From positions 1-64,000 of the forward strand of contig JAPOTE010000087.1 of assembly GCA_026709335.1 (NCBI GenBank): 64,000 nucleotides of DNA, in the 5' to 3' direction. The notes below the pieces were generated by a model. It made no database searches. It saw nothing but the letters and a program-made list of their open reading frames with translations, and was not told the origin of the DNA. The stretch's first letter is position 1, and each line of letters opens with the position of its first letter. Origin of the DNA: Bacteroidota bacterium. Its GTDB lineage: Bacteria > Bacteroidota > Rhodothermia > Rhodothermales > Bin80. Positions 1 through 64,000 of this stretch are shown here, one piece after another. Made by a program: the position numbers and the translations under genes.

Positions 1-439
1 TCTGATGATCTCGAAGTTTACTCCGAATCAGATGCGCGGTATGAAAGGCAAGAATGCACAAAAACAGATGCGCCTCAATCCGCCGTTTCTTGCGGTGGTA
101 AATCGGGCGCAGGCTCAGATCGGATTTCATGGTCCGAAAGGTCTGTTCAATCTCGCCCAATCTCCAGTAGGTCTGTGCAATCGTCTTGCGGTCCCAGTCC
201 GCGTGACTGGTACGGATCACAGATCCCCTCGATGCATCCGCACATTCATCAAAGGCCGAACGTCTCCGGATCCGGATCGGGTTCGCAGTTAAACTGGTCT
301 TGCTCTTGATGACCTTGACCTTGTATTGATAGGCCACCTTTTTGTACTTCTCGGTCAACCGCCCAATCTTCTGTTCAATCACTGCATGCTTTTTCGGGCG
401 TACCTTGATCGAAAGCCCATTGAGGGGGTTGGCAAGATC
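1..439 (-). mobile_element. C-terminal remnant of an IS4/IS1634-type DDE transposase
   Basis: Reading the minus strand from 439 to the window edge gives one open frame of about 145 codons, with a stop (TGA, 440-442) immediately upstream. It contains the Y-x2-R/E block of IS4-superfamily transposases (YWRLGEIEQTFRTMKS), which carries the last catalytic Glu, followed by the usual LRPIYHRKKRRIEAHLF stretch. The N-terminal half with the two catalytic Asp residues is missing, so the copy is 5'-truncated and should be inactive. The C-terminus runs off the left edge. No terminal inverted repeat was found between 440 and 629. Seen: the motif and the truncating stop. Known: the family signature. Inferred: a dead insertion sequence. 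Confidence 0.85.
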
Positions 440-629
440 TCAACTGATATTGTTATATTAAACTATGTTGAAGTAGAAATGTAAAGGCTTGTATGAAGCG
501 GGGGTCTAGCAAAACTTTCGCGTAACAAATTGTAAAACATGCCCAAGATATTTCCAATGAGAATTTTTTGGCTGGGCAAGAGGTTATGATTTTATGAATG
601 CGGTTGATGCAATAAAATTCTGAGGAGCT

Positions 630-3275
630 ATGAAGGGCTCATTTATATTTCGGAAGTTCATAAGCTGTTGCTGTGTAGCGGGCAGTTTTCTATTCGCGTC
701 TATGGTGATGGCACAAGGTACAGCCACCTACGAACTCACGTTCACGGCAACCTGGACCGCCGACACACACCCTACAAACTATCCGTCCAATCCTCATTTC
801 TCAGGATTGATTGGGACGACGCACAATAATGCGGTGAAGTTCTGGAAGACGGGTGAAGCTGCCAGTGATGGCATCAAGTCTATGGCTGAACTCGGGAGCA
901 AGAACCCTCTTCAAAGTGAAATTAGTCAGGCAAAGGGCAATGGGAATGCTGATGAACTCATTAGTGCACGAGGATTGGGGCGTCCACCGACCTCTCTAAA
1001 AATAGAATTTGATGTTCGTCCTCCGTGGAATCTGGTAACCGTTACATCTATGCTCGCACCTAGTCCGGACTGGTTTGTAGGGGTATCTGGATTAAATTTG
1101 CTGGATGACGACGATAACTGGATTGATACACTCGAAGTAGATCTATTCGTGTACGATGCAGGAACGGACAGTGGCTCCAGCTATCGTTCGGCAAATCAGC
1201 CAACCAATCCAAGGGAGAATATCAGCCGTCTTGAGGAATCTCCATTTTTGGTTGATGGAGTTGTTAAACCGGTAGGGACATTCCGCTTTGAGTTGAAAAA
1301 GGTCAAACTCCCCCCGGAAGGCTATTTCCGTGTTGACGGGGCCAAAATTCTTGATTCAAACGGGCAGCCCGTTATCCTGAAAGGTGTGGGACTTGGCGGA
1401 TGGTTACTACCAGAAGGGTACATGCTACATATCCATGTGTTAGGAGAAGGGCGAACCGATGGCCCCTCCGGAATTCGGGAGCAAATGATCGAACTCATTG
1501 GTGAGGCCAACACGAATGAGTTTTTTAAGGTATTCAGAGAGAAATACGTACAGGAAAAAGATATCGCTGCCATCAAAGAATGGGGATTTGATCATATACG
1601 ACTTCCCTTCCATTATCGTCTTTTCTATGATCCGGAGACGGATAAATGGGAGGAAGAAGGGTTTGAACTGTTGGATATATTTCTGGAGTGGTGTAGAAAG
1701 CATGAGTTAGAAGTACTCCTTGATATGCACGCGGCTCCAGGTGCTCAAAGTAAAGGAGGTATTGCGGATAGCGATGGAGAAGCCAGACTTTGGACAGAAC
1801 CCGACAAGTACTGGCCTCAAACGATCAAAATCTGGCGGGAAATTGCCCGTCGATATAATGATGATCCCATCATTCTGGGATATGACTTGATCAATGAGCC
1901 TACTGTACCCAATGAAAATGCGTCAAGTCTTGCAGAGCTGTACACACGGATTATTGACGCGGTTCAGCCAATCTCACCCCACCATTTATTCTTCCTTGAA
2001 GGGAATTGGTGGGCAACATCTTTTGATGAACATCTTCGGGCAATTTCTAAAAACAGACAAAATATTGTGTATGCCTTCCATCATTACTGGAAGGCAGTTG
2101 ATCAGGGGGCAATTCAGTATTTGCTTGATTACAGGGACCAGGATAATGTACCTCTTTATTTGGGAGAGACCGGTGAAAACTCAAATGCGTGGTTTTATGC
2201 TCTGACAAAGCTTGCAGAGCAGCACGAGATTGGGATCAACTGGTGGACACACAAAAAAATTGAGACAGTGACCAGCCCACTCAGTTCACCGTTTGCGCCA
2301 GGCTACGAGGATGTGACAAAATATTGGCGTGGTGAGGGCTTTCTGCCGTCCGTTGATGATGCAACTCAGGCGCTGTTAGCAATGGCTCATAATCTGGAAC
2401 TGGATTCTGCCCGCGTAAATCATGGACTTCTGGCTGCACTTTTTGACCCTGAGTATGGAACGAAACAAAAGCCGTTCAAGAAGCACGAATTACCGGGGGT
2501 TATTAATGCTGTTGACTATGATCTGGGTAATCAAGGCATTGCGTATAAAGACAGTGAGATTTGGAAGATTTCTGATAACACCACAGGTAATGAAGGTCAT
2601 AGCTATCGCAATGATGGTGTGGATATTCAGGTCTCAGAAGATCCTGAAGGATTCAGATACAATGTTGGATGGACCGAGCGTTTTGAGTGGATTGAGTATA
2701 CCGTTGACGTTTTGGAAGATGGATTCTATGAAATTGCTGTTCGAGGTGCGAGCGAAACTGGTGGACTCCGGAGCGGGTCGGATGTCAGATTTCTTATGGA
2801 TGGCAACCTAATTGGTGAGGTGGAGATTGGCAATACCGGGGGGTGGCAGAGTTGGTCCACTGTACGAGTCAAGACCCCTGAATTGAAAGCAGGTAGCAAT
2901 CGTATTTTTAGGGTTACATTTACGGATCGAGAGGTAAACATCAACCGGATGACATTTCGGAAGATTTCTACGGTTGATATAGTGGAAGATCAGGAAATCA
3001 TTGAATCGGAGCTACTCTCAACCTATCCGAACCCGTTTATAGATGTGGTAAATGTGTCGTTTTCGGCAGTCGAGGAGGTGTCTGTATCGATTGTATTGTA
3101 TGATGTATTGGGTCGCCAGGTATACGAAACACCAGAGGCTCGCTATGCAACCGGAATCCATGAAATTGCACTAACACCAGATTTAGCACCAGGGGTGTAT
3201 GTCTTGAGGCTTCAATTGGCTGGATTACAGGAGTCACAAACCTTCACTCGCCCGCTAGTCATCTCGGCGGGATAG
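630..3275 (+). CDS. Secreted GH5 endoglucanase-like enzyme (spondin_N - GH5 - CBM6 - T9SS sorting domain)
   Basis: This 881-residue secreted protein probably hydrolyses beta-1,4-glucan or a related polysaccharide. A signal peptide ends near residue 29 (SMVMAQ). Residues about 30-225 resemble a spondin_N domain. From about 235 to 600 lies a GH5 (cellulase) barrel that starts KILDSNGQPVILKGVGLGGW and has the acid/base Glu423 in LINEP and the nucleophile Glu513 in YLGETGE. A jelly-roll resembling CBM6 follows (about 655-780). Residues about 795-881 form a Por-type sorting domain (STYPNPF ... GVYVLRL), which implies export by type IX secretion and anchoring at the cell surface. The gene stands alone beside a transposase remnant. 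The spondin module on a bacterial GH5 is unusual. The substrate is inferred; a beta-1,3- or mannan-active GH5 is possible. Confidence 0.88.
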   Translation: MKGSFIFRKFISCCCVAGSFLFASMVMAQGTATYELTFTATWTADTHPTNYPSNPHFSGLIGTTHNNAVKFWKTGEAASDGIKSMAELGSKNPLQSEISQAKGNGNADELISARGLGRPPTSLKIEFDVRPPWNLVTVTSMLAPSPDWFVGVSGLNLLDDDDNWIDTLEVDLFVYDAGTDSGSSYRSANQPTNPRENISRLEESPFLVDGVVKPVGTFRFELKKVKLPPEGYFRVDGAKILDSNGQPVILKGVGLGGWLLPEGYMLHIHVLGEGRTDGPSGIREQMIELIGEANTNEFFKVFREKYVQEKDIAAIKEWGFDHIRLPFHYRLFYDPETDKWEEEGFELLDIFLEWCRKHELEVLLDMHAAPGAQSKGGIADSDGEARLWTEPDKYWPQTIKIWREIARRYNDDPIILGYDLINEPTVPNENASSLAELYTRIIDAVQPISPHHLFFLEGNWWATSFDEHLRAISKNRQNIVYAFHHYWKAVDQGAIQYLLDYRDQDNVPLYLGETGENSNAWFYALTKLAEQHEIGINWWTHKKIETVTSPLSSPFAPGYEDVTKYWRGEGFLPSVDDATQALLAMAHNLELDSARVNHGLLAALFDPEYGTKQKPFKKHELPGVINAVDYDLGNQGIAYKDSEIWKISDNTTGNEGHSYRNDGVDIQVSEDPEGFRYNVGWTERFEWIEYTVDVLEDGFYEIAVRGASETGGLRSGSDVRFLMDGNLIGEVEIGNTGGWQSWSTVRVKTPELKAGSNRIFRVTFTDREVNINRMTFRKISTVDIVEDQEIIESELLSTYPNPFIDVVNVSFSAVEEVSVSIVLYDVLGRQVYETPEARYATGIHEIALTPDLAPGVYVLRLQLAGLQESQTFTRPLVISAG

Positions 3276-3654
3276 CATTAGATCTTATCATCGGGAGATG
3301 AGTTCCCCGCGGCTAGAAATATATTTGCATCAGCATGTCCACGAGGGAATAAATCTGTCGAGAATAATAACACCGATGAGTTATTTGCCGACCTTGCTCC
3401 ACCGTGGTAAGGACAGAGATGGCCATAGCAGATTTGCTTTAAAGTTGACAGCCCCGTTCACGTTTTGGCCGATCGTGTCGATTGAAAATGGCTAAAGGCC
3501 ATCTTTCTGAGCCGATGCCAGAATAATATATCAGGAAGACACTTTTTCAAGGTGATCTGAGATTTTGTACAAGTACAGGTTTTTGCTTTAAGGTCACTCT
3601 GGGTTGAGTAGCGTTAAATGGGTTTTTGTCATCATACAGAGATAAGGAAAGGGA
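3276..3654 (+). other. Intergenic region without recognisable gene
   Basis: The 379 bases between the GH5 gene and cca hold no convincing coding frame. A short inverted repeat (atggc/gccat, about 3489-3503) could form a small hairpin but lacks a clear T-run. A purine-rich stretch (aaggaaaggg) just before 3655 is the likely ribosome binding site of cca. Confidence 0.5.
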
Positions 3655-5241
3655 ATGACGAACCTGCATGAATTATTGCGCACCGTCCCTCAGTACGAGT
3701 TACTAAAAGCAGTGGAAGATGAGGCGAAGAATCAGAATTTAGAAGTTTACGCCGTAGGCGGGTTTGTCCGGGATGCAATTCTTAATCGTAGGACGTCAGA
3801 CATCGATTTTGTGGTCCTAGGGCAGGGAAGTGGGATTCAGCTTGCTCGTGCAGTCGGAAAACGGCTAGGAGGAGCAATTGCTCATGTGTATCCGAATTTC
3901 GGGACCGCCGCCGTTCAGGTAGAGAACGCAGTCCTGGAGTTTGTGGCGGCCAGGCGCGAGAGTTATAGAAAAGATTCCCGCAAACCCATCGTGGAAGACG
4001 GAACACTTCACGATGATCTGTTACGGAGGGATTTTACGGTGAATACACTCGCACTTAGTCTCTCGGGGAAACTGCCCTTTGGTGAGCTTCTCGATCCATT
4101 TGGAGGGCTCATGGATTTGGACGCAGGAAGGCTTAGAACTCCCAGGTCACCTGGAAAAACATTTGCGGATGACCCATTAAGAATGATTCGAGCCGCCCGA
4201 TTTTCAGCACAGTTGGGGTTTGAGATTGAATCAGAGATCCGTAAAGAGATGCCAAAAGAGGCGCAGCGTCTTGAGATTGTAAGTCAAGAGAGAATTACCG
4301 ATGAATTTCATAAAATCATGTCCTGCCCAATGCCTTCTATTGGGTTGAAGATTTTGGAGGAAACCATGCTCTTGTGCAAATTTTTTCCTGAGTTAAGCGA
4401 ACTCAGAGGAGTTGACACAGTAGCGGGGCAGCGGCATAAAGACAACTTTTATCATACTTTGCAGGTGGTGGATAATGTGGTTGAAACCGTGGGGGAGGGC
4501 CGATACTGGTTGCGCTGGGCCGCACTTTTACATGATATTGGCAAGCCCCGTAGCAAGCGCTTTGCTCCTGGAGTTGGTTGGACGTTTCATGGGCATGAGG
4601 ATCGCGGGGCTAGAATGGTGCCAAAACTTTTTAGAAAATTACGCTTGCCGACCGATGAACGTATGGCTTATGTTCGAAAGCTGATTGCCCTCCATCATCG
4701 ACCAGTTGCACTTGTGGATGATGAAGTCACAGATTCTGCAGTTCGGCGACTACTTTTTGATGCCGGAGAGCATATAGAAGACCTGATGATCCTGGTTCGG
4801 GCAGATATCACATCACGGAACCCGCATCGGGTGCGTCGTTATTTGAAGGCATTTGATTTGGTAGAACGGAAATTTGAAGAGGTTGAGGCTAAAGATCATC
4901 TACGAAATTTTCAGCCACCACTGGGAGGAAAAGAAATTATGGAGATGATTGGAATCGAAGCGGGGATTGCCGTCGGAATGATCAAGGATGCGGTCAGGGA
5001 GGCCATTCTGGATGGTGAGATCCCGAATGAACATTCCGCCGCCTTTTCCTTAATGTTGCAAATCAAGGATGATGCTCTGCGCCGGGCCAGACTCTACGAG
5101 GAGGTTGTATTACCTATGCACGGGAGCGAGCGTCGTGCAGCAAATGCCCTGAAGGAGGAGATCATGACCGGCAAACTTCCTGATGATCATCAGGAAGCCC
5201 TCGAATACCTGGCAACAATGAAAACGCGATTACTCGCCTGA
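3655..5241 (+). CDS. cca: CCA tRNA nucleotidyltransferase with HD domain (or poly(A) polymerase family)
   Basis: This cytosolic enzyme of 528 residues most likely adds or repairs the 3' CCA end of tRNAs. The class II nucleotidyltransferase head carries GGFVRD (35-40) and the metal-binding DID (49-51), followed by the RRDFTVNTLA block and the FADDPLRMIRAARFSAQLGF segment that is diagnostic of the family's RNA-binding neck. A C-terminal HD phosphohydrolase domain follows, with LLHDIGKPRSKRF and FHGHEDRGARM. The fused HD domain is common in CCA enzymes of Bacteroidota-like bacteria. A purine-rich site lies just before the ATG. The last 12 bases overlap the end of a convergent hypothetical gene. 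A poly(A) polymerase role cannot be excluded from sequence alone. Confidence 0.92.
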   Translation: MTNLHELLRTVPQYELLKAVEDEAKNQNLEVYAVGGFVRDAILNRRTSDIDFVVLGQGSGIQLARAVGKRLGGAIAHVYPNFGTAAVQVENAVLEFVAARRESYRKDSRKPIVEDGTLHDDLLRRDFTVNTLALSLSGKLPFGELLDPFGGLMDLDAGRLRTPRSPGKTFADDPLRMIRAARFSAQLGFEIESEIRKEMPKEAQRLEIVSQERITDEFHKIMSCPMPSIGLKILEETMLLCKFFPELSELRGVDTVAGQRHKDNFYHTLQVVDNVVETVGEGRYWLRWAALLHDIGKPRSKRFAPGVGWTFHGHEDRGARMVPKLFRKLRLPTDERMAYVRKLIALHHRPVALVDDEVTDSAVRRLLFDAGEHIEDLMILVRADITSRNPHRVRRYLKAFDLVERKFEEVEAKDHLRNFQPPLGGKEIMEMIGIEAGIAVGMIKDAVREAILDGEIPNEHSAAFSLMLQIKDDALRRARLYEEVVLPMHGSERRAANALKEEIMTGKLPDDHQEALEYLATMKTRLLA

Positions 5242-5628
5242 TGGTGTGGGACGAACGTCCCAGCTCAACATTTGCTCAATGTTGGCGTAGTCCTCCTCGC
5301 CATCTATGTCTGTGAAAGAATAATCTCCCAGCATTGTGCGGGACATAGGGGGTTGTCGCTTCCAAAGAATCCCTTCCTGATCCGAAAATTCATCAGGGAA
5401 TGGACTGGGAATTTCGTAATTGGGGTGATAGGTTTTATACGTTTTGTGTGCTTGATGTATCGCTGCACGGCGTGCACCCGGCTCTGTAATACTAGAGCCC
5501 GTCACCTCAAACGGAGAAACCGTGATGATAGCCGTCACGGTTCCGTCTTCGGCCTCTTCATATTCAGGGCGCATGACCTCAAAGTCACGAGGTTTGGGAT
5601 ATGCGCTCCGTTCGTCAAAGTTAACCAT
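5230..5628 (-). CDS. Hypothetical acidic protein
   Basis: A 132-residue protein I do not recognise. It is hydrophilic and rich in Glu, Asp, Pro and Tyr, with no signal peptide or membrane segment, so it is probably cytosolic. Its middle (AIITVSPFEVTGSSITEP) could form beta strands. It converges on cca and overlaps the cca stop by 12 bases. I prefer this strand over the opposing frame at 5272-5643 because the latter is rich in Cys and Arg and looks like a shadow. No clear Shine-Dalgarno precedes the ATG at 5628, which is common in this genome. Expression is an inference. Confidence 0.55.
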   Translation of the reverse strand: MVNFDERSAYPKPRDFEVMRPEYEEAEDGTVTAIITVSPFEVTGSSITEPGARRAAIHQAHKTYKTYHPNYEIPSPFPDEFSDQEGILWKRQPPMSRTMLGDYSFTDIDGEEDYANIEQMLSWDVRPTPSGE

Positions 5629-5968
5629 TTTGTATCAGCTTAAAGGAATTCTACCCAAATGGACGGGAGGTTGTTCGTGTTGCATCCACAGCAATTTGTG
5701 AGTTTTATGTGAAATTTTGTTAAATCATGTTAAATGTCTCTGCAATAATGACATCTGATTCTTAATATGATAGAAAAAATCATATATTACATGAAATATA
5801 CATAATATAAATTTGTATTCAATAATTTTTCAAAGATGAGAAAAATAATTTTAATGGCTATTGTGAGGAATATTTGGAAAAAATTTCATATTATTGAGTT
5901 CATTGGGGGTATATCCCGATTAACGTAATATTCAATCTAAATCTATTAATCTCACTACAGCCATAGCC
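5629..5968 (+). other. AT-rich leader upstream of nrdJ
   Basis: The 340 bases between the hypothetical gene and nrdJ become very AT-rich from about 5700 to 5950 and contain no credible ORF. This is the likely promoter and leader region of nrdJ. I looked for an NrdR box and for a cobalamin riboswitch B12 box and recognised neither. Confidence 0.5.
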
Positions 5969-8932
5969 ATGAAATCACAGCCCGAATCTCTCTCGACACT
6001 CTCTGACGTTGATATTCAGAAAGGACTGGCACCCGAACGTGTGTTTTCCAATGAGGGCGAAAACCCGCTTGATTCCGTTGAATGGGAACAGCGAGATGCA
6101 CTTATCAAGAACCCCCAGGGAGAATCTATATTTGAGCAGAGAGGAGTAGAATTCCCGAAAAGTTGGAGCCCCTTGGCAACGAATGTAGTCGCATCAAAGT
6201 ATTTCTATGGAGATTTGGAGAATGTGCACATGGATCCGGATGAAGGTGGGCGGGAACACTCGCTTCGCCAACTGATCCATCGCGTGACGCGTACGATTGC
6301 AGATTGGGGATACGAACAGGATTACTTTGCCTCTAAGAAGGATGCAGATTGCTTCTATGATGAGTTGACCTGGCTGTGTGTCAATCAGTACGGCGCCTTT
6401 AATTCTCCCGTCTGGTTTAACGTGGGGCTACATGATCGCTATGGTGTCCAGGATTCAGGGGGAAGAACAATTTGGGGTTGGGATGCAGAGCAGCAGGACG
6501 TTATGGATGTGGATCCATACGAGTATCCTCAGGGTTCAGCATGTTTCATCATTTCTGTAGAAGATTCAATTGATGATATCTGGAGTTTGATGAGTGAGAG
6601 TGCCAGGTTATTCAAATTTGGCTCTGGAGTTGGAGCAGACTGGTCGACCCTGCGATCCACACAGGAGAAACTTTCCGGCGGCGGTACCCCAAGTGGTCCA
6701 GTGAGTTTTATGCGGGTTCAGGATTCTACCGGGGGAACCATCAAGAGCGGAGGCAAGACCCGCCGAGCAGCCATTATGCAGACATTGAAGATCTGGCATC
6801 CGGATGTAGAGGAATTCATTAACGCGAAACAGGAAGAGGAAAAGAAAGCCTGGGCACTCATTGAACAGGGTTATGACGGATCATTTAACGGGCCTGCCTA
6901 TGGTTCGGTGGCGTTCCAGAATGTAAATCAGTCTGTTCGGGTCAATGATGAATTCATGCATGCGGTGGATAAGGGAATGCCGTTTGGACTTCGAGAAGTC
7001 AAGACAGGAGATGTTGTCAGGCAGGTGGATGCCAGGCTTCTACTGGATCAGATTGCGGATGGAACATATGTTTGTGGAGACCCAGGTGTGCAGTATGAAG
7101 ATATCATCCAGAGATGGCATACCTGCAAAACGACAGGTCCTATCAACTCAAGCAACCCCTGCTCCGAGTACATGTTTCTGGATAATTCCGCATGCAATCT
7201 CGCGAGCCTGAACCTTCGGAAGTTTCAGCTGGAAAATGGTTCATTTGATGTGGAGCGGTTCAGGGCTGCGGTGAGAATATATATCACAGCTATGGAGATC
7301 ATTGTTGATAATGCCGGATATCCGAGCGAAAGTATTGCCCGAAATAGCCATCTGTTCCGTCCTTTGGGGCTTGGCTTTGCAAACTTGGGGGCACTGTTGA
7401 TGGCAATGGGACTACCCTATGACAGTGATCAAGGGCGTGCAGTCGCCGGAGCCATTATGGCCATCGAGCATGCAGAAGCCTATGCCCGCAGTGCGGAGAT
7501 TGCTGCAAACCCCAAGATTGGCCCCTTTACCGGGTTTGCGGAGAACCGGGAAAGTATGTTGAATGTTATGCGTATGCACCGCGATGCCGTTGCCGAAATT
7601 GATGCGAGCTGTCCCGAATATCTGGTGAGTGCCGCGGAAGAATCTCTGGAGCGTATGGTTACTTTGGGAGAACAGTATGGCTATCGGAATTCACAGGTGA
7701 CCGTTCTGGCACCCACCGGTACGATTGCCTTCATGATGGATTGTGATACCACAGGGATTGAGCCGGATATTGCACTGGTGAAATACAAGTTATTGGCAGG
7801 CAAAGGGGATGGCATGTTGAAGATTGTGAATCGTACCGTCCCGGAAGCACTTACCCGACTGGGGTATAATCAGGAGCAGATTACGGAGATCCTTGAGTAT
7901 GTTAATGAGCATGATACCATTGAAGGGGCACCGGGCCTGGAAGAAGCGGACTTACCAGTATTTGATTGCGCATTCAAGCCGTTCAAGGGGACCCGTAGTG
8001 TTAGATCCATGGGACATATCCGTATGATGGCAGCCTGTCAACCCTTCGTATCTGGTGCAATTTCGAAGACGGTGAATATGCCGGAGGATGTGACCTCGGA
8101 AGAAATCAGCCATGCATATATGGAAGGATGGCGCCTGGGCCTGAAAGCATTGGCTATTTATCGTGAGAACTCCAAGCGTAGCCAGCCTTTATCCACTTCC
8201 AAAGGAGGAAACACGAAAGTAGCAGCTTCGGGAGACGGATTACCGACGGAAGCAGAAATCGCGAACCCCCGTGTTATCTATAAATCGACACGCAAGCGTC
8301 TTCCTGATGAGCGAGAGTCCCTGACTCATAAATTCAGTGTGAGTGGTCATGAAGGATATTTGCATGTAGGGCTCTATCCGGAGACAAAGCTTCCAGGCGA
8401 GATCTTTATTACGATGGCGAAAGAGGGGAGCACGATATCTGGGCTCATGGATGCTTTTGCAACGAGCATTTCAATTGCCCTGCAATACGGAGTTCCACTG
8501 GAAGATTTGTGTTCCAAATTCAGTTTCATGCGCTTTGAGCCGAGCGGGTATACGAATAATCGGAAGATTCCAATGGCCATGTCCATCATGGACTACATCT
8601 TCCGCTATTTATCCATCACGTTTTTGGAGAAGCCTGTCATTCCGGATGATATCAAAGAGGCAGTTTCAGATTTTGAGTCAACAGCTCAGGATCCGCTAGA
8701 TGATGTGAAGGAATTGCCGGTGGAGACAGAAATGGTTCCGGCCGATCCTGTGGGGACAGTAACAGCTGGAAAAGTACTACGAACAGTTGGGGAAGTACGG
8801 CCTTTGAGCGTAAATGGCACATATCAAAATCAGGACGATTCACCAATTTGTTCAACCTGTGGGGCGATTACCGTGCGGAGCGGGGCCTGCTATGTCTGTT
8901 TACAGTGTGGAACCTCTAGCGGTTGTGGCTGA
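5969..8932 (+). CDS. nrdJ: Vitamin B12-dependent (class II) ribonucleotide reductase
   Basis: NrdJ reduces ribonucleotides to deoxyribonucleotides using adenosylcobalamin, independently of oxygen. The 987-residue length is typical of the long class II form. Visible landmarks are NSPVWFNVG, the first redox thiol in GSACFI (Cys192), the Gly-rich FKFGSGVGADWSTLRS, and the radical-site triad Asn396-Cys398-Glu400 in NPCSEYMFLDNSACNLA, where Cys409 is the second redox thiol. APTGTIAFMMDCDTTGIEPD follows. The C-terminal tail carries a Cys-rich thiol-shuttling or zinc-type motif (CSTCG ... CYVCLQCGTSSGCG). The gene is monocistronic, behind an AT-rich leader. No class I nrdAB is in the window. Confidence 0.97.
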   Translation: MKSQPESLSTLSDVDIQKGLAPERVFSNEGENPLDSVEWEQRDALIKNPQGESIFEQRGVEFPKSWSPLATNVVASKYFYGDLENVHMDPDEGGREHSLRQLIHRVTRTIADWGYEQDYFASKKDADCFYDELTWLCVNQYGAFNSPVWFNVGLHDRYGVQDSGGRTIWGWDAEQQDVMDVDPYEYPQGSACFIISVEDSIDDIWSLMSESARLFKFGSGVGADWSTLRSTQEKLSGGGTPSGPVSFMRVQDSTGGTIKSGGKTRRAAIMQTLKIWHPDVEEFINAKQEEEKKAWALIEQGYDGSFNGPAYGSVAFQNVNQSVRVNDEFMHAVDKGMPFGLREVKTGDVVRQVDARLLLDQIADGTYVCGDPGVQYEDIIQRWHTCKTTGPINSSNPCSEYMFLDNSACNLASLNLRKFQLENGSFDVERFRAAVRIYITAMEIIVDNAGYPSESIARNSHLFRPLGLGFANLGALLMAMGLPYDSDQGRAVAGAIMAIEHAEAYARSAEIAANPKIGPFTGFAENRESMLNVMRMHRDAVAEIDASCPEYLVSAAEESLERMVTLGEQYGYRNSQVTVLAPTGTIAFMMDCDTTGIEPDIALVKYKLLAGKGDGMLKIVNRTVPEALTRLGYNQEQITEILEYVNEHDTIEGAPGLEEADLPVFDCAFKPFKGTRSVRSMGHIRMMAACQPFVSGAISKTVNMPEDVTSEEISHAYMEGWRLGLKALAIYRENSKRSQPLSTSKGGNTKVAASGDGLPTEAEIANPRVIYKSTRKRLPDERESLTHKFSVSGHEGYLHVGLYPETKLPGEIFITMAKEGSTISGLMDAFATSISIALQYGVPLEDLCSKFSFMRFEPSGYTNNRKIPMAMSIMDYIFRYLSITFLEKPVIPDDIKEAVSDFESTAQDPLDDVKELPVETEMVPADPVGTVTAGKVLRTVGEVRPLSVNGTYQNQDDSPICSTCGAITVRSGACYVCLQCGTSSGCG

Positions 8933-9346
8933 TTGGTTATGCATCCATGAGATGAAGATATCCATTTAGCGATCTCCTGCAGGCTACCTTACCCCATTGG
9001 TTGCAGTTATGATATGTTTTTCACGGGCGAGATGCCCGCACGGCTATAAGATCTAAGGTAGGTTTTATAGCCGTGCGGTATGGTGTACGGCCTTCTGTGC
9101 TCGCGTGAGCGTGTCGGTCGCTCGTTATTGAAATTTTTGCCTGCGTGGAGCTTATCCTGCTGAGCTTCTCTCAGGTGGTGGATTTTTGTATTCTTGGTGG
9201 TTCCTGATTCTTTCATGCATTGGATGAAACGTGATCTCAGTAGATCGCCATGTCTGGAAAAATGTATAGTATTCAGAGATATTAAGTCTGCAATCTTATT
9301 TTTATCCAGCAGTCAATTATCTGTCTACAACGGCCATGGTCAAATC
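8933..9346 (+). other. Intergenic region with hairpin and repeat-like sequence
   Basis: The 414 bases between nrdJ and the S8 protease gene contain a perfect inverted repeat (listed separately) and, at about 9120-9215, sequence that in reverse reads like the low-complexity 'accaccaagaatac' DNA found as dispersed non-coding repeats in many bacterial genomes. The protease frame is open from 9194, but the residues before 9347 do not look like protein and sit before a good signal peptide, so I treat them as untranslated. Confidence 0.45.
9036..9078. repeat. Perfect 14-bp inverted repeat (stem-loop)
   Basis: The left arm at 9036-9049 (ccgcacggctataa) is the exact reverse complement of the right arm at 9065-9078, with a 15-base loop. 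The stem is strong and symmetric but is not followed by a T-run on either strand, so it is not a classic intrinsic terminator. It may end the nrdJ transcript, act as an mRNA-stabilising hairpin, or be a small dispersed palindrome. Only the repeat itself is seen directly. Confidence 0.75.
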
Positions 9347-12300
9347 ATGCCAAAGAAGCGCATAATAGGAGAAATGCTTCTGTTTGCTCTACTCTCAACT
9401 GCACCCATCGCATTGGGGCAGAACAGGGGAGTGGCAGAACATGTACCGAATGTCGTTGTGGTTCAGTTTGAGTCGAATGTTTTTATCCAGCACAAGTCGG
9501 TAACTACAGGGCTGCAGAGATTCGATCAGAAAGCATCCCAGTACGGGGTACATTCGATTGAGCGAGTATTTCCGTTTCTGGATCACGTGGAGCCCAATCC
9601 GAAGACGCGCTATAATTTGATGGCTCTTCGCCGGACCTACTATGTGCGGTATGAATCAGAGATCGCTCCCGTACAGGTTGCAAAAGATTTACATATAGCA
9701 TCGGGTGTGGCCTATGCTGAGCCCGTAGTGGTCAATCACATACAAGTTCTCCATCAAGCGATCCCGAATGATAATGGATTTTGGAGACAATCAGAGCTTC
9801 ATGCATTACGCCTTCCCGATGCATGGGATATAGTTAAGGGTGAAGATGGATTCCCGAGGGTCGTGATTGCGATTGTAGACACGGGCACCGAATGGGAGCA
9901 TGAAGATCTTCTTGCGAACGTGTGGACAAATCCAGGCGAAATTGCAAATAATGGTGTTGATGATGACGGGAACGGGTTTATTGATGATGTACATGGAGTC
10001 AATTTTCAGGATGATGACGAGGAAAATAATGATCCCTCGCCTGACTCGCAGTTTGAAGGCTGGAGACATGGTACGTTTGTAACAGGAGCAACAGGTGCAG
10101 TAACCGATAATAGGATCGGAATCGCGGGAGCAGCCTGGAATGCAGAGATCATGCACATCAATGCCGGTTGCAGTGAGCGAGATCAGATTTGTTATGGATA
10201 TGAAGGAATCCTTTATGCAGCTGCCAATGGGGCACATATCATCAATGCGAGTTGGGGCAGTCCAAGATATTCTGAAGATGTCGTGAATTTCGTGAATCAA
10301 TCTCTTGCCTTGGCCACTGATATGGGATCTCTTATCGTGGCTGCGGCTGGCAATGACGAGAGATTTCTTGATGAGAGCTATCCTAATTATCCAGCATTTC
10401 ATCCTCGCGTGTTGTCGGTAGGGGCAACCGAGAACCAGTTACGTACACTCGCCGATTTTTCAAACTATGGCAAGGATAGGATGGTTTTTGCTCCGGGTGA
10501 ATTGATCATAACGACTGGACCAGATAACTCATACTATCGTGTGTCGGGAACGTCTATGGCGTCTCCACTTGTAGCCGGGGTGGCAACATTGGTGAAGACG
10601 AGATATCCCGATATGCCTCCAGATTTATTGCGTGAGTATATCCAAGTTACAACTGAAAACATTGATGCCGAAAACCCTCTATACGCAGGTGGGTTAGGAG
10701 GCGGTTTTGTGAATGCATTTGCTACCGTTCAAAAATCTCCCTTTTCCCCGGCGATTCAACTTGAGCGCTGGACATGGGTAGATGATGACCGCAATGGTGC
10801 AATCTCTGCTGGTGATGAAGTGACAGTGACGGTTGTTTTTAGGAATTATCTAGTTGATGCCCGGAAACTCCGGGTACAGCTTATAGAAGAAGAACCCTAC
10901 CCGTTCCTAAACTGGCGCAGGCGCGAGGTAGATGTTGGATTTCTCGGTGCAGGCGACTCGGTTCGTGTTGATTTCGAATTCCAGGTAGCAGCTGACGCTC
11001 CGGCTAACCAAGAAGTTCGGCTGTCTGCTCATATTCAGGATAGCGGGTATGAGGACTCCGTAGGTACGCTGAATTTTATTCTGAAGGAATCGGCTTTGGT
11101 AACCTTTCAAGCCTTGAGCACATTATATACTTCAACAAACGGAGATGAATGGACGAATAACTCAGGCTGGGAAATTGGTTCTATACCCGATGGAATTGAG
11201 TCTTTTCAGCAGTGGTACGGTCTTACCGTTGCCGACGGGTTGTTGATTGAGTTGGATTTGTCTGAAAATAATCTCAAAGGAGAACTTCCAAGTGAAATTC
11301 AGAATTTGGTCAACTTGGAGTTACTATCGCTGATATCCAATGATCTTGTTGGTCCGATCCCGATGGGATTGGGTAATCTGAGGAAGCTGGAGCACTTGGA
11401 GATTGGCTCCAATCAGCTAACTGGAAATATTTCTGTCGAACTCGGTGAGCTGTCAAGGATAGAAACTCTGGATCTAAGCGAAAATCAGCTGGTTGGCAAG
11501 ATTCCACTGGTACTGGGTAACCTGTCACAATTAGAGTTGCTAAGGCTACAGAAAAATGCTCTGACCGGTGACGTTCCACCAGAACTGGGCAACTTGTCGG
11601 AATTGCAGGAACTGCGACTAAATGAGAACAACCTCTCCGGACAACTCCCTCGGAGTCTGTTGAATTTGCAACATCTTCACACGCTTCACTTTAGCGATGC
11701 CGGGGTTTGTGCACCCGCCGACGATGATTTTCAGACATGGCTAAATGGTATCTCGGATGTAGATGGTCCCACATGCGTTAAAGTATCGTTTTCAAAAGAT
11801 ATTTCGGATCAGGTCTATCCACGGTCATTTCCGATCGAGCCATTGATTCTCCCCGAAGCTATCGGTGGAACTCCACCAATCTCCTACACCCTAACTCCTG
11901 TACTACCAGAGGGATTGAGCTTTGATTCTGTCACACGAACAATTCGCGGGACGCCTTCAGAAGTTATGATACCCGTGACTCTTACCTACACCGCGACGGA
12001 TGTAAACGGATTAAAAGACAGTCTGACGTTTACGATTGAAGTGTATCAGCTGGAGTTTATCGGGAGTGTTGATAACCAATCTTATCCGCGCACCCATTTG
12101 ATTATGCCACTCATGTTGCCCGAAGCTTCAGGAGTTTCTCCGATTTCGTACACGCTTGTTCCCGCGCTGCCGGAGGGGCTCAGTTTTGATGCATCGACTC
12201 GCACAATTTTCGGGACACCAACAGAGGTTACTCCACCTGTCTCGTTCGATTTCACGGCCGCTGATGTAAATGGCTCATGGGACAGCATGACATTTACGAT

Positions 12301-12622
12301 TGAAGTTTTTTCACCGGTGGCATCCGAGAATGAATCTTTACCCGAGAAATTTACCATGCATGCTAATTATCCAAATCCTTTTCAGGATATGACGCATTTG
12401 GTATTTGACCTTCCCTGGACAGCAGAAGTGCAGTTAGAGGTGTTGAACGTGATGGGACAGCATATGATGACGATTCCGGCTGTAAGCATCTCTGCAGGCT
12501 GGCAGCAGGAAATAAAGTTGGACGGGAATTTGCTTCCATCGGGTCTTTACCTGTATCGCCTGACTGTCACATCCCCTCGAAACAGTCTAGTACATGTTGA
12601 TCATTTTATGCGCATCCGATGA
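9347..12622 (+). CDS. Secreted subtilisin-like S8 protease with LRR and Ig-like domains and T9SS sorting domain
   Basis: I start the gene at the ATG at 9347 because it opens directly into a signal peptide (KKRIIGEMLLFALLSTAPIALGQ); the frame is open further upstream. The protein has 1091 residues. An inhibitor-like pro-region precedes a subtilase domain with Asp178 (IVDTGTEWEHEDL), His241 (WRHGTFVTG) and Ser403 (GTSMASPLVAG). A beta-rich spacer follows, then about six plant-type leucine-rich repeats (LGNLSQLELLRLQKN pattern), two putative Ig repeats of He_PIG type (LPEGLSFD..TRTI.GTP), and a C-terminal Por sorting domain (ANYPNPF ... SGLYLYRL). It is probably exported by type IX secretion and held at the surface as a protease or adhesin. 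The gene stands alone. Confidence 0.9.
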   Translation: MPKKRIIGEMLLFALLSTAPIALGQNRGVAEHVPNVVVVQFESNVFIQHKSVTTGLQRFDQKASQYGVHSIERVFPFLDHVEPNPKTRYNLMALRRTYYVRYESEIAPVQVAKDLHIASGVAYAEPVVVNHIQVLHQAIPNDNGFWRQSELHALRLPDAWDIVKGEDGFPRVVIAIVDTGTEWEHEDLLANVWTNPGEIANNGVDDDGNGFIDDVHGVNFQDDDEENNDPSPDSQFEGWRHGTFVTGATGAVTDNRIGIAGAAWNAEIMHINAGCSERDQICYGYEGILYAAANGAHIINASWGSPRYSEDVVNFVNQSLALATDMGSLIVAAAGNDERFLDESYPNYPAFHPRVLSVGATENQLRTLADFSNYGKDRMVFAPGELIITTGPDNSYYRVSGTSMASPLVAGVATLVKTRYPDMPPDLLREYIQVTTENIDAENPLYAGGLGGGFVNAFATVQKSPFSPAIQLERWTWVDDDRNGAISAGDEVTVTVVFRNYLVDARKLRVQLIEEEPYPFLNWRRREVDVGFLGAGDSVRVDFEFQVAADAPANQEVRLSAHIQDSGYEDSVGTLNFILKESALVTFQALSTLYTSTNGDEWTNNSGWEIGSIPDGIESFQQWYGLTVADGLLIELDLSENNLKGELPSEIQNLVNLELLSLISNDLVGPIPMGLGNLRKLEHLEIGSNQLTGNISVELGELSRIETLDLSENQLVGKIPLVLGNLSQLELLRLQKNALTGDVPPELGNLSELQELRLNENNLSGQLPRSLLNLQHLHTLHFSDAGVCAPADDDFQTWLNGISDVDGPTCVKVSFSKDISDQVYPRSFPIEPLILPEAIGGTPPISYTLTPVLPEGLSFDSVTRTIRGTPSEVMIPVTLTYTATDVNGLKDSLTFTIEVYQLEFIGSVDNQSYPRTHLIMPLMLPEASGVSPISYTLVPALPEGLSFDASTRTIFGTPTEVTPPVSFDFTAADVNGSWDSMTFTIEVFSPVASENESLPEKFTMHANYPNPFQDMTHLVFDLPWTAEVQLEVLNVMGQHMMTIPAVSISAGWQQEIKLDGNLLPSGLYLYRLTVTSPRNSLVHVDHFMRIR

Positions 12623-12691
12623 TGTGATAGAGGCCATAATCAGGCAGGATCTATTTGCCCTATTGCTATCAAGGACTAAGGTAGCAGCTTC

Positions 12692-14149
12692 TCAACGTGT
12701 GAAAAGTTTCTCTTTCCAGATTGCAAGGCCAAAGTAGCAGGAGGCTCCCAGAGCAAGAGATCCCGTAGTGATCCACTTGTTTCCGAGAAATAAGGCACCA
12801 ATAATGGGGAGCAATCCAGGTAGTGATATCAGAAAAAAGTCGCGATACGGAGCAATCCATTCTCTCCACGGAACTCCTGCCAACCTCAGAATTACGCACA
12901 GCTGAATTCCTCGTACAAGTGTACCTGTCACGCCACCCGCAATCAGCATGGCATCAATGTCTCCTGTTTGCCCTCCCCAGATCAAGGCGGACGACAGGCA
13001 TACCAAAAGGAGCAGTGCCATGAGAAAATCAAGGCGCTGGTGCTCGGTGACATCGTAGACCCGTGTCAGTGGAGATACGACTGATCCGAGAACCAGCCAA
13101 GATCCAATATAGGTTGCATAGATTCCGGTTTGCCGATGGGGCTCCCCCAGCCATAACTCGAAAAAATCTGGTCCGGCAAGCATTACAGCCAGCACTGGAA
13201 AAAATCCAATCATGATCAGGCGGCGATGAACCAGCGAGGTGATTGAGGCGAGGTTACCAGAAAACTGTGCCTCAGCTGCACTGATAAAAAAGGGATGAGC
13301 TACCGAACGGGATATATAGGAAATTGGAATTGCAATCGCAGCGAAAGCAATTCCATAAAAACCGAGTGCTTCTTCAGAAATCTCAGATGCGAAAAAGAAT
13401 GGAACCAAGAGCACGACCAGATGCCCCATCAAGGCTCCAATCATAGATGAGGGTGTCGAAAACAGTGCAAAGCGCCGATAACGAATTGCAGCCTGAATCA
13501 TGCCCCTCCAGTTCAATGCTGCACGAATTGCAGTGCCACTACGACGAAGTGCAACCCAGATAAAGAATACACAGGAAACAAAATGGCCAAAAATAAATCC
13601 ACCGATATGTCCAGCTTCATTCGCGTTGATCGGCGGAATACCTGCCCCGATACGTCCAAGCACCATGGATAATGTCAGGCTCACATGACCTGCACTGATA
13701 TGTCGGAATGCTCGTTTACGGACCAACCAGAATTCTGCAATTTTGCCGGATCGCATAAAAATCAAGGCGAGTGGTATCAGGGGCAGGTAAGGGGCAATTG
13801 CCGGGAAATTTAGGAATGCAGCAATTTCATTGCTCCAGATCGAGAGAATGGCAAGAAGAGATGCGCTCACCATCATCACTGAGCAGGATAACCAGATAAG
13901 CACGGCAGCATCCTCATCTTTTTTTGGAAGCATCAGTGCATCTTCGTAGCGCAGTGAAGCAATTGCACCTACGAGTCCAATTATCGTGACAAAATATTTT
14001 CCGATGCCCAGTTCTGAGGGTAGATACAGGCGTGTGATGATTCCCAGGGCCAGATAACCAATCACCATTACGATTCCAGCACCAGAGAGCAGGGTCAAGG
14101 CAGGCCCTCTGAGACCCTCTGTCGAAAATAAACGGCTGAGTCGCTTCAT
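12692..14149 (-). CDS. Wzx-like oligosaccharide/lipopolysaccharide flippase
   Basis: A 485-residue polytopic inner-membrane protein with about 12-14 hydrophobic segments in the pattern of the polysaccharide biosynthesis (MOP/MATE superfamily) flippases. The N-terminus (GPALTLLSGAGIVMVIGYLALG) and the early LYLPSELGIGKYFVTI segment match the start of RfbX-like proteins. It probably flips a lipid-linked glycan across the inner membrane. It is the last gene of a leftward run; its ATG overlaps the stop of the upstream membrane protein by four bases, which suggests translational coupling. The substrate is unknown. Confidence 0.8.
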   Translation of the reverse strand: MKRLSRLFSTEGLRGPALTLLSGAGIVMVIGYLALGIITRLYLPSELGIGKYFVTIIGLVGAIASLRYEDALMLPKKDEDAAVLIWLSCSVMMVSASLLAILSIWSNEIAAFLNFPAIAPYLPLIPLALIFMRSGKIAEFWLVRKRAFRHISAGHVSLTLSMVLGRIGAGIPPINANEAGHIGGFIFGHFVSCVFFIWVALRRSGTAIRAALNWRGMIQAAIRYRRFALFSTPSSMIGALMGHLVVLLVPFFFASEISEEALGFYGIAFAAIAIPISYISRSVAHPFFISAAEAQFSGNLASITSLVHRRLIMIGFFPVLAVMLAGPDFFELWLGEPHRQTGIYATYIGSWLVLGSVVSPLTRVYDVTEHQRLDFLMALLLLVCLSSALIWGGQTGDIDAMLIAGGVTGTLVRGIQLCVILRLAGVPWREWIAPYRDFFLISLPGLLPIIGALFLGNKWITTGSLALGASCYFGLAIWKEKLFTR

Positions 14150-15723
14150 GGCTGAGGTTTAATGCGCCATACGTTCCAGTAGCCTGCTTGATAAGCAGAT
14201 TCAAATCCTTCCGGGGCTTTGGCGTCCTTTCGTACGATATATTCAAAATTGTATTTTTCAGCCAGACGTTGAATTTCCTGAACTGGAAGTGCAAAATATG
14301 CGCTATCCAGAACAGACATGATCGGTGCTCCGCCGCGTTGCGGTGGAGAGATCGGAGCCATATCAAGCAGTCTTGTAAACCATTGTGTCATGTAGGGCTG
14401 ATGGAAGGGGACCGCCTTGAAACTCACGACTACGGCGCGCTGTCCCTGAGATCTGAAGTGCGCCCACTGAGGGGGGACAGCAAAAACGGCATCCACCTCG
14501 GTTGAATCACGCGCCCATACTGCAACCTGCTCTGCAGAACCGGACACCGAAGTCGGGCGGATGCCCAGCGCGTCCGGGGAAATCAGAAGTAGCGTGGCAG
14601 CGATGAGTAGAGTGCCACCAAATGCGTAGTGGCCATGATCAAAAAAAGCGGTAAGGGTACGTCGACAGAATTTGAGAATCATCCGAGAGAGTGCATTGGC
14701 TATCAAGATGACGCAGAACACCTTGACCAATACAGTCAGCTTGAATAGCTGTAATCTGGTAATAGGATCAATACGCAAGATTTCCGTGCACAAAAAAGAG
14801 AAGATGCAAAGTACACCGATCACAATCAGTGACCGTCTAACAAGCATATGGTGAACTTTGGGAAGCTGAGAAAATACTGCGAGCCCCAGTACAAGCAGGA
14901 CTGTGAATCCAACCACAGACTCCAGAGGAAATGAACTCGGCATGTAATGGTGGGGAGCCCGAAATTCAAACAGGATATAAAAGTAGGACCAGAGTCCATC
15001 CGGATGAGGTCGGGAAAACTGGAACCAAATGAGCGGCCCCAGGGCAGGCAGGGCAGAGAGGGTAAACCAGCCTGCGAACATGGATGGACGTCGCACAGAC
15101 CATCCATGTTTCCAAAGCAGCATAAGGGTACAGATCAGTCCCGTTTGCAAACCGACCAGCGCCTGAATCCAGGTAGCAATCCCCATCAACAGTGCAGCTC
15201 GTCCAGTTTGGCCACGTACAAAATGTAGCAATCCCCATAAGCTGAATGTCCAGGCCGGAATACTGGGGGTAAGAATCCAGGTTACGAGATCATTCCCTCC
15301 CAAGGTAAATTTGGGTGGGAGTAAGAGGGCTAAAATCACGCAGATCGTTGCTGCCAACCGTTCACGAGTCAACTGTAGACCAAGGGCGTATAACGCCATA
15401 CTGGTTCCAAACCAACTGGCCACATAGATGCCAAGGATCGTCGCATAGGGGCCAAACAATTTGGCAGGTAACCAAGCGATCCATACAAATAAGGTTCGGG
15501 GACCAAAGGTCTCTGTCTGGACATTCACAAACCAGTCCGATCGGTAAAGGCTCGGATCCAGCAGGTGCATGAGGTAGGGCAAGATCTCATCCTGATCACT
15601 GATGGCGTAGTCATATCCACGCCAGAAGAAATATAAGGTGAGAGTCAGCAGAGGCAGATAAAATGGCGGGCGCATGCCCATTCCTGTCAGTAGCCGTTGC
15701 CACCGACCCGTGCGAATCTGCAT
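14146..15723 (-). CDS. Polytopic membrane protein, possibly DUF6798/GT-C-like
   Basis: A 525-residue protein with about ten membrane helices and a C-terminal soluble part from about residue 415 (VWARDSTEVDAVFAVPPQW...). The early periplasmic-side loop has DQDEILPYLMHLLDP, an acidic loop like those of GT-C glycosyltransferases and of DUF6798 proteins. The C-terminal part recalls the conserved tail of DUF6798. It sits between a GNAT-like protein (2-base gap) and a flippase (4-base overlap), so a role in surface glycan assembly is inferred. No specific activity can be assigned. Confidence 0.6.
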   Translation of the reverse strand: MQIRTGRWQRLLTGMGMRPPFYLPLLTLTLYFFWRGYDYAISDQDEILPYLMHLLDPSLYRSDWFVNVQTETFGPRTLFVWIAWLPAKLFGPYATILGIYVASWFGTSMALYALGLQLTRERLAATICVILALLLPPKFTLGGNDLVTWILTPSIPAWTFSLWGLLHFVRGQTGRAALLMGIATWIQALVGLQTGLICTLMLLWKHGWSVRRPSMFAGWFTLSALPALGPLIWFQFSRPHPDGLWSYFYILFEFRAPHHYMPSSFPLESVVGFTVLLVLGLAVFSQLPKVHHMLVRRSLIVIGVLCIFSFLCTEILRIDPITRLQLFKLTVLVKVFCVILIANALSRMILKFCRRTLTAFFDHGHYAFGGTLLIAATLLLISPDALGIRPTSVSGSAEQVAVWARDSTEVDAVFAVPPQWAHFRSQGQRAVVVSFKAVPFHQPYMTQWFTRLLDMAPISPPQRGGAPIMSVLDSAYFALPVQEIQRLAEKYNFEYIVRKDAKAPEGFESAYQAGYWNVWRIKPQP

Positions 15724-15725
15724 GA

Positions 15726-16631
15726 TTAACGTCCAAAATGAATCCGCGGTCGTCGCCGCAAATGATAATACTGCGTAAGGGCAGGAGCAAATGAACGCTT
15801 GAACTCTGCGATGGAAGGCGTGTTTGCTCCGACAAAGTCAAAAACAGAGATTCCTGACTCGGACAAAAGCGGGAGTATTTCCCCAAGTAGTACAGTCATG
15901 GAAGGCCCGGGAATGCTCCCCGCAATCCAGTAGTGTGCGGTATGTTCGTCATGCAAGATGATAGCCCCGGCTTCGGTGATTCCATTACGTTCGGCCACAA
16001 ATACACGTCCCCAATCTCCCATTTCTCTGACCAAGGTCTCCAGTGCTGTCGGCGAAGCAGGTAGTTTTCTTCCATGCCTCTGATAACTCATTCTGCAGAG
16101 ATCAATCACCTCGCCCGCAAGCTCTGAATTTTCCCGAATTGTATAGTCAGATGTATTGGATCGCCAAGTTCTGCGGGCTCCACTTGACCAATCATCAGGA
16201 TCGGCAGGAAGATGGATCAGATAGGTAAATAGAGGCTTCACCTCCCAGCCACGCCACTGGGCAGTTCGGGGATCGTCCATAGTGACGAGCAGATCCGCTC
16301 TGTTGCTTATCTGTTCAGCAGATTTGAGAAGCTCGTCCAGAGGGGTTTTCTGCCGATGGATTAAATGAGCAGGAGGGGGATTGAGTAGGAGCAGGGCGGA
16401 ATATTGTGTGAATGGCGGAATCACAACATGCCGCAATTTCCCGCCGCCTTTCAGATGGAGCAGTAATGCTGCCTCATCCTCATGAAAACAGATTTTTGGC
16501 TTCAAACCGAATACGGAACTCGCCGCTTCTGCGTAACGCAGAGACGCAAAGATACCCCGTGCATGTTCCCAGAGTGATTGGTAACGCGCACGGGCCCCCG
16601 TATCATCCAGAGTATATGCAGAGTTGGTCAA
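15726..16631 (-). CDS. GNAT/FemAB-like acyltransferase
   Basis: This 301-residue cytosolic protein resembles the BioF2/FemAB-type GNAT family, which transfers acyl or aminoacyl groups in peptidoglycan, exopolysaccharide or lipid modification. The C-terminal half has the expected RRTWRSNTSDYTIRE helix, WGRVFVAERNGITEAGAIIL strands, HYWIAGS, and an end pattern FDFVGANTPSIAEFKRSF like the family's FDF.G....i..FK..FG signature. It begins 10 bases after the hslU stop and ends 2 bases before the next gene. The substrate is not predictable; context suggests a surface glycan. Confidence 0.72.
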   Translation of the reverse strand: MTNSAYTLDDTGARARYQSLWEHARGIFASLRYAEAASSVFGLKPKICFHEDEAALLLHLKGGGKLRHVVIPPFTQYSALLLLNPPPAHLIHRQKTPLDELLKSAEQISNRADLLVTMDDPRTAQWRGWEVKPLFTYLIHLPADPDDWSSGARRTWRSNTSDYTIRENSELAGEVIDLCRMSYQRHGRKLPASPTALETLVREMGDWGRVFVAERNGITEAGAIILHDEHTAHYWIAGSIPGPSMTVLLGEILPLLSESGISVFDFVGANTPSIAEFKRSFAPALTQYYHLRRRPRIHFGR

Positions 16632-16641
16632 TGTGGCACGG

Positions 16642-18024
16642 TTAGAGAATATATTGACTCAGATCCCGATTGTTTGCGATGGAACCAAGACGAGATTCAA
16701 CTTCTTCGGCGTCCATGGTGACCTCCCTGGAGGAGCTCCCATCAGATTCAAAAAGCAGATCTTCCAATAATGTGGTCATGATGGTATGAAGCCTGCGAGC
16801 ACCAATATTTTCTACTTCATCGTTAACCTTGGCAGCGGTACGCGCAATCAGCCAGACTGCATCGTCGGTGAACTCAAGCGTAACCTTCTCGGCTTTCAGA
16901 AGTGCGCGATATTGTTTGAGAAGAGCATTTCGAGGCTGGGTCAGGATACGGTAGAAATCCTCTTCGCTCAGACTGTGCATTTCTACCCGGATCGGGAATC
17001 GGCCCTGCATTTCGGGGATCAGATCACTTGGTTTGGCGACATGGAAGGCTCCACTGGCAATAAAGAGAATGTGATCTGTTCGAACCATTCCATGTTTTGT
17101 CGTAACCGTCGCCCCCTCAACCAATGGCAGAAGATCTCGCTGAACCCCTTCCCGTGATACGTCTGGCCCCCCTCCATTTTTACTGGCTCGACTGGCCACT
17201 TTGTCAATTTCGTCAATGAATACAATACCCGAATTCTCTACGCGTTTGAGCGCCTCGCGGGTCACGAGATCCATGTCAATCAGTTTTGATGCTTCTTCCT
17301 TGGACAAAAGATCTTCGGCTTCGGAAACTTTGACACGACGTTTTTTTCGTCGTTTTCCTCCAATATTTCCCAGCATATCCTGGATGTTCATACCCATTTC
17401 TTCCATTCCCATCGGTCCGAACACTTGTAGCATGGGAGAGGAATGATCATTCTGAACTTCAATCTCTATTTCTCGGTCTGCAAATTTACCGTCCTTGAGT
17501 CGTTCACGAAATTTTGTTCGTGTGGAGGACTCTTTATTCGCAGAGGGATTCGGGGAGCCATTCTCCTGATCCAGTTCGGTGATGGGGGGTGGCGGAAGAA
17601 TGACATCCAGAACACGCTCTCGGGCTAATTCGCGTGCCCGCTCCTGTACACGTACTTCATGCTCTTGTCGAATCAAGCGGATCGCGCGGTCGGTAAGATC
17701 GCGTATCATGCTCTCAACATCCCGGCCTACATATCCGACCTCGGTGAACTTTGTTGCCTCGACTTTAATGAACGGAGCTTCGACCAGCTTGGCCAGTCTC
17801 CGAGCAATTTCTGTTTTTCCAACTCCGGTTGGTCCCATCAGGATAATGTTACTGGGCAAAATCTCATCCTGAAGATTACTGTCGACTTGTTGGCGACGCC
17901 ATCGATTACGAAGTGCAATCGCGACGGTGCGTTTGGCTTCAGATTGACCAATGATGTAATTATCCAATTCTGCCACGATGGCGGACGGAGTCAACTCTGA
18001 GTGCATTGCCATCAGTGAATCCAA
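16642..18024 (-). CDS. hslU: ATP-dependent protease ATPase subunit HslU (ClpY)
   Basis: HslU unfolds substrates and feeds them into the HslV peptidase in the cytosol. The 460 residues contain the conserved opening ([19 protein letters not shown]), Walker [16 protein letters not shown], the pore loop in [17 protein letters not shown], the variable I-domain (about 140-245), Walker [11 protein letters not shown], and the C-terminal tail ending LSQYIL that docks into HslV. A start at residue 7 (MHSEL) is also possible. It follows a NYN-domain gene by 99 bases and precedes the GNAT gene by 10 bases. Confidence 0.97.
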
Positions 18025-18123
18025 ACAATAATGTTATTCAGGGCCTGTCCACACGTATTGATCAGTGATGTTGGAGGCATATTCCCTGTGTCGAATGGAT
18101 GGATCTTTCTCATCATCTTTTGA

Positions 18124-19035
18124 TCATCCATCATTCATGTATTCATCCTCCGTTGATTGAATTAACATTACGTTAGGATGATTGTAGTTAATGAGTAGTA
18201 CCGTATAGTTATAAGGATAGCCTTTACGCTTTTCAAGCCATACGGCACCGGCCTCTTCAAGTTTGTTCACCAAGAGTTTGGGATTATCGTGACCTCCAAG
18301 CATTTCCGAGAGTTTTCGCAGGAGAGGGGTCATATAAACTTCTTCGTATTGACCAAACCAGCGATCAATGATTTCCAGTGCTATCAGAGCCGTCTCGTCA
18401 GTAACTTCTGTGACCTTTTCGGGTGGGGTTAACAGTCCAAGCCCCTGAGAAGGCACTTGGGGTTCCATGCTGTACTCTTCGTCATGATATGCATGGATAG
18501 TCTGCTCAAGGAACCTGTCCGCGTGAATAAAGAACTCCGAGTGTTCGTCTGCATAATTCAGTTCGGGGGGCTGAAATGTGATCGCAGTGCTTTGCATATT
18601 CCTTTGTCGACAATATTTAATCAGTGGAAGATACAGACGATTTCCAGTAACTAAAAAGAGTGCAGGAATATCATTCTGCGTCTGCATTAATTCAAGTACA
18701 TCAAGGCAGATCTGAATTTCCGAAGCATTGGATTGTAATGAAGCTGGAACAAACCGGGGTTCCATTCCAGCGAGGTAAAGGTTTTGCTGAATCTCAGGCT
18801 TCCCCGAATCAATCAACGAGAAATCTGCATAGGCGACGGGGGTGCCCAAATTGAACTGCAAATCTTGCTTCACATAATGCAAAGCTGAATTGAGTAGCGA
18901 GTTAATCACGTACTTTGGATGAGTGCGATCGATAGAATTTTGTTCGATATAGGTAAAAAGATTTTCGTAGTCAATGAACATAAATGCATGTGACGTGGGA
19001 GAAGCATTAGATCTGGAGTGATTAGACATTTTCAT
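18124..19035 (-). CDS. NYN-domain (PIN-like nuclease fold) protein with C-terminal winged-helix-like domain
   Basis: A 303-residue protein. Residues about 17-175 fit the NYN fold: FIDYENL holds the first metal-binding Asp, AYADFS a second acidic position, NASEIQICLDVLELM the third, and LFLVTGNRLYLPLIKY corresponds to the (S/T)GDxDF strand, but here with Asn instead of the usual Asp. After a linker, residues about 215-290 (YMTPLLRKLSEMLGG ... LEEAGAVWLEKR) look like a winged-helix or OST-HTH-type nucleic-acid-binding domain. It probably acts on RNA. It lies 6 bases after hslV and before hslU, splitting a normally adjacent pair. A start two codons later (MSNHS) is possible. RNase activity is uncertain because of the Asn. 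Confidence 0.78.
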   Translation of the reverse strand: MKMSNHSRSNASPTSHAFMFIDYENLFTYIEQNSIDRTHPKYVINSLLNSALHYVKQDLQFNLGTPVAYADFSLIDSGKPEIQQNLYLAGMEPRFVPASLQSNASEIQICLDVLELMQTQNDIPALFLVTGNRLYLPLIKYCRQRNMQSTAITFQPPELNYADEHSEFFIHADRFLEQTIHAYHDEEYSMEPQVPSQGLGLLTPPEKVTEVTDETALIALEIIDRWFGQYEEVYMTPLLRKLSEMLGGHDNPKLLVNKLEEAGAVWLEKRKGYPYNYTVLLINYNHPNVMLIQSTEDEYMNDG

Positions 19036-19041
19036 GTGATC

Positions 19042-19608
19042 TCACTGCATATTGGTAGGCGAGTCGGCAATTTCCAATACAGTTAAAGAGTGATTTGTAT
19101 AAACGCAAATATCTGCGGCAATGTTGAGTGAGTCAGTTACAATCTCTTTAGCGCTTAGATGCGGGGCATGTTGAATCATGGCACGAGCAGCAGCAAGAGC
19201 AAACGAGCCACCACTACCAATGGATACAATATCGTCATCCGGTTCAATAATATCTCCGCTTCCACTGAGAAGTAACAGCTTGTCAATGGTCGCAACGACC
19301 AACAAAGCCTCTAGTCTCCGCAAATATCGATCCATTCGCCAATCTTTGGCGAGTTCTACGGAGGCACGGGTCAGGTTTCCGCTGTATTGTTTGAGTTTAT
19401 CTTCAAAGCGTTCAAACAGTGTAAAGGCATCTGCGGTGGACCCAGCAAAGCCGGCTAGAATTTTCCCCTCATATAATCTGCGGACTTTCTGTGCCTTATG
19501 TTTCATTACCGTACTTCCCAGAGTAGCCTGCCCATCTGAGCCAAGAGCAACCTTGTCGTGCCGCCGCACACCTATGACTGTCGTGCCGTGCAATGTAGGC
19601 CCCTTCAT
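19042..19608 (-). CDS. hslV: ATP-dependent protease peptidase subunit HslV (ClpQ)
   Basis: HslV is the proteasome-like peptidase that pairs with HslU. The 188 residues include the catalytic N-terminal Thr9 (exposed after removal of MKGPTLHG) in [10 protein letters not shown], the GSDGQATLG motif, and the [21 protein letters not shown] block. The C-terminus has [11 protein letters not shown], as in the family. It is first in a leftward run hslV-NYN-hslU. Upstream (19609-19761) there is a small GC-rich hairpin at 19692-19705, not followed by a T-run. Confidence 0.97.
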
Positions 19609-19761
19609 TCTGTCACGTATATTGTCGAATTGGAGCAGTTGAATTTATCAAGATAATCAGCGCATGCCCCAGTGCGCCCATCTAATTAAGTCGGGGGGAG
19701 CCCCGGTCGATTAGGCTATCTTGGCCTGTTTAACCGAGGAACGGATCAACGTACAGCATTG

Positions 19762-21231
19762 CTATTTGTTTCTTTCGGGGGTAGACTCAATGAGCATATT
19801 TACAAATGAATCCTGGATCTCACGAATCACCGCGGCTCGCCCCTGGTAATGATTTGCAAAAATTACAAATGCAAGTAAAGATCCATTCGGAGGCATGATA
19901 TACCCTGCAAGAGAGCTAACATTTCCAAGCGTGCCGGTCTTGGCCCGTACACGTCCGTATCCAGGAGAGTTTCCAATGAATCTGTATTCAAGCGTGCCAT
20001 CCTGTCCCGCGATAGCCAGTGAAGCGAGAAATGAATCCCATACCTCGGGGGCAGGGTGCGCTGCCATATAGCGGAGCAGCTTGATCGTCATAGCAGGGGT
20101 TACCAGGTTTTTGCGTGAGAGGCCTGAGCCATCCACTAACTGTATTCGCTCAGAATCAATATCTGCTCTGGCATAGGTTCTCATGGAGGAAGCAATGCCC
20201 ATCGCAGCCGAACCTGGCTCAAACTCTTCATCCGGATTTGGGTATTTTTGCCCCAAGGTTTTCAAGAGATGCTCCGCATAGAGGTTGTGACTCTCTTTAT
20301 TGACGGTTGCAATCAGTTCAGATATAGGAGGAGAAGTATGGCTTGCAACAATTTTAGCCTCCGAGTAAGTAAAATCTTTGGATACATCGTCGATGTCCAG
20401 GAGCTGTCCATGAACATGAATATTCCTCGATGCAAGCACCGAGTTAAAGGCATGCACAAAATAGAGTGTCGGATTATGGATTGCGATTGCTTCAGGATCT
20501 GATCGGCCAAGAGGTACCTCACTAGATACGATGATCCGATTTGATTCGGGGAATCGGATATGGCCTTCGACAAGACTCTTCCCTCGCGGGATAGTTTGGG
20601 TTTGATTGTCAATATTTAGATAGCTTTGAAGCTCAGGAGTAACCGTTAAATTTCCCTTTTGTCCAAGGCTTGTCGGATATGCATGCAGGTCTACAATCGC
20701 ATCATGAAAGGTCAATCCGCTGATCTGCGCAGCATATCCAAAGGTCAGATCCTCCCAGCTCCAGTCTGCGCCCAAGGGTACGTCATCAAATATATTGTCG
20801 TCACCAATAATATCACCATGGATTTCATGTATACCGAGTTTAGAAAGAGAATCTGCAAACACATGGAACAAATCCATTGAGTTGGAATCAGGCGCCCCGG
20901 TGGATGGGTCTCCTGACCCTCGTACAATCAAGTTTCCATTGAGTACATGTCCGTTTAAGGATCCTTCCATATAGAGTTGAGTCACATAGCGATAGTTGGG
21001 TCCCAGTTGATCGAGCACAGCAGAAGTAGTATACAATTTTGTGACGGAGGCAGGCATGAAGCTACGTTCTGCGTTGCGCATAAATAGAGTATCTCCAGAG
21101 GCTACATCAACTACCATAACACCCCACCATGCATTGGGTCGGGCATCCAGGATGGCATCCAGTGGGTTTTGCGCCCTGCAAAGGTTACCTGTGAGCAAGA
21201 TCAATGCGATGAAACAGCTTAATGTGCGCAT
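19762..21231 (-). CDS. dacB: D-alanyl-D-alanine carboxypeptidase/endopeptidase (PBP4, peptidase S13)
   Basis: A periplasmic penicillin-binding protein of 489 residues that trims peptidoglycan peptides. The signal peptide (MRTLSCFIALILLTGNLCRAQ) would be cleaved near residue 20. The serine peptidase motifs are all present: SVTK (Ser62-Lys65), SHN in NKESHNLYAEHLLK, and KTG in RVRAKTGTLGNVSSLAGY. The insertion between SxxK and SxN matches the S13 family rather than S11. It starts 9 bases after mreC and is probably co-transcribed with mreBC, consistent with a role in rod-shape maintenance. Confidence 0.93.
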   Translation of the reverse strand: MRTLSCFIALILLTGNLCRAQNPLDAILDARPNAWWGVMVVDVASGDTLFMRNAERSFMPASVTKLYTTSAVLDQLGPNYRYVTQLYMEGSLNGHVLNGNLIVRGSGDPSTGAPDSNSMDLFHVFADSLSKLGIHEIHGDIIGDDNIFDDVPLGADWSWEDLTFGYAAQISGLTFHDAIVDLHAYPTSLGQKGNLTVTPELQSYLNIDNQTQTIPRGKSLVEGHIRFPESNRIIVSSEVPLGRSDPEAIAIHNPTLYFVHAFNSVLASRNIHVHGQLLDIDDVSKDFTYSEAKIVASHTSPPISELIATVNKESHNLYAEHLLKTLGQKYPNPDEEFEPGSAAMGIASSMRTYARADIDSERIQLVDGSGLSRKNLVTPAMTIKLLRYMAAHPAPEVWDSFLASLAIAGQDGTLEYRFIGNSPGYGRVRAKTGTLGNVSSLAGYIMPPNGSLLAFVIFANHYQGRAAVIREIQDSFVNMLIESTPERNK

Positions 21232-21240
21232 AAGAACAGT

Positions 21241-22065
21241 TCAATTAATGGGAGGAAAATCTGGGATGGAATCTGTGCGTTCCGCCCGCCGCAATATTAT
21301 GAATGCAAAATGGGTGGTATGCAGTGGAGACGCAGGCCGGAGTTTGATGGTCCAGAAATTGCCTCCAGGCTGTGTTTGAAAGCCGGCAATGGTCCCAATG
21401 GGAATGTTCGGTGGAAATATTTCGCTGGCTTCGTGAGTGATAACACGTTGCCCTTTTTGAACGGGAACTGTTTTGACGACGTCATGAAAGATCAGAGAAT
21501 CGGGTGTACTGTCTTTTCCCGAAACAATCCCTATAGATCCGAGAGTATCAATCATGGCAGGCACATGAAATTGTGAATGCAGGTAGGGCATGACTTGGCT
21601 GTACCCGGAGCTTACATGAACAATGCGTCCCAAAATTCCTTTATGGCTGATCACAGCCATATTTACTTCCACTCCCTGATCACTTCCAACATTGAGAGTC
21701 AGAAAATTAGTGGCCCCGTAGGGTTCACGGGCGATGATGCGGGCTGCAAGGGTTTCAAATTCATACATTTGTTGCCATCCCAATGCCCGTCTCAGCTGTT
21801 CATTCTGTTGGCCGGCGATTCGCAGCCGGGCGAGTTCAGTGGTCAATTTCAGGTTGGCGCTACGGAGTTCCTGATTCTCATTGATGGAGAGGAGGATTTC
21901 AGTGGCCCAGTTCATTCGATATTCGATGGCTCCCACCAATTTCAGGGTTTGAGCACGAACAGACCACATGAGAGAATGATTGATATTTGCCATGACCACA
22001 AGGGAGATCGTGAGCAAGCCGACCAAGAGGATGAAAGGGCGCAGGCGATAGAAGAGTTCAATCAT
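21241..22065 (-). CDS. mreC: Rod shape-determining protein MreC
   Basis: A 274-residue inner-membrane protein with one N-terminal transmembrane helix (LLVGLLTISLVVMANINH), a coiled coil (NQELRSANLKLTTELARLR) and a periplasmic beta-barrel domain with TNFLTLNVGSDQGVEVNMAV and GILGRIVHVSSGYSQVM. It scaffolds the elongasome together with MreB. It lies 35 bases downstream of mreB and 9 bases upstream of dacB. The usual next gene, mreD, is absent here. Confidence 0.94.
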   Translation of the reverse strand: MIELFYRLRPFILLVGLLTISLVVMANINHSLMWSVRAQTLKLVGAIEYRMNWATEILLSINENQELRSANLKLTTELARLRIAGQQNEQLRRALGWQQMYEFETLAARIIAREPYGATNFLTLNVGSDQGVEVNMAVISHKGILGRIVHVSSGYSQVMPYLHSQFHVPAMIDTLGSIGIVSGKDSTPDSLIFHDVVKTVPVQKGQRVITHEASEIFPPNIPIGTIAGFQTQPGGNFWTIKLRPASPLHTTHFAFIILRRAERTDSIPDFPPIN

Positions 22066-22100
22066 CCGTCATAGAGCCTGAACCACACTACAACTTGAGA

Positions 22101-23114
22101 TTACAGCAGAATATCGGAGTAGGAGGACACATCTTCCAGAATTTTTCCGGTACCTCGAACCACGGCGGTGAGAGGGTCATCTGCAATGTATACGGGCACA
22201 TCGACACGGTTACGGATGGCGGCATCGATTCCATATAGAAGTGCTCCGCCCCCTGTGAGCATAATTCCACGTTCAAGAATATCTGCCCCCAATTCGGGAG
22301 ATGTTTTCTCTAAGCAGGCACTGACAGCTGAGCAGATATTGGTGATGACTTGGGAAAGTGCTCTGCGTACCTCTTCGGAGGTGAACACTTGTACTTTTGG
22401 CATACCGGTGCTGGAATCCTGTCCCTTGATGGACAACTCCATTTCTGGCTCCATCGGAGCGGCACTGCCAATCTCTTGTTTCATTCGTTCCGCAGTGCGT
22501 TGTCCAATCACAAAGTTATGGTAGTGTTTGAAGTGAGACAGGATGGCCGTGTCAATTTCATTGCCGGCTACTCGCAAGGATTCATCTACGACGATTCCAT
22601 TGAGAGCAATCACCGCAATTTCAGTCGTTCCCCCTCCAATATCCACAATCATATTTCCGACCGGTTCGCTCACATTCAGGCCAATTCCGATCGCGGCTGC
22701 CATCGGCTCTGCAATCAAATGAACCTTTCGGGCACCGGCATGCTGGGCACTATCTCGAACGGTTCGTTTTTCCACCTCGGTGGTTCCACTGGGAATACAG
22801 ATGACCATCTGGCGGATGGTTTTGATCCAGCCGGTCTGCACTTTTCGGATGAGGCCGCGGATGAGTTGTTCGGCCATCTCAAAGTCGGCAATGACACCAT
22901 CCTTCAGGGGACGCACTGTTTTAATGTTGTTGTGCGTCTTTTCATGCATGGTTAATGCATTGTTTCCAATAGCAAGTACCTTATCCGTTCTGCGGTCAAT
23001 CGCGACAATACTGGCCTCATTCAGAATGATTCCCTGCCCCTTGATGTAGATCAGTGTGTTGGCCGTTCCCAAATCAACGGCGACATCGGTATTGAGGTTA
23101 TTATAGAACCACAT
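22101..23114 (-). CDS. mreB: Actin-like cell shape protein MreB
   Basis: MreB polymerises below the inner membrane and directs lateral cell-wall synthesis. The 337 residues show the actin phosphate-1 loop VDLGTANTLIYIKG, GVIADFEMAEQLI, the VCIPSGTTEVEKR segment, phosphate-2 VDIGGGTTEIAVIALNG, and the adenosine loop MLTGGGALLYGID. It is preceded by purH with a 41-base gap and followed by mreC and dacB on the same strand. Confidence 0.97.
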   Translation of the reverse strand: MWFYNNLNTDVAVDLGTANTLIYIKGQGIILNEASIVAIDRRTDKVLAIGNNALTMHEKTHNNIKTVRPLKDGVIADFEMAEQLIRGLIRKVQTGWIKTIRQMVICIPSGTTEVEKRTVRDSAQHAGARKVHLIAEPMAAAIGIGLNVSEPVGNMIVDIGGGTTEIAVIALNGIVVDESLRVAGNEIDTAILSHFKHYHNFVIGQRTAERMKQEIGSAAPMEPEMELSIKGQDSSTGMPKVQVFTSEEVRRALSQVITNICSAVSACLEKTSPELGADILERGIMLTGGGALLYGIDAAIRNRVDVPVYIADDPLTAVVRGTGKILEDVSSYSDILL

Positions 23115-23155
23115 TGAATGTACTTATATTTTTGCTAAAGATATGTTTCAGTGCC

Positions 23156-24724
23156 TTAGTGTCGAAAGTGTCTTTTACCTGTAAATACCATTGCCATCCC
23201 TCGTTCGTTCGCTGCATCAATGACCTCCTGATCTCGTATTGAGCCGCCCGGTTGTACTGCAGCAATTGCACCACTGTCCGCCGCTGCAACTAATCCATCT
23301 GGAAACGGAAAAAATGCATCCGAAGCGATGACGCATCCTTCAAAATTTAAGCCTGATTTAGTGCCTTTGGACACTGCAATTTCTGAGGCATCAATCCGGC
23401 TCATTTGTCCAGCTCCAATTCCTATTGTTTGCTGATCTTTCGCATAGACAATGGCATTACTTTTCACATGTTTGGCGATGCGCCAGGCAAACATAAGATC
23501 TAGGAGTTCTTTCTCGGTTGGTATGCGGTCTGTGACCGGTGTGAGCGAATCTTCGTCTGCCCGAGGATCTGTTGACTGATATAGTAATCCACCGAGTGCA
23601 TTACGGAGTAGATACGTGTTGATAGCTGAGGGTTTGAATAGGATCAATCTACGGTTTTTCTTCTTTTTGAGCGACTCTAGAGCATTTGAATCAAAAGATG
23701 GTGCAATGATCAACTCCAGAAAGATACTGTCAATTGCTTCTGCCAATTCAAGAGTACAGGTTCGATTCATCACTACAATCCCACCAAATGGAGATTGTGT
23801 ATCGGTTGCAAAGGCGCCATTCCAAGCCTGAACAAGCGTATCTGCGCTGGAAACCCCGCAGGGATTCGTATGCTTCAGGATCGCAATGGTCGGGGCTTCA
23901 TCCGAAAATTCATGGATGAGTGCAAGAGCAGCATCGAGATCAATCAGATTGTTGTACGAGAGCTCTTTTCCGTGAAGCTGAGTAAAGAATTGTTCCTGAC
24001 TACCGTAGAAAGCCGCTTTCTGATGTGGGTTTTCCCCGTAGCGGAGTACACTTGTACGGGGGAGCTTTAGGTGAATCTGGGTTGGTAGATCATCCTCAAC
24101 ATCATCGTCAAAATAGTTGGTGATGGCCTGGTCATAGGCCGCCGTCATTGAAAAAGCACGATGTGCGAGGCGCCGCCTGAGATCAAGGGGAAGGTGTCCG
24201 TCGCTACCCTCGAGGGAAGACAGGATAACCGAATATTCGTGCGGTGAAGACACCACAGTGGTGTAAGCAAAATTCTTTGCTGCGGCTCGAATCATGGCAG
24301 GTCCTCCGATGTCAATATTTTCCGCAGCAATCGCGTCATTGACATCTTGGCGCTTCACAGCTTGCTCAAAGGGATAAAGATTCACGACTACCAAGTCAAT
24401 GGGTCTAATCCCATACATTGCGAGGTCTTTTTGATCCTCTTCTGCATCTCGTCTGGCCAGAATTCCTCCATGGATTACGGGATGAAGTGTTTTCACTCGC
24501 CCTCCAAGCATGGGAGGTGCTCCCGTGACATCCGCCACGTCGGTGACGCTGAGTCCGGCCGCTCGCAGGTGAGCAGCTGTACCCCCGGAGGAAACTAATT
24601 CAATACCATACTTCTGAAGTCCCTGTGCAAACGGGATCAATCCTTTTTTATCAAAGACCGACAGTAAGGCACGGCGAGGTCGTACATGATTTGGTGCAGG
24701 AAGCTTCAGAGGTTCAATCGTCAT
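23156..24724 (-). CDS. purH: Bifunctional AICAR transformylase / IMP cyclohydrolase
   Basis: PurH catalyses the last two steps of de novo purine synthesis, from AICAR to IMP. The 522 residues match the normal length. The N-terminal cyclohydrolase (MGS-like) domain has ALLSVFDKKGLIPFAQGL, SSGGTAAHLRAAG and GGRVKTLHPVIHGGILARR. The transformylase domain has the catalytic KHTNPCGVSS and ends with the Mg/purine-site pattern SDAFFPFPDGLVAAADSG. The start overlaps purN by 11 bases, so the two are translationally linked. Confidence 0.97.
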   Translation of the reverse strand: MTIEPLKLPAPNHVRPRRALLSVFDKKGLIPFAQGLQKYGIELVSSGGTAAHLRAAGLSVTDVADVTGAPPMLGGRVKTLHPVIHGGILARRDAEEDQKDLAMYGIRPIDLVVVNLYPFEQAVKRQDVNDAIAAENIDIGGPAMIRAAAKNFAYTTVVSSPHEYSVILSSLEGSDGHLPLDLRRRLAHRAFSMTAAYDQAITNYFDDDVEDDLPTQIHLKLPRTSVLRYGENPHQKAAFYGSQEQFFTQLHGKELSYNNLIDLDAALALIHEFSDEAPTIAILKHTNPCGVSSADTLVQAWNGAFATDTQSPFGGIVVMNRTCTLELAEAIDSIFLELIIAPSFDSNALESLKKKKNRRLILFKPSAINTYLLRNALGGLLYQSTDPRADEDSLTPVTDRIPTEKELLDLMFAWRIAKHVKSNAIVYAKDQQTIGIGAGQMSRIDASEIAVSKGTKSGLNFEGCVIASDAFFPFPDGLVAAADSGAIAAVQPGGSIRDQEVIDAANERGMAMVFTGKRHFRH

Positions 24725-25340
24725 GGATAGTTGGCGTAATTGAGACGTGTCGGCCTTCTACCTGAACACGCCCTTGTGCGATCAGATGAATAGCTTTTGG
24801 GAAAAGCTGATGTTCGATATCTAGGATTCGCGAGGCCAGGGAATCAGGTGTGTCATCTGTCAAAACCGGAACTCTTTCCTGGATCAGAATGGGTCCAGTA
24901 TCATATTCTTCATCGACAAAGTGAACCGTCGCCCCGCTGAAAGTTTCTTTTGCTTTGATCACTGCTTCATGGACATATCTTCCATAGAGGCCTTTGCCTC
25001 CGAAGCGTGGTAACAGAGAAGGGTGAATATTGAGGATCCGTCCCTGGAACAGTTCAATCAATTTAGGCGGAATTTTTGATAGATATCCAGCGAGCGCGAT
25101 TAAATCAATTTTTTCTTTGTGCAAGAGAGCACGTAGCTTCTCAATATACAGTTCTTCGTTTTCGAAGCTACCAGGGGACAAAACGTGCGCAGGAATTTCC
25201 AGTTGTTCAGCTCGTTTGAGTACACCAGCCTGAGCTCGGTTACTGATCAGAAGGGCAACCCTATACTCTCGGGCACGTTCTGCAAGTGCCTGAAAATTCG
25301 ATCCTCCTCCGGAGGCAAAGACCGCGACACGCAAACCCAT
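24714..25340 (-). CDS. purN: Phosphoribosylglycinamide formyltransferase
   Basis: PurN transfers a formyl group from 10-formyl-THF to GAR in purine synthesis. The 208-residue protein begins with VAVFASGGGSNFQAL (phosphate loop), has the catalytic block ILNIHPSLLPRFGGKGLYG with the Asn-His pair, and the SGATVHFVDEEYDTGPIL motif with the catalytic Asp. The overlap with purH (24714-24724) fixes the order purN-purH in one operon. Confidence 0.96.
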   Translation of the reverse strand: MGLRVAVFASGGGSNFQALAERAREYRVALLISNRAQAGVLKRAEQLEIPAHVLSPGSFENEELYIEKLRALLHKEKIDLIALAGYLSKIPPKLIELFQGRILNIHPSLLPRFGGKGLYGRYVHEAVIKAKETFSGATVHFVDEEYDTGPILIQERVPVLTDDTPDSLASRILDIEHQLFPKAIHLIAQGRVQVEGRHVSITPTIHDD

Positions 25341-25684
25341 TTCAAATTTAAGACAGGTTCAAGAGGAATGACAGAACAATCCGAGAATTCCAAATCATTA
25401 GATCCTCTCTTGTTACGGCTTGGACAATTCCAGGAAGGCCACATTCTTTTCGATCTCAACAGCGCATCTTGCAGATAGAGAGCGGACAATTCTTGGGTCA
25501 CTCACAGCCGGTAAATATCATATGAAGGATCTCATGTCTGAGCAGGAATTTACAACAAAATCAGACACAAGATGTTCACGAATTCTGTCAAGTTTCGTTG
25601 AATCTACCAGTATTGTTCATGGATGCTCGAGCGTCACCCACACAGTCATTTGTTAGTACAATAGGATGGCATGAAAGGACGTGA
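25341..25684 (+). other. Intergenic region upstream of purN
   Basis: The 344 bases between purN and ldcA, both of which read leftward. They should hold the purN promoter and the ldcA 3' side. I see no gene. A 36-codon frame at 25369-25479 on the plus strand (MTEQSENSKSLDPLLLRLGQ...) is soluble-looking but too short to support. Confidence 0.4.
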
Positions 25685-26593
25685 TCATTTGGTGACGGGT
25701 TCCAAGATCTCAAGGCATGCACGGTGGGGATCTACAGTGAGTGTGGCAGTTACTCCTACGGGGAGTATTTTACGAGGCAGAAAATGCCCATAATTCAACC
25801 CTGACGCTATCGGCCATGAATATCTGCTCACACAGTTGAGGATAGCTTCACGCACACTAATGTCGGTTTTGGTTTCCGTTGACTTATTTCCGGTAAAGGC
25901 CCCCACGACTAAACCTCCAAGTTCAGCAAGGATTCCTGCATTGTTCAATTGAGTCAGGAGTCCATCAATTCTATAGGGCGGTTCATTGACATCTTCAATG
26001 AACAGAATCCTGCCCCTTAAGTCGGGCAGATATCTGGAGCCGATCAAACGTACGATCATAGATAGGTTTCCTCCCAGCAGGGTTCCGGTACATTGGCCGG
26101 CGCGGACGGTTTCCAGCCCTTCAAATGGATCAGGGAGCTGTCCTTCAAGTAATCTTCGGACATCTGCTTTCATGCCAGCGTTCAACTCACTCCACTCCAA
26201 AACGACGGGTCCTGAAATTGACCGCCACCCGGCATATTTGAAAAGTGAAAGTTGCAGTGCAGTGATGTCGCTGTATCCAATCAGGATCCCCGGCGAGTGC
26301 CGTGCTGCGGCATAGTTAATTTGATCTAGAATGCGGAGACATCCATATCCTCCACGAATGGCAATCAGATATCTTGTTCTGTCAAGCATCTGATTAAATT
26401 GGGACGCCCGCTCGGAGTCTGTGCCACTCAGGTATTCGCGCCGGGAGAGCTGACTGCTATCCCAGTGATATGGATAGCCATCTGCAAACAATGCATTTAA
26501 TCCACGATCCAGTTTTTCAGAAACTCTTGGAGCGCTTGCGGGCGCAACAACTCCAAGCGCTTGGTCAGGTTGCCATACTGGGCAATAAGCCAT
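25685..26593 (-). CDS. ldcA: LD-carboxypeptidase (peptidase S66, LdcA/MccF-like)
   Basis: A 302-residue cytosolic peptidase that probably removes the terminal D-Ala from recycled muropeptide tetrapeptides. The start GVVAPASAP, the RGGYGCLRILDQINY segment, the nucleophilic Ser in LIGYSDITALQ, the Glu in FIEDVNEPPYRIDG and the His in LNYGHFLPRKILPVGV match the S66 Ser-Glu-His set. The MccF-like immunity role is a family alternative, but nothing nearby suggests microcin immunity. It is divergent from the WbqC gene, with 65 bases between them holding both promoters. Confidence 0.9.
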   Translation of the reverse strand: MAYCPVWQPDQALGVVAPASAPRVSEKLDRGLNALFADGYPYHWDSSQLSRREYLSGTDSERASQFNQMLDRTRYLIAIRGGYGCLRILDQINYAAARHSPGILIGYSDITALQLSLFKYAGWRSISGPVVLEWSELNAGMKADVRRLLEGQLPDPFEGLETVRAGQCTGTLLGGNLSMIVRLIGSRYLPDLRGRILFIEDVNEPPYRIDGLLTQLNNAGILAELGGLVVGAFTGNKSTETKTDISVREAILNCVSRYSWPIASGLNYGHFLPRKILPVGVTATLTVDPHRACLEILEPVTK

Positions 26594-26658
26594 AATTTAT
26601 AGGAGTAAAAACATGCTTTTTCAGTAAACGAACCATTTGGTAGAATGGTTGGATTCAA

Positions 26659-27345
26659 ATGGCTCAGAGGATTGTAATACGGCCTCCTGAATATTGGCCG
26701 GGGCTGGCGTTTGCTGCGTTGATGCAGGCGGCAGATATTGTGGTTTTGGCGGATACATTTCAGTATAGTCGACAATCATTACAGAATCGTATGCGTATTC
26801 GAAATCCCGACGGGTGGCAGTGGGTCTCCGTGCCATTGAAAGCAGGGCAGCACGGGCAACCACAGTTCCTCACCAGGATTCGACCCGTGCCAGGTTGGCG
26901 AAAACGTCATTGGAAGGCAATCCTGTATAATTATAGCCAATCTCCGTATTTTGATCATTACAAAGATTCAATCAGGTCTCTGTATCTACAGGACTGGAAG
27001 TATCTTGGAGAGTTGAATATTGCAACGGCTCGGCTGGTTCATCAGTGGCTGGGTGGATCCTCTCCTCTATTGCCTGCAAATGAGTTGGAAGGTGCTCCCG
27101 ACAGCATGGAGAAAGTCTTGGAATGCTGGCCGGAAGCTGACTTGTTGGCACCGGCAGGGATCCCCGAACCATTGTCGGCTCATCGGTTGTATTTTTCATC
27201 TCCAAACTATCGCCAAACGTTCGCCGGGTTTGTTACAGGGATGACCGTTCTGGACTTGATTTTTAATTATGGACCCGAGAGCAGGGGTTTACTTTGTGCC
27301 GGCACACGAATTCAACTCGTTGACATAAAACAAAGCAGCAAATGA
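26659..27345 (+). CDS. WbqC-like family protein
   Basis: A 228-residue protein of the WbqC family, which is often found in O-antigen or glycan gene sets and whose biochemical role is little known. The opening RIVIRPPEYWPGLAFAALMQ is followed by the conserved ADIVVLADTFQYSRQSLQNRMRI and by WRKRHWKAILYNYSQSPYFD, which match the family's D..QY....+.NR..I and H...l...Y..ap.f patterns. It overlaps the following mscS-type gene by four bases (27342-27345), so they are likely coupled. Confidence 0.83.
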   Translation: MAQRIVIRPPEYWPGLAFAALMQAADIVVLADTFQYSRQSLQNRMRIRNPDGWQWVSVPLKAGQHGQPQFLTRIRPVPGWRKRHWKAILYNYSQSPYFDHYKDSIRSLYLQDWKYLGELNIATARLVHQWLGGSSPLLPANELEGAPDSMEKVLECWPEADLLAPAGIPEPLSAHRLYFSSPNYRQTFAGFVTGMTVLDLIFNYGPESRGLLCAGTRIQLVDIKQSSK

Positions 27346-28436
27346 ATCTTTCTTTTTTAGTGGAAGAGATATTGTGGGGAATCGCAATCGGTCAACTGAT
27401 CTTAGCGGGAGTGATTCTCCTGTTGGGGGTTCTGGCTCAGACCGTTTCGAGGCGTTTATTGTCTTGGACCATCGGTCGATGGACCAGGGACAGAGATACG
27501 ATTTTACTGGATGATGTAAATCGACTTTTGGTCAAGCCACTCAGTTTTTTGATCAATGTTGCGCTCTGGAATGTGGTAATTGGCATTTTAAGCCTTCCGC
27601 AAGAACCCCTGAATATTCACCTCTGGGCGAGCAGGATTGGAATGGCCGCCATGACAATTGTAATAGGCTACTGTGCAATTCATGTAATAGATGTCTTTGC
27701 AGGAGTTGCGGCCCGGGTTACTGAAAAAACGGAAACAAAACTGGATGATCAATTGGTAAATCCGATTAGCAATATCGTCAAAATATTGACGATATTGTTT
27801 CTGATTGCAACTGTTCTGGGGCAGTTCGGGTATTCGGCCGCCGGTCTGATTGCAAGTTTGAGTATCGGCGGGTTGGCAGTCGCATTTGCTGCAAAAGATA
27901 CTCTGGCAAACGTGTTCGGCTCCATCGTGATATTCAGTGAGCGGCCGTTTCAGATTGGCGATGTAGTGGAAATCAATGGGATTACAGGAGCGGTGGAAGA
28001 AGTCGGGATTCGTAGCACACGGATTCGGCAGTTTGACAGGACAATTTCCATTATTCCGAATCAGATCTTTACGACGTCAGAGATCTGCAATCTTTCTATG
28101 CGCAATTCACGGCGGGTTCGCTTTGAAGTGACCTTGACACATGAGGCAACCGTAGCACAGCTGGATCAATTTATGACTTCAATCAAGGACTCACTTGAAG
28201 AGCGAGATGATCTTCGTACGGATGAGAGTATGGTTCGGCTAACTAGATTGGATACCAGTGGTATCAGTGTCTTGGTACAGGCCTTTACCATTTCATCCGA
28301 TTTTGAAGAATTCATGGTGAGCCAAGAAGAGATTCTGATGACTGCCCGCAAATTGGTGGAAGAGCAGGCGCTTCCCATCATGCCTACGAAGGAAATTCGC
28401 CTTTCTGGCCAAACTAAATCCAGTACAACAGACTGA
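27342..28436 (+). CDS. MscS-family mechanosensitive ion channel
   Basis: A 364-residue inner-membrane channel that would release solutes under hypo-osmotic shock. There are about four or five N-terminal membrane helices, the pore-lining helix GLIASLSIGGLAVAFAAKDTL, then the MscS beta domain (FGSIVIFSERPFQIGDVVEI ... TGAVEEVGIRSTRIRQFD) and the alpha/beta vestibule domain to the end. It is translationally coupled to the upstream WbqC-like gene. A paralogue-specific function (small-conductance versus YnaI/YbdG-like) cannot be resolved. Confidence 0.92.
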   Translation: MNLSFLVEEILWGIAIGQLILAGVILLLGVLAQTVSRRLLSWTIGRWTRDRDTILLDDVNRLLVKPLSFLINVALWNVVIGILSLPQEPLNIHLWASRIGMAAMTIVIGYCAIHVIDVFAGVAARVTEKTETKLDDQLVNPISNIVKILTILFLIATVLGQFGYSAAGLIASLSIGGLAVAFAAKDTLANVFGSIVIFSERPFQIGDVVEINGITGAVEEVGIRSTRIRQFDRTISIIPNQIFTTSEICNLSMRNSRRVRFEVTLTHEATVAQLDQFMTSIKDSLEERDDLRTDESMVRLTRLDTSGISVLVQAFTISSDFEEFMVSQEEILMTARKLVEEQALPIMPTKEIRLSGQTKSSTTD

Positions 28437-28504
28437 CATGTCTGGAGTAATTTGTTGAGAACTCTTCACAGGTTCCTATATTTCGATGATCAATCTGTTA
28501 CCCC

Positions 28505-28753
28505 ATGAACCCTGATCGGTATTGGAAAATCAATCTGCGCTACCTGAGCATCCTTCTTGGAATCTGGTTTCTGGTTTCATTCGGCGCCAGTGTTCTGTTT
28601 GTGGAATTGCTGGATCAGGTTCGTGTATACGGTTTTAAGCTGGGGTTCTGGTTTGCACAGCAAGGGGCGATTTATGTGTTTGTCGGGATAATTTTTGTGT
28701 ATGTAATTCTGATGAATAGACTGGATCGGCAATCAAATACGGAGGGTGCATGA
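28505..28753 (+). CDS. DUF4212 small subunit of sodium/solute symporter
   Basis: An 82-residue membrane protein with two helices (LSILLGIWFLVSFGASVLF and GAIYVFVGIIFVYVILMNRL) separated by a loop with the characteristic GFKLGFWFAQQG motif of DUF4212. These proteins accompany VC_2705-type SSS transporters as a small subunit. The stop overlaps the start of the SSS gene by four bases, which supports a two-subunit transporter. Confidence 0.93.
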   Translation: MNPDRYWKINLRYLSILLGIWFLVSFGASVLFVELLDQVRVYGFKLGFWFAQQGAIYVFVGIIFVYVILMNRLDRQSNTEGA

Positions 28754-30432
28754 ACGTACAGGCATGGACTTTTGTATTGGTCGGGTTATCCTTTGCTCTG
28801 TATATCGGAGTTGCAATCTGGTCCCGTGCAGGATCTACCAAAGAATTTTATGTTGCCGGTGGTCGAGTTCATCCGGTATTGAACGGAATGGCAACCGCGG
28901 CAGATTGGATGAGCGCCGCATCGTTTATTTCCATGGCAGGGTTGATAGCCTTTATGGGGCGCGATGGCAGCGTATATCTTCTGGGCTGGACGGGTGGCTA
29001 CGTGCTCCTTGCACTGCTTTTGGCTCCATATTTGCGCAAGTTTGGAAAATTTACAGTTCCTGATTTTGTTGGGGACAGATACTATTCTCAGACTGCTCGA
29101 TTCGTCGCAGTACTCTGTGCGATTTTTGTTTCGTTCACGTATGTAGCAGGGCAGATGCGAGGTGTAGGGATTGTGTTCTCCCGATTCTTGGAAATTGACA
29201 TTGTACCGGGAGTTCTAATTGGAATGGGGATTGTGTTTTTCTATGCAGTACTCGGGGGGATGCGCGGGATCACCTATACACAGGTTGCCCAGTACTGTGT
29301 GTTGATCTTTGCATATCTGGTTCCGGCGATTTTCATTTCGCTACTAATGACAGGTAATGTGATACCGCAGATTGGGTTTGGAAGCACGCTGGTGGACGGC
29401 TCGGGTACCTATCTTCTGGATAAACTTGATGGTTTGAGTACCGACCTTGGCTTCGCGGCATACACGGATGGGCAAAGGGGTGTTATGGATGTCTTCGCTA
29501 TTACTGCAGCTCTGATGGTGGGCACTGCCGGGCTGCCACATGTGATCGTCCGGTTTTATACCGTACCCCGCATGCGGGATGCTCGTACGAGCGCAGGATG
29601 GGCACTCGTATTTATTGCACTACTGTATACAAGTGCACCCGCGGTTGCGGCATTTGCCAGAACCAACCTCCTGACCACGATTGTGGATCGCCCGTATTCT
29701 GAAGTTCCCGGATGGTTTAAGAATTGGGAGCAGACCGGATTGATTGAATTTCATGACAAAAACGGGGATGGAGTAATTCAGTATGTCGGGCCGGCATCGG
29801 ATCTGGAAAACGAGTTAACCATTGATCGAGATATTATGGTTCTCGCAAATCCGGAAATTGCCAACCTTCCCGGTTGGGTGATTGGATTGGTTGCAGCTGG
29901 CGGACTTGCAGCTGCACTCTCTACTGCCGCCGGACTTCTGTTGGTCATCTCTACCGCCGTTGCCCGGGATCTCTTGAAAAAAGGATTTATGCCGGAAATT
30001 TCAGAAAAGCGAGAGCTGTTGACTGCAAGGATCACGGCAGGAGTTGCCGTTGTAATTGCGGGTTATTTCGGCATAGACCCGCCGGGGTTTGTTGCACAGG
30101 TGGTTGCATTTGCGTTCGGGTTGGCTGCGGCATCCTTCTTTCCTGCGATTATTCTGGGCATCTTTACGAAGTGGATGAACAGGGATGGGGCAGTCAGCGG
30201 AATGATCACTGGCATTGTCTTTACTGCATGCTACATTATCTTTTTCAAGTTTGTACGTCCTGATCTTAACAGTTCAGAGTATTGGCTATTTGGCATTTCT
30301 CCCGAGGGAATTGGTGCTATAGGCATGATACTCAACTTTATTGTGGCGATCACAGTTTCCAGGTTCACCCCTCCTCCCCCGGCTTCCATACGTGCTCTAG
30401 TTGACAGAATTCGGGTCCCGGGCGAGGGTTAG
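28750..30432 (+). CDS. VC_2705-type sodium:solute symporter (SSS), large subunit
   Basis: A 560-residue transporter with about 13 helices. The SSS signature is clear: STKEFYVAGGRVHPVLNGMATAADWMSAASF, then GGYVLLALLLAPYLRKFGKFTVPDF. The partner DUF4212 subunit and the extra loop around residues 325-375 (ending in DIMVLANPEIANLPGWVIGL) are typical of the VC_2705 subfamily, which is related to acetate/organic-acid permeases such as ActP. Likely substrates are acetate, propionate or lactate, by inference. It is coupled to the DUF4212 gene. Confidence 0.92.
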   Translation: MNVQAWTFVLVGLSFALYIGVAIWSRAGSTKEFYVAGGRVHPVLNGMATAADWMSAASFISMAGLIAFMGRDGSVYLLGWTGGYVLLALLLAPYLRKFGKFTVPDFVGDRYYSQTARFVAVLCAIFVSFTYVAGQMRGVGIVFSRFLEIDIVPGVLIGMGIVFFYAVLGGMRGITYTQVAQYCVLIFAYLVPAIFISLLMTGNVIPQIGFGSTLVDGSGTYLLDKLDGLSTDLGFAAYTDGQRGVMDVFAITAALMVGTAGLPHVIVRFYTVPRMRDARTSAGWALVFIALLYTSAPAVAAFARTNLLTTIVDRPYSEVPGWFKNWEQTGLIEFHDKNGDGVIQYVGPASDLENELTIDRDIMVLANPEIANLPGWVIGLVAAGGLAAALSTAAGLLLVISTAVARDLLKKGFMPEISEKRELLTARITAGVAVVIAGYFGIDPPGFVAQVVAFAFGLAAASFFPAIILGIFTKWMNRDGAVSGMITGIVFTACYIIFFKFVRPDLNSSEYWLFGISPEGIGAIGMILNFIVAITVSRFTPPPPASIRALVDRIRVPGEG

Positions 30433-30653
30433 GATTTGTAATTCAATTCTGTAAATCTTAGATTAAAGGGCGATCAATCAATCTGATCCTTGGATTCCCA
30501 ATATCCATGAGTCCTCTTTCTCTCCTTTGCACTGTATGTATTGAAGTCAACGCACGTTGGCATCACAAGGGTGACAGGGCATATACTCGTTTTAGTGTAA
30601 TTTCTGCGAATTCAATATTTTTAGGTCATTAACATAATTTACGCCCTTGACCC

Positions 30654-32255
30654 ATGCAGCTTGCAGTGATTGACTATGTAGTGTTTGGTGCGTATTGCCT
30701 CCTTATTGTGTCGTTGGGGCTATGGGTTTCCAGGGAAAAGAAAGGGAAGGTTCGAGATGCAGAAGATTATTTTCTGGCCAGCAAATCTCTTCCATGGTGG
30801 GCGATTGGTGCTTCACTGATTGCGTCTAACATCTCCGCGGAGCAATTTATCGGAATGTCAGGCTCCGGGTTTCGCCTGGGTTTAGCGATTGCGACGTATG
30901 AATGGATGGCTGCAATTACGTTGCTTTTGGTTGCATGGTTGTTCATTCCTATCTACCTGAAGAAGGGCATCTACACGATGCCACAATTTCTTGAGACACG
31001 CTACGATGGTCGTGTACGGACTCTTCTGGCCGTCTTTTGGCTGTTGGTGTATGTGTTTGTGAACCTCACATCTGTGGTCTATCTTGGCGCCCTTGCCCTG
31101 AAAGGAATCATGGGCATTGCACTTTGGCAAGGCGTCTTGGCTCTCGCGATTTTTGCTACTGTCTACAGTGTTTACGGGGGACTTAAGGCAGTTGCCTGGA
31201 CCGATGTGGTTCAGGTATGTTTTCTGATTGGAGGAGGGTTATTGACAACGGTTCTTGCACTGAACGCATATAGTGGTGGGGAAGGTGTTCTGGCTGGTTT
31301 TTCCAAGTTGCTTAGCGAAGTCCCCGACCGTTTCAATATGATTCTTCAGCAGGGTGAACTGCTGTATACGGATGATGATGGGATTCAGCAGGATGCATGG
31401 GAACTGCTTCCGGGAATCGGAGTCCTCGTTGGAGGGATGTGGGTTGCAAATTTGTTTTACTGGGGGTGCAACCAATACATTATTCAACGAACCTTGGCCG
31501 CACCCTCGCTTCGGGAGGCCCAACGCGGGGTTGCATTTGCAGGGTTTCTAAAGCTGCTTTTGCCGCTCATTGTCGTCATTCCTGGAATCGTTGCATATGC
31601 ACTCGCGGCTCCAATCGGGGCCGCAGATGAAGCCTATCCATGGCTATTGAATGAGTATGTAGGGCCGGGATTGAAGGGACTCACATTTGCTGCACTGATT
31701 GCAGCGATCGTATCATCTTTGGCTTCCATGATGAATAGCACCAGTACGATCTTTACCATGGATCTGTACCGTAACTATATCCGGCCAAACGCAAGCCAGC
31801 GGGACTTGGTACGAACAGGAAGATTGGTTGCGCTCGTTAGTATGACTATTGCCGTGATTTTGGCACCGCAATTAGCCTCGCTGGATCAGGTATTTCAGTA
31901 CATCCAGGAATATACAGGCTTCGTAAGTCCAGGTGTTCTTGCAATTTTTGTTCTCGGGCTGTTCTGGAAAAAAGCAACCTCGAATGCAGCTTTGATCTCT
32001 GCGGTGCTCAGCATTCCCCTGTCGGTCCTGATAAAATGGGCCCTGCCTAGTATGCCATTCATAAACCGGATGGGATGGGTTTTCGTAATCTCCGCAGCTC
32101 TAATTGTGGTAGTTTCTCTGGTTGAGGGGAAAGGGAAAGACAGCCCCAAAGCTATCGCACTCAGCCGCAGCATTATCCAGACGGATCCATTGTTTGCGAT
32201 CTTGTCCTTCGCAATTCTGGCGATCACTGCGAGCTTATATGTGATTTTCTGGTAG
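30654..32255 (+). CDS. Sodium:solute symporter of the SGLT type
   Basis: A 533-residue SSS transporter with about 14 helices. DAEDYFLASKSLPWWAIGASLIASNISAEQFIGMSGSGF is close to the vSGLT/SGLT core, and YTMPQFLETRYD and MNSTSTIFTMDLYR are further SSS landmarks. The pattern around SNISAEQFIGMSGS favours a sugar or polyol substrate over organic acids. It is separated from the preceding symporter by about 220 bases and probably has its own promoter. It converges on pckA. Confidence 0.88.
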   Translation: MQLAVIDYVVFGAYCLLIVSLGLWVSREKKGKVRDAEDYFLASKSLPWWAIGASLIASNISAEQFIGMSGSGFRLGLAIATYEWMAAITLLLVAWLFIPIYLKKGIYTMPQFLETRYDGRVRTLLAVFWLLVYVFVNLTSVVYLGALALKGIMGIALWQGVLALAIFATVYSVYGGLKAVAWTDVVQVCFLIGGGLLTTVLALNAYSGGEGVLAGFSKLLSEVPDRFNMILQQGELLYTDDDGIQQDAWELLPGIGVLVGGMWVANLFYWGCNQYIIQRTLAAPSLREAQRGVAFAGFLKLLLPLIVVIPGIVAYALAAPIGAADEAYPWLLNEYVGPGLKGLTFAALIAAIVSSLASMMNSTSTIFTMDLYRNYIRPNASQRDLVRTGRLVALVSMTIAVILAPQLASLDQVFQYIQEYTGFVSPGVLAIFVLGLFWKKATSNAALISAVLSIPLSVLIKWALPSMPFINRMGWVFVISAALIVVVSLVEGKGKDSPKAIALSRSIIQTDPLFAILSFAILAITASLYVIFW

Positions 32256-32429
32256 ATCTGGTTTTGCAGGAATTGCAATTAGTCTGAATATCATCACACT
32301 TTAAGCGTGGGAAGCCAGGCTAACCAGTGGTTCTTGAGATCGGGTGAAGGAGATACACAGATCAGAAATACATTCCTGATCGTTTTATTGTTAAAAATTA
32401 GGTTTGTCCGTCAAGTTACATCGCCACTC

Positions 32430-33998
32430 CTACCCACGAGGTCCGGCAGATTGAACTTCCGGAGAGCATTTACTGGCATATTGAGCAAAATTGTCCATGA
32501 AGAGAATGGAAAGGCGTGAAGCAGTTTCCTGATAAGCGTTTGGATCAGACCATAACTTTTCCGGAAACAAAAGATGGTCGGGGAGTCCAGGGCATTTGGT
32601 TGGAATGGTCAAGCCGAATACAGGTTCACGCACCGTAGGGACATCAAGTAATGCTCCACTATGGATTGAATCAATAATTGCCCGCGTGTAGCGGAGCTTA
32701 ATTCGCTTACCGGTATCACCGACAATTCCAGTGTTAATTAGCCAGGTGTTGGTCTGATGCCTTTTGATATTAGAGGCCAGTAACTCAGAATACTTGGCGG
32801 GATGCCACACCAGAAATGCCGCGCCAAAACATGCAGAAAAAGTTGCAACAGGCTCATGTACGCCGACCTCGGTTCCAGCCACTTTTGCAGTGTAGCCGCT
32901 GATGAAATGATACATGGCTTGCTCTGGCGTCAGACGTGCGATCGGTGGAAGAACTCCAAATGCATCAAACGTGAGAAAAATAATATTTGACGGATGCCCT
33001 CCCACACATGGGATCTGGGCATTCTGCATGTATTCAATTGGAAAGCAAGCACGAGTATTCTCTGTCAGACTCGTATTTGTGTAATCCACCGTGTGTGTAA
33101 TCGGGTCAAAAATAACATTTTCAAGGACGGTACCAAAACGGATTGCCCGGAGAATTTCCGGCTCCTGTTCCGCCGATAGGTTAATTACTTTAGCATAACA
33201 GCCGCCCTCGATGTTAAAAACTCCGTCTTCCGCCCAGCAGTGTTCATCATCTCCAATCAGCGCCCGTGCAGGGTCTGCAGACAGCGTTGTTTTTCCAGTT
33301 CCCGAAAGTCCGAAGAAAAGGGAGATATCTCCATTCTCTCCCTGATTTGCGGAGCAATGCATGGAGAGTACACCTTGGCGGGGCATGAGATAGTGCATGA
33401 TGGTGAAAATGCCCTTTTTCATTTCTCCCGCATACTCAGTGCCGAGAATAACCATCTCCGCGTTTTCAAAGGATAAGTCGATACTCGTCTTGGATGACAT
33501 ATACGTCGTATGGCGGTTGGCAGGAAACATCCCCGCGTTGTAGACCACAAAATCTGGCTCTCCAAAAGCTTCAAGCTCCTCGTCACTGAGTCGAATCAGC
33601 ATATTCCTCATGAAGAGTGCATGATAAGCACGTTCACAAATGATACGAACCTTGATGCGGTAGCGGGGATTCCAGCCTGCATAGCCGTCCACAACATAGA
33701 GTCGCTCACGTGTATTGAGATAATCGCGTGCACGCTCGCGGTTGATTTCAAATGTGTGCTGATCTATTGGCAGATTCACAGCTCCCCACCAGACATCACT
33801 GGCACTGGGAGACATTTTGACAATTCGCTTGTCTCGGGGGCTTCGTCCAGTTTTTTCGCCGCTTGTAATAGCTAGAGCACCACTGTTGGTAATGGCCGCT
33901 GTTGGTTCATTGCGCAGGGCATCTTCATAGAGTACGGCAGGTACCACATTCCGCCGGATATCTCTGACTTCGATGCCGAAGGAGGTCAGATCTAACAT
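32430..33998 (-). CDS. pckA: Phosphoenolpyruvate carboxykinase (ATP)
   Basis: PckA converts oxaloacetate and ATP to PEP, CO2 and ADP, the entry to gluconeogenesis. The 522 residues include the ITSGEKTGRSPRDKRIV segment, AGEMKKGIFTIMHYLMPRQGVLSMHCSAN, the kinase-1a loop GLSGTGKTTLSADPARALIGDDEH, the FNIEGGCYAK motif with catalytic and metal-binding residues, and the RYTRAIIDSI adenine-binding region. Length and motifs match the ATP-dependent enzyme, not the GTP form. Neighbouring symporters and the acyl-CoA ligase fit growth on small organic acids or lipids. Confidence 0.97.
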   Translation of the reverse strand: MLDLTSFGIEVRDIRRNVVPAVLYEDALRNEPTAAITNSGALAITSGEKTGRSPRDKRIVKMSPSASDVWWGAVNLPIDQHTFEINRERARDYLNTRERLYVVDGYAGWNPRYRIKVRIICERAYHALFMRNMLIRLSDEELEAFGEPDFVVYNAGMFPANRHTTYMSSKTSIDLSFENAEMVILGTEYAGEMKKGIFTIMHYLMPRQGVLSMHCSANQGENGDISLFFGLSGTGKTTLSADPARALIGDDEHCWAEDGVFNIEGGCYAKVINLSAEQEPEILRAIRFGTVLENVIFDPITHTVDYTNTSLTENTRACFPIEYMQNAQIPCVGGHPSNIIFLTFDAFGVLPPIARLTPEQAMYHFISGYTAKVAGTEVGVHEPVATFSACFGAAFLVWHPAKYSELLASNIKRHQTNTWLINTGIVGDTGKRIKLRYTRAIIDSIHSGALLDVPTVREPVFGLTIPTKCPGLPDHLLFPEKLWSDPNAYQETASRLSILFMDNFAQYASKCSPEVQSAGPRG

Positions 33999-34082
33999 AC
34001 GATGATTAGAGAAATATCAAGGTCGGAGATACGAAGGATCCTGATTTCCGTTGCATGGATCAGGGGTGTATCCATAGAATGA

Positions 34083-35831
34083 TCACGAATACAACTGGTC
34101 AATCTCCTTTTCGTATTTCGCAAATACATTCTTGCGCCGGACTTTCAAAGTAGGTGTGAGCTCACCTCCATCAATCGTGAATGGATCAAGAGTCAAATGG
34201 AATTTTTTGACCTGTTCCCAGGCGGGAAGATTCTGATTCACTTTGTCTATTACGAGCTGAACTTCATTGGCCAAAACCTTTTCATCCGCTTTCTCCCCGA
34301 ACGCTTTTTCTGCGTAGAGTGCATCCACAACGATGAGAGCTGCACAGAATTTGAGTCCGGGACCAATAATCACTGCATGTTCAATGAGAGCATGCGAGGC
34401 AAGTGCGGTTTCAATTGGTGCAGGCGCAATATATTTTCCGGTGGACAGTTTGAAGAGCTGTTTTTTTCGATCAGTGATGTACAAGTGCCCATCTTCATCC
34501 AATTTTCCGATATCACCGGTATGCAGCCATCCGTCATCGGTAATGGTTTCTGCAGTTTCTTCGGGCATATTATAATATCCACGCATGACATGCGGTCCCC
34601 GAGTCAGAATTTCGCCATCTTCAGCAATCTTGACCTCCACATCACGGATTGGAGTTCCAACGGAACGAGAGCGAAGCTTATTGCCCTCGTAGAGGGAAAT
34701 TACCGGTGAGGTTTCCGTCAGGCCATAGCCTTGGCCGCAGTAAATCCCCAGACCATTGATGAAGGCCTGTACTTGCGGAGACAGGGCGGCGCCTCCACTG
34801 GTAAGTGCCTTAAGCTTCCCGCCAAACAGCATATCCCGTACCGAACTATACACGATTTTATCGGCGATTTTATCCATAATGGATGGTTTGGGATTTTCCA
34901 GGTCAAATTGCTCTGCCCGACGAAAAGCCCATCGTCCAATCATCCCTGCAAGTCCTTTTTTGGCTATAGCCTTGGTGATGATACCGGCATGAACCTTTTC
35001 AAGCAGCCGAGGCACGGTAGTCATGTGCTCCGGACGCACATGCTGGAGGTCATCCATGAGCTCTTCGGTTGTTTCAATGAAATAGATTGGGCAGCCTGTA
35101 GAGAGATAGAAGAGGGACGCAACGCGCTCCAGTGAGTGAGATAAGGGAAGAAAAGACAACACGCGTGCAGGAACCTCGAAAGGGAGTCGTTCTTCCAATG
35201 AGAGAGCGTTCGTAGTTAGATTGCCATGTGTGAGCATGACTCCTTTTGGTTGCCCCGTAGTACCGGAGGTATAACATAGAGTGGCGAGATCCTCACTGGT
35301 TACGGATGCTTTCGTCTGGTTGATCAGGTCTGGTTCACCGGAAAGCTGTTCCTTTCCACGTTCAATCAACTCTTCCAGAGTGAGCATCTCGGGAGAAAAT
35401 TTCCCAACAATGCCCATCGTCCACTTTATGCTTGGGCTTGATGCCAGATCTTCAGGGCAATTATGATGTAAATTCTCGGATGATACCACATATCCGCACA
35501 CAGCTGCATCTCGAACGATATGCATAATTTGGTCGGCAGGCTGCGTAGTATAGATGGGAACACTCACAGCCCCCAGAGCGAGTAGCGCCTGATCAACAAT
35601 GAGCCATTCTGTAGAGTTTTCCGAATGGAGAGCCACCCGATCTCCTTTGCGTACACCAAGGCTGTAAAAACCTGCTGCACACGCATTCAAATGTGCCCGA
35701 AATGTAGACACATCTGTATCAGTCCATGTTCCTTGTCGTTTGGTGGAAGCAGCAATGCCTGAGTTCCGAGTCAAGCCAGCGTCAACCAAGTCGCAGATAG
35801 TAGAGATTTTAGACATTAATTTAGGAATCAA
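34083..35831 (-). CDS. Long-chain fatty-acid--CoA ligase (AMP-forming, FadD15-like)
   Basis: A 582-residue adenylate-forming enzyme that activates long-chain fatty acids to acyl-CoA. It shows the P-loop LCYTSGTTGQPKGVMLTHGN, the LPLSHSLERVASLFYLSTG segment of the long-chain group, the ATP motif YGLTETSPVIS, WLHTGDIGKLDEDGHLYITDRKKQLFKLSTGKYIAP and a C-terminal lysine region. The RVASLFYL and GKLKALTSGGAALSP features place it with the FadD15-like AMP-binding proteins. It lies 84 bases upstream of pckA's start on the same strand but may be a separate transcript. Confidence 0.92.
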   Translation of the reverse strand: MIPKLMSKISTICDLVDAGLTRNSGIAASTKRQGTWTDTDVSTFRAHLNACAAGFYSLGVRKGDRVALHSENSTEWLIVDQALLALGAVSVPIYTTQPADQIMHIVRDAAVCGYVVSSENLHHNCPEDLASSPSIKWTMGIVGKFSPEMLTLEELIERGKEQLSGEPDLINQTKASVTSEDLATLCYTSGTTGQPKGVMLTHGNLTTNALSLEERLPFEVPARVLSFLPLSHSLERVASLFYLSTGCPIYFIETTEELMDDLQHVRPEHMTTVPRLLEKVHAGIITKAIAKKGLAGMIGRWAFRRAEQFDLENPKPSIMDKIADKIVYSSVRDMLFGGKLKALTSGGAALSPQVQAFINGLGIYCGQGYGLTETSPVISLYEGNKLRSRSVGTPIRDVEVKIAEDGEILTRGPHVMRGYYNMPEETAETITDDGWLHTGDIGKLDEDGHLYITDRKKQLFKLSTGKYIAPAPIETALASHALIEHAVIIGPGLKFCAALIVVDALYAEKAFGEKADEKVLANEVQLVIDKVNQNLPAWEQVKKFHLTLDPFTIDGGELTPTLKVRRKNVFAKYEKEIDQLYS

Positions 35832-35957
35832 TAGATATTCAAGTCGTGTATACCCGGATTTGAGGATATTTCAGTGTGAAAGGGAATGTAGATCGTATAT
35901 TGTACGAAAATCTGAAGACAAAAGAAATAACCCATTTAGTCAGATTCTGATTCATCC

Positions 35958-36446
35958 ATGACTGAATTTACCCATCTAGGAGATAAAGATGGAGTCCATA
36001 TGGTTGATGTCTCATCAAAATCGGTGACCGAGCGCTCCGCGGTAGCCGAAGGAGTCGTACATTTGGGATCTGCAGCATATGTAGCACTCATGGAACAAAG
36101 AATAGCAAAAGGGAACGTACTGACGACTGCGCAACTAGCGGGAATCATGGGGGCTAAAGATACTGCACGGTTGATTCCCATGTGTCACCAGATACCCTTA
36201 AATGCAGTGGACATCGCATTTTCATTTAATGCGCATGCGCATACCATAAAGATTCAGGCCACCGTCACTTCATATGCACGTACAGGAGTGGAAATGGAGG
36301 CGCTCACAGCTGTGTCTGTCGCCGCGTTGTCCATGTATGATATGTGCAAATCTATTTCGAAAGCAATACGTATCACAGATATACGACTCATAACCAAAGA
36401 GGGGGGAAAACACGGCCCGTATTCCGTGAAGGATCTCTCTCAATAA
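35958..36446 (+). CDS. moaC: Cyclic pyranopterin monophosphate synthase MoaC
   Basis: MoaC makes cPMP, the first stable molybdopterin precursor. The 162 residues have HMVDVSSKSVTERSAVAEG, the KGNVLTTAQLAGIMGAKDTARLIPMCHQIPL block with the active-site Lys and His, GVEMEALTAVSVAALSMYDMCKS with the catalytic Asp and Lys, and ITKEGGKHG near the end. These match Lys51, His77, Asp128 and Lys131 of the E. coli enzyme as I recall it. No other molybdopterin gene is in the window. It is followed 15 bases later by floA. Confidence 0.94.
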   Translation: MTEFTHLGDKDGVHMVDVSSKSVTERSAVAEGVVHLGSAAYVALMEQRIAKGNVLTTAQLAGIMGAKDTARLIPMCHQIPLNAVDIAFSFNAHAHTIKIQATVTSYARTGVEMEALTAVSVAALSMYDMCKSISKAIRITDIRLITKEGGKHGPYSVKDLSQ

Positions 36447-36461
36447 CCAATAGGGCAAAAG

Positions 36462-37451
36462 ATGCAGAATTTATTGAATTTGGGCAGCATGTTTATTATC
36501 CTGCTGATTCTTTTTGGTGCCATCCTGTTGTTGTACTTCGTTCCGATACGACTCTGGATCACCGCAATCTTCTCGGGTGTACGCCTTAAACTATTTCGCG
36601 ACTTGGTCGGGATGAGGCTACGCCGGGTACCTCCGGATCGAATTGTTAAGCCGCTTATTACTGCACACAAGGCAGGAATTCCCGCTGAAACGCCCAAACT
36701 GGAGGCACATTTCCTGGCGGGTGGGAACGTCCAGCAGGTCATCAACGCGTTGATTTCAGCAGACAAGGCGGATATTGACTTGCCTTTTGAGCGTGCAACG
36801 GCAATTGATCTTGCCGGGCGCGATGTGTTTGAAGCGGTCCAGGTTTCTGTGAACCCCAAAGTCATTGAAACTCCCCCCATTTCTGCAATTGCCAAAGACG
36901 GGATTCAACTTCGAGCCATCGCTCGTGTGACCGTGCGGGCGAATATTGAACGGCTCGTCGGGGGAGCTGGCGAGGAAACAATCATCGCTCGGGTCGGAGA
37001 AGGCATTGTTTCCACGATTGGATCATCCGATTCACATGCTGCGGTATTGGAAAATCCTGACATTATTTCGAAGACAGTATTAGCCAAAGGATTGGACTCA
37101 GGGACTGCATTTGAAATTCTCTCGATTGATATTGCCGATGTGGATGTTGGCGAGAATATCGGGGCAAAATTACAGACAGATCAGGCGGAAGCAGACTTGC
37201 AGGTTGCGCGTGCCAAAGCTGAGGAGCGCCGTGCAGCGGCAGTCGCACTTGAGCAAGAGATGATCGCTCGTGTTCAGGAGGCGCGTGCCCGTGTTGTGGA
37301 AGCCGAAGCCTTGGTTCCCGAAGCGATTGCCGAAGCTTTTCGCAATGGCCAACTGGGCGTGATGGATTACTATAATCTGCGTAATATTGAGGCAGATACG
37401 GATATGCGCACAGCTATTGGTGGAGAGACCAAGGGCGAATCTGCATCCTAA
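36462..37451 (+). CDS. floA: Flotillin-like protein FloA
   Basis: A 329-residue bacterial flotillin that organises functional membrane microdomains. One N-terminal membrane hairpin or helix ([20 protein letters not shown]) precedes the SPFH-like domain ([20 protein letters not shown] ... [20 protein letters not shown]) and a long Ala/Glu-rich coiled coil ([20 protein letters not shown]). The end [19 protein letters not shown] is diagnostic of FloA. Its stop is 5 bases from the stop of the convergent CorC gene, in the pspA operon. In other bacteria floA often neighbours envelope-stress genes, which fits. Confidence 0.95.
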
Positions 37452-37456
37452 CCGGA

Positions 37457-38710
37457 TCAGTCGGCAAGCGAGAGCCGGATCAGATCGATCCTGTTTCGCG
37501 AGGCTTTGAGGATTTCAATACGGAATCGTTCGAGAATCAGACGGTCGTTCACCGAAGGGATAGAGCCGCTCTGATCCAGGATGTATCCTGCAATGGTCTC
37601 GAATTCCCCTTCAGGAATGGACAGGTCAAAGCGCTCGTTGATCTCATCAATTTCTGCTTTTCCGCTAAACAGGTATATGCGGGGAGCAATTTCGCTCATG
37701 ACTACATCCTCTGTATCAAATTCATCCTGAATATCTCCGAAGAGTTCTTCCAGAAGATCCTCCCGTGTAATGAGTCCGGCGGTTCCGCCATATTCATCGA
37801 TGACGATGACGATGGATCGGTGGCTGTCTCTGAATTCCCGTAGCAGCTCTTTGGCAGGTTTCGATTCCGGCACAAATCGAGCAGGCCTCATGACATCTTC
37901 CAGTGTGGCCGGGCTTTCGAACAAGTTATATGCGAAGGCAATTCCTACAATGGTATCAATATTTTCTCGGTAAACAGGAATTTTCGAGTAACCGCTTTCG
38001 ATGCAGAGATGACGGAAATCTTCGAGAGAAGTATCTTCGGAGATGGCTACAATCTCGGTTCGAGGAGTCAGGCATTCCCTGGTCCGCTTCGCATGAAGCC
38101 CAAAAACGTTTGTAAGTAACTCTGTTTCCTCAGCGTCCAGATCAAGAGATCCGCGCTCTACATTCTCTTCAATGATCTGCTCAAGTGCACGGCGAGAAAA
38201 GCGGGTAAATTCATCAGGTGTGCTCCCAATCCGTTTCACTAGTAACTGCGATGTCCAACTGACCAAGAGGATCAAAGGGAGTAGCACTACATAGGTTATT
38301 GCAAGAGGAGCTGCAAGTACAAAAACGGCACGGGTTGCGGTCTCTCGCATGAGGGTTTTGGGGAGGATTTCTCCAATCAGGAGAACAATAATCGCGGCGA
38401 TAATCGTCTGAACAATGACTTGAGGGCTTTCGCCGGAAATAAAACGGGATAGAGGTTCGGACAGAGCAATTGCCATGACAGTAGAGAAGATTACCAAGGC
38501 AATATTATTTCCGACCAGAGTGGTTGTCAAAAGTCTGGCCGGCGATGCAAAGAAGAAGGTAACCAAGCGTCCCAGAAGACCAATACGGCGTGCCCGCATT
38601 TCAACACGCAGACGATTTGCGGCAACGAATGCGATTTCTGCGCCAGAAAAAAACGCACTCAGAAGGAGGGTAGTAACTATTACAGTGAGGGCCATGCACG
38701 AAGCAGGCAA
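37457..38710 (-). CDS. CNNM/CorC-family (hemolysin-like) membrane protein with CBS domains
   Basis: A 417-residue protein with an N-terminal CNNM (DUF21) transmembrane domain (LLLSAFFSGAEIAFVAANRLRVEMR is the family opening), a CBS pair (about 205-325, MTPRTEIV-like LTPRTEIVAISEDTSLEDF and IVIVIDEYGGTAGLITREDLLEELFGDI), and a C-terminal CorC_HlyC domain (IPEGEFETIAGYIL). The family is linked to Mg2+/Co2+ export or tolerance and to membrane integrity. It directly abuts the upstream coiled-coil membrane gene and is the last gene of a four-gene operon starting with pspA. Confidence 0.92.
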   Translation of the reverse strand: MPASCMALTVIVTTLLLSAFFSGAEIAFVAANRLRVEMRARRIGLLGRLVTFFFASPARLLTTTLVGNNIALVIFSTVMAIALSEPLSRFISGESPQVIVQTIIAAIIVLLIGEILPKTLMRETATRAVFVLAAPLAITYVVLLPLILLVSWTSQLLVKRIGSTPDEFTRFSRRALEQIIEENVERGSLDLDAEETELLTNVFGLHAKRTRECLTPRTEIVAISEDTSLEDFRHLCIESGYSKIPVYRENIDTIVGIAFAYNLFESPATLEDVMRPARFVPESKPAKELLREFRDSHRSIVIVIDEYGGTAGLITREDLLEELFGDIQDEFDTEDVVMSEIAPRIYLFSGKAEIDEINERFDLSIPEGEFETIAGYILDQSGSIPSVNDRLILERFRIEILKASRNRIDLIRLSLAD

Positions 38711-39556
38711 TCAGGAACGTGACCGGGAGCGTAGCAGAGGAGAATTCCAGTCGTCCTCACTTTCCTCTACCCCAAATACTGACTCAATCTGAGAAACAGA
38801 AGCCTCTGTCTCCTCCACTTCGGAGAGCAGAACATCAAGTTGGTAGGTGATTTCTTCTGGATTATTTAAGGTCAGTGACTGTTCATGGATATATTTGACA
38901 ACGTCTTCAATCGTGGCTACCTGTGCTTCAATCATTTCCAGCTGCTCCTTACTTTGCTTGAAGCGCTGTAAACGTTGCTCCAGTACTTTTAATCTCCTGA
39001 CCTTGATTTTACGGATCGGCTCAGAAGCATGCTTTAACTCCGTCTCAACGGCCGCGATCGCCGTGATAAGTTCTTGCTCATGTTTTCGCTGTCCAAACGC
39101 AGTATACCGTTCCTGCTGAAACATGAGTTTCAGGCAGGAATTCATAAGATCTTCAATCTTCGTTGTGTGGCTTTCAAGAATCCCCTGTGAGGCATAGCTG
39201 AATTTACGATAGTTGGCCTGAACATCCTTCTCCAGATCTCTGAGTCGAACATAACGGCGTTGGTTCACACGGTTGAGTTGCCGATACATTTCGCGCTGTG
39301 AGGGTGGTTTTGCCGCAACGGCGGCATGCTTTGCACGGATAATATTCCGAAATCGCCGTTGACGAGGTAGATACCCCAGAATCAATAACTCAAAAGCAAC
39401 AGTGAGGGTTAAGAGGGATTGAAATAGTGTATTTCCCAACTCCCCAAGTCCGACAAATCCTAACCCAAGAGCAACTCCGATCCCGACTGTAAGAAATGAA
39501 AGGTTCCAAGGATGCAGAAATGCTTCACGGGTGTAATTAATATCACCGTCTTTCAT
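38711..39556 (-). CDS. Membrane-anchored coiled-coil protein of the pspA operon
   Basis: A 281-residue protein I cannot assign to a named family. Two hydrophobic helices near the N-terminus (FLTVGIGVALGLGFVGLG and LFQSLLTLTVAFELLILGYLP) are followed by a long charged coiled coil (about 75-260) rich in Glu, Lys, Arg and Gln. The architecture suits a membrane partner for PspA or a scaffold. Its start overlaps the preceding 117-residue gene by four bases and its stop abuts the CorC gene, so it is part of one polycistronic unit. Function is inferred from context only. Confidence 0.72.
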   Translation of the reverse strand: MKDGDINYTREAFLHPWNLSFLTVGIGVALGLGFVGLGELGNTLFQSLLTLTVAFELLILGYLPRQRRFRNIIRAKHAAVAAKPPSQREMYRQLNRVNQRRYVRLRDLEKDVQANYRKFSYASQGILESHTTKIEDLMNSCLKLMFQQERYTAFGQRKHEQELITAIAAVETELKHASEPIRKIKVRRLKVLEQRLQRFKQSKEQLEMIEAQVATIEDVVKYIHEQSLTLNNPEEITYQLDVLLSEVEETEASVSQIESVFGVEESEDDWNSPLLRSRSRS

Positions 39557-39906
39557 AGATCTTTCTCCGAGGCATCGGACTTAAGTTGGCGACCAATGGT
39601 TTTTGCGGGAGGGGATGCCGTTGCTTGGGTTGAATTTTCAACAGGAGCGGCACATTTCTCTGTGGGGGCCTTCTGCTCCAACGCAATGTCCATGCGGGCC
39701 TCATTTAGTGCGGTTTCAGTATTGAGGCGCGCAGTGAATTCATCCAAAGGATTGGCAGCATCCTCCAAGGCGTCAACCATGCTACCCAGCGCGCGATTGA
39801 CTGCTTGTCTTTTGCTGGCAGCCTTAAGTGTGTGCTGGATTTGTTTGCGCTCCCGGAACTCTTTGATGTATTTTTCTTTTAGGCGTGCGCGTTCCTTTTC
39901 AGGCAT
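39553..39906 (-). CDS. Small PspA-tail-like satellite protein
   Basis: A 117-residue hydrophilic protein with a basic N-terminal helix (KERARLKEKYIKEFRERKQI). From about residue 40 it resembles the C-terminal part of the PspA-like protein encoded just upstream: MVDALEDAANPLDEFTARL and ETALNEARMDIALE line up with NVADALEKF ... DEMIQRL and ETARNEARIEVALD, and both proteins end in a KT(M/I)GR motif plus a short charged tail. It begins 2 bases after the pspA stop and overlaps the next gene. Likely a partner of, or duplicate derived from, the PspA tail; no known family recognised. Confidence 0.68.
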   Translation of the reverse strand: MPEKERARLKEKYIKEFRERKQIQHTLKAASKRQAVNRALGSMVDALEDAANPLDEFTARLNTETALNEARMDIALEQKAPTEKCAAPVENSTQATASPPAKTIGRQLKSDASEKDL

Positions 39907-39908
39907 CT

Positions 39909-40667
39909 TTACTGTTCCTTCTTACGTGCGCGCCCCATGGTCTTATCTTCGGTTTCTGTCTCCTCTGAAGAGATACGGGAAGATTCCTCGTTTGATTCAG
40001 TAAGCCCCATTTCAAGTTTCATCTGATTGACCAGTTCTGATGCACGCATATCTTCGGCTTCTTCATCCAGTCGGATTGACTGAACATCCACGGAATCGAG
40101 TGCTACCTCAATCCGTGCTTCATTTCGAGCGGTTTCTTCATCGAGGCGTTGGATCATCTCATCATGCGTTTGATCAATTCCGCCGACCTCAAATTTTTCA
40201 AGTGCGTCTGCTACATTTGACTGCCATTTTGCACGTTCACTTGCGCGCAGTGCTTCCTGAGCGGCGTCAATTTTTCTTTGTCGTTCACGCATAAACGCTT
40301 TCTTGACCTGCTGTGCTTTATCATAAGCAGCAGTAGCGTGTGCAAGCTGTTCATTAGTTTTTTCGAGATTTTCCTGGGCGGTCTCAAATCGAACAGCGTG
40401 TTGTCGTGCAATATCGTCACGCCCGTTCTGAATGGCTGACTTGATTTTTGACCGCAAGGTCTGTACCTCAGACTGCAGGCGCTTTGATTCTTTCTGGAGA
40501 AGGATCACATTGGCTTTTACGGTTGCGATGTTTTCATTCATTTTGGGAACTTGATCATTCAGTTCCCGAATATTCTGTTCAAGAATCAGCCTGGGGTTTT
40601 CCAAGGACGAAATAGCGCCCCCAAAAATTGAACGAATTGCGCGTTTAAATCGTGTCCAGAGAGACAT
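39909..40667 (-). CDS. pspA: PspA/IM30 family protein
   Basis: A 252-residue peripheral membrane coiled-coil protein of the PspA/IM30/Vipp1 (bacterial ESCRT-III-like) family, which maintains inner-membrane integrity. The amphipathic N-terminal helix MSLWTRFKRAIRSIFGGAIS and LENPRLILEQNIRELNDQVPKMNENIA are recognisable, followed by long helices. The last 60 residues are acidic and end in DKTMGRARKKEQ. It is first in the operon pspA-satellite-coiled coil-corC. The usual regulators pspF, pspB and pspC are not present. It is less similar to Proteobacterial PspA than to the general PspA/IM30 fold. Confidence 0.85.
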   Translation of the reverse strand: MSLWTRFKRAIRSIFGGAISSLENPRLILEQNIRELNDQVPKMNENIATVKANVILLQKESKRLQSEVQTLRSKIKSAIQNGRDDIARQHAVRFETAQENLEKTNEQLAHATAAYDKAQQVKKAFMRERQRKIDAAQEALRASERAKWQSNVADALEKFEVGGIDQTHDEMIQRLDEETARNEARIEVALDSVDVQSIRLDEEAEDMRASELVNQMKLEMGLTESNEESSRISSEETETEDKTMGRARKKEQ

Positions 40668-40732
40668 GGTAAGATGAGTAAGCTAAACGGAATATACCGG
40701 TTCTAGAGAAAAGAAACCAGAGAAGTCAGGGG

Positions 40733-42067
40733 TTAAGAATTGGATTCCCATCCTTCCACAGTGAGTCGTTCTAATAAAATTTGCGGTTTTTTGGATTTTT
40801 TAGAAGAGAACTTGTATGCATTGATGACGCGATTCTCGAACACTTCAATTTGGTCAGTTTTTCGAGTAAACAGGCTAACCAAGGGGAGGCCGGGAATGGC
40901 TCTTTCGCCTGGACGTAAGTGAAGAACAATTCCCGCTTCATCATCAATTTTGTCTTCTATAACGATACGGCCGCCCCCCATGGAATTCGTAATTTCACCA
41001 ATTGCGAGCGCGTCTATCTCGGTGACGTAGCCACTGACATCAAGGGGAACCGTTACGGTGTAAGGTTCTATTGAACGCATGCGAAGTGAAGGATCATGGA
41101 TCATCGCGGGATTTCCTCCCTGAGTTTCAACGATTTTGGCCAGGCGATCGAGTCCACGGCCGGAGTTAATCGCATTTTGAGCCATTTCTTGGCCTTCCTC
41201 CGGTGAATCAGCCAAGCCTCCAAGAGCAATCATCTCACCGCTTAATTTGAGCGATAGATCCATTATATCATTGGGACCTTCGCCACGGAGGCATTCAATG
41301 GCTTCTTCAACTTCAAGCCAGTTTCCGATTGCCCGTCCCAAAGGTGCATTCATATCGGTAAGCCATGCAATCGTAGGCATATCAAAGTGTTCGCCAACTT
41401 CTACGAGGGCTTCAGCAAGTTGGCGAGCATTTTCCCGGGTTTTCATAAAAGCACCACAGCCGGATTTCACATCAAGCACAAGGCCGTCCAGTCCCTCAGC
41501 CAGTTTTTTGCTCAGGATGGAAGCAGTGATGAAAGGGATAAAATCAACGTTTGCTGTAACATCCCTCAGAGAATATATCTGTTGATCTGCCGGTGCAATC
41601 TCTTTTGATGCTCCAATCATCGCAACTCCAAAGTCGCAAATTTGCCGGGTCACATCGGCGATGTTCAGGTTCGTGCGGACACCCGGAATAGATTCCAGTT
41701 TATCAAGCGTACCTCCTGTGTGTCCCAGGCTACGTCCGGAAACCATGGGAACACAGACCCCACACGAAGCAACAAGAGGAGCGAGAATCAATGAAACCTT
41801 ATCCCCGACACCGCCCGTCGAATGTTTGTCTACAATAGGTCCAGGTGCTCCGGGGAAACGCAGAATGCTTCCCGAATTGAGCATATAACGGGTCAGACTG
41901 ATCGTCTCGTTCAGATTCATTCCGCGTAACTGTGCAGCCATTAGAAACGCGGACATCTGATAATCGGGTATACGTTGCACCGTATAACCTTCGATTAGGT
42001 ACTGGATTTCACTGCGTGACAATTCCCCTCCATCACGCTTTTTTTTAATTATGTGGATTGCATCCAT
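40733..42067 (-). CDS. deoA: Thymidine/pyrimidine-nucleoside phosphorylase
   Basis: A 444-residue salvage enzyme that splits thymidine or uridine with phosphate. MDAIHIIKKKRDGGELSRSEI is the typical opening, followed by the phosphate-binding KHSTGGVGDKVSLILAPLVA, MVSGRSLGHTGGTLDKLESIPG, and LDVKSGCGAFMKT. The C-terminal alpha/beta domain contains GGGRIVIEDKIDDEAGIVL and LRPGERAIPGLPLVSLFTR. The deoA and pdp subgroups are hard to separate; the length fits either. It may be expressed with the upstream L31 gene, 94 bases away. Confidence 0.9.
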   Translation of the reverse strand: MDAIHIIKKKRDGGELSRSEIQYLIEGYTVQRIPDYQMSAFLMAAQLRGMNLNETISLTRYMLNSGSILRFPGAPGPIVDKHSTGGVGDKVSLILAPLVASCGVCVPMVSGRSLGHTGGTLDKLESIPGVRTNLNIADVTRQICDFGVAMIGASKEIAPADQQIYSLRDVTANVDFIPFITASILSKKLAEGLDGLVLDVKSGCGAFMKTRENARQLAEALVEVGEHFDMPTIAWLTDMNAPLGRAIGNWLEVEEAIECLRGEGPNDIMDLSLKLSGEMIALGGLADSPEEGQEMAQNAINSGRGLDRLAKIVETQGGNPAMIHDPSLRMRSIEPYTVTVPLDVSGYVTEIDALAIGEITNSMGGGRIVIEDKIDDEAGIVLHLRPGERAIPGLPLVSLFTRKTDQIEVFENRVINAYKFSSKKSKKPQILLERLTVEGWESNS

Positions 42068-42160
42068 TTCTGTGCAATGTTCGCAATGAGGGGTCGGCTA
42101 TAGTTTCGTCCAGATTTTGAGGGGATATCGGACACGCGAAGAATACAGTGAATGATTGAT

Positions 42161-42370
42161 TCACTTTGTCTTTCCATACCTGCGACGGAATTTTTCAACA
42201 CGACCGGCAGTATCCACATACTGACGACGTCCTGTATAGAACGGGTGATTCGTGCTGTCAACATCTGAAACATACTCGTCAGATGGCATGGTCGAGCGTG
42301 TTTCAAACTCTGTCCCGTCTGCAAGGCGAACCTTGAGTGGACTATAATTTGGATGAATTCCTTTTTTCAT
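42161..42370 (-). CDS. rpmE: 50S ribosomal protein L31, cysteine-less variant
   Basis: A 69-residue large-subunit ribosomal protein. [27 protein letters not shown] and the end [27 protein letters not shown] are type-A L31 landmarks. The four zinc-binding cysteines of the C+ form (CxxG... and CxxCHPFYTG) are replaced, so this is a zinc-free C- copy. Many bacteria use the zinc-free form when zinc is scarce; whether a C+ copy exists elsewhere cannot be told from this window. Confidence 0.93.
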
Positions 42371-42401
42371 AACACATCAGGTATACAACGATATTGGAAG
42401 T

Positions 42402-44501
42402 TCAATTGAGTTGTTCTGTTTGAGTTCCATTTTTGAGCAGCCTTTCAGTGCGAGCGATTGTATCTCGAAGCATTGCAGCTCTCTCAAACTCCATCTTCTC
42501 GGCAGCTTCAAGCATTTCGGAATTCATCTTTTTGATTAAATCGATTTTTTCTTCGTCGGTGAGCAGCTTGATCAGGGGATCTTCAAAATCTTTTGATTCG
42601 TCTGGAATTTCTGTCAGTTGCTTGGATGAGGGCTCGCCGCCAGGCTCTCGTTGTTCTGCAACTACGGTTCCGCGAAGTATATCAGTTCGATCCTTGCGTA
42701 CGGTCTCAGGGGTAATCCCATGTTCTTCATTGTATGCAATCTGTTTTGTACGGCGGCGTTGGGTTTCATCCAGCATCCGTTGCATACTCCCGGTAATTTT
42801 GTCTGCGTACAGAATGATTTTGCTGTTAATATTTCGAGCGGCGCGCCCGGCTGTCTGAATCAATGCGCGATCACTTCGGAGGAACCCTTCTTTGTCTGCA
42901 TCAATGATTGCAACAAGAGACACCTCCGGTAAATCAAGTCCTTCGCGGAGCAGGTTGACGCCAACGAGCACGTCGAACGTGCCAAGCCTGAGATCACGTA
43001 GTAATTCAACTCTGGTTAAAGCATCAATGTCAGAATGCAGGTACCTGACCCGAATTCCAAATGATTCCAGATAGTTTGTCAAATCTTCCGACATACGTTT
43101 TGTAAGCGTTGTAACCAGGGTCCGCTCATTGCGGGAGTTCACTTCGCGGACCTCTTCTAGCAGGTCATCAATCTGGTTTTTGCTTGGTCGTATCACCACA
43201 GGTGGATCGGGGATACCGGTGGGGCGAATGACTTGCTCAACCAATTCGCCTTCGGATTTCATCAATTCATAGTCACTTGGGGTAGCGCTCAGGTAGATTG
43301 TATGTCGCTGCCTTATTTCGTACTCATCAAAAGTCATTGGTCGATTGTCAAGAGCAGATGGTAGCCGGAAGCCATGTTCAACCAGGGTGAGCTTGCGGGC
43401 CCGGTCCCCGTTATACATGGCACGTACCTGCGGAATGGTTGCATGACTTTCATCGACGATCAGAAGAAAATCATCCGGAAAGTAATCCATGAGGCAGTAT
43501 GGGCGCTGCCCCTCTTCAAGTCCGCTCATGTGGCGGCTGTAATTTTCAATTCCGGAACAATATCCAAGTTCACGGATCATTTCGAGATCAAAGAGGGTGC
43601 GCTGTTCCAGTCGCTGAGCTTCCAGCAGTTTTTTATTCTGTCGGAGCACGGCTAAGCGCCATTGAAGTTCTTCTTCAATGGCTGCAATGGCGCGATCAAT
43701 CTGCTTTTGTGGTGTTACGAAAATACGAGCAGGATAAATGGTGAAGGTTCCATGTTCATGGTAAACCGTTGCTCCTGTGAGGGGATCAATTACTGTGATC
43801 TCCTCAATCTCGTTTCCCCAGAAAAGGATACGGAAAGCGATGTCGTCCGAAGATGTGGGGAAAATGTCAACCGTGTCGCCGCGTACGCGGAAGGTTCCGG
43901 GTTGCAACTCGGTATCGTTGCGTTGATAGAAGATGTCAATCAGTTTCAGCAACAGATCATTTCGGTCGATTTTCTGACCGCATGAAAGCTGGACAATTTG
44001 GGAGAGATATTCCTGCGGGGATCCCAGGCCGTAGATACAGGAAACGCTTGCGACAACAATCACATCTGAACGCCCCGAGACCAGAGCGCTGGTTGCTCGG
44101 AGCCGAAGCCGATCAATGCGGTCATTGATGGAGAGATCCTTTTCGATGTAGGTATCGCTTTGAACGATGTAAGCTTCGGGCTGGTAATAATCGTAGTAAG
44201 AAATAAAAAACTCAACTGCATTGTTAGGGAAAAACTGACGAAATTCCGCGTAAAGCTGAGCGGCAAGCGTTTTATTGTGGCTCATGACAAGCGTTGGCTT
44301 GCCAAGATTCTGGATGACATTGCTGATGGTGAATGTTTTACCAGATCCTGTCACACCGAGCAATGTCTGATGAGCTTTCCCCTGTTGAACTCCTTCGGTC
44401 AGGGATTTAATCGCATCTGGCTGATCTCCAAATGGTTTGAATGGAGCACAGAGTTCAAATTTGTGCTCCTCAGGTTTGTGCTGTAGAGGCGAGTCAGACA
44501 T
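42402..44501 (-). CDS. uvrB: UvrABC system protein B
   Basis: UvrB is the damage-verifying helicase-like subunit of nucleotide excision repair. I choose the ATG at 44501 ([20 protein letters not shown]), 16 residues after the first possible start at 44549, because homologues begin close to this point; neither start has a clear Shine-Dalgarno. Visible are Walker [16 protein letters not shown], the beta-hairpin region [21 protein letters not shown], the DEAD-box-like [18 protein letters not shown], helicase motifs V and VI ([25 protein letters not shown]), and the C-terminal UVR motif [27 protein letters not shown] that binds UvrC. Confidence 0.96.
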
Positions 44502-45520
44502 TCGGGAAGTAAACTGAAATTGGAGCGAATTGTTGTGGTCAACGAACACGAAAATTCGAGGCGTAATCTTTCATCAAAGAGTGTCTATCCCGAACGGTTG
44601 ATGGATCTCGTGATTCCTCATTTGTAGAGATTATCGACCTCTCAGTCATTTTTATATCACTACGAGATGGCAAACTTGGGTTGTCAGAGATCATCCCCCA
44701 ACTCGTCTGGTGTCTTTGGATACTGTTGAAATATTGATGAAGCCATGCAAATACTCAATCACTTAACGATCCTAATCTCAGAGCTGTTTATCAACCTGCT
44801 GGACAGGATACGGCATGAATATTGCAGGGCCTATCACCAGATCAGTGAAGTATTACCTAGACAGAGAGAATTCTCGAACATTCAAATCCAATCCAAAGAT
44901 CTAGCCCGCTTAAAAATGGAAGCCTCAGTTTTTCCAGAGACCCATTCTCAAAGCTCTGTACGAAAGGCAGCCATTGAGACTAGGGTCTGCGTTGCCTTCT
45001 GTAGTCAATACACACGAAAACGATTAAAATGGGTATGGGTACAGAGCCTGCAAACATATTTGGAAATCACCTCCACATGTGTGATACTAAAGCAAGTGAG
45101 AACTGTCGGAGCTTCTTCAATGATGCATAGAGGAATATGATTTTCCACTTCGAGATCCGTATGGTTCTTTTATGGAGGACGCATGAATTATAATCAGTTG
45201 TTGTTTGCTGGAACGTATTCATGGTTTGGTATTACCAATTCCAACGGGAGAGCGTTGATCTTTAATCGAGGCTTGGGGCAGAATGGTGCGGAGCAGTGTC
45301 AGTCATGAAAAAAGATGTTTTTCGGATCACTGAAGCGGTCAATCAGTTGGACTCGATTTGCGGGACGCTCGTGATCATCACTGGGGAAAATAATGTCGGA
45401 GTAAGGATGATGATTGAATGGGATCGGGGCTGATGATCGCGAAATTGAGAACATCCTGACAGGATGACATTTTCATGTAAACGAGTGGGTTAATAATTAT
45501 TTTTTTACAAGGCTTTTAGC
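44502..45520 (+). other. Gene-poor kilobase upstream of the FG-GAP genes
   Basis: About 1 kb with no gene I can defend. A 131-codon frame at 44745-45140 has unusual Arg/Lys/Tyr/Cys-rich composition and no recognised motif. Two overlapping short frames at 45183-45308 and 45305-45433 (41 and 42 codons, joined by an ATGA overlap, the first preceded by a ggagg at about 45174) are the only hint of coding. The region probably contains the uvrB promoter (reading left) and the promoter of the next gene (reading right). Confidence 0.4.
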
Positions 45521-47404
45521 ATGTTACGATTTCTGGTATGCGGGCTGTGTGCCTTTGTATTTTTTGTTGCATCTTTGGATGCGCAGCCATTCACATTTTC
45601 GTCAATCAGGCCCATTTCGTTAAATGAAATTGAGCATGGTCAGATTCTGTATGCCGATCTGGATCGAGATGGCATATTCGATTTGTTTGGAACAGGAAAC
45701 TCCGAGAACCTAGCTCCATTTGTACCGAGAACCTATATCGCATTAAGCCAGGAGCCCTACTTCTTTTCTGATGGAAGTGAGGGGCTGAGATTCTCCGAGC
45801 GGGCTCTGGGCCAGGGACTCTGGCAGAGTTCTATGGCAATGACTGATTTTAACAGAGATGGCCTTATTGATATTGTTGTTTCCGGTAGAATTCATAATGG
45901 ATCAAATTTTGATACGAGGCCACTTCAGGGAGTAACATATCTGTATCAAGGTGGTTCTTCAACTTCCTTCAGGGCCGTCTCTTCAAATCTCTTGGGCGTT
46001 TATGGGGGACGGGTCAGTGCTGCTGATATAGATGGGGATGGAGATGAGGATTTACTGATTATGGGTTTGCGTAACCCCGAAGAAATTGTTGCCTCGTTTT
46101 ATTACAATGTTGGAGGTACGTTTGAACCAGTGATTTTTCCATTTGAACCACTCGCAATGGGAGACGTCGAGTGGGCCGACATTGATAACGACGGTGATCT
46201 TGATTTGGCTATCTCAGGAGTATCCAGTACGGGGGCGTTCAGGACGAAGCTATATCGTAACAATGGACGGGGAGATTTCTCGGAGTACGCCTCTAGCCTT
46301 CCGGGGCTTGCCTTCTCCGCAATGGATTGGGGAGACTACGACAACGATGGCGATTTGGATTTAGCACTAAGTGGTGGACAATTTCATGGTACGAAGTACT
46401 TTGAGCCTGTCGTTCAGATTTGGCGCAATGATAGTGGGCGCCTCGTAGATTCCGGTATTCAATTGGCTTCTGTGATGCATGGTGATTTGGCATGGGGGGA
46501 TTATGACAGCGATGGAGGCCTGGATTTAGTCGTAGTTGGTAGAACAGGGCTACGGAATGAACGATCAGGCTTGATTTATCGGAACGAGGAGGGAAATCTG
46601 ATTCCTCGAATTTCTATATCTGGAGCGGCCGCTTCCAATGCTATATGGGGGGATTACGATGGAGATAATGATCTGGATATGATGATTGCAGGGAGTAATG
46701 TGAGTGCCAATCCATTGATGCGGATTTATCGAAATAATGCACCAATTGTGAATTCGGCTCCTGATGCTCCTACGAACCTTGAAGCGAAAGAAAGTGGTGG
46801 TGTCATTACACTTACCTGGCAAGAGGCAGGAGATCAGGAGACAGCTTCGGCCTCGTTGAGTTATAATCTTCGGATTGGAACAGTGTCGGGGAAGGATGAC
46901 GTGATGTCTTCATACAGTGATCCAGTTACGGGACACCGATTTCGCTCCGGGAGGGGGAATGCAGGACTACAGTCATCCTGGAAATTATATAAGCTGCCAG
47001 CAGGAGACTACTACTGGAGCGTGCAGGCAATCGACCAAAGTTCCATAGCCTCAGAGTGGTCTGTAGAGGGGCAATTTAGCACTTCGGGCGGTGGAAAATT
47101 GACCAGTGTAGAAGAATTTCCGTTACACGCTACCACACTTGATGCAGGATATCCGAATCCTTTTCGTGAGGCGGTCACACTTCCGTTTACGCTGGAGGAC
47201 CGGGCACTTGTTGAAATCTCCATTTACAACGTACTTGGAGGCCTTGTAAAGCAGTTGATTCACGCACCTCTTACACAGGGCAATCATCAGGTCCAGTGGG
47301 CAGGAACAGATGAGACGGGAGCTCCCGTGGCTCCAGGACTCTACCTGGCACGGATGAATGCAGGAAGTACACCCCATGTACAACGTATCACCTTGATCCG
47401 TTAA
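45521..47404 (+). CDS. Secreted FG-GAP/VCBS repeat protein with fibronectin-like domain and T9SS sorting domain
   Basis: A 627-residue secreted protein. After the signal peptide (FLVCGLCAFVFFVASLDAQ) come repeated Asp-rich loops of the FG-GAP/VCBS type (DIDGDGDEDLLIMG, DIDNDGDLDLAISG, DYDNDGDLDLALSG, DYDGDNDLDMMIAG), predicted to fold as a calcium-binding beta-propeller. A fibronectin III-like domain (PDAPTNLEAKESGGVITLTW) and a Por sorting domain (LDAGYPNPFREAVTLPFTL ... APGLYLARM) follow. It likely sits on the cell surface after type IX secretion. It is the first of two tandem paralogues, 15 bases apart. Confidence 0.85.
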   Translation: MLRFLVCGLCAFVFFVASLDAQPFTFSSIRPISLNEIEHGQILYADLDRDGIFDLFGTGNSENLAPFVPRTYIALSQEPYFFSDGSEGLRFSERALGQGLWQSSMAMTDFNRDGLIDIVVSGRIHNGSNFDTRPLQGVTYLYQGGSSTSFRAVSSNLLGVYGGRVSAADIDGDGDEDLLIMGLRNPEEIVASFYYNVGGTFEPVIFPFEPLAMGDVEWADIDNDGDLDLAISGVSSTGAFRTKLYRNNGRGDFSEYASSLPGLAFSAMDWGDYDNDGDLDLALSGGQFHGTKYFEPVVQIWRNDSGRLVDSGIQLASVMHGDLAWGDYDSDGGLDLVVVGRTGLRNERSGLIYRNEEGNLIPRISISGAAASNAIWGDYDGDNDLDMMIAGSNVSANPLMRIYRNNAPIVNSAPDAPTNLEAKESGGVITLTWQEAGDQETASASLSYNLRIGTVSGKDDVMSSYSDPVTGHRFRSGRGNAGLQSSWKLYKLPAGDYYWSVQAIDQSSIASEWSVEGQFSTSGGGKLTSVEEFPLHATTLDAGYPNPFREAVTLPFTLEDRALVEISIYNVLGGLVKQLIHAPLTQGNHQVQWAGTDETGAPVAPGLYLARMNAGSTPHVQRITLIR

Positions 47405-47419
47405 AACTTCTGATTATAC

Positions 47420-49066
47420 ATGATTAGACAGGTGGTTATGCTGACTCTCTTTGGAGTTTTTGGCGCGTTCATAGCAGATGCGCAACAAGCCAGCAGATAT
47501 GAAGAACTTCCCTTAACGGATCCTGTGCCGTTGCGTTACGGGGATTCAGCTTTGGGTGATTTTGACCGGGACGGCGATCAGGACCTGATTATGATTGGGT
47601 ATGCGGAGGAGGATCCCACCCCCATTCTTGGACGAGACGCCGGCCCAATCGCTGGATATTACAGGAATGACGGAATCACGCAGATTGAAATCGTTAACTC
47701 GTTGGGTGAATCTGAATTAGTAGATGCACTTGCCTTCACTGAATCGAGGAGAGGGCAATCTTTAATTGGTCTTTGGCAAGGTGCAGTGGCGGCGACTGAT
47801 TTTAATCAGGATGGTAGAATGGATATAGGAACACTTGGTCTTGATGCAAGAGGTGATGCAAAGTTCTATGTGTATCGTCATGGGACAGGAGCTTCTATGT
47901 TTTCTCTCGCCTATTCACTTGATGGACTCTATGCCGGTGATTTGGGCTGGGGAGATTTGGACAACGATGGAGATGTTGATCTTGTCGCGTGTGGGCGTAA
48001 CGAGCGGGGAGAGCCCACAACTGTGCATTATGAAAATGTTGGCGCAGCGGGCAATCGTTTCCGAGTTTCAACGAATAACCTGATGGGTGTAGCGGAGTGT
48101 GACCTTGATATCGGAGACTATGATACAGATGGAGATCTGGATTTGGTGATTTCCGGGGTGACGGCCAAGGATGGGTTTATCACGTTGATTTATGATAATG
48201 TTGGAGGGGGGCGATTGACAAAGACCTCTCACAAGTTCAGATCATATGGCTGGCCATCCGTATCATGGGGCGATTTTGATGCTGATGGAGATTTAGACCT
48301 GGCATATACAGGGGCGAGAATTACGCCATCTTTACTTGAGGGGAGTGCTATCATCTATCGCAACGACTCAGGGATGTTGATTGAAGAAGATCTACTGGTA
48401 GGCGCCTTCACCAATGATCCAACGCCAGGTCGTTACAGCGGCAGCATCGAATGGGCAGATCAAAATAATTCAGGGTACCCAGATTTTGTCATTACAGGAC
48501 TGGAATCTCCGATTTCCTCAGAGAGTACTCAGATTTACGTGAGTGATGCCGGATCTCAATTCATGAAATCTTCTGTAGAAAGCTTTGATGGAGGTGGACA
48601 TGGCATTGCGACATGGTTTGACCATGACTTTGACTTGAGTTTGGACTTGTTTGTCATGGGAGATGCTCCCAGAGAAGGTGGGCTGGAAATATTTGTCATG
48701 CAGGGCACGCTTGTTTTTGGCCTGACGCCACCGAGTGCACCAGCAAATCTGACTGCGAATACAAGTGCTACTTCGGTGACTCTTTCATGGGGGGCTGCAA
48801 AGGATGCACATACACCGGATGCCGGATTAACCTATAATTTACGAGTGGGTAAGAGTCCTCAGGGGGTAGATGTGATTTCCCCTCTGGCAGATCCTTCTAC
48901 AGGGCGTCGATTCATCTCTGATCGGGGCAACGTAGATCATAACAGGTCATGGACGCTGAATGGCCTGTCGCCGGGCACCTATTACTGGAGCGTTCAGGCA
49001 TTAGATCAGGCTTTTTCTTCATCTAAATTTTCAGAGGAAGGCGTTTTTGAAATTACTAGAAATTAA
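47420..49066 (+). CDS. Secreted FG-GAP repeat protein lacking the sorting domain
   Basis: A 548-residue paralogue of the preceding gene, with a signal peptide (MLTLFGVFGAFIADAQ), the same calcium-loop repeats (DLDNDGDVDLVACG, DYDTDGDLDLVISG, DFDADGDLDLAYTG) and a C-terminal fibronectin-like domain (LTPPSAPANLTANTSATSVTLSW). It stops at FSEEGVFEITRN, where the neighbour continues into its sorting domain; the downstream 400 bases contain no YPNPF-coding remnant. It may be periplasmic or secreted by another route. The close spacing suggests an operon and a tandem duplication. Confidence 0.82.
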   Translation: MIRQVVMLTLFGVFGAFIADAQQASRYEELPLTDPVPLRYGDSALGDFDRDGDQDLIMIGYAEEDPTPILGRDAGPIAGYYRNDGITQIEIVNSLGESELVDALAFTESRRGQSLIGLWQGAVAATDFNQDGRMDIGTLGLDARGDAKFYVYRHGTGASMFSLAYSLDGLYAGDLGWGDLDNDGDVDLVACGRNERGEPTTVHYENVGAAGNRFRVSTNNLMGVAECDLDIGDYDTDGDLDLVISGVTAKDGFITLIYDNVGGGRLTKTSHKFRSYGWPSVSWGDFDADGDLDLAYTGARITPSLLEGSAIIYRNDSGMLIEEDLLVGAFTNDPTPGRYSGSIEWADQNNSGYPDFVITGLESPISSESTQIYVSDAGSQFMKSSVESFDGGGHGIATWFDHDFDLSLDLFVMGDAPREGGLEIFVMQGTLVFGLTPPSAPANLTANTSATSVTLSWGAAKDAHTPDAGLTYNLRVGKSPQGVDVISPLADPSTGRRFISDRGNVDHNRSWTLNGLSPGTYYWSVQALDQAFSSSKFSEEGVFEITRN

Positions 49067-49472
49067 GCAATCAGTCATTGGTGTCTCGCCACGGACTCAA
49101 TTCATAGGAGCTGATTGTTCGGGAATCTGCCTTCCTTGGTTAGCGGTCCGAGAATTCGCAAAATTCAATCCATAAAGCCAACATATTCGTCTGGTTTTTA
49201 AAGGGTTTGCAGTGAGTATTTTTGGTTGAATGGATCATTTTAGATGTAGTTTTTGTAGTCAATGGGTTAGGTCAACTCCAAACCATTCAAGTCTCAGAAC
49301 CTTGAGCGATCTTAATCGTTAGGTTTTCGAAGTGAGTATTGTTGTGAATCCTAGTGGGATCTTTTCCCAATCTTCACGACCGGAAAAACTGGGAAAACAT
49401 TTAAGTAGTCGAACAAGAAATTTCTCAGTCTACTAATTTTTCAAAATACACTTTATTTGGAGGTACATCAAG
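49067..49472 (+). other. Intergenic region without recognisable gene
   Basis: The 406 bases between the second FG-GAP gene and the ADP-ribosylglycohydrolase hold no ORF of note. I searched all frames for a displaced sorting domain and found none. An AT-rich run near 49425-49455 followed by ggagg probably contains the promoter and ribosome binding site of the next gene. Confidence 0.45.
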
Positions 49473-50258
49473 TTGTCATACGGAGCTATTATAGGGGACA
49501 TTGTGGGGTCAGTTTACGAGTGGGATCCCATCAAGACAAAAGAGTTTGAATTGTTCAAACCAAACTGCTTTTATACCGATGATACGGTATGTACGGCAGC
49601 GGTCGCGGATATACTCATGAGTAATCCGCCTTCAGTATCCGAGATGTTGCGTCAATGGTGTCGGAATCACTTGGAGCCGAACAAAGGCTATGGCGGTAAC
49701 TTTTTGACTTGGGTTATCACTGACGACGCAGGAGCTTATGATAGCTACGGGAACGGATCGGCAATGAGGGTATCACCTGCGGCTTTCCTTAATCGAAATC
49801 AGCCGATAGAAAAAGCACTCGAGGCTGCCGACCGGGTAACCTTAGTCACCCATAACCACCCAGAAGGAATCAAGGGAGCACGGGCGACCACGCTTGCAAT
49901 CTGGCTTGCTTTTCAGGAGTACGAACCGGATCAAATACGTAGCATTGTCACAAGCACATACGAATACGATCTCTCCAGAACCGTTGAAGAGATTCGCCCT
50001 GATTATGAATTTGATGTAACTTGTCAGGGAAGTGTTCCCGAGTCCATCATCTGCGCGCTTGAGTCAACAAGTTATGAAGATGCTATTCGGAACGCGGTTT
50101 CGCTTGGAGGAGATGCAGATACACAAGCCGCAATCGCCGGATCCATCGCAGAAGCCATGCACGGTGTCCCGAAAGATCTTGTGGAAAAGGCAAAGGAATA
50201 TCTTTCCCCGGATATTATTGCAGTGATGGACAGATTATACAGGAGGATGCATGGATGA
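49473..50258 (+). CDS. ADP-ribosylglycohydrolase (DraG-like), TTG start
   Basis: A 261-residue hydrolase that would remove ADP-ribose from proteins or small acceptors. The DraG-fold metal sites are visible: GAIIGDIVGS at the start, YTDDT (Thr35-Asp36-Asp37-Thr38) and GGDADTQAA near residue 213. GYGNGSAMR-like (SYGNGSAMRVSP) and THNHPEGIKGA are further family motifs. I accept the TTG at 49473 because a strong Shine-Dalgarno (ggagg, 49459-49463) lies 9 bases before it and the motif order leaves no room for a later start. The target is unknown; no ADP-ribosyltransferase is adjacent. Confidence 0.88.
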   Translation: MSYGAIIGDIVGSVYEWDPIKTKEFELFKPNCFYTDDTVCTAAVADILMSNPPSVSEMLRQWCRNHLEPNKGYGGNFLTWVITDDAGAYDSYGNGSAMRVSPAAFLNRNQPIEKALEAADRVTLVTHNHPEGIKGARATTLAIWLAFQEYEPDQIRSIVTSTYEYDLSRTVEEIRPDYEFDVTCQGSVPESIICALESTSYEDAIRNAVSLGGDADTQAAIAGSIAEAMHGVPKDLVEKAKEYLSPDIIAVMDRLYRRMHG

Positions 50259-50536
50259 AAAATATATTTCCACTCCCTGAAACGGCATAAAAGAAGTTGC
50301 AGGGGCGAGTAATGATGCATGCCCCCGAAGATCATTCTTCGCTTTCTCACTCGGTGTTACTGTGCCCAAATCTGTTTCAAAGCTCTCCGAATTGGAGATG
50401 CGATTTCCATTCGATCTGTCTCCGTGGGGAAAATAGTTCCACGTTGAGATTGGATTTTTCGAACATTTCTGCTTACCTGTCGTGAAGCAATTTTCATTCA
50501 CTCAAACCCACACTGTAGAATGAATTTGCACCGGAG

Positions 50537-51670
50537 TCACTTATTTTCAACAGGAGATTTGAAGTTATAGTCGACCTCTTCCGGCTCAGCAATCCAATCT
50601 GCAACAAACACATTTGTGTCCCGGCTGGGTGTTCGGGTAATATTTCGATTGGAGGCAAAGAGTAATCTATTTCCATCAAAGGAGAACATCGGGAACGCAT
50701 CAAATGTATTTGAGTGTGTCACTTTTGTAGTCACACCGGTAGAAATTTCCACCATATAAATCGAAAACGTGGGGCGTCCTCTACCAATACTCTCGTAATT
50801 AGAGGAATAGATCACATGTTCCCCATCAGGGTGAAAAAATGGCGCCCAGTTTGCACCTGGTGAATCCGTGACCTGTTGCATATTACCCCCATCGATGTCA
50901 GCGACAAAAACATTCAGATCTCCGGGTTCTATCAAGCCCTGACTCAATAGCGCCTGATAGTTTTGTGCATTTTCACCCTCCGGGCGGCTTGCGCGCCATA
51001 CGATTCTCTTGGAATCTCTGGAAAAGAATGCTCCACCATCATACCCAAGTGTAGAAGTCAGCTGTATGGTTTCTCCGGTAGCGATTTCGTAACGCCATAA
51101 ATCCAGATCTCCAGAGCGCGTAGATGTGAAAACAATAAAACGGCCGTCCGGAGATACAGTAGCCTCCGCATCGTAACCCGGACCACCGATGAGGAGCTCC
51201 GGGTTGCTGTAGTCAGATTCCGCTACATAAATATCGAAGGAATCATAGATTGCCCAAACATAACGTTCCCTTGATTCTGGTGGTGGGGGACATTCCGGAG
51301 AGGAAGCATGTGTAGATGCATAAAGAAGCCTCCCATCAGGCAAAAAATAGCCACAGGTTGTGCGGCCCTTTCCAGTTGATACAAGTGTATACTTACCTGG
51401 GATATCAGGATCCATCACATACTGTTGATCACATCCCTGATTGTTGATCTCCGCCCAATCACTCTGAAATATGATCTGTTGATCATCAAACGACCAGTAA
51501 GCCTCGGCATTGTTTCCTCCAAAAGTCAGCTGGCGAATGTTACGCAAGTGAACCTCACCCGCAAAACGGAGGGAATCGGTGGTAGGGTCGTAGTCAGTTC
51601 CGGTTTGATTCAAACCATCTGTTGTACCCGTAACAACCTGAAGCAATAATAGTATTTGTAACACGGTCAA
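50537..51670 (-). CDS. TolB-like WD40/PD40 beta-propeller protein
   Basis: A 377-residue protein, probably exported (short hydrophobic N-terminus MTVLQILLLLQVVTG). It has repeated PD40 blades with the xxSPDGRxIVFTSxRsGxxDLWRY pattern (VSPDGRFIVFTSTRSGDLDLWRY, FHPDGEHVIYSSN, FSFDGNRLLFASNR), as in TolB and related periplasmic propellers. It is not close enough to a Pal-binding TolB to call that. The segment CPPPPESRERYVW is an insertion between blades. It is separated from the downstream DUF4249 gene. Confidence 0.75.
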   Translation of the reverse strand: MTVLQILLLLQVVTGTTDGLNQTGTDYDPTTDSLRFAGEVHLRNIRQLTFGGNNAEAYWSFDDQQIIFQSDWAEINNQGCDQQYVMDPDIPGKYTLVSTGKGRTTCGYFLPDGRLLYASTHASSPECPPPPESRERYVWAIYDSFDIYVAESDYSNPELLIGGPGYDAEATVSPDGRFIVFTSTRSGDLDLWRYEIATGETIQLTSTLGYDGGAFFSRDSKRIVWRASRPEGENAQNYQALLSQGLIEPGDLNVFVADIDGGNMQQVTDSPGANWAPFFHPDGEHVIYSSNYESIGRGRPTFSIYMVEISTGVTTKVTHSNTFDAFPMFSFDGNRLLFASNRNITRTPSRDTNVFVADWIAEPEEVDYNFKSPVENK

Positions 51671-51976
51671 AAACTGTTTTGAAATTAGATAACCAAAGCG
51701 CAGTGCATGAATTTAGGCATTAACACACGGCATCTTACGCAACGCGGTTCCAGAGGATATATTGAACTGCTTCCTGTGTGAGCGAATAAGCTGTAACTGT
51801 ATATGTTGCTGCCAAGGGGCAATCAAGCGGCAAATCAATCATCTCCAAGGTTCTGAGAAATTAATTGCATGAGCCGTTTTTCCGCAAATCCTGAGAATCG
51901 CAATAGAGAAAATCACTTCTGAAAAATCAGAACGATTATTTCTCAAAAAGGTGTGAATTTTTTGGATGAACGGGGG
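51671..51976 (-). other. Intergenic region without recognisable gene
   Basis: The 306 bases between the DUF4249-type lipoprotein gene and the TolB-like gene contain no convincing ORF, repeat or terminator. The start of the TolB-like gene lies to its left, so this is its promoter side. Confidence 0.4.
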
Positions 51977-52918
51977 TTAGTGCCGTGCTACTTCATATGT
52001 CCCTGGTGGATCCTTCCATATATCTTCCGGTGCTACATCTCCTAAGGGCAAATATCCGAGTTCTAGGGCATGAGATTCGGATAAGATCCATTCTGCAGAA
52101 AACCTTCCAACTGAACCCAAGAGGCCAAACCCGTTAGTTACGTTGGAGAGGGTTCCTGGTTGGGCCAAAATTTCCCGATCAAATTCTCCTCCTGGCGGGA
52201 CAAAATTATCATCAAGAATTGTGATTCGAAGTGCGATTCCAGCAAGATGATAGAAAGTATTCAGATCTAACTTGCTTGAAAGAGAATCACGGTCCTGGAT
52301 TAAATCTTTATCCATTTCCCAGACATCCGCTGTGCCTTCAAGAGCACGGCTCAGAGGTGCATAACTCAATTTGTAATCTTTGAACGTAAAGTCAGCCAGG
52401 GAAAGAAATCTGTACCACTGTTCAATTTCGAATGGAGCGCTACTTACTCCATGCCACAGAATTCGTTGTCGGGCGAGCAGTCTCGTAGTTAAAACAAATT
52501 CAAAAGTAGGATCCAGAATCTCAATTCTTGGTTTATCGGGAACCACCGTTTCAGCATGTGTGGTCAGGTCGCCCCCGGTCGGAAGAATTTCGATTCGATA
52601 CGTATTAGATGGGCGAATGCGGAGCGGGGCAAAAAATATATGCCCAATTCGTCCATCTGCAAAGGTGTGTACTGAATCCCGCCACTCCAGGGTTTGTTGA
52701 GTTGATAATTCAATAGATCGCACATTCACCTCCAATTCTTGACCTTCCTCCGTCAAGGTTTCCCGAATAGGGATTACACGCACGAATTGTGAGTCTCGTG
52801 CCATATCAAGGGTGCCAAAAAGTGTGTATTGGCGAGAGCTTTCAATAATTGGCGATACAGAATCCTCACAGGCCGTCAGCACTCCCAAAAGTAGAATAGG
52901 GAAGATGAATTTCCACAT
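51977..52918 (-). CDS. DUF4249-type outer-membrane lipoprotein
   Basis: A 313-residue lipoprotein with signal peptide and lipobox (LLGVLTAC, Cys17). The beta-rich body and the C-terminal VTNGFGLLGSVGRFSAEWIL pattern resemble DUF4249, a family that is often encoded directly behind a TonB-dependent receptor of the carboxypeptidase-regulatory type. The gene overlaps the receptor stop by one base, which supports joint expression. It probably helps ligand capture at the outer membrane. The ligand is unknown. Confidence 0.75.
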   Translation of the reverse strand: MWKFIFPILLLGVLTACEDSVSPIIESSRQYTLFGTLDMARDSQFVRVIPIRETLTEEGQELEVNVRSIELSTQQTLEWRDSVHTFADGRIGHIFFAPLRIRPSNTYRIEILPTGGDLTTHAETVVPDKPRIEILDPTFEFVLTTRLLARQRILWHGVSSAPFEIEQWYRFLSLADFTFKDYKLSYAPLSRALEGTADVWEMDKDLIQDRDSLSSKLDLNTFYHLAGIALRITILDDNFVPPGGEFDREILAQPGTLSNVTNGFGLLGSVGRFSAEWILSESHALELGYLPLGDVAPEDIWKDPPGTYEVARH

Positions 52919-55179
52919 TAGAATTGGAGCTTTAGTCCCACAGCGGGGATTAATGGAAGTTGATCAAGTCTTTCCAGCGTGAATAGATCAATATAAAAGA
53001 GGTTTGTCCGGTCGTAGGCGTTGGTCGCACTGGCCAAGATTGAAACAGCAGTATTTTTTGAAATTTCGAACGTGTGCTCCAGGGAAATATCCAATCGGTG
53101 ATAGGAGGGAAGTCGCCCACCATAGGGATAGGTGTAGAGAACACGTGTATCTCCATGTTCTTCAAAAAGGTCGGTAGGACCACTGAGCAAAATGAATTCA
53201 TCAAACCCAAGAGCTTGGCTGAATGGGAGACCAGAACCGAATTGCCAACGAACACTCAACGTGAAATTCTTCCACTCCACACTACCCACTGTATTCAGTT
53301 GATGTTGTCGGTCATGAGGTGGAGAGAATTCATATTCACTGTCGCCAAACCAATACTCAATCTCGGTCTGTTGAGCTTGATAGCGCACCTTGGCATATCC
53401 GTAGTTCACAAATCCGTAAAACGGACCCTTGGAGATTTCAATGCGACTATCAAGTCCGATCACATTTCCATCCGCCGACTGTAAGCGTGTTGTAAATCGT
53501 GGGAAAGAGCTCCATTCGGCTATGGAAAGATTGCTCATGTTTTTGTAAAACCCTTCAACTGCCATTTGAAGCCAGGAAAATGGCCGAATCTGATATCCAG
53601 CGAGTCCATGGATTGCCCTTGGGACTTTCCCGAATGGAGCGGTTGTCCACGCTGTAAACACATCGCCAGCATCTCGCCGATCCGTGAGGCCAACGATCTC
53701 CTGATGATAAATTCCACCAGCTAAACTTACGCGATGAATGTCAATATCATAGGTGAGGCGGACGCGGGGCTCTATGAAAGTTCTACCCTTGCTCGGAAAG
53801 GAAGAAAAGCGAACGCCGGGTTGAAAACTGAGGCCTTCAACCCCTTTCAGGTCAAAAAGCAGATATCCGCCTGCCTCGCTGATAAATTCTGCGTCCTGTG
53901 TGACATTCTGAAAAACTCCACCAAGTTCGCTGTTCAGCTCGCTGAACCGGGCGTGAAGTCCCCATGAAATATCAACACGTGGGTTAAAGTGAGTTACATT
54001 CGCAGACACATTGATTTCACTGGAATTTGAGCTTCGCGAAGGATCTGCAGGTGTGCCAAATGTATTTTCGACAGAAGAATATGACAGAAGTAATTCGGCC
54101 TGAACAGGGATTCGTGTAGGTAACAGAATGTATCTCGCTCCAATGGCTTGACTCGTCCAATTCACTTCATTAAGCGTGGAATCGGCATCAGAACCTTCAA
54201 GAATGCCGATGATTCCGCTGTCATGGGATCGCAGTCCACTGATGGACGCTTGGCTGTTCTGAGACAAATCAGCATGGAGTTTCACGAACTGATCGTTAAA
54301 GTCATAGGGCAATGGGCGATCAAGAATTCTTTCAGCTCCTTGCTCAATCACCGAAAACCTCCCGGAGATGAGCCCCGAGACCTTATCGGAAACAAGAGGT
54401 CCTTCCAAGAGCGCCGTGCTGATGAATGGTGCAGCGGACACTTCTCCAGCTATGCGCCGCTTGTTTCCATTTCGTGTTGAAATGTCAATCACAGATGAGA
54501 GGCGCCCACCATACCTGGGCCCAAACCCTCCCGCATAGACATCCGTGACGTTCAGGATACTGGATGGGAATGCAGAATAAAATCCAATCAGGTGAAACGG
54601 TTGAAATATTGTCATGCCGTCCAGAATCACCTGATTTTGTGTCGGTTCTCCTCCGCGAATAAATAGTTGTCCCCCTTGATCGCCACTGGAAACAACACCC
54701 GGCAATGTTGAAAGGTAATTCGCGAGGTCACCAGAAACATCTGGGGCAGGAATCAGGGTAATATCGCGCGGAGTGATGGACTGAAGTCCACCGGTTAAGC
54801 CGGCTGCCCCGGCGCCCTCCCGTTCAGATTCGACAACCATTTCACCCAAGAGGTCATCCGCCGGTTGCAACTCAATATTATAGGTGATAATATCGTCAGG
54901 TACAACATCGAGTGTATCTCGGTGAGGTGAAAAACCAATAAACGAGGCAGCGAGATAATAACGTCCGGGTACGATTCCACTCAGAGCAAAAAACCCGTCT
55001 CGATCAGTTGATGAGCCAATGAACGCATCCCCGTCATTTGTCAGAATCACGTTGACTCCCTGCAAAGGTTGCCCGTCTGAAGCATCTCGAACAAAGCCCC
55101 GTAGAACCGCATTCTGTGCATTGACCTGGTGAACAGTAAAAAAAATGCTCAACAGAAACAGGCGCAATAGAATATGCAT
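52918..55179 (-). CDS. TonB-dependent receptor with carboxypeptidase-like N-terminal domain
   Basis: A 753-residue outer-membrane receptor. After the signal peptide (MHILLRLFLLSIFFTVHQVNAQ) comes a carboxypeptidase-regulatory-like (CarboxypepD_reg) domain (LRGFVRDASDGQPLQGVNVIL), then a plug domain (DVSGDLANYLSTLPGVVSSGDQGGQLFIRGG ... MTIFQPFHL) and a 22-strand barrel ending in IPAVGLKLQF with the usual C-terminal aromatic residue. Its substrate cannot be read from sequence. It is followed by a DUF4249-type lipoprotein in the same operon. Confidence 0.93.
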   Translation of the reverse strand: MHILLRLFLLSIFFTVHQVNAQNAVLRGFVRDASDGQPLQGVNVILTNDGDAFIGSSTDRDGFFALSGIVPGRYYLAASFIGFSPHRDTLDVVPDDIITYNIELQPADDLLGEMVVESEREGAGAAGLTGGLQSITPRDITLIPAPDVSGDLANYLSTLPGVVSSGDQGGQLFIRGGEPTQNQVILDGMTIFQPFHLIGFYSAFPSSILNVTDVYAGGFGPRYGGRLSSVIDISTRNGNKRRIAGEVSAAPFISTALLEGPLVSDKVSGLISGRFSVIEQGAERILDRPLPYDFNDQFVKLHADLSQNSQASISGLRSHDSGIIGILEGSDADSTLNEVNWTSQAIGARYILLPTRIPVQAELLLSYSSVENTFGTPADPSRSSNSSEINVSANVTHFNPRVDISWGLHARFSELNSELGGVFQNVTQDAEFISEAGGYLLFDLKGVEGLSFQPGVRFSSFPSKGRTFIEPRVRLTYDIDIHRVSLAGGIYHQEIVGLTDRRDAGDVFTAWTTAPFGKVPRAIHGLAGYQIRPFSWLQMAVEGFYKNMSNLSIAEWSSFPRFTTRLQSADGNVIGLDSRIEISKGPFYGFVNYGYAKVRYQAQQTEIEYWFGDSEYEFSPPHDRQHQLNTVGSVEWKNFTLSVRWQFGSGLPFSQALGFDEFILLSGPTDLFEEHGDTRVLYTYPYGGRLPSYHRLDISLEHTFEISKNTAVSILASATNAYDRTNLFYIDLFTLERLDQLPLIPAVGLKLQF

Positions 55180-55665
55180 ATCAGGTGTTTTTGAAAATCA
55201 AGGTGTGTTGGAGGCTTTAAGAGCGCAGTAGCAGTAGAACCCGGTAGAGATCGATCCGTTTGCACATGTTATAGCAATATTTGTTCTTGATCGTGGGTAT
55301 CATCACTCAGACATGTTTCACACTGCAATAATCGTTCCTTTCTGGGCTTAATTCCCACATCACGGTCTGTATAGATTCTTGCCGTTCCCCGTTTAAGAAT
55401 CTCGGAGTACATGAACCAAAATATAACCTATATAATCCACAGGGATTTGTAACCCCACACCGCATCAATTGATCACGGTAGATCTTGGCGAGTCAAGTGT
55501 ACGATAAACTTCCAGGCAAATCAGTATTTACTCTGTAAGTTCCCGAAAACGCCAACAAGAGAAGCGTGTTTCTCCGTAGCTGACTGGATTGGAGTAAATC
55601 AATCAACAACAGTGGATCGCTGCACAATCAAGCAGGTTTCGGATGTATCTTACCGGATATAGGGT
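55180..55665 (-). other. Intergenic region without recognisable gene
   Basis: The 486 bases upstream of the TonB receptor and downstream of ilvE contain no credible ORF, tRNA or repeat. This is where the receptor promoter should lie. A purine-rich and AT-rich stretch around 55420-55450 is all I can point to. Confidence 0.4.
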
Positions 55666-56577
55666 TTATTGGCCGACGTAGGTGAGCCACTTGAATGGAT
55701 CATTTCCCTCCTCAACAATATCAAGAAACATCTCCTGCAATTTTTTTGTGACAGGCCCACGTTTTCCATCCCCGACAACGTATTTGTCAACCGATCGGAT
55801 AGGGGTGATCTCGGCAGCAGTACCTGTAAAGAACAGTTCGTCTGCGAGATAGAGTGCTTCACGTGGCACACTTCCTTCCTGTACAGGGATATCAGCAATT
55901 TCGGCCAGTTTAATTACAGACGAGCGAGTAATTCCCGGTAGAATAGAGAAGCTCGTGGGAGCAGTATAAAGTGTGCCATCACGAACGATGAACAGATTCT
56001 CTCCGCTTCCTTCGGCAAGATAGCCGCTGGTGGTCAGCATGATTCCCTCAATGTATCCATTGAGAAGCGCCTCCATCTTGACCAGGCTGGCATTCAGGTA
56101 GTTGCCTCCGGCTTTTGCGAGTGCTGGCAGAGTATTCGGAGCAAATCGGTTCCAGGAGGATACTTGTACATCAACTCCCTGTTCAAATGAATCTTCTCCC
56201 AGATATGGCCCCCAAGGGAAAGCAGCAATGGCAGTTTCGACGGGGTTATCCAGTGGGTTCACTCCCATAGGTCCCTCTCCTCGAAATAATATGGGTCGAA
56301 TGTAGCTGGCCTTGAGTTTACTCCGGGAGATGATTTCAATTGACGCTTGTTCGATGATCTCTTGGTCGTAGGGGGATTGCATACGGTAAATTTTCGCAGA
56401 GTCCAACAAGCGCCGTATGTGTTCACCAAGACGATAGATCGCAACGCCTTTCTTTGTGTCATATGCACGAATGCCCTCAAAGACACTGCTACCGTAATGG
56501 ATCGCATGTGAGAGGACATGAACCTTGGCGTCCTCGTGAGGGACGAATTTGCCGTTAAACCAGATATCGTATTTCAT
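55666..56577 (-). CDS. ilvE: Branched-chain amino acid aminotransferase
   Basis: IlvE is the PLP enzyme for the last step of Leu, Ile and Val synthesis. I use the ATG at 56577 (MKYDIWFNGKFVPHEDAKVH); the frame is open to 56601 but the extra 8 residues look untranslated. The protein then has 303 residues. It shows FEGIRAYDTKKGVAIYRL, the catalytic Lys in ALAKAGGNYLNASL, LAEGSGENLFIV and FFTGTAAEITPI, which are class IV aminotransferase landmarks matching IlvE rather than D-amino acid or ADC lyase. Confidence 0.94.
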   Translation of the reverse strand: MKYDIWFNGKFVPHEDAKVHVLSHAIHYGSSVFEGIRAYDTKKGVAIYRLGEHIRRLLDSAKIYRMQSPYDQEIIEQASIEIISRSKLKASYIRPILFRGEGPMGVNPLDNPVETAIAAFPWGPYLGEDSFEQGVDVQVSSWNRFAPNTLPALAKAGGNYLNASLVKMEALLNGYIEGIMLTTSGYLAEGSGENLFIVRDGTLYTAPTSFSILPGITRSSVIKLAEIADIPVQEGSVPREALYLADELFFTGTAAEITPIRSVDKYVVGDGKRGPVTKKLQEMFLDIVEEGNDPFKWLTYVGQ

Positions 56578-56632
56578 AATTGGCAGGATTTGAAAGCGCA
56601 CTTACGTGTAAAAATATATACAGTTGCATCTA

Positions 56633-57352
56633 TCATTGGCGATGATTCAACTTTTTACGGAGGTGGCGTGTAATCAATGCAAAACGGAAGATGGTTCCAA
56701 GAATTTTGACGGATGCTTTGACGGTTCCTGTGGCGGTTCCTGTGATTTTGGAAACTCCCACGCGTTTTCTGTAGGAGGCCGGGATTTCTGTAATCCGTAA
56801 ACCTCCCAAGTGTGCCTTGATTTGCATTTCGATGGTCCAGCCGAAGGTTGCATCACGCATGTCGAGTTTCATTAGCGATGTATATCTGATAGCACGAAAT
56901 GGGCCCAGGTCAGTATATCGAACTCCCCATAGCCATCGCATCAGAAAACAGGCGAGTCGATTTCCCCAGCGCGCCTGTGGCAAAAGCGCACCTTGTTCAC
57001 TCATCCCTCTGGTGCGACTGCCAATCACAAAGTCATGTGTTTCTGACTGGATTGGGGCGATCAATGCTGACATCTCATTTGGATGATCTGAATAATCACC
57101 ATCAAGAAATACAATGATATCAGGATTACGGCTCGACGCGTAGGCAAGGCCACGCAAACATGCATATCCATAGCCGCGTCTAGATTCGTGCAGAACAGTT
57201 GCTCCTGCTTCAGAGGCATTTTTTTCTGTAGCATCTGTTGAGGCATTGTTAACGACAATCACTTCCGAGGCCAGGCCAGGAGGAATATCTCCAATGACCT
57301 TAGAAATAGCTGAGGCTTCGTTAAATGCAGGTATAATTACGAGCAAGCGCAT
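56633..57352 (-). CDS. Family 2 glycosyltransferase (DPM1/polyprenyl-phosphate type)
   Basis: A 239-residue enzyme that probably transfers a sugar to a lipid phosphate. It begins LVIIPAFNEASAISKVIGDIP, has NNASTDATEKNA and the metal-binding DGD in IIVFLDGDYSDHPNEM, then FVIGSRTRG and the YTDLGPFRAIRY segment typical of DPM1-like GT2 proteins. A short hydrophobic C-terminal stretch (SVKILGTIFRFALI) may sit on the membrane. It is close to but not coupled with ilvE (55 bases). Confidence 0.85.
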   Translation of the reverse strand: MRLLVIIPAFNEASAISKVIGDIPPGLASEVIVVNNASTDATEKNASEAGATVLHESRRGYGYACLRGLAYASSRNPDIIVFLDGDYSDHPNEMSALIAPIQSETHDFVIGSRTRGMSEQGALLPQARWGNRLACFLMRWLWGVRYTDLGPFRAIRYTSLMKLDMRDATFGWTIEMQIKAHLGGLRITEIPASYRKRVGVSKITGTATGTVKASVKILGTIFRFALITRHLRKKLNHRQ

Positions 57353-57611
57353 AGAGTCACGGGAAAAAAGGCGTGGTGGAGAGATAGGCTCGAAATTCTT
57401 TCAGTCTTCCCCGTAGATCCGGAGTGCAAAACGATCGGATGATTTACCATCCGGAAGAGTATGCAGATGACTACGGGGGCGCTTTTTTGCCGGATTAGAG
57501 AAAGGTATCTAGAATATTCGGGAGTGTGCAGAGGTAGAACTTCAAAGGGGTTAGGGAGTTTGGAACCGTTCGGCGTCCTATGTTTGTGAATGCTATTTTC
57601 AAAGTTACGAG

Positions 57612-57902
57612 ATGAACACATCACTTGACTCAAAGGCAGTAGTTCCCAAGAAGAAAATATCAACAGGACGGTTACGGTTTCGTGTCTTATTGCTGGTTTT
57701 GGGAGCAGTCGCTCTTTTCTTTATCATGCAACAAGTATTAAATCCTTTTGGAGATAGAGAGTATACTGAAGTCCCCCACGGAAATCATTCGCATTTTGTC
57801 CCTAAAGATCGCGATCCACGAGTTCCGCTTTCTAATTTCCCGACTCGTCCGCCCGCAGAGAACGAAAGAATTACCCCCGATGGTCGCATCGTCCCAAAAT
57901 GA
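57612..57902 (+). CDS. Small single-pass membrane protein, hypothetical
   Basis: A 96-residue protein with a basic cytosolic N-terminus, one membrane helix (RVLLLVLGAVALFFIMQQVL) and a hydrophilic Pro-rich periplasmic tail that ends in DGRIVPK. No family is recognised. It is divergent from the glycosyltransferase gene. Composition and the clean TM plus linker make it a plausible gene, but no function can be inferred. Confidence 0.6.
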   Translation: MNTSLDSKAVVPKKKISTGRLRFRVLLLVLGAVALFFIMQQVLNPFGDREYTEVPHGNHSHFVPKDRDPRVPLSNFPTRPPAENERITPDGRIVPK

Positions 57903-58020
57903 TACTGACCTAAAGTTAGGGAACGGATCCGGCTTGAGCACAATTATTTGAGAAGGACCAGTAGGTGGGCGTATGAATTTCGGAATGAGTAAAGGGCAAT
58001 GGTCATAGAAGGGATGGTAA

Positions 58021-59440
58021 GAAACGGTTGCAGTATCAAGATTTGGCCAAGTAATGGATTCAATCAGGGCGTCTGGGAAAATATATACACCGCGCTGGGT
58101 AGTAGATTATATGTTGATCCTGCTGTTGGACGAATCACTGAAAGATCTTCAAATTTGCAATTCCACATGTGGACCTGGCGACTTTCTTGTATCAATTGCT
58201 GAGCACGTCTGCGAGCGCGCACGTAAAGCCTCCCATAGTAACCTTCCCCGATACATTGCGACCTTGAGGAAATTGACCGGATACAATGTCGATGAAGAAG
58301 CCGTTAAGCACTGCCAGGAAAGGCTCTCATCTGTTGTGAGAAAGAGGTTAGGTCAAGATCTATCGAATGAATTTTGGCAAGTGCGAAAAATAGATGCAAT
58401 GGATACCTGGGAGCATGATCAGGGACGATTTAACTGGGTTCTAGGCAATCCACCTTACGTTCGGATTCAACATTTGGAATCTGATCGCAAGGATAGGATC
58501 AAACGGTCCGGGTGGAGCTATTTTTATGGATCAAGTGATCTCTATATCGTGTTTTTTTTGAGTTAGCGTTGCGGTTGCTCAAAAAAAGACAGTCTTGTTT
58601 CTCTTCGTGATTTTCAGGTATTTCCGGGTGTAAGCACCTATACTTGCATTACGCATATTTGTAAAGGTGAGATTTGTAGTGATGGAGTAATTCGTCAGTG
58701 GAATGGAAAGTCGTTTTCCGTACAGGCCAGCCTTGTCAAATCCGAATTAGGTTGAACAGTTGGTGACAATTATTCTCAAACAGCAAAAAACAAAGTTTGC
58801 CAAACTCGCTGACATTGCAGATATACGTATTGGAATTCAAGCTCTGGCGGGCAAGGTGTTTATTCTTGAAGTAGTTAATTGGGAGGGTGAATTTGTAATT
58901 GTAAAAAGCGGTGAGAGGCATTTTTCCATTGAAAAAAGCAGTCAAGTGAATCCTAAAATCATCTACTTTGAAGGAGGGAAAAGACAAGGTGAATCGGGTT
59001 ATATTTTACCCCTACGTTGATGGAAAACTGGTAGATGAGAATGAGTTTTCCGTCGATTTCCTCGTGCATATCATTGATTTCTTGAAACCAAACCCCAATT
59101 ACTCGCTCGTGACAAAGGTGCATTCCTCGAATCAAAATGGTATGGATTTGAACGTGAAGTTGGAATACAAAGTGCGCTTGGGCGCAAAATTCTGACACCT
59201 GCAATGAATTCCAGGCCAAACTTCCAAATGTGCAATGACCCTGACATCGTGTTTTATTCAGGCTATTCCGTTAAGCCTCGTAACGGGGTAAAGTTGGCCA
59301 CTTTGCAAAAGGCATTGAACAGTCTGGAGATGGACCATCACATAAGGGCATTTGCATAGCCACTCTGAAATGGCTGGCACAGCTATGCCAAACGCCATAT
59401 TGCGAACTTCCCGATAGACGCAGAGCTCGTCAACTCATAA
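58021..59440 (+). pseudogene. Decayed adenine-specific DNA methyltransferase (type II/IIG-like)
   Basis: Fragments of one N6-adenine methyltransferase appear in order in different frames. The first frame (58021-58566) has ASGKIYTPRWVVDYM, NSTCGPGDFLVSI (SAM motif I, normally DPACGSG) and the catalytic NPPYVRIQ. A run of eight T at 58552-58559 shifts the frame: with one T fewer the protein would continue VFFELALRLLKK. Further pieces follow: DFQVFPGVSTYTCI (about 58604), AKLADIADIRIGIQ (58800), RVIFYPYVDGKLVDENEF (about 58990), then WYGFEREVGIQSALGRKILTP and FYSGYSVKPRNGVKLATLQK (59119-59359), and finally SYAKRHIANFPID before a stop at 59438. At least four frame changes and a probable internal deletion are needed. 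The gene is dead. No restriction enzyme gene was found. Confidence 0.88.
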
Positions 59441-59656
59441 TAACACGAGTTGGATACGATTGTACTTACTCATATCTATTCTCTTGGGAATTATATCCAT
59501 GAGTAACAAGCTCATGAATCCATTTGACGGGTTCATGGAGTTCCCAACGGAAACGCTCCTCGCCGTCCATTCACACACCGGATATGTGGTGCAGACATCG
59601 CCAATCCCGGACGTAACACTAAAGAGATACAACAATTTCCTGACTTATCAAAATTG

Positions 59657-61168
59657 TTACTTATCGATATAATTTCCATTCTCTTCCTCATCAGGATTCA
59701 GCGAGCCTAGTACGCTTCCCATGATATCGGAGTAAGTCAGATCTTCTTTGCCGATCATGGATGCCTGACAGAGTCCCTCGAGCACCAATTCTTTAAGCGT
59801 CCAGTTTTCTTTTTTGATGACCGGCGATTTTTTGCCTACGGGGAATTGGCGGTTTATTAATTGATCCAGTCCCTTAACTGCCTTCAAATGCTTCTTGAGT
59901 TCTGAATCGGGCAGTTCAGGATCAAGTGTCAATGTATTGCCTTTGGCAAACCAATCCATGATATCACTGTATGTTTCCCGTTCTTTTCCTTTGAGGCTGG
60001 GATCTGGGAAATATTTGGCAAAAACCTTTTTGATAGCTTTTCCAATAAGGAGGCGTGCCACCTTTTGGGGGCCTTCCTGCTCTCCTTCATAGACCAGTTC
60101 AAGTTTGCCGGTGATTGCCGATTCAACATAATTTAAATCGCTGATTCTTACACATACCCGTGACAGGTTATGAAGGGCTGCTCTGCGTTCAGCATTTGCG
60201 ATTAATGCTTCAAGTAATGAACGTGTCATTCGTGCAGAAACACCAGATTTTTGATCTACATATTCACTTGTCCGCGCTTCGAAAGCAACAACTTCAGTAA
60301 TCTGACGAATGAAATGTGGAATGGTCACATGAACTCCACCGCGCTTCTGCCATGCCTCCTGATTTGTGATTGCCATTGCGGTACTGACCTCTTTAGGGTA
60401 GTGGGTCAACACCTGGCAATCAATTCGATCTTTCAGCGGAGTGATAATATTTCCTCTGTTGGTATAGTCTTCAGGGTTTGCGCTGAATACCATCATTAAA
60501 TCTAATGGGAAGCGCACATTGAAACCTCGAATTTGAATATCCTGCTCTTCCATAATGTTGAGAAGTCCAACCTGGATCCGTGCCTGTAGATCTGGAAGTT
60601 CATTGATTGCAAAAACTCCACGGTTTGTGCGTGGAATAATTCCAAAATGAATCACTTCTTCATCTGCATAGGTGAGACGGTTATGGGCGGCCTTGATAGG
60701 ATCAATGTCTCCAATCAGGTCAGCAATGGAAGTGTCTGGAGTTGCAAGTTTTTCGGCATAGCGCTCACTTCGATGGAGCCAGGAAACAGGAGTTTCGTTT
60801 CCGTTTTTACTGATGAGATCCCGTGCATATTTTGATAGGGGTGCAAAAGGGTTATCATTGAGTTCACTGCCAGCGACCACAGGAATATATTCATCAAGGA
60901 GTCGGGGAATCAGTCGAAGGATCCGGCTCTTTGCCTGTCCTCGCAATCCGAGTAGAAGAATATCATGGCGACCAAGAATTGCATTTTGAAGCTGCGGAAT
61001 AACACTTTGGTCGTAGCCAAGAATCCCGGGAAATACTTCATGCCTATTTCGAAGTCGTTTCAGGAGATTGCGTCGTAGTTCATCCTTCACGGATTCCTGT
61101 TTATAGGGAGAGGCACGCAGGTCTCCAAGCGTCTGGATATGTTCGCGTTTGACGTTCACGATGCTCAT
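59657..61168 (-). CDS. MoxR-like AAA ATPase (Mg-chelatase ChlI type)
   Basis: A 503-residue AAA+ ATPase. Walker A is GLRGQAKSR (74-82), followed by RTNRGVFAINELPDLQARIQVGLLNIMEEQDIQIRG, which holds the Walker B (FAINE) and the MoxR-type arginine region, and FPLDLMMVFSANPEDYTNRGNIITPLKDRI (sensor 1). The C-terminal part is helical. MoxR ATPases act as chaperones with a vWA-domain partner; none is adjacent here, and downstream lies degraded DNA. The gene overlaps the preceding lipoprotein gene by four bases. Confidence 0.85.
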   Translation of the reverse strand: MSIVNVKREHIQTLGDLRASPYKQESVKDELRRNLLKRLRNRHEVFPGILGYDQSVIPQLQNAILGRHDILLLGLRGQAKSRILRLIPRLLDEYIPVVAGSELNDNPFAPLSKYARDLISKNGNETPVSWLHRSERYAEKLATPDTSIADLIGDIDPIKAAHNRLTYADEEVIHFGIIPRTNRGVFAINELPDLQARIQVGLLNIMEEQDIQIRGFNVRFPLDLMMVFSANPEDYTNRGNIITPLKDRIDCQVLTHYPKEVSTAMAITNQEAWQKRGGVHVTIPHFIRQITEVVAFEARTSEYVDQKSGVSARMTRSLLEALIANAERRAALHNLSRVCVRISDLNYVESAITGKLELVYEGEQEGPQKVARLLIGKAIKKVFAKYFPDPSLKGKERETYSDIMDWFAKGNTLTLDPELPDSELKKHLKAVKGLDQLINRQFPVGKKSPVIKKENWTLKELVLEGLCQASMIGKEDLTYSDIMGSVLGSLNPDEEENGNYIDK

Positions 61169-62205
61169 GTTTTATTGAATGGTATCCACTTATACACCAG
61201 GATTGAAGGTTCTGGCGCCCAAAGTGCGATAGACAGTTGATAGGCTCCATCCGAATTGAGTCGTGCGGCAAGATCAATTGGATAAAAGTTTTTGAGGTAA
61301 CTAGGATCTGGCTCCACGAGTATGTGCTGAAGCATGCCGGAAAAATCATAGACATCTATGCGGAGCCAGCCAGCACGCTGATTCAGGACGAACCAGAATT
61401 GCCCCGCCGCTGCTGCTGAGCTGGTGATCAGGGGAGCTCCGCGGCCTTGCCCTTGCTCAAAGGCGTAGGTGCGACGTAGCATTGGGGAATCAAATCCCCA
61501 CCAGCGTAGCGTATCTGGCCCTTCAGATAAATCTTCCGACCAGGTCAGGGCCCATGGGTAAAATCCACTCAGACTCACCAGCCGATTATTGAAATGGCGC
61601 AGGAGTCCGGCATGCTTCCAAGAGGAGCCATGTAGTACGGATTCACGAATAGGAATCCCTGTTTGATCAAATGCCCACAGGAAGTGGGTAGTGTCGCGCG
61701 AAACGGCCTTTAGATAGAACCTGGATTCACTTGCCAGTGCATATTGCAATGAATTTTCCGGCGCTTCTGGAACATCTATGGAGGCGACATTTTGCATATC
61801 AACCACGAAGTGAAATTGTTGAGCCTCAGGATCAAAGACGATCAATGAATCAGAGCGCCATCCAGCAAGGTATGGGTAATTTGTGTTGGGCAATGTAAAG
61901 GAAGCTTCAGTTTTGCCATCCAGATTAAAGATAAAGATGTATCCGCTTTTGGTATCACTCGCATAGATTCGGTCATTCTGCCCAAATAATATGGTGCGGG
62001 GATTTTGGAGATGAGATTCGTGAAAGATCAGAGGGAGCCCCAGAGTATCGGGCAGAATATCTGCCGCAATTGCTCGGGACAGGGAATCTGCGGGTGAGAT
62101 CGCTTGCGGTTCAATGCGTCGGCATGATGAGGGGAAACATCCTGCTATTAATACGCAGAAAACAAGAATCAGGAAACTGGAACGGATGTGAAATAAGTGC
62201 GTCAA
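61165..62205 (-). CDS. Lipoprotein with beta-propeller-like fold
   Basis: A 346-residue lipoprotein with signal peptide and lipobox VLIAGC (Cys23). The body has repeated hydrophobic/beta segments with the DxxxGYIFIFNLDGKTEASF pattern of six-bladed (NHL-type) propellers, as found in many Bacteroidota exported proteins. It overlaps its neighbours by four bases on both sides (htrA-type upstream, MoxR downstream), so it is translationally coupled. No catalytic site is visible; a sensor or scaffold role is only a guess. Confidence 0.68.
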   Translation of the reverse strand: MTHLFHIRSSFLILVFCVLIAGCFPSSCRRIEPQAISPADSLSRAIAADILPDTLGLPLIFHESHLQNPRTILFGQNDRIYASDTKSGYIFIFNLDGKTEASFTLPNTNYPYLAGWRSDSLIVFDPEAQQFHFVVDMQNVASIDVPEAPENSLQYALASESRFYLKAVSRDTTHFLWAFDQTGIPIRESVLHGSSWKHAGLLRHFNNRLVSLSGFYPWALTWSEDLSEGPDTLRWWGFDSPMLRRTYAFEQGQGRGAPLITSSAAAAGQFWFVLNQRAGWLRIDVYDFSGMLQHILVEPDPSYLKNFYPIDLAARLNSDGAYQLSIALWAPEPSILVYKWIPFNKT

Positions 62206-63356
62206 TCTTCCAGACGTCCAATTTGCAAGCTTAGCTGTACTTTCCGATTGTTACGCAGAACATTATATGTTACCACATCTCCGGGCCTGAAGTCATAAAT
62301 ACGGGCCACATAATCGTCTTGGTTGAGAATTGGCTCATTCTCAAGTGCTATGATAAGGTCATACGGCAGGAGTCCGGCTTCTTCGGCAGGAGAGCCTGAA
62401 TCTACATCGGCAATCAGAATTCCTCGGGTGTCTGTCAGTTCCAGAGCTTCAGCAATTCGTTCAGAGACGGTGACGAAGCTTATGCCTGTATAATAGGAGC
62501 GATCTACCTTTCCTGTATCACGCAATTCATTGATGATTCGTTGCGCTCTTGCAGCCGGGACGGCAAAGCCCAAACCAACCGACCCACCGCTTTCGCTGTA
62601 GATTGCTGAATTCACCCCAATCACTTCGCCGAGAGCATTAATTAGAGGGCCTCCGGAGTTGCCCCGATTGATAGCAGCATCTGTTTGGATCATGTCATGA
62701 TAGATCCTCCCGTCCTGACTTCCCAAGTCTCTTTCAGCTGCGCTGACGACTCCTACCGTAACACTGGGGGCTGCCGCTTCAAAGAGTCCGAAAGGATTCC
62801 CAAGCGCAATTGCCCATTCTCCCACAATAGGTTCAGGAGTACTTGAAAAGCGAAGATATTCCAGTGGGGATTCGGGGGAGATCTTCAGGAGTGCCAAATC
62901 TGTCGCCTTGTCGGCTCCGATCAATTCTGCATCCAGTGTCTGTCCATCAGTGAGAGATATGGTGATTTTCGTGGCATTGCCGGCCACATGGTGATTGGTT
63001 ACGATATAGCCATCGGGGGAGATCAAAAACCCACTTCCCAGGTTCTGTACACGGCGCTCTATAATTCTTGACTGTCGTTCGGAAAAAAATTGCCCAAAGA
63101 AAGGATCCCGCAAAAAATCTGCAAAAGGGTCACGATAAACCACTTGCTGCAACTCGATGACATTGACACTCACAATAGCAGGGGTAGCTGCTTCAACCGC
63201 TCGCGTGATTGCTGTCTCTCGGCTTAAGGTCACCGAATCATTGATCGATACAGTTTGGGTTGACGCGGGCAACTGTTGCTGAGATTGCGCATTGTGCCGG
63301 CATCCAATCAGGATGACTGATAGAAAAAGTTGTATCAACACAAGAAGACGTTCCAT
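62202..63356 (-). CDS. HtrA/Deg-type periplasmic serine protease, lipid-anchored
   Basis: A 384-residue Do-like protease. The N-terminus has a lipobox (VILIGC, Cys19), so it is probably a lipoprotein. The trypsin-like domain holds His123 (TNHHVAGN), Asp153 (KATDLALLKI) and Ser234 (RGNSGGPLINALGEVIGV); the DPFFGQFF-type segment matches the DegP/Q LA loop region. One PDZ domain (about 285-380, ITSSxxPAEEAGLLPYDLIIALENEPIL) ends the protein, so it is DegS/DegQ-like rather than the two-PDZ DegP. It heads the operon with the lipoprotein and MoxR genes and would degrade misfolded envelope proteins. Confidence 0.92.
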   Translation of the reverse strand: MERLLVLIQLFLSVILIGCRHNAQSQQQLPASTQTVSINDSVTLSRETAITRAVEAATPAIVSVNVIELQQVVYRDPFADFLRDPFFGQFFSERQSRIIERRVQNLGSGFLISPDGYIVTNHHVAGNATKITISLTDGQTLDAELIGADKATDLALLKISPESPLEYLRFSSTPEPIVGEWAIALGNPFGLFEAAAPSVTVGVVSAAERDLGSQDGRIYHDMIQTDAAINRGNSGGPLINALGEVIGVNSAIYSESGGSVGLGFAVPAARAQRIINELRDTGKVDRSYYTGISFVTVSERIAEALELTDTRGILIADVDSGSPAEEAGLLPYDLIIALENEPILNQDDYVARIYDFRPGDVVTYNVLRNNRKVQLSLQIGRLED

Positions 63357-63823
63357 AAGACCGTAGCGAGTAAATTCTTTACGAGTACTGTGGGAAGTAA
63401 TCCTTATACATTGTTACCGCCTTTAAGGTACATACAAACAAAAATTGATCTTCCCTCAGGCAGGTAATTCCCCAGCTTTGTACGTTGCATACAGAATTAG
63501 TATGGTGGTGAAAAGTTTGATCTCATTTTACAGGAGTTCCTTTGATGTGGGCATGGGATTCACCTCCGGGGTGAAATTGTTTTTGTGTTTTGTGAAGGCC
63601 TCTTGCGAGTCAGATCAAAAAGATATGATTCTGCATGACCCTAACCCAACAAAAGGGGCAAAATCCGTTCGGCGAAATTCGAAGAAAAAGGTTCCATACG
63701 AGTTGTGGTGGTTAATATTTAGGGTTGATCACATTACAGCACGATTTGACTCCTAGGAGGAGTATAACCCGTGAGTATTGTCTCTGAAACGATACAGATG
63801 ACATTTGAATAAGCTGAAATTCC
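63357..63823 (-). other. Intergenic region without recognisable gene
   Basis: The 467 bases between the htrA-type gene and the partial DUF4249 gene hold no gene I can support. A 103-codon frame at 63445-63756 has no recognisable motif and a mixed composition. The htrA-operon promoter is expected in the left part. Confidence 0.4.
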
Positions 63824-64000
63824 CTATTCGGGGAAGGATAGAATAAGATTCGTATTTGTGTATCCTGCAAAAACACCTAAACCCTCGCTCACATTGGAGT
63901 ACACGGGAAATGGTTCTTCGGTCAATGGATCATAAGAGACATTGCGTTCTAATGACTGAAGATATTTGTAGTAATCTTCACTGAGTGACGAGAGAATTAG
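63824..64000 (-). CDS. Partial DUF4249-type protein, C-terminus
   Basis: The last 58 codons of a gene that enters from the right edge. The residues SLSEDYYKYLQSLERN and PFPVYSNVSEGLGVFAGY match the C-terminal signature of DUF4249 proteins, with the conserved YYKYL and SN..gGLG.FagY pattern. The N-terminus lies outside the window. By analogy with 51977-55179, a TonB-dependent receptor gene may precede it to the right. Confidence 0.78.
   Translation of the reverse strand, partial: LILSSLSEDYYKYLQSLERNVSYDPLTEEPFPVYSNVSEGLGVFAGYTNTNLILSFPE

Follow-up and report, generated by a model that had tools for sequence, protein, structure and literature searches.

Our data identify the small gene directly downstream of pspA in the window (the whole stretch of Bacteroidota DNA analysed here, 64,000 nucleotides long) as a partial paralogue of pspA that corresponds to the C-terminal half of the protein. 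PspA itself is related to the ESCRT-III proteins that repair membranes. The family formed by this satellite and its relatives appears, from profile comparison and tree, to go back to a single tandem duplication of part of pspA, and its members probably serve as accessory subunits of the PspA coat. The two ORFs that the preliminary description of this DNA had singled out are both present (Table 1); the satellite ORF starts 2 bp after pspA ends, and its stop codon lies in a 4-bp overlap with the start of a third gene. Overlapping genes are frequent in the gene string that contains the satellite at other loci, too.

Table 1. Features of the pspA neighbourhood in the window
Feature	Position	Strand	Description
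pspA, 252 aa	39909..40667	-	ESCRT-III-like PspA/IM30 protein with extra KTMGR tail; PF04012 E 2.4e-19
Satellite gene, 117 aa	39553..39906	-	partial paralogue of PspA C-terminal half; no Pfam family; hhalign E 7e-22
Satellite-specific N-terminal helix, residues 1-24	39835..39906	-	K10 invariant, E5 and K14 nearly invariant; without PspA match
Satellite alpha4-like segment, residues 55-77, DEFTARLNTETALNEARMDIALE	39676..39744	-	BLASTP, profile alignment, column counts
PspA alpha4 counterpart segment, residues 169-191	40095..40163	-	BLASTP, profile alignment
PspA alpha5, residues about 195-221	40005..40085	-	counterpart in most satellites, lost in the window's genus
KTIGR motif, satellite tail	39589..39603	-
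KTMGR motif, PspA tail	39930..39944	-
Third gene, 281 aa	38711..39556	-	two N-terminal hydrophobic segments and coiled coil; not PspA-homologous
Thymidine phosphorylase gene	40733-42067	-
CNNM/CorC protein gene	37457-38710	-

Outside this gene string, the window encodes FloA (flotillin-like; PF12127, E 8.7e-158) at 36462-37451 (+), in convergent orientation with the CNNM gene, downstream of the pspA genes; FloA lies near pspA in 29/80 loci. An enoyl-CoA hydratase gene adjoins the third gene in several lineages (L050:8219-9112, L098:8118-8900, L057 and L104) and also in two divergent genomes (L186, L187), but not in the window. Several contigs of the window's own assembly (C12, C15, C29, C42, C66, C85 and C122 of G000) share the start AAAACCATCGGAAG (bases 5-18), which is apparently a repeat at which the assembly was interrupted.

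The satellite as a partial PspA

The motif pairs quoted in the preliminary description can be found in the two proteins (ETALNEARMDIAL and ETARNEARIEVAL, MVDALED and VADALEKF, KTIGR and KTMGR). As a pair, satellite and PspA align by BLASTP over 23 residues (E 7e-6, 57% identity) and their Smith-Waterman score of 74 (shuffled mean 40) was reached in 0.02-0.06% of shuffles, which points to a similarity beyond chance over a short aligned length. An alignment of 50 residues or more, named in the preliminary description as what would support a duplication, is therefore not given by the two sequences alone but is provided by their families: when 62 satellites were compared with 60 PspA proteins, satellite columns 25-168 matched PspA 133-257 over 122 columns (probability 99.4, E 7e-22). 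The alpha3-alpha4 part of the satellite profile and its alpha5 plus tail part each match PspA on their own (E 1.7e-12 and 6.6e-11, respectively) and the alignment runs collinearly through alpha3, alpha4, alpha5 and tail. Because the profile covers these elements, while the first 35 satellite alignment columns have no PspA match, we regard the satellite as a partial PspA.

Could two coiled coils simply look alike by chance, without homology? The short two-sequence alignment would fit such a view, as would one of five block-shuffled control profiles, which reached E 3e-4 (the other four gave 0.11-0.28). Against this stand the E value of 7e-22, collinearity and the common tail motif, along with controls from a reversed profile (E 0.33) and fully shuffled ones (0.26-0.53), all at 0.26 or above; an unrelated coiled-coil family, that of the third gene, gave E 0.03. 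Taken together, profile comparison and controls make chance resemblance so improbable that we dismissed it, and the partial duplication put forward in the preliminary description is strongly supported by them and by the single clade that the satellites form (see below).

In comparison with PspA/IM30/Vipp1 proteins (PF04012, bacterial ESCRT-III), the satellite has the same collinear alpha3-alpha4-alpha5 order and KT[IM]GR tail as the neighbouring PspA, thus homology over at least one structural half. It differs from them in having neither alpha0, the amphipathic helix, nor the alpha1/alpha2 hairpin (it aligns solely to PspA 133-257, and its AF2 model is without a hairpin), in an N-terminal helix of its own and in evolving fast. 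It also lacks a Pfam match: PF04012 and Snf7 were not found for the window satellite, nor among the 25 families, out of those matched at E 0.1, that the 62 satellites hit most often (27 further families had a single member each), and a DUF896 match of the satellite N-terminus (E 0.03) was dropped as it fell below the curated cut-off.

AF2 predicts one helix for the window satellite (residues 3-79) followed by a disordered tail, with a mean pLDDT of 83.5. Across satellite models, an alpha3/alpha4-like helix is joined by an alpha5-like helix where the latter is present, and the tail is disordered. For the locus L040, PspA and satellite were also modelled as one read-through chain with the stop read as glycine, purely a modelling device. 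Here, PspA forms helices at 2-23, 25-80, 84-192 and 195-219 and the satellite at 260-341 and 352-376, with disordered tails (pTM 0.40); this model supports the predicted assignment of elements rather than any interface. In Foldseek searches the L040 chain matched Vipp1 (6zvr, probability 1.00), and the single-helix satellite model had no match; the PspA profile, too, matches Vipp1 chains. Among the 62 aligned satellites, alpha5C (RAxxLVxQxKxEMG, whose A is 98% conserved) is present in 50. The remaining 12, including the window's own protein and genus, are without alpha5 and retain alpha4, N-terminal helix and KTIG. Conservation of E, A, R and A in satellite alpha4 amounts to 87-95%.

Linkage, spread and evolution

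A scan with PspA yielded 80 loci, found in Rhodothermales, Balneolaceae and a small number of other Bacteroidota, and in 74 of these the satellite lies directly downstream of pspA (73 found by HMM plus L071, which is cut by a contig end). Both genes share one strand in 60/60 loci tested from genome searches, some of which overlap with the first 80. Of 394 genomes drawn from across the phylum, 98 are members of the class Rhodothermia; the satellite profile has matches in about 97/98 class genomes and at least two in about 90/98, two being what satellite plus PspA C-terminus produce since the profile also detects the latter, while seven are matched just once. Outside the class, the draw gave two weak matches only, a SecA-like coiled coil in G094 and a weak PspA-like frame in G339, neither of which was counted as a satellite elsewhere in Bacteroidota. 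The repeated co-occurrence beside pspA that the preliminary description had looked to in other genomes is hence strongly borne out. Neighbouring housekeeping genes are likewise syntenic, however, so that linkage by itself argues only weakly for a function. In G419, a divergent genome, the satellite (L189:1435-1929) is unlinked from pspA.

The satellites form one clade (support 0.997), and many of them, at 150-190 aa, match more of PspA than the window copy does. Their mean pairwise distance is 2.96, against 0.34 for the corresponding PspA region, and close pairs have dN/dS values of 0.05-0.25 (satellites) and 0.00-0.08 (PspA). On account of these distances and ratios, we consider the satellite a real and constrained gene that evolves faster than its parent. 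It is dispensable in two families, as these keep PspA (with KTIG, where read) and the third gene without it. In one further genome (G340), satellite, third gene and the KTIG of PspA are all absent together.

Possible roles at the PspA coat

With modest confidence, we take the satellite to be a hairpin-less accessory subunit of the PspA coat that would bind PspA and show its N-terminal helix and KTIG toward a membrane partner. Keeping alpha3-alpha4 and the tail motif (plus alpha5 in most relatives) without alpha0 and the alpha1/alpha2 hairpin, it would bind PspA subunits through contacts retained by its alpha4/alpha5 copy and become a non-extending member of the coat. Once bound, it would display its own basic N-terminal helix and, in its tail, a second KTIG peptide. 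These parts would probably connect the coat with the third gene's product, the two-TM coiled-coil protein, or act with that protein to regulate the coat.

The preliminary description saw in the satellite a candidate that might compete with PspA assembly, cap it or regulate it. Such a role is plausible, and Vipp1 suggests how a cap might operate. Here, alpha5C of subunit j passes over the hairpin tip of j+3 and binds there (Interface 1), and polymers no longer form once alpha5 and alpha6 are removed (PMC8281802); alpha5N makes Interface 3 (PMC8281802, PMC11919738). Based on the contacts between alpha5C and hairpin tip, a hairpin-less alpha4-alpha5 protein could dock on PspA without passing growth on. 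Satellite alpha4/alpha5 may accordingly sit on the hairpin tip of those PspA subunits that end a polymer and, for want of a hairpin, halt growth or limit polymer size, and most satellites do keep alpha5C, the very part making Interface 1 in Vipp1 (PMC8281802). Yet the 12/62 satellites without alpha5, from the window's genus and other lineages, go on conserving alpha4, N-terminal helix and KTIG. A pure alpha5 competitor or cap therefore cannot be the general mechanism and seems rather unlikely to us, and the same pattern leads us to favour the accessory subunit over it.

Alternatively, the satellite may stay outside the polymer and act as a negative regulator or assembly chaperone, holding PspA as small off-membrane oligomers that are freed on stress. 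A helical protein without alpha0, encoded in the same gene string as pspA and often by overlapping genes, would suit such a task. But the satellite tail matches PspA's own tail, which suggests a common partner more than inhibition, and we judge this scenario unlikely.

The tail itself is the best-kept element common to satellite and PspA. At least one [KR][TS]xG tail motif occurs in 73/73 linked satellites; the PVLGDF tail of the G419 satellite is an exception to the KTIG rule. In 11 satellite-bearing loci PspA is without KTIG, and in 10/11 of these the satellite has two copies, as if the KTIG total per locus were being kept despite loss from PspA. Such double-copy satellites next to a PspA without KTIG are seen in L080, L082, L087-L090, L106 and others. 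As a widespread C-terminal signal, KTIG was ruled out: among 30/40 own-genome pattern matches, no KT[ILVM]G[RK] tail like that of PspA or satellite was found elsewhere (three matches were transposase-like), and a KTIG-type motif falls within the last 60 residues of 2/2038 other ORFs near pspA. One might then ask whether the satellite is a tail decoy or independent adaptor that binds a KTIG reader or the third protein only, and never PspA. That PspA can lose KTIG when the satellite has two, and that KTIG and third gene were lost together in one genome (G340), would be in line with this idea. A mere tail carrier would, however, have no need of alpha4, which is conserved, or of alpha5, which mostly is, and so we find this option quite improbable.

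The presumed membrane partner of the accessory subunit, the third protein, has N-terminal hydrophobic segments at about 17-41 and 42-63, and its gene is present in 75/80 loci. That it might be a further PspA/Snf7 paralogue was discarded for lack of profile homology (probability 1.7), and an RTR-like end, seen in 9/37, was dropped. Three divergent Bacteroidota genomes (G417, G418, G419) have both the satellite and an unlinked third gene; one divergent genome has the third gene and is without canonical KTIG. In G116 the third gene may be split or frameshifted, as it is matched twice (G116:C1:2082567-2083357) and each frame contains a stop. Tentatively, we can envisage a three-part module of PspA, its C-terminal-half paralogue and the two-TM coiled-coil protein, in which a hairpin-less ESCRT-III fragment would control or anchor the coat in trans, KTIG would be read by the membrane protein and regulation would be independent of an ATPase.

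Earlier descriptions and significance

The locus has already been partly noticed, under an accession (CBH24266.1) that by its look we take to be one of Salinibacter ruber. A 2024 survey speaks of a Bacteroidetes neighbourhood (CBH24266.1) in which PspA and Snf7 are found together, accompanied by a third, coiled-coil gene that recalls PspA (PMC11237479). Being likewise a PspA locus in Bacteroidetes with two more coiled-coil genes, one of them called Snf7, this neighbourhood is, as far as that statement goes, probably the same as ours. It is given one sentence there, and the main text of the survey does not speak of a C-terminal-half duplication, a KTIG tail, class-wide conservation or co-loss. 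Another paper (PMC9239133) makes no mention of Rhodotherm- or Balneol-. The view in the preliminary description that no account of such a satellite was known thus has to be given up for the locus, and holds for the duplication, which is absent from the survey's main text and of which we found no description.

Paralogues of one polymer former are used together in ESCRT-III (Vps24 with Snf7, CHMP2A with CHMP3) and in the VIPP1/VIPP2 pair. These keep the hairpin and the satellite does not, so the comparison concerns a similar way of working only. Bacterial PspA has no obvious Vps4-type ATPase, and what limits, anchors and dismantles its polymers is described as open in the survey text cited above (PMC11237479) and elsewhere (PMC13051332). 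A conserved, natural, hairpin-less piece of PspA, encoded beside pspA in nearly a whole class that includes cultured strains, offers a direct handle on this polymer, and the satellite would illustrate clearly how a subfragment of a polymer-forming protein can be retained as a partner of the polymer from which it derives.
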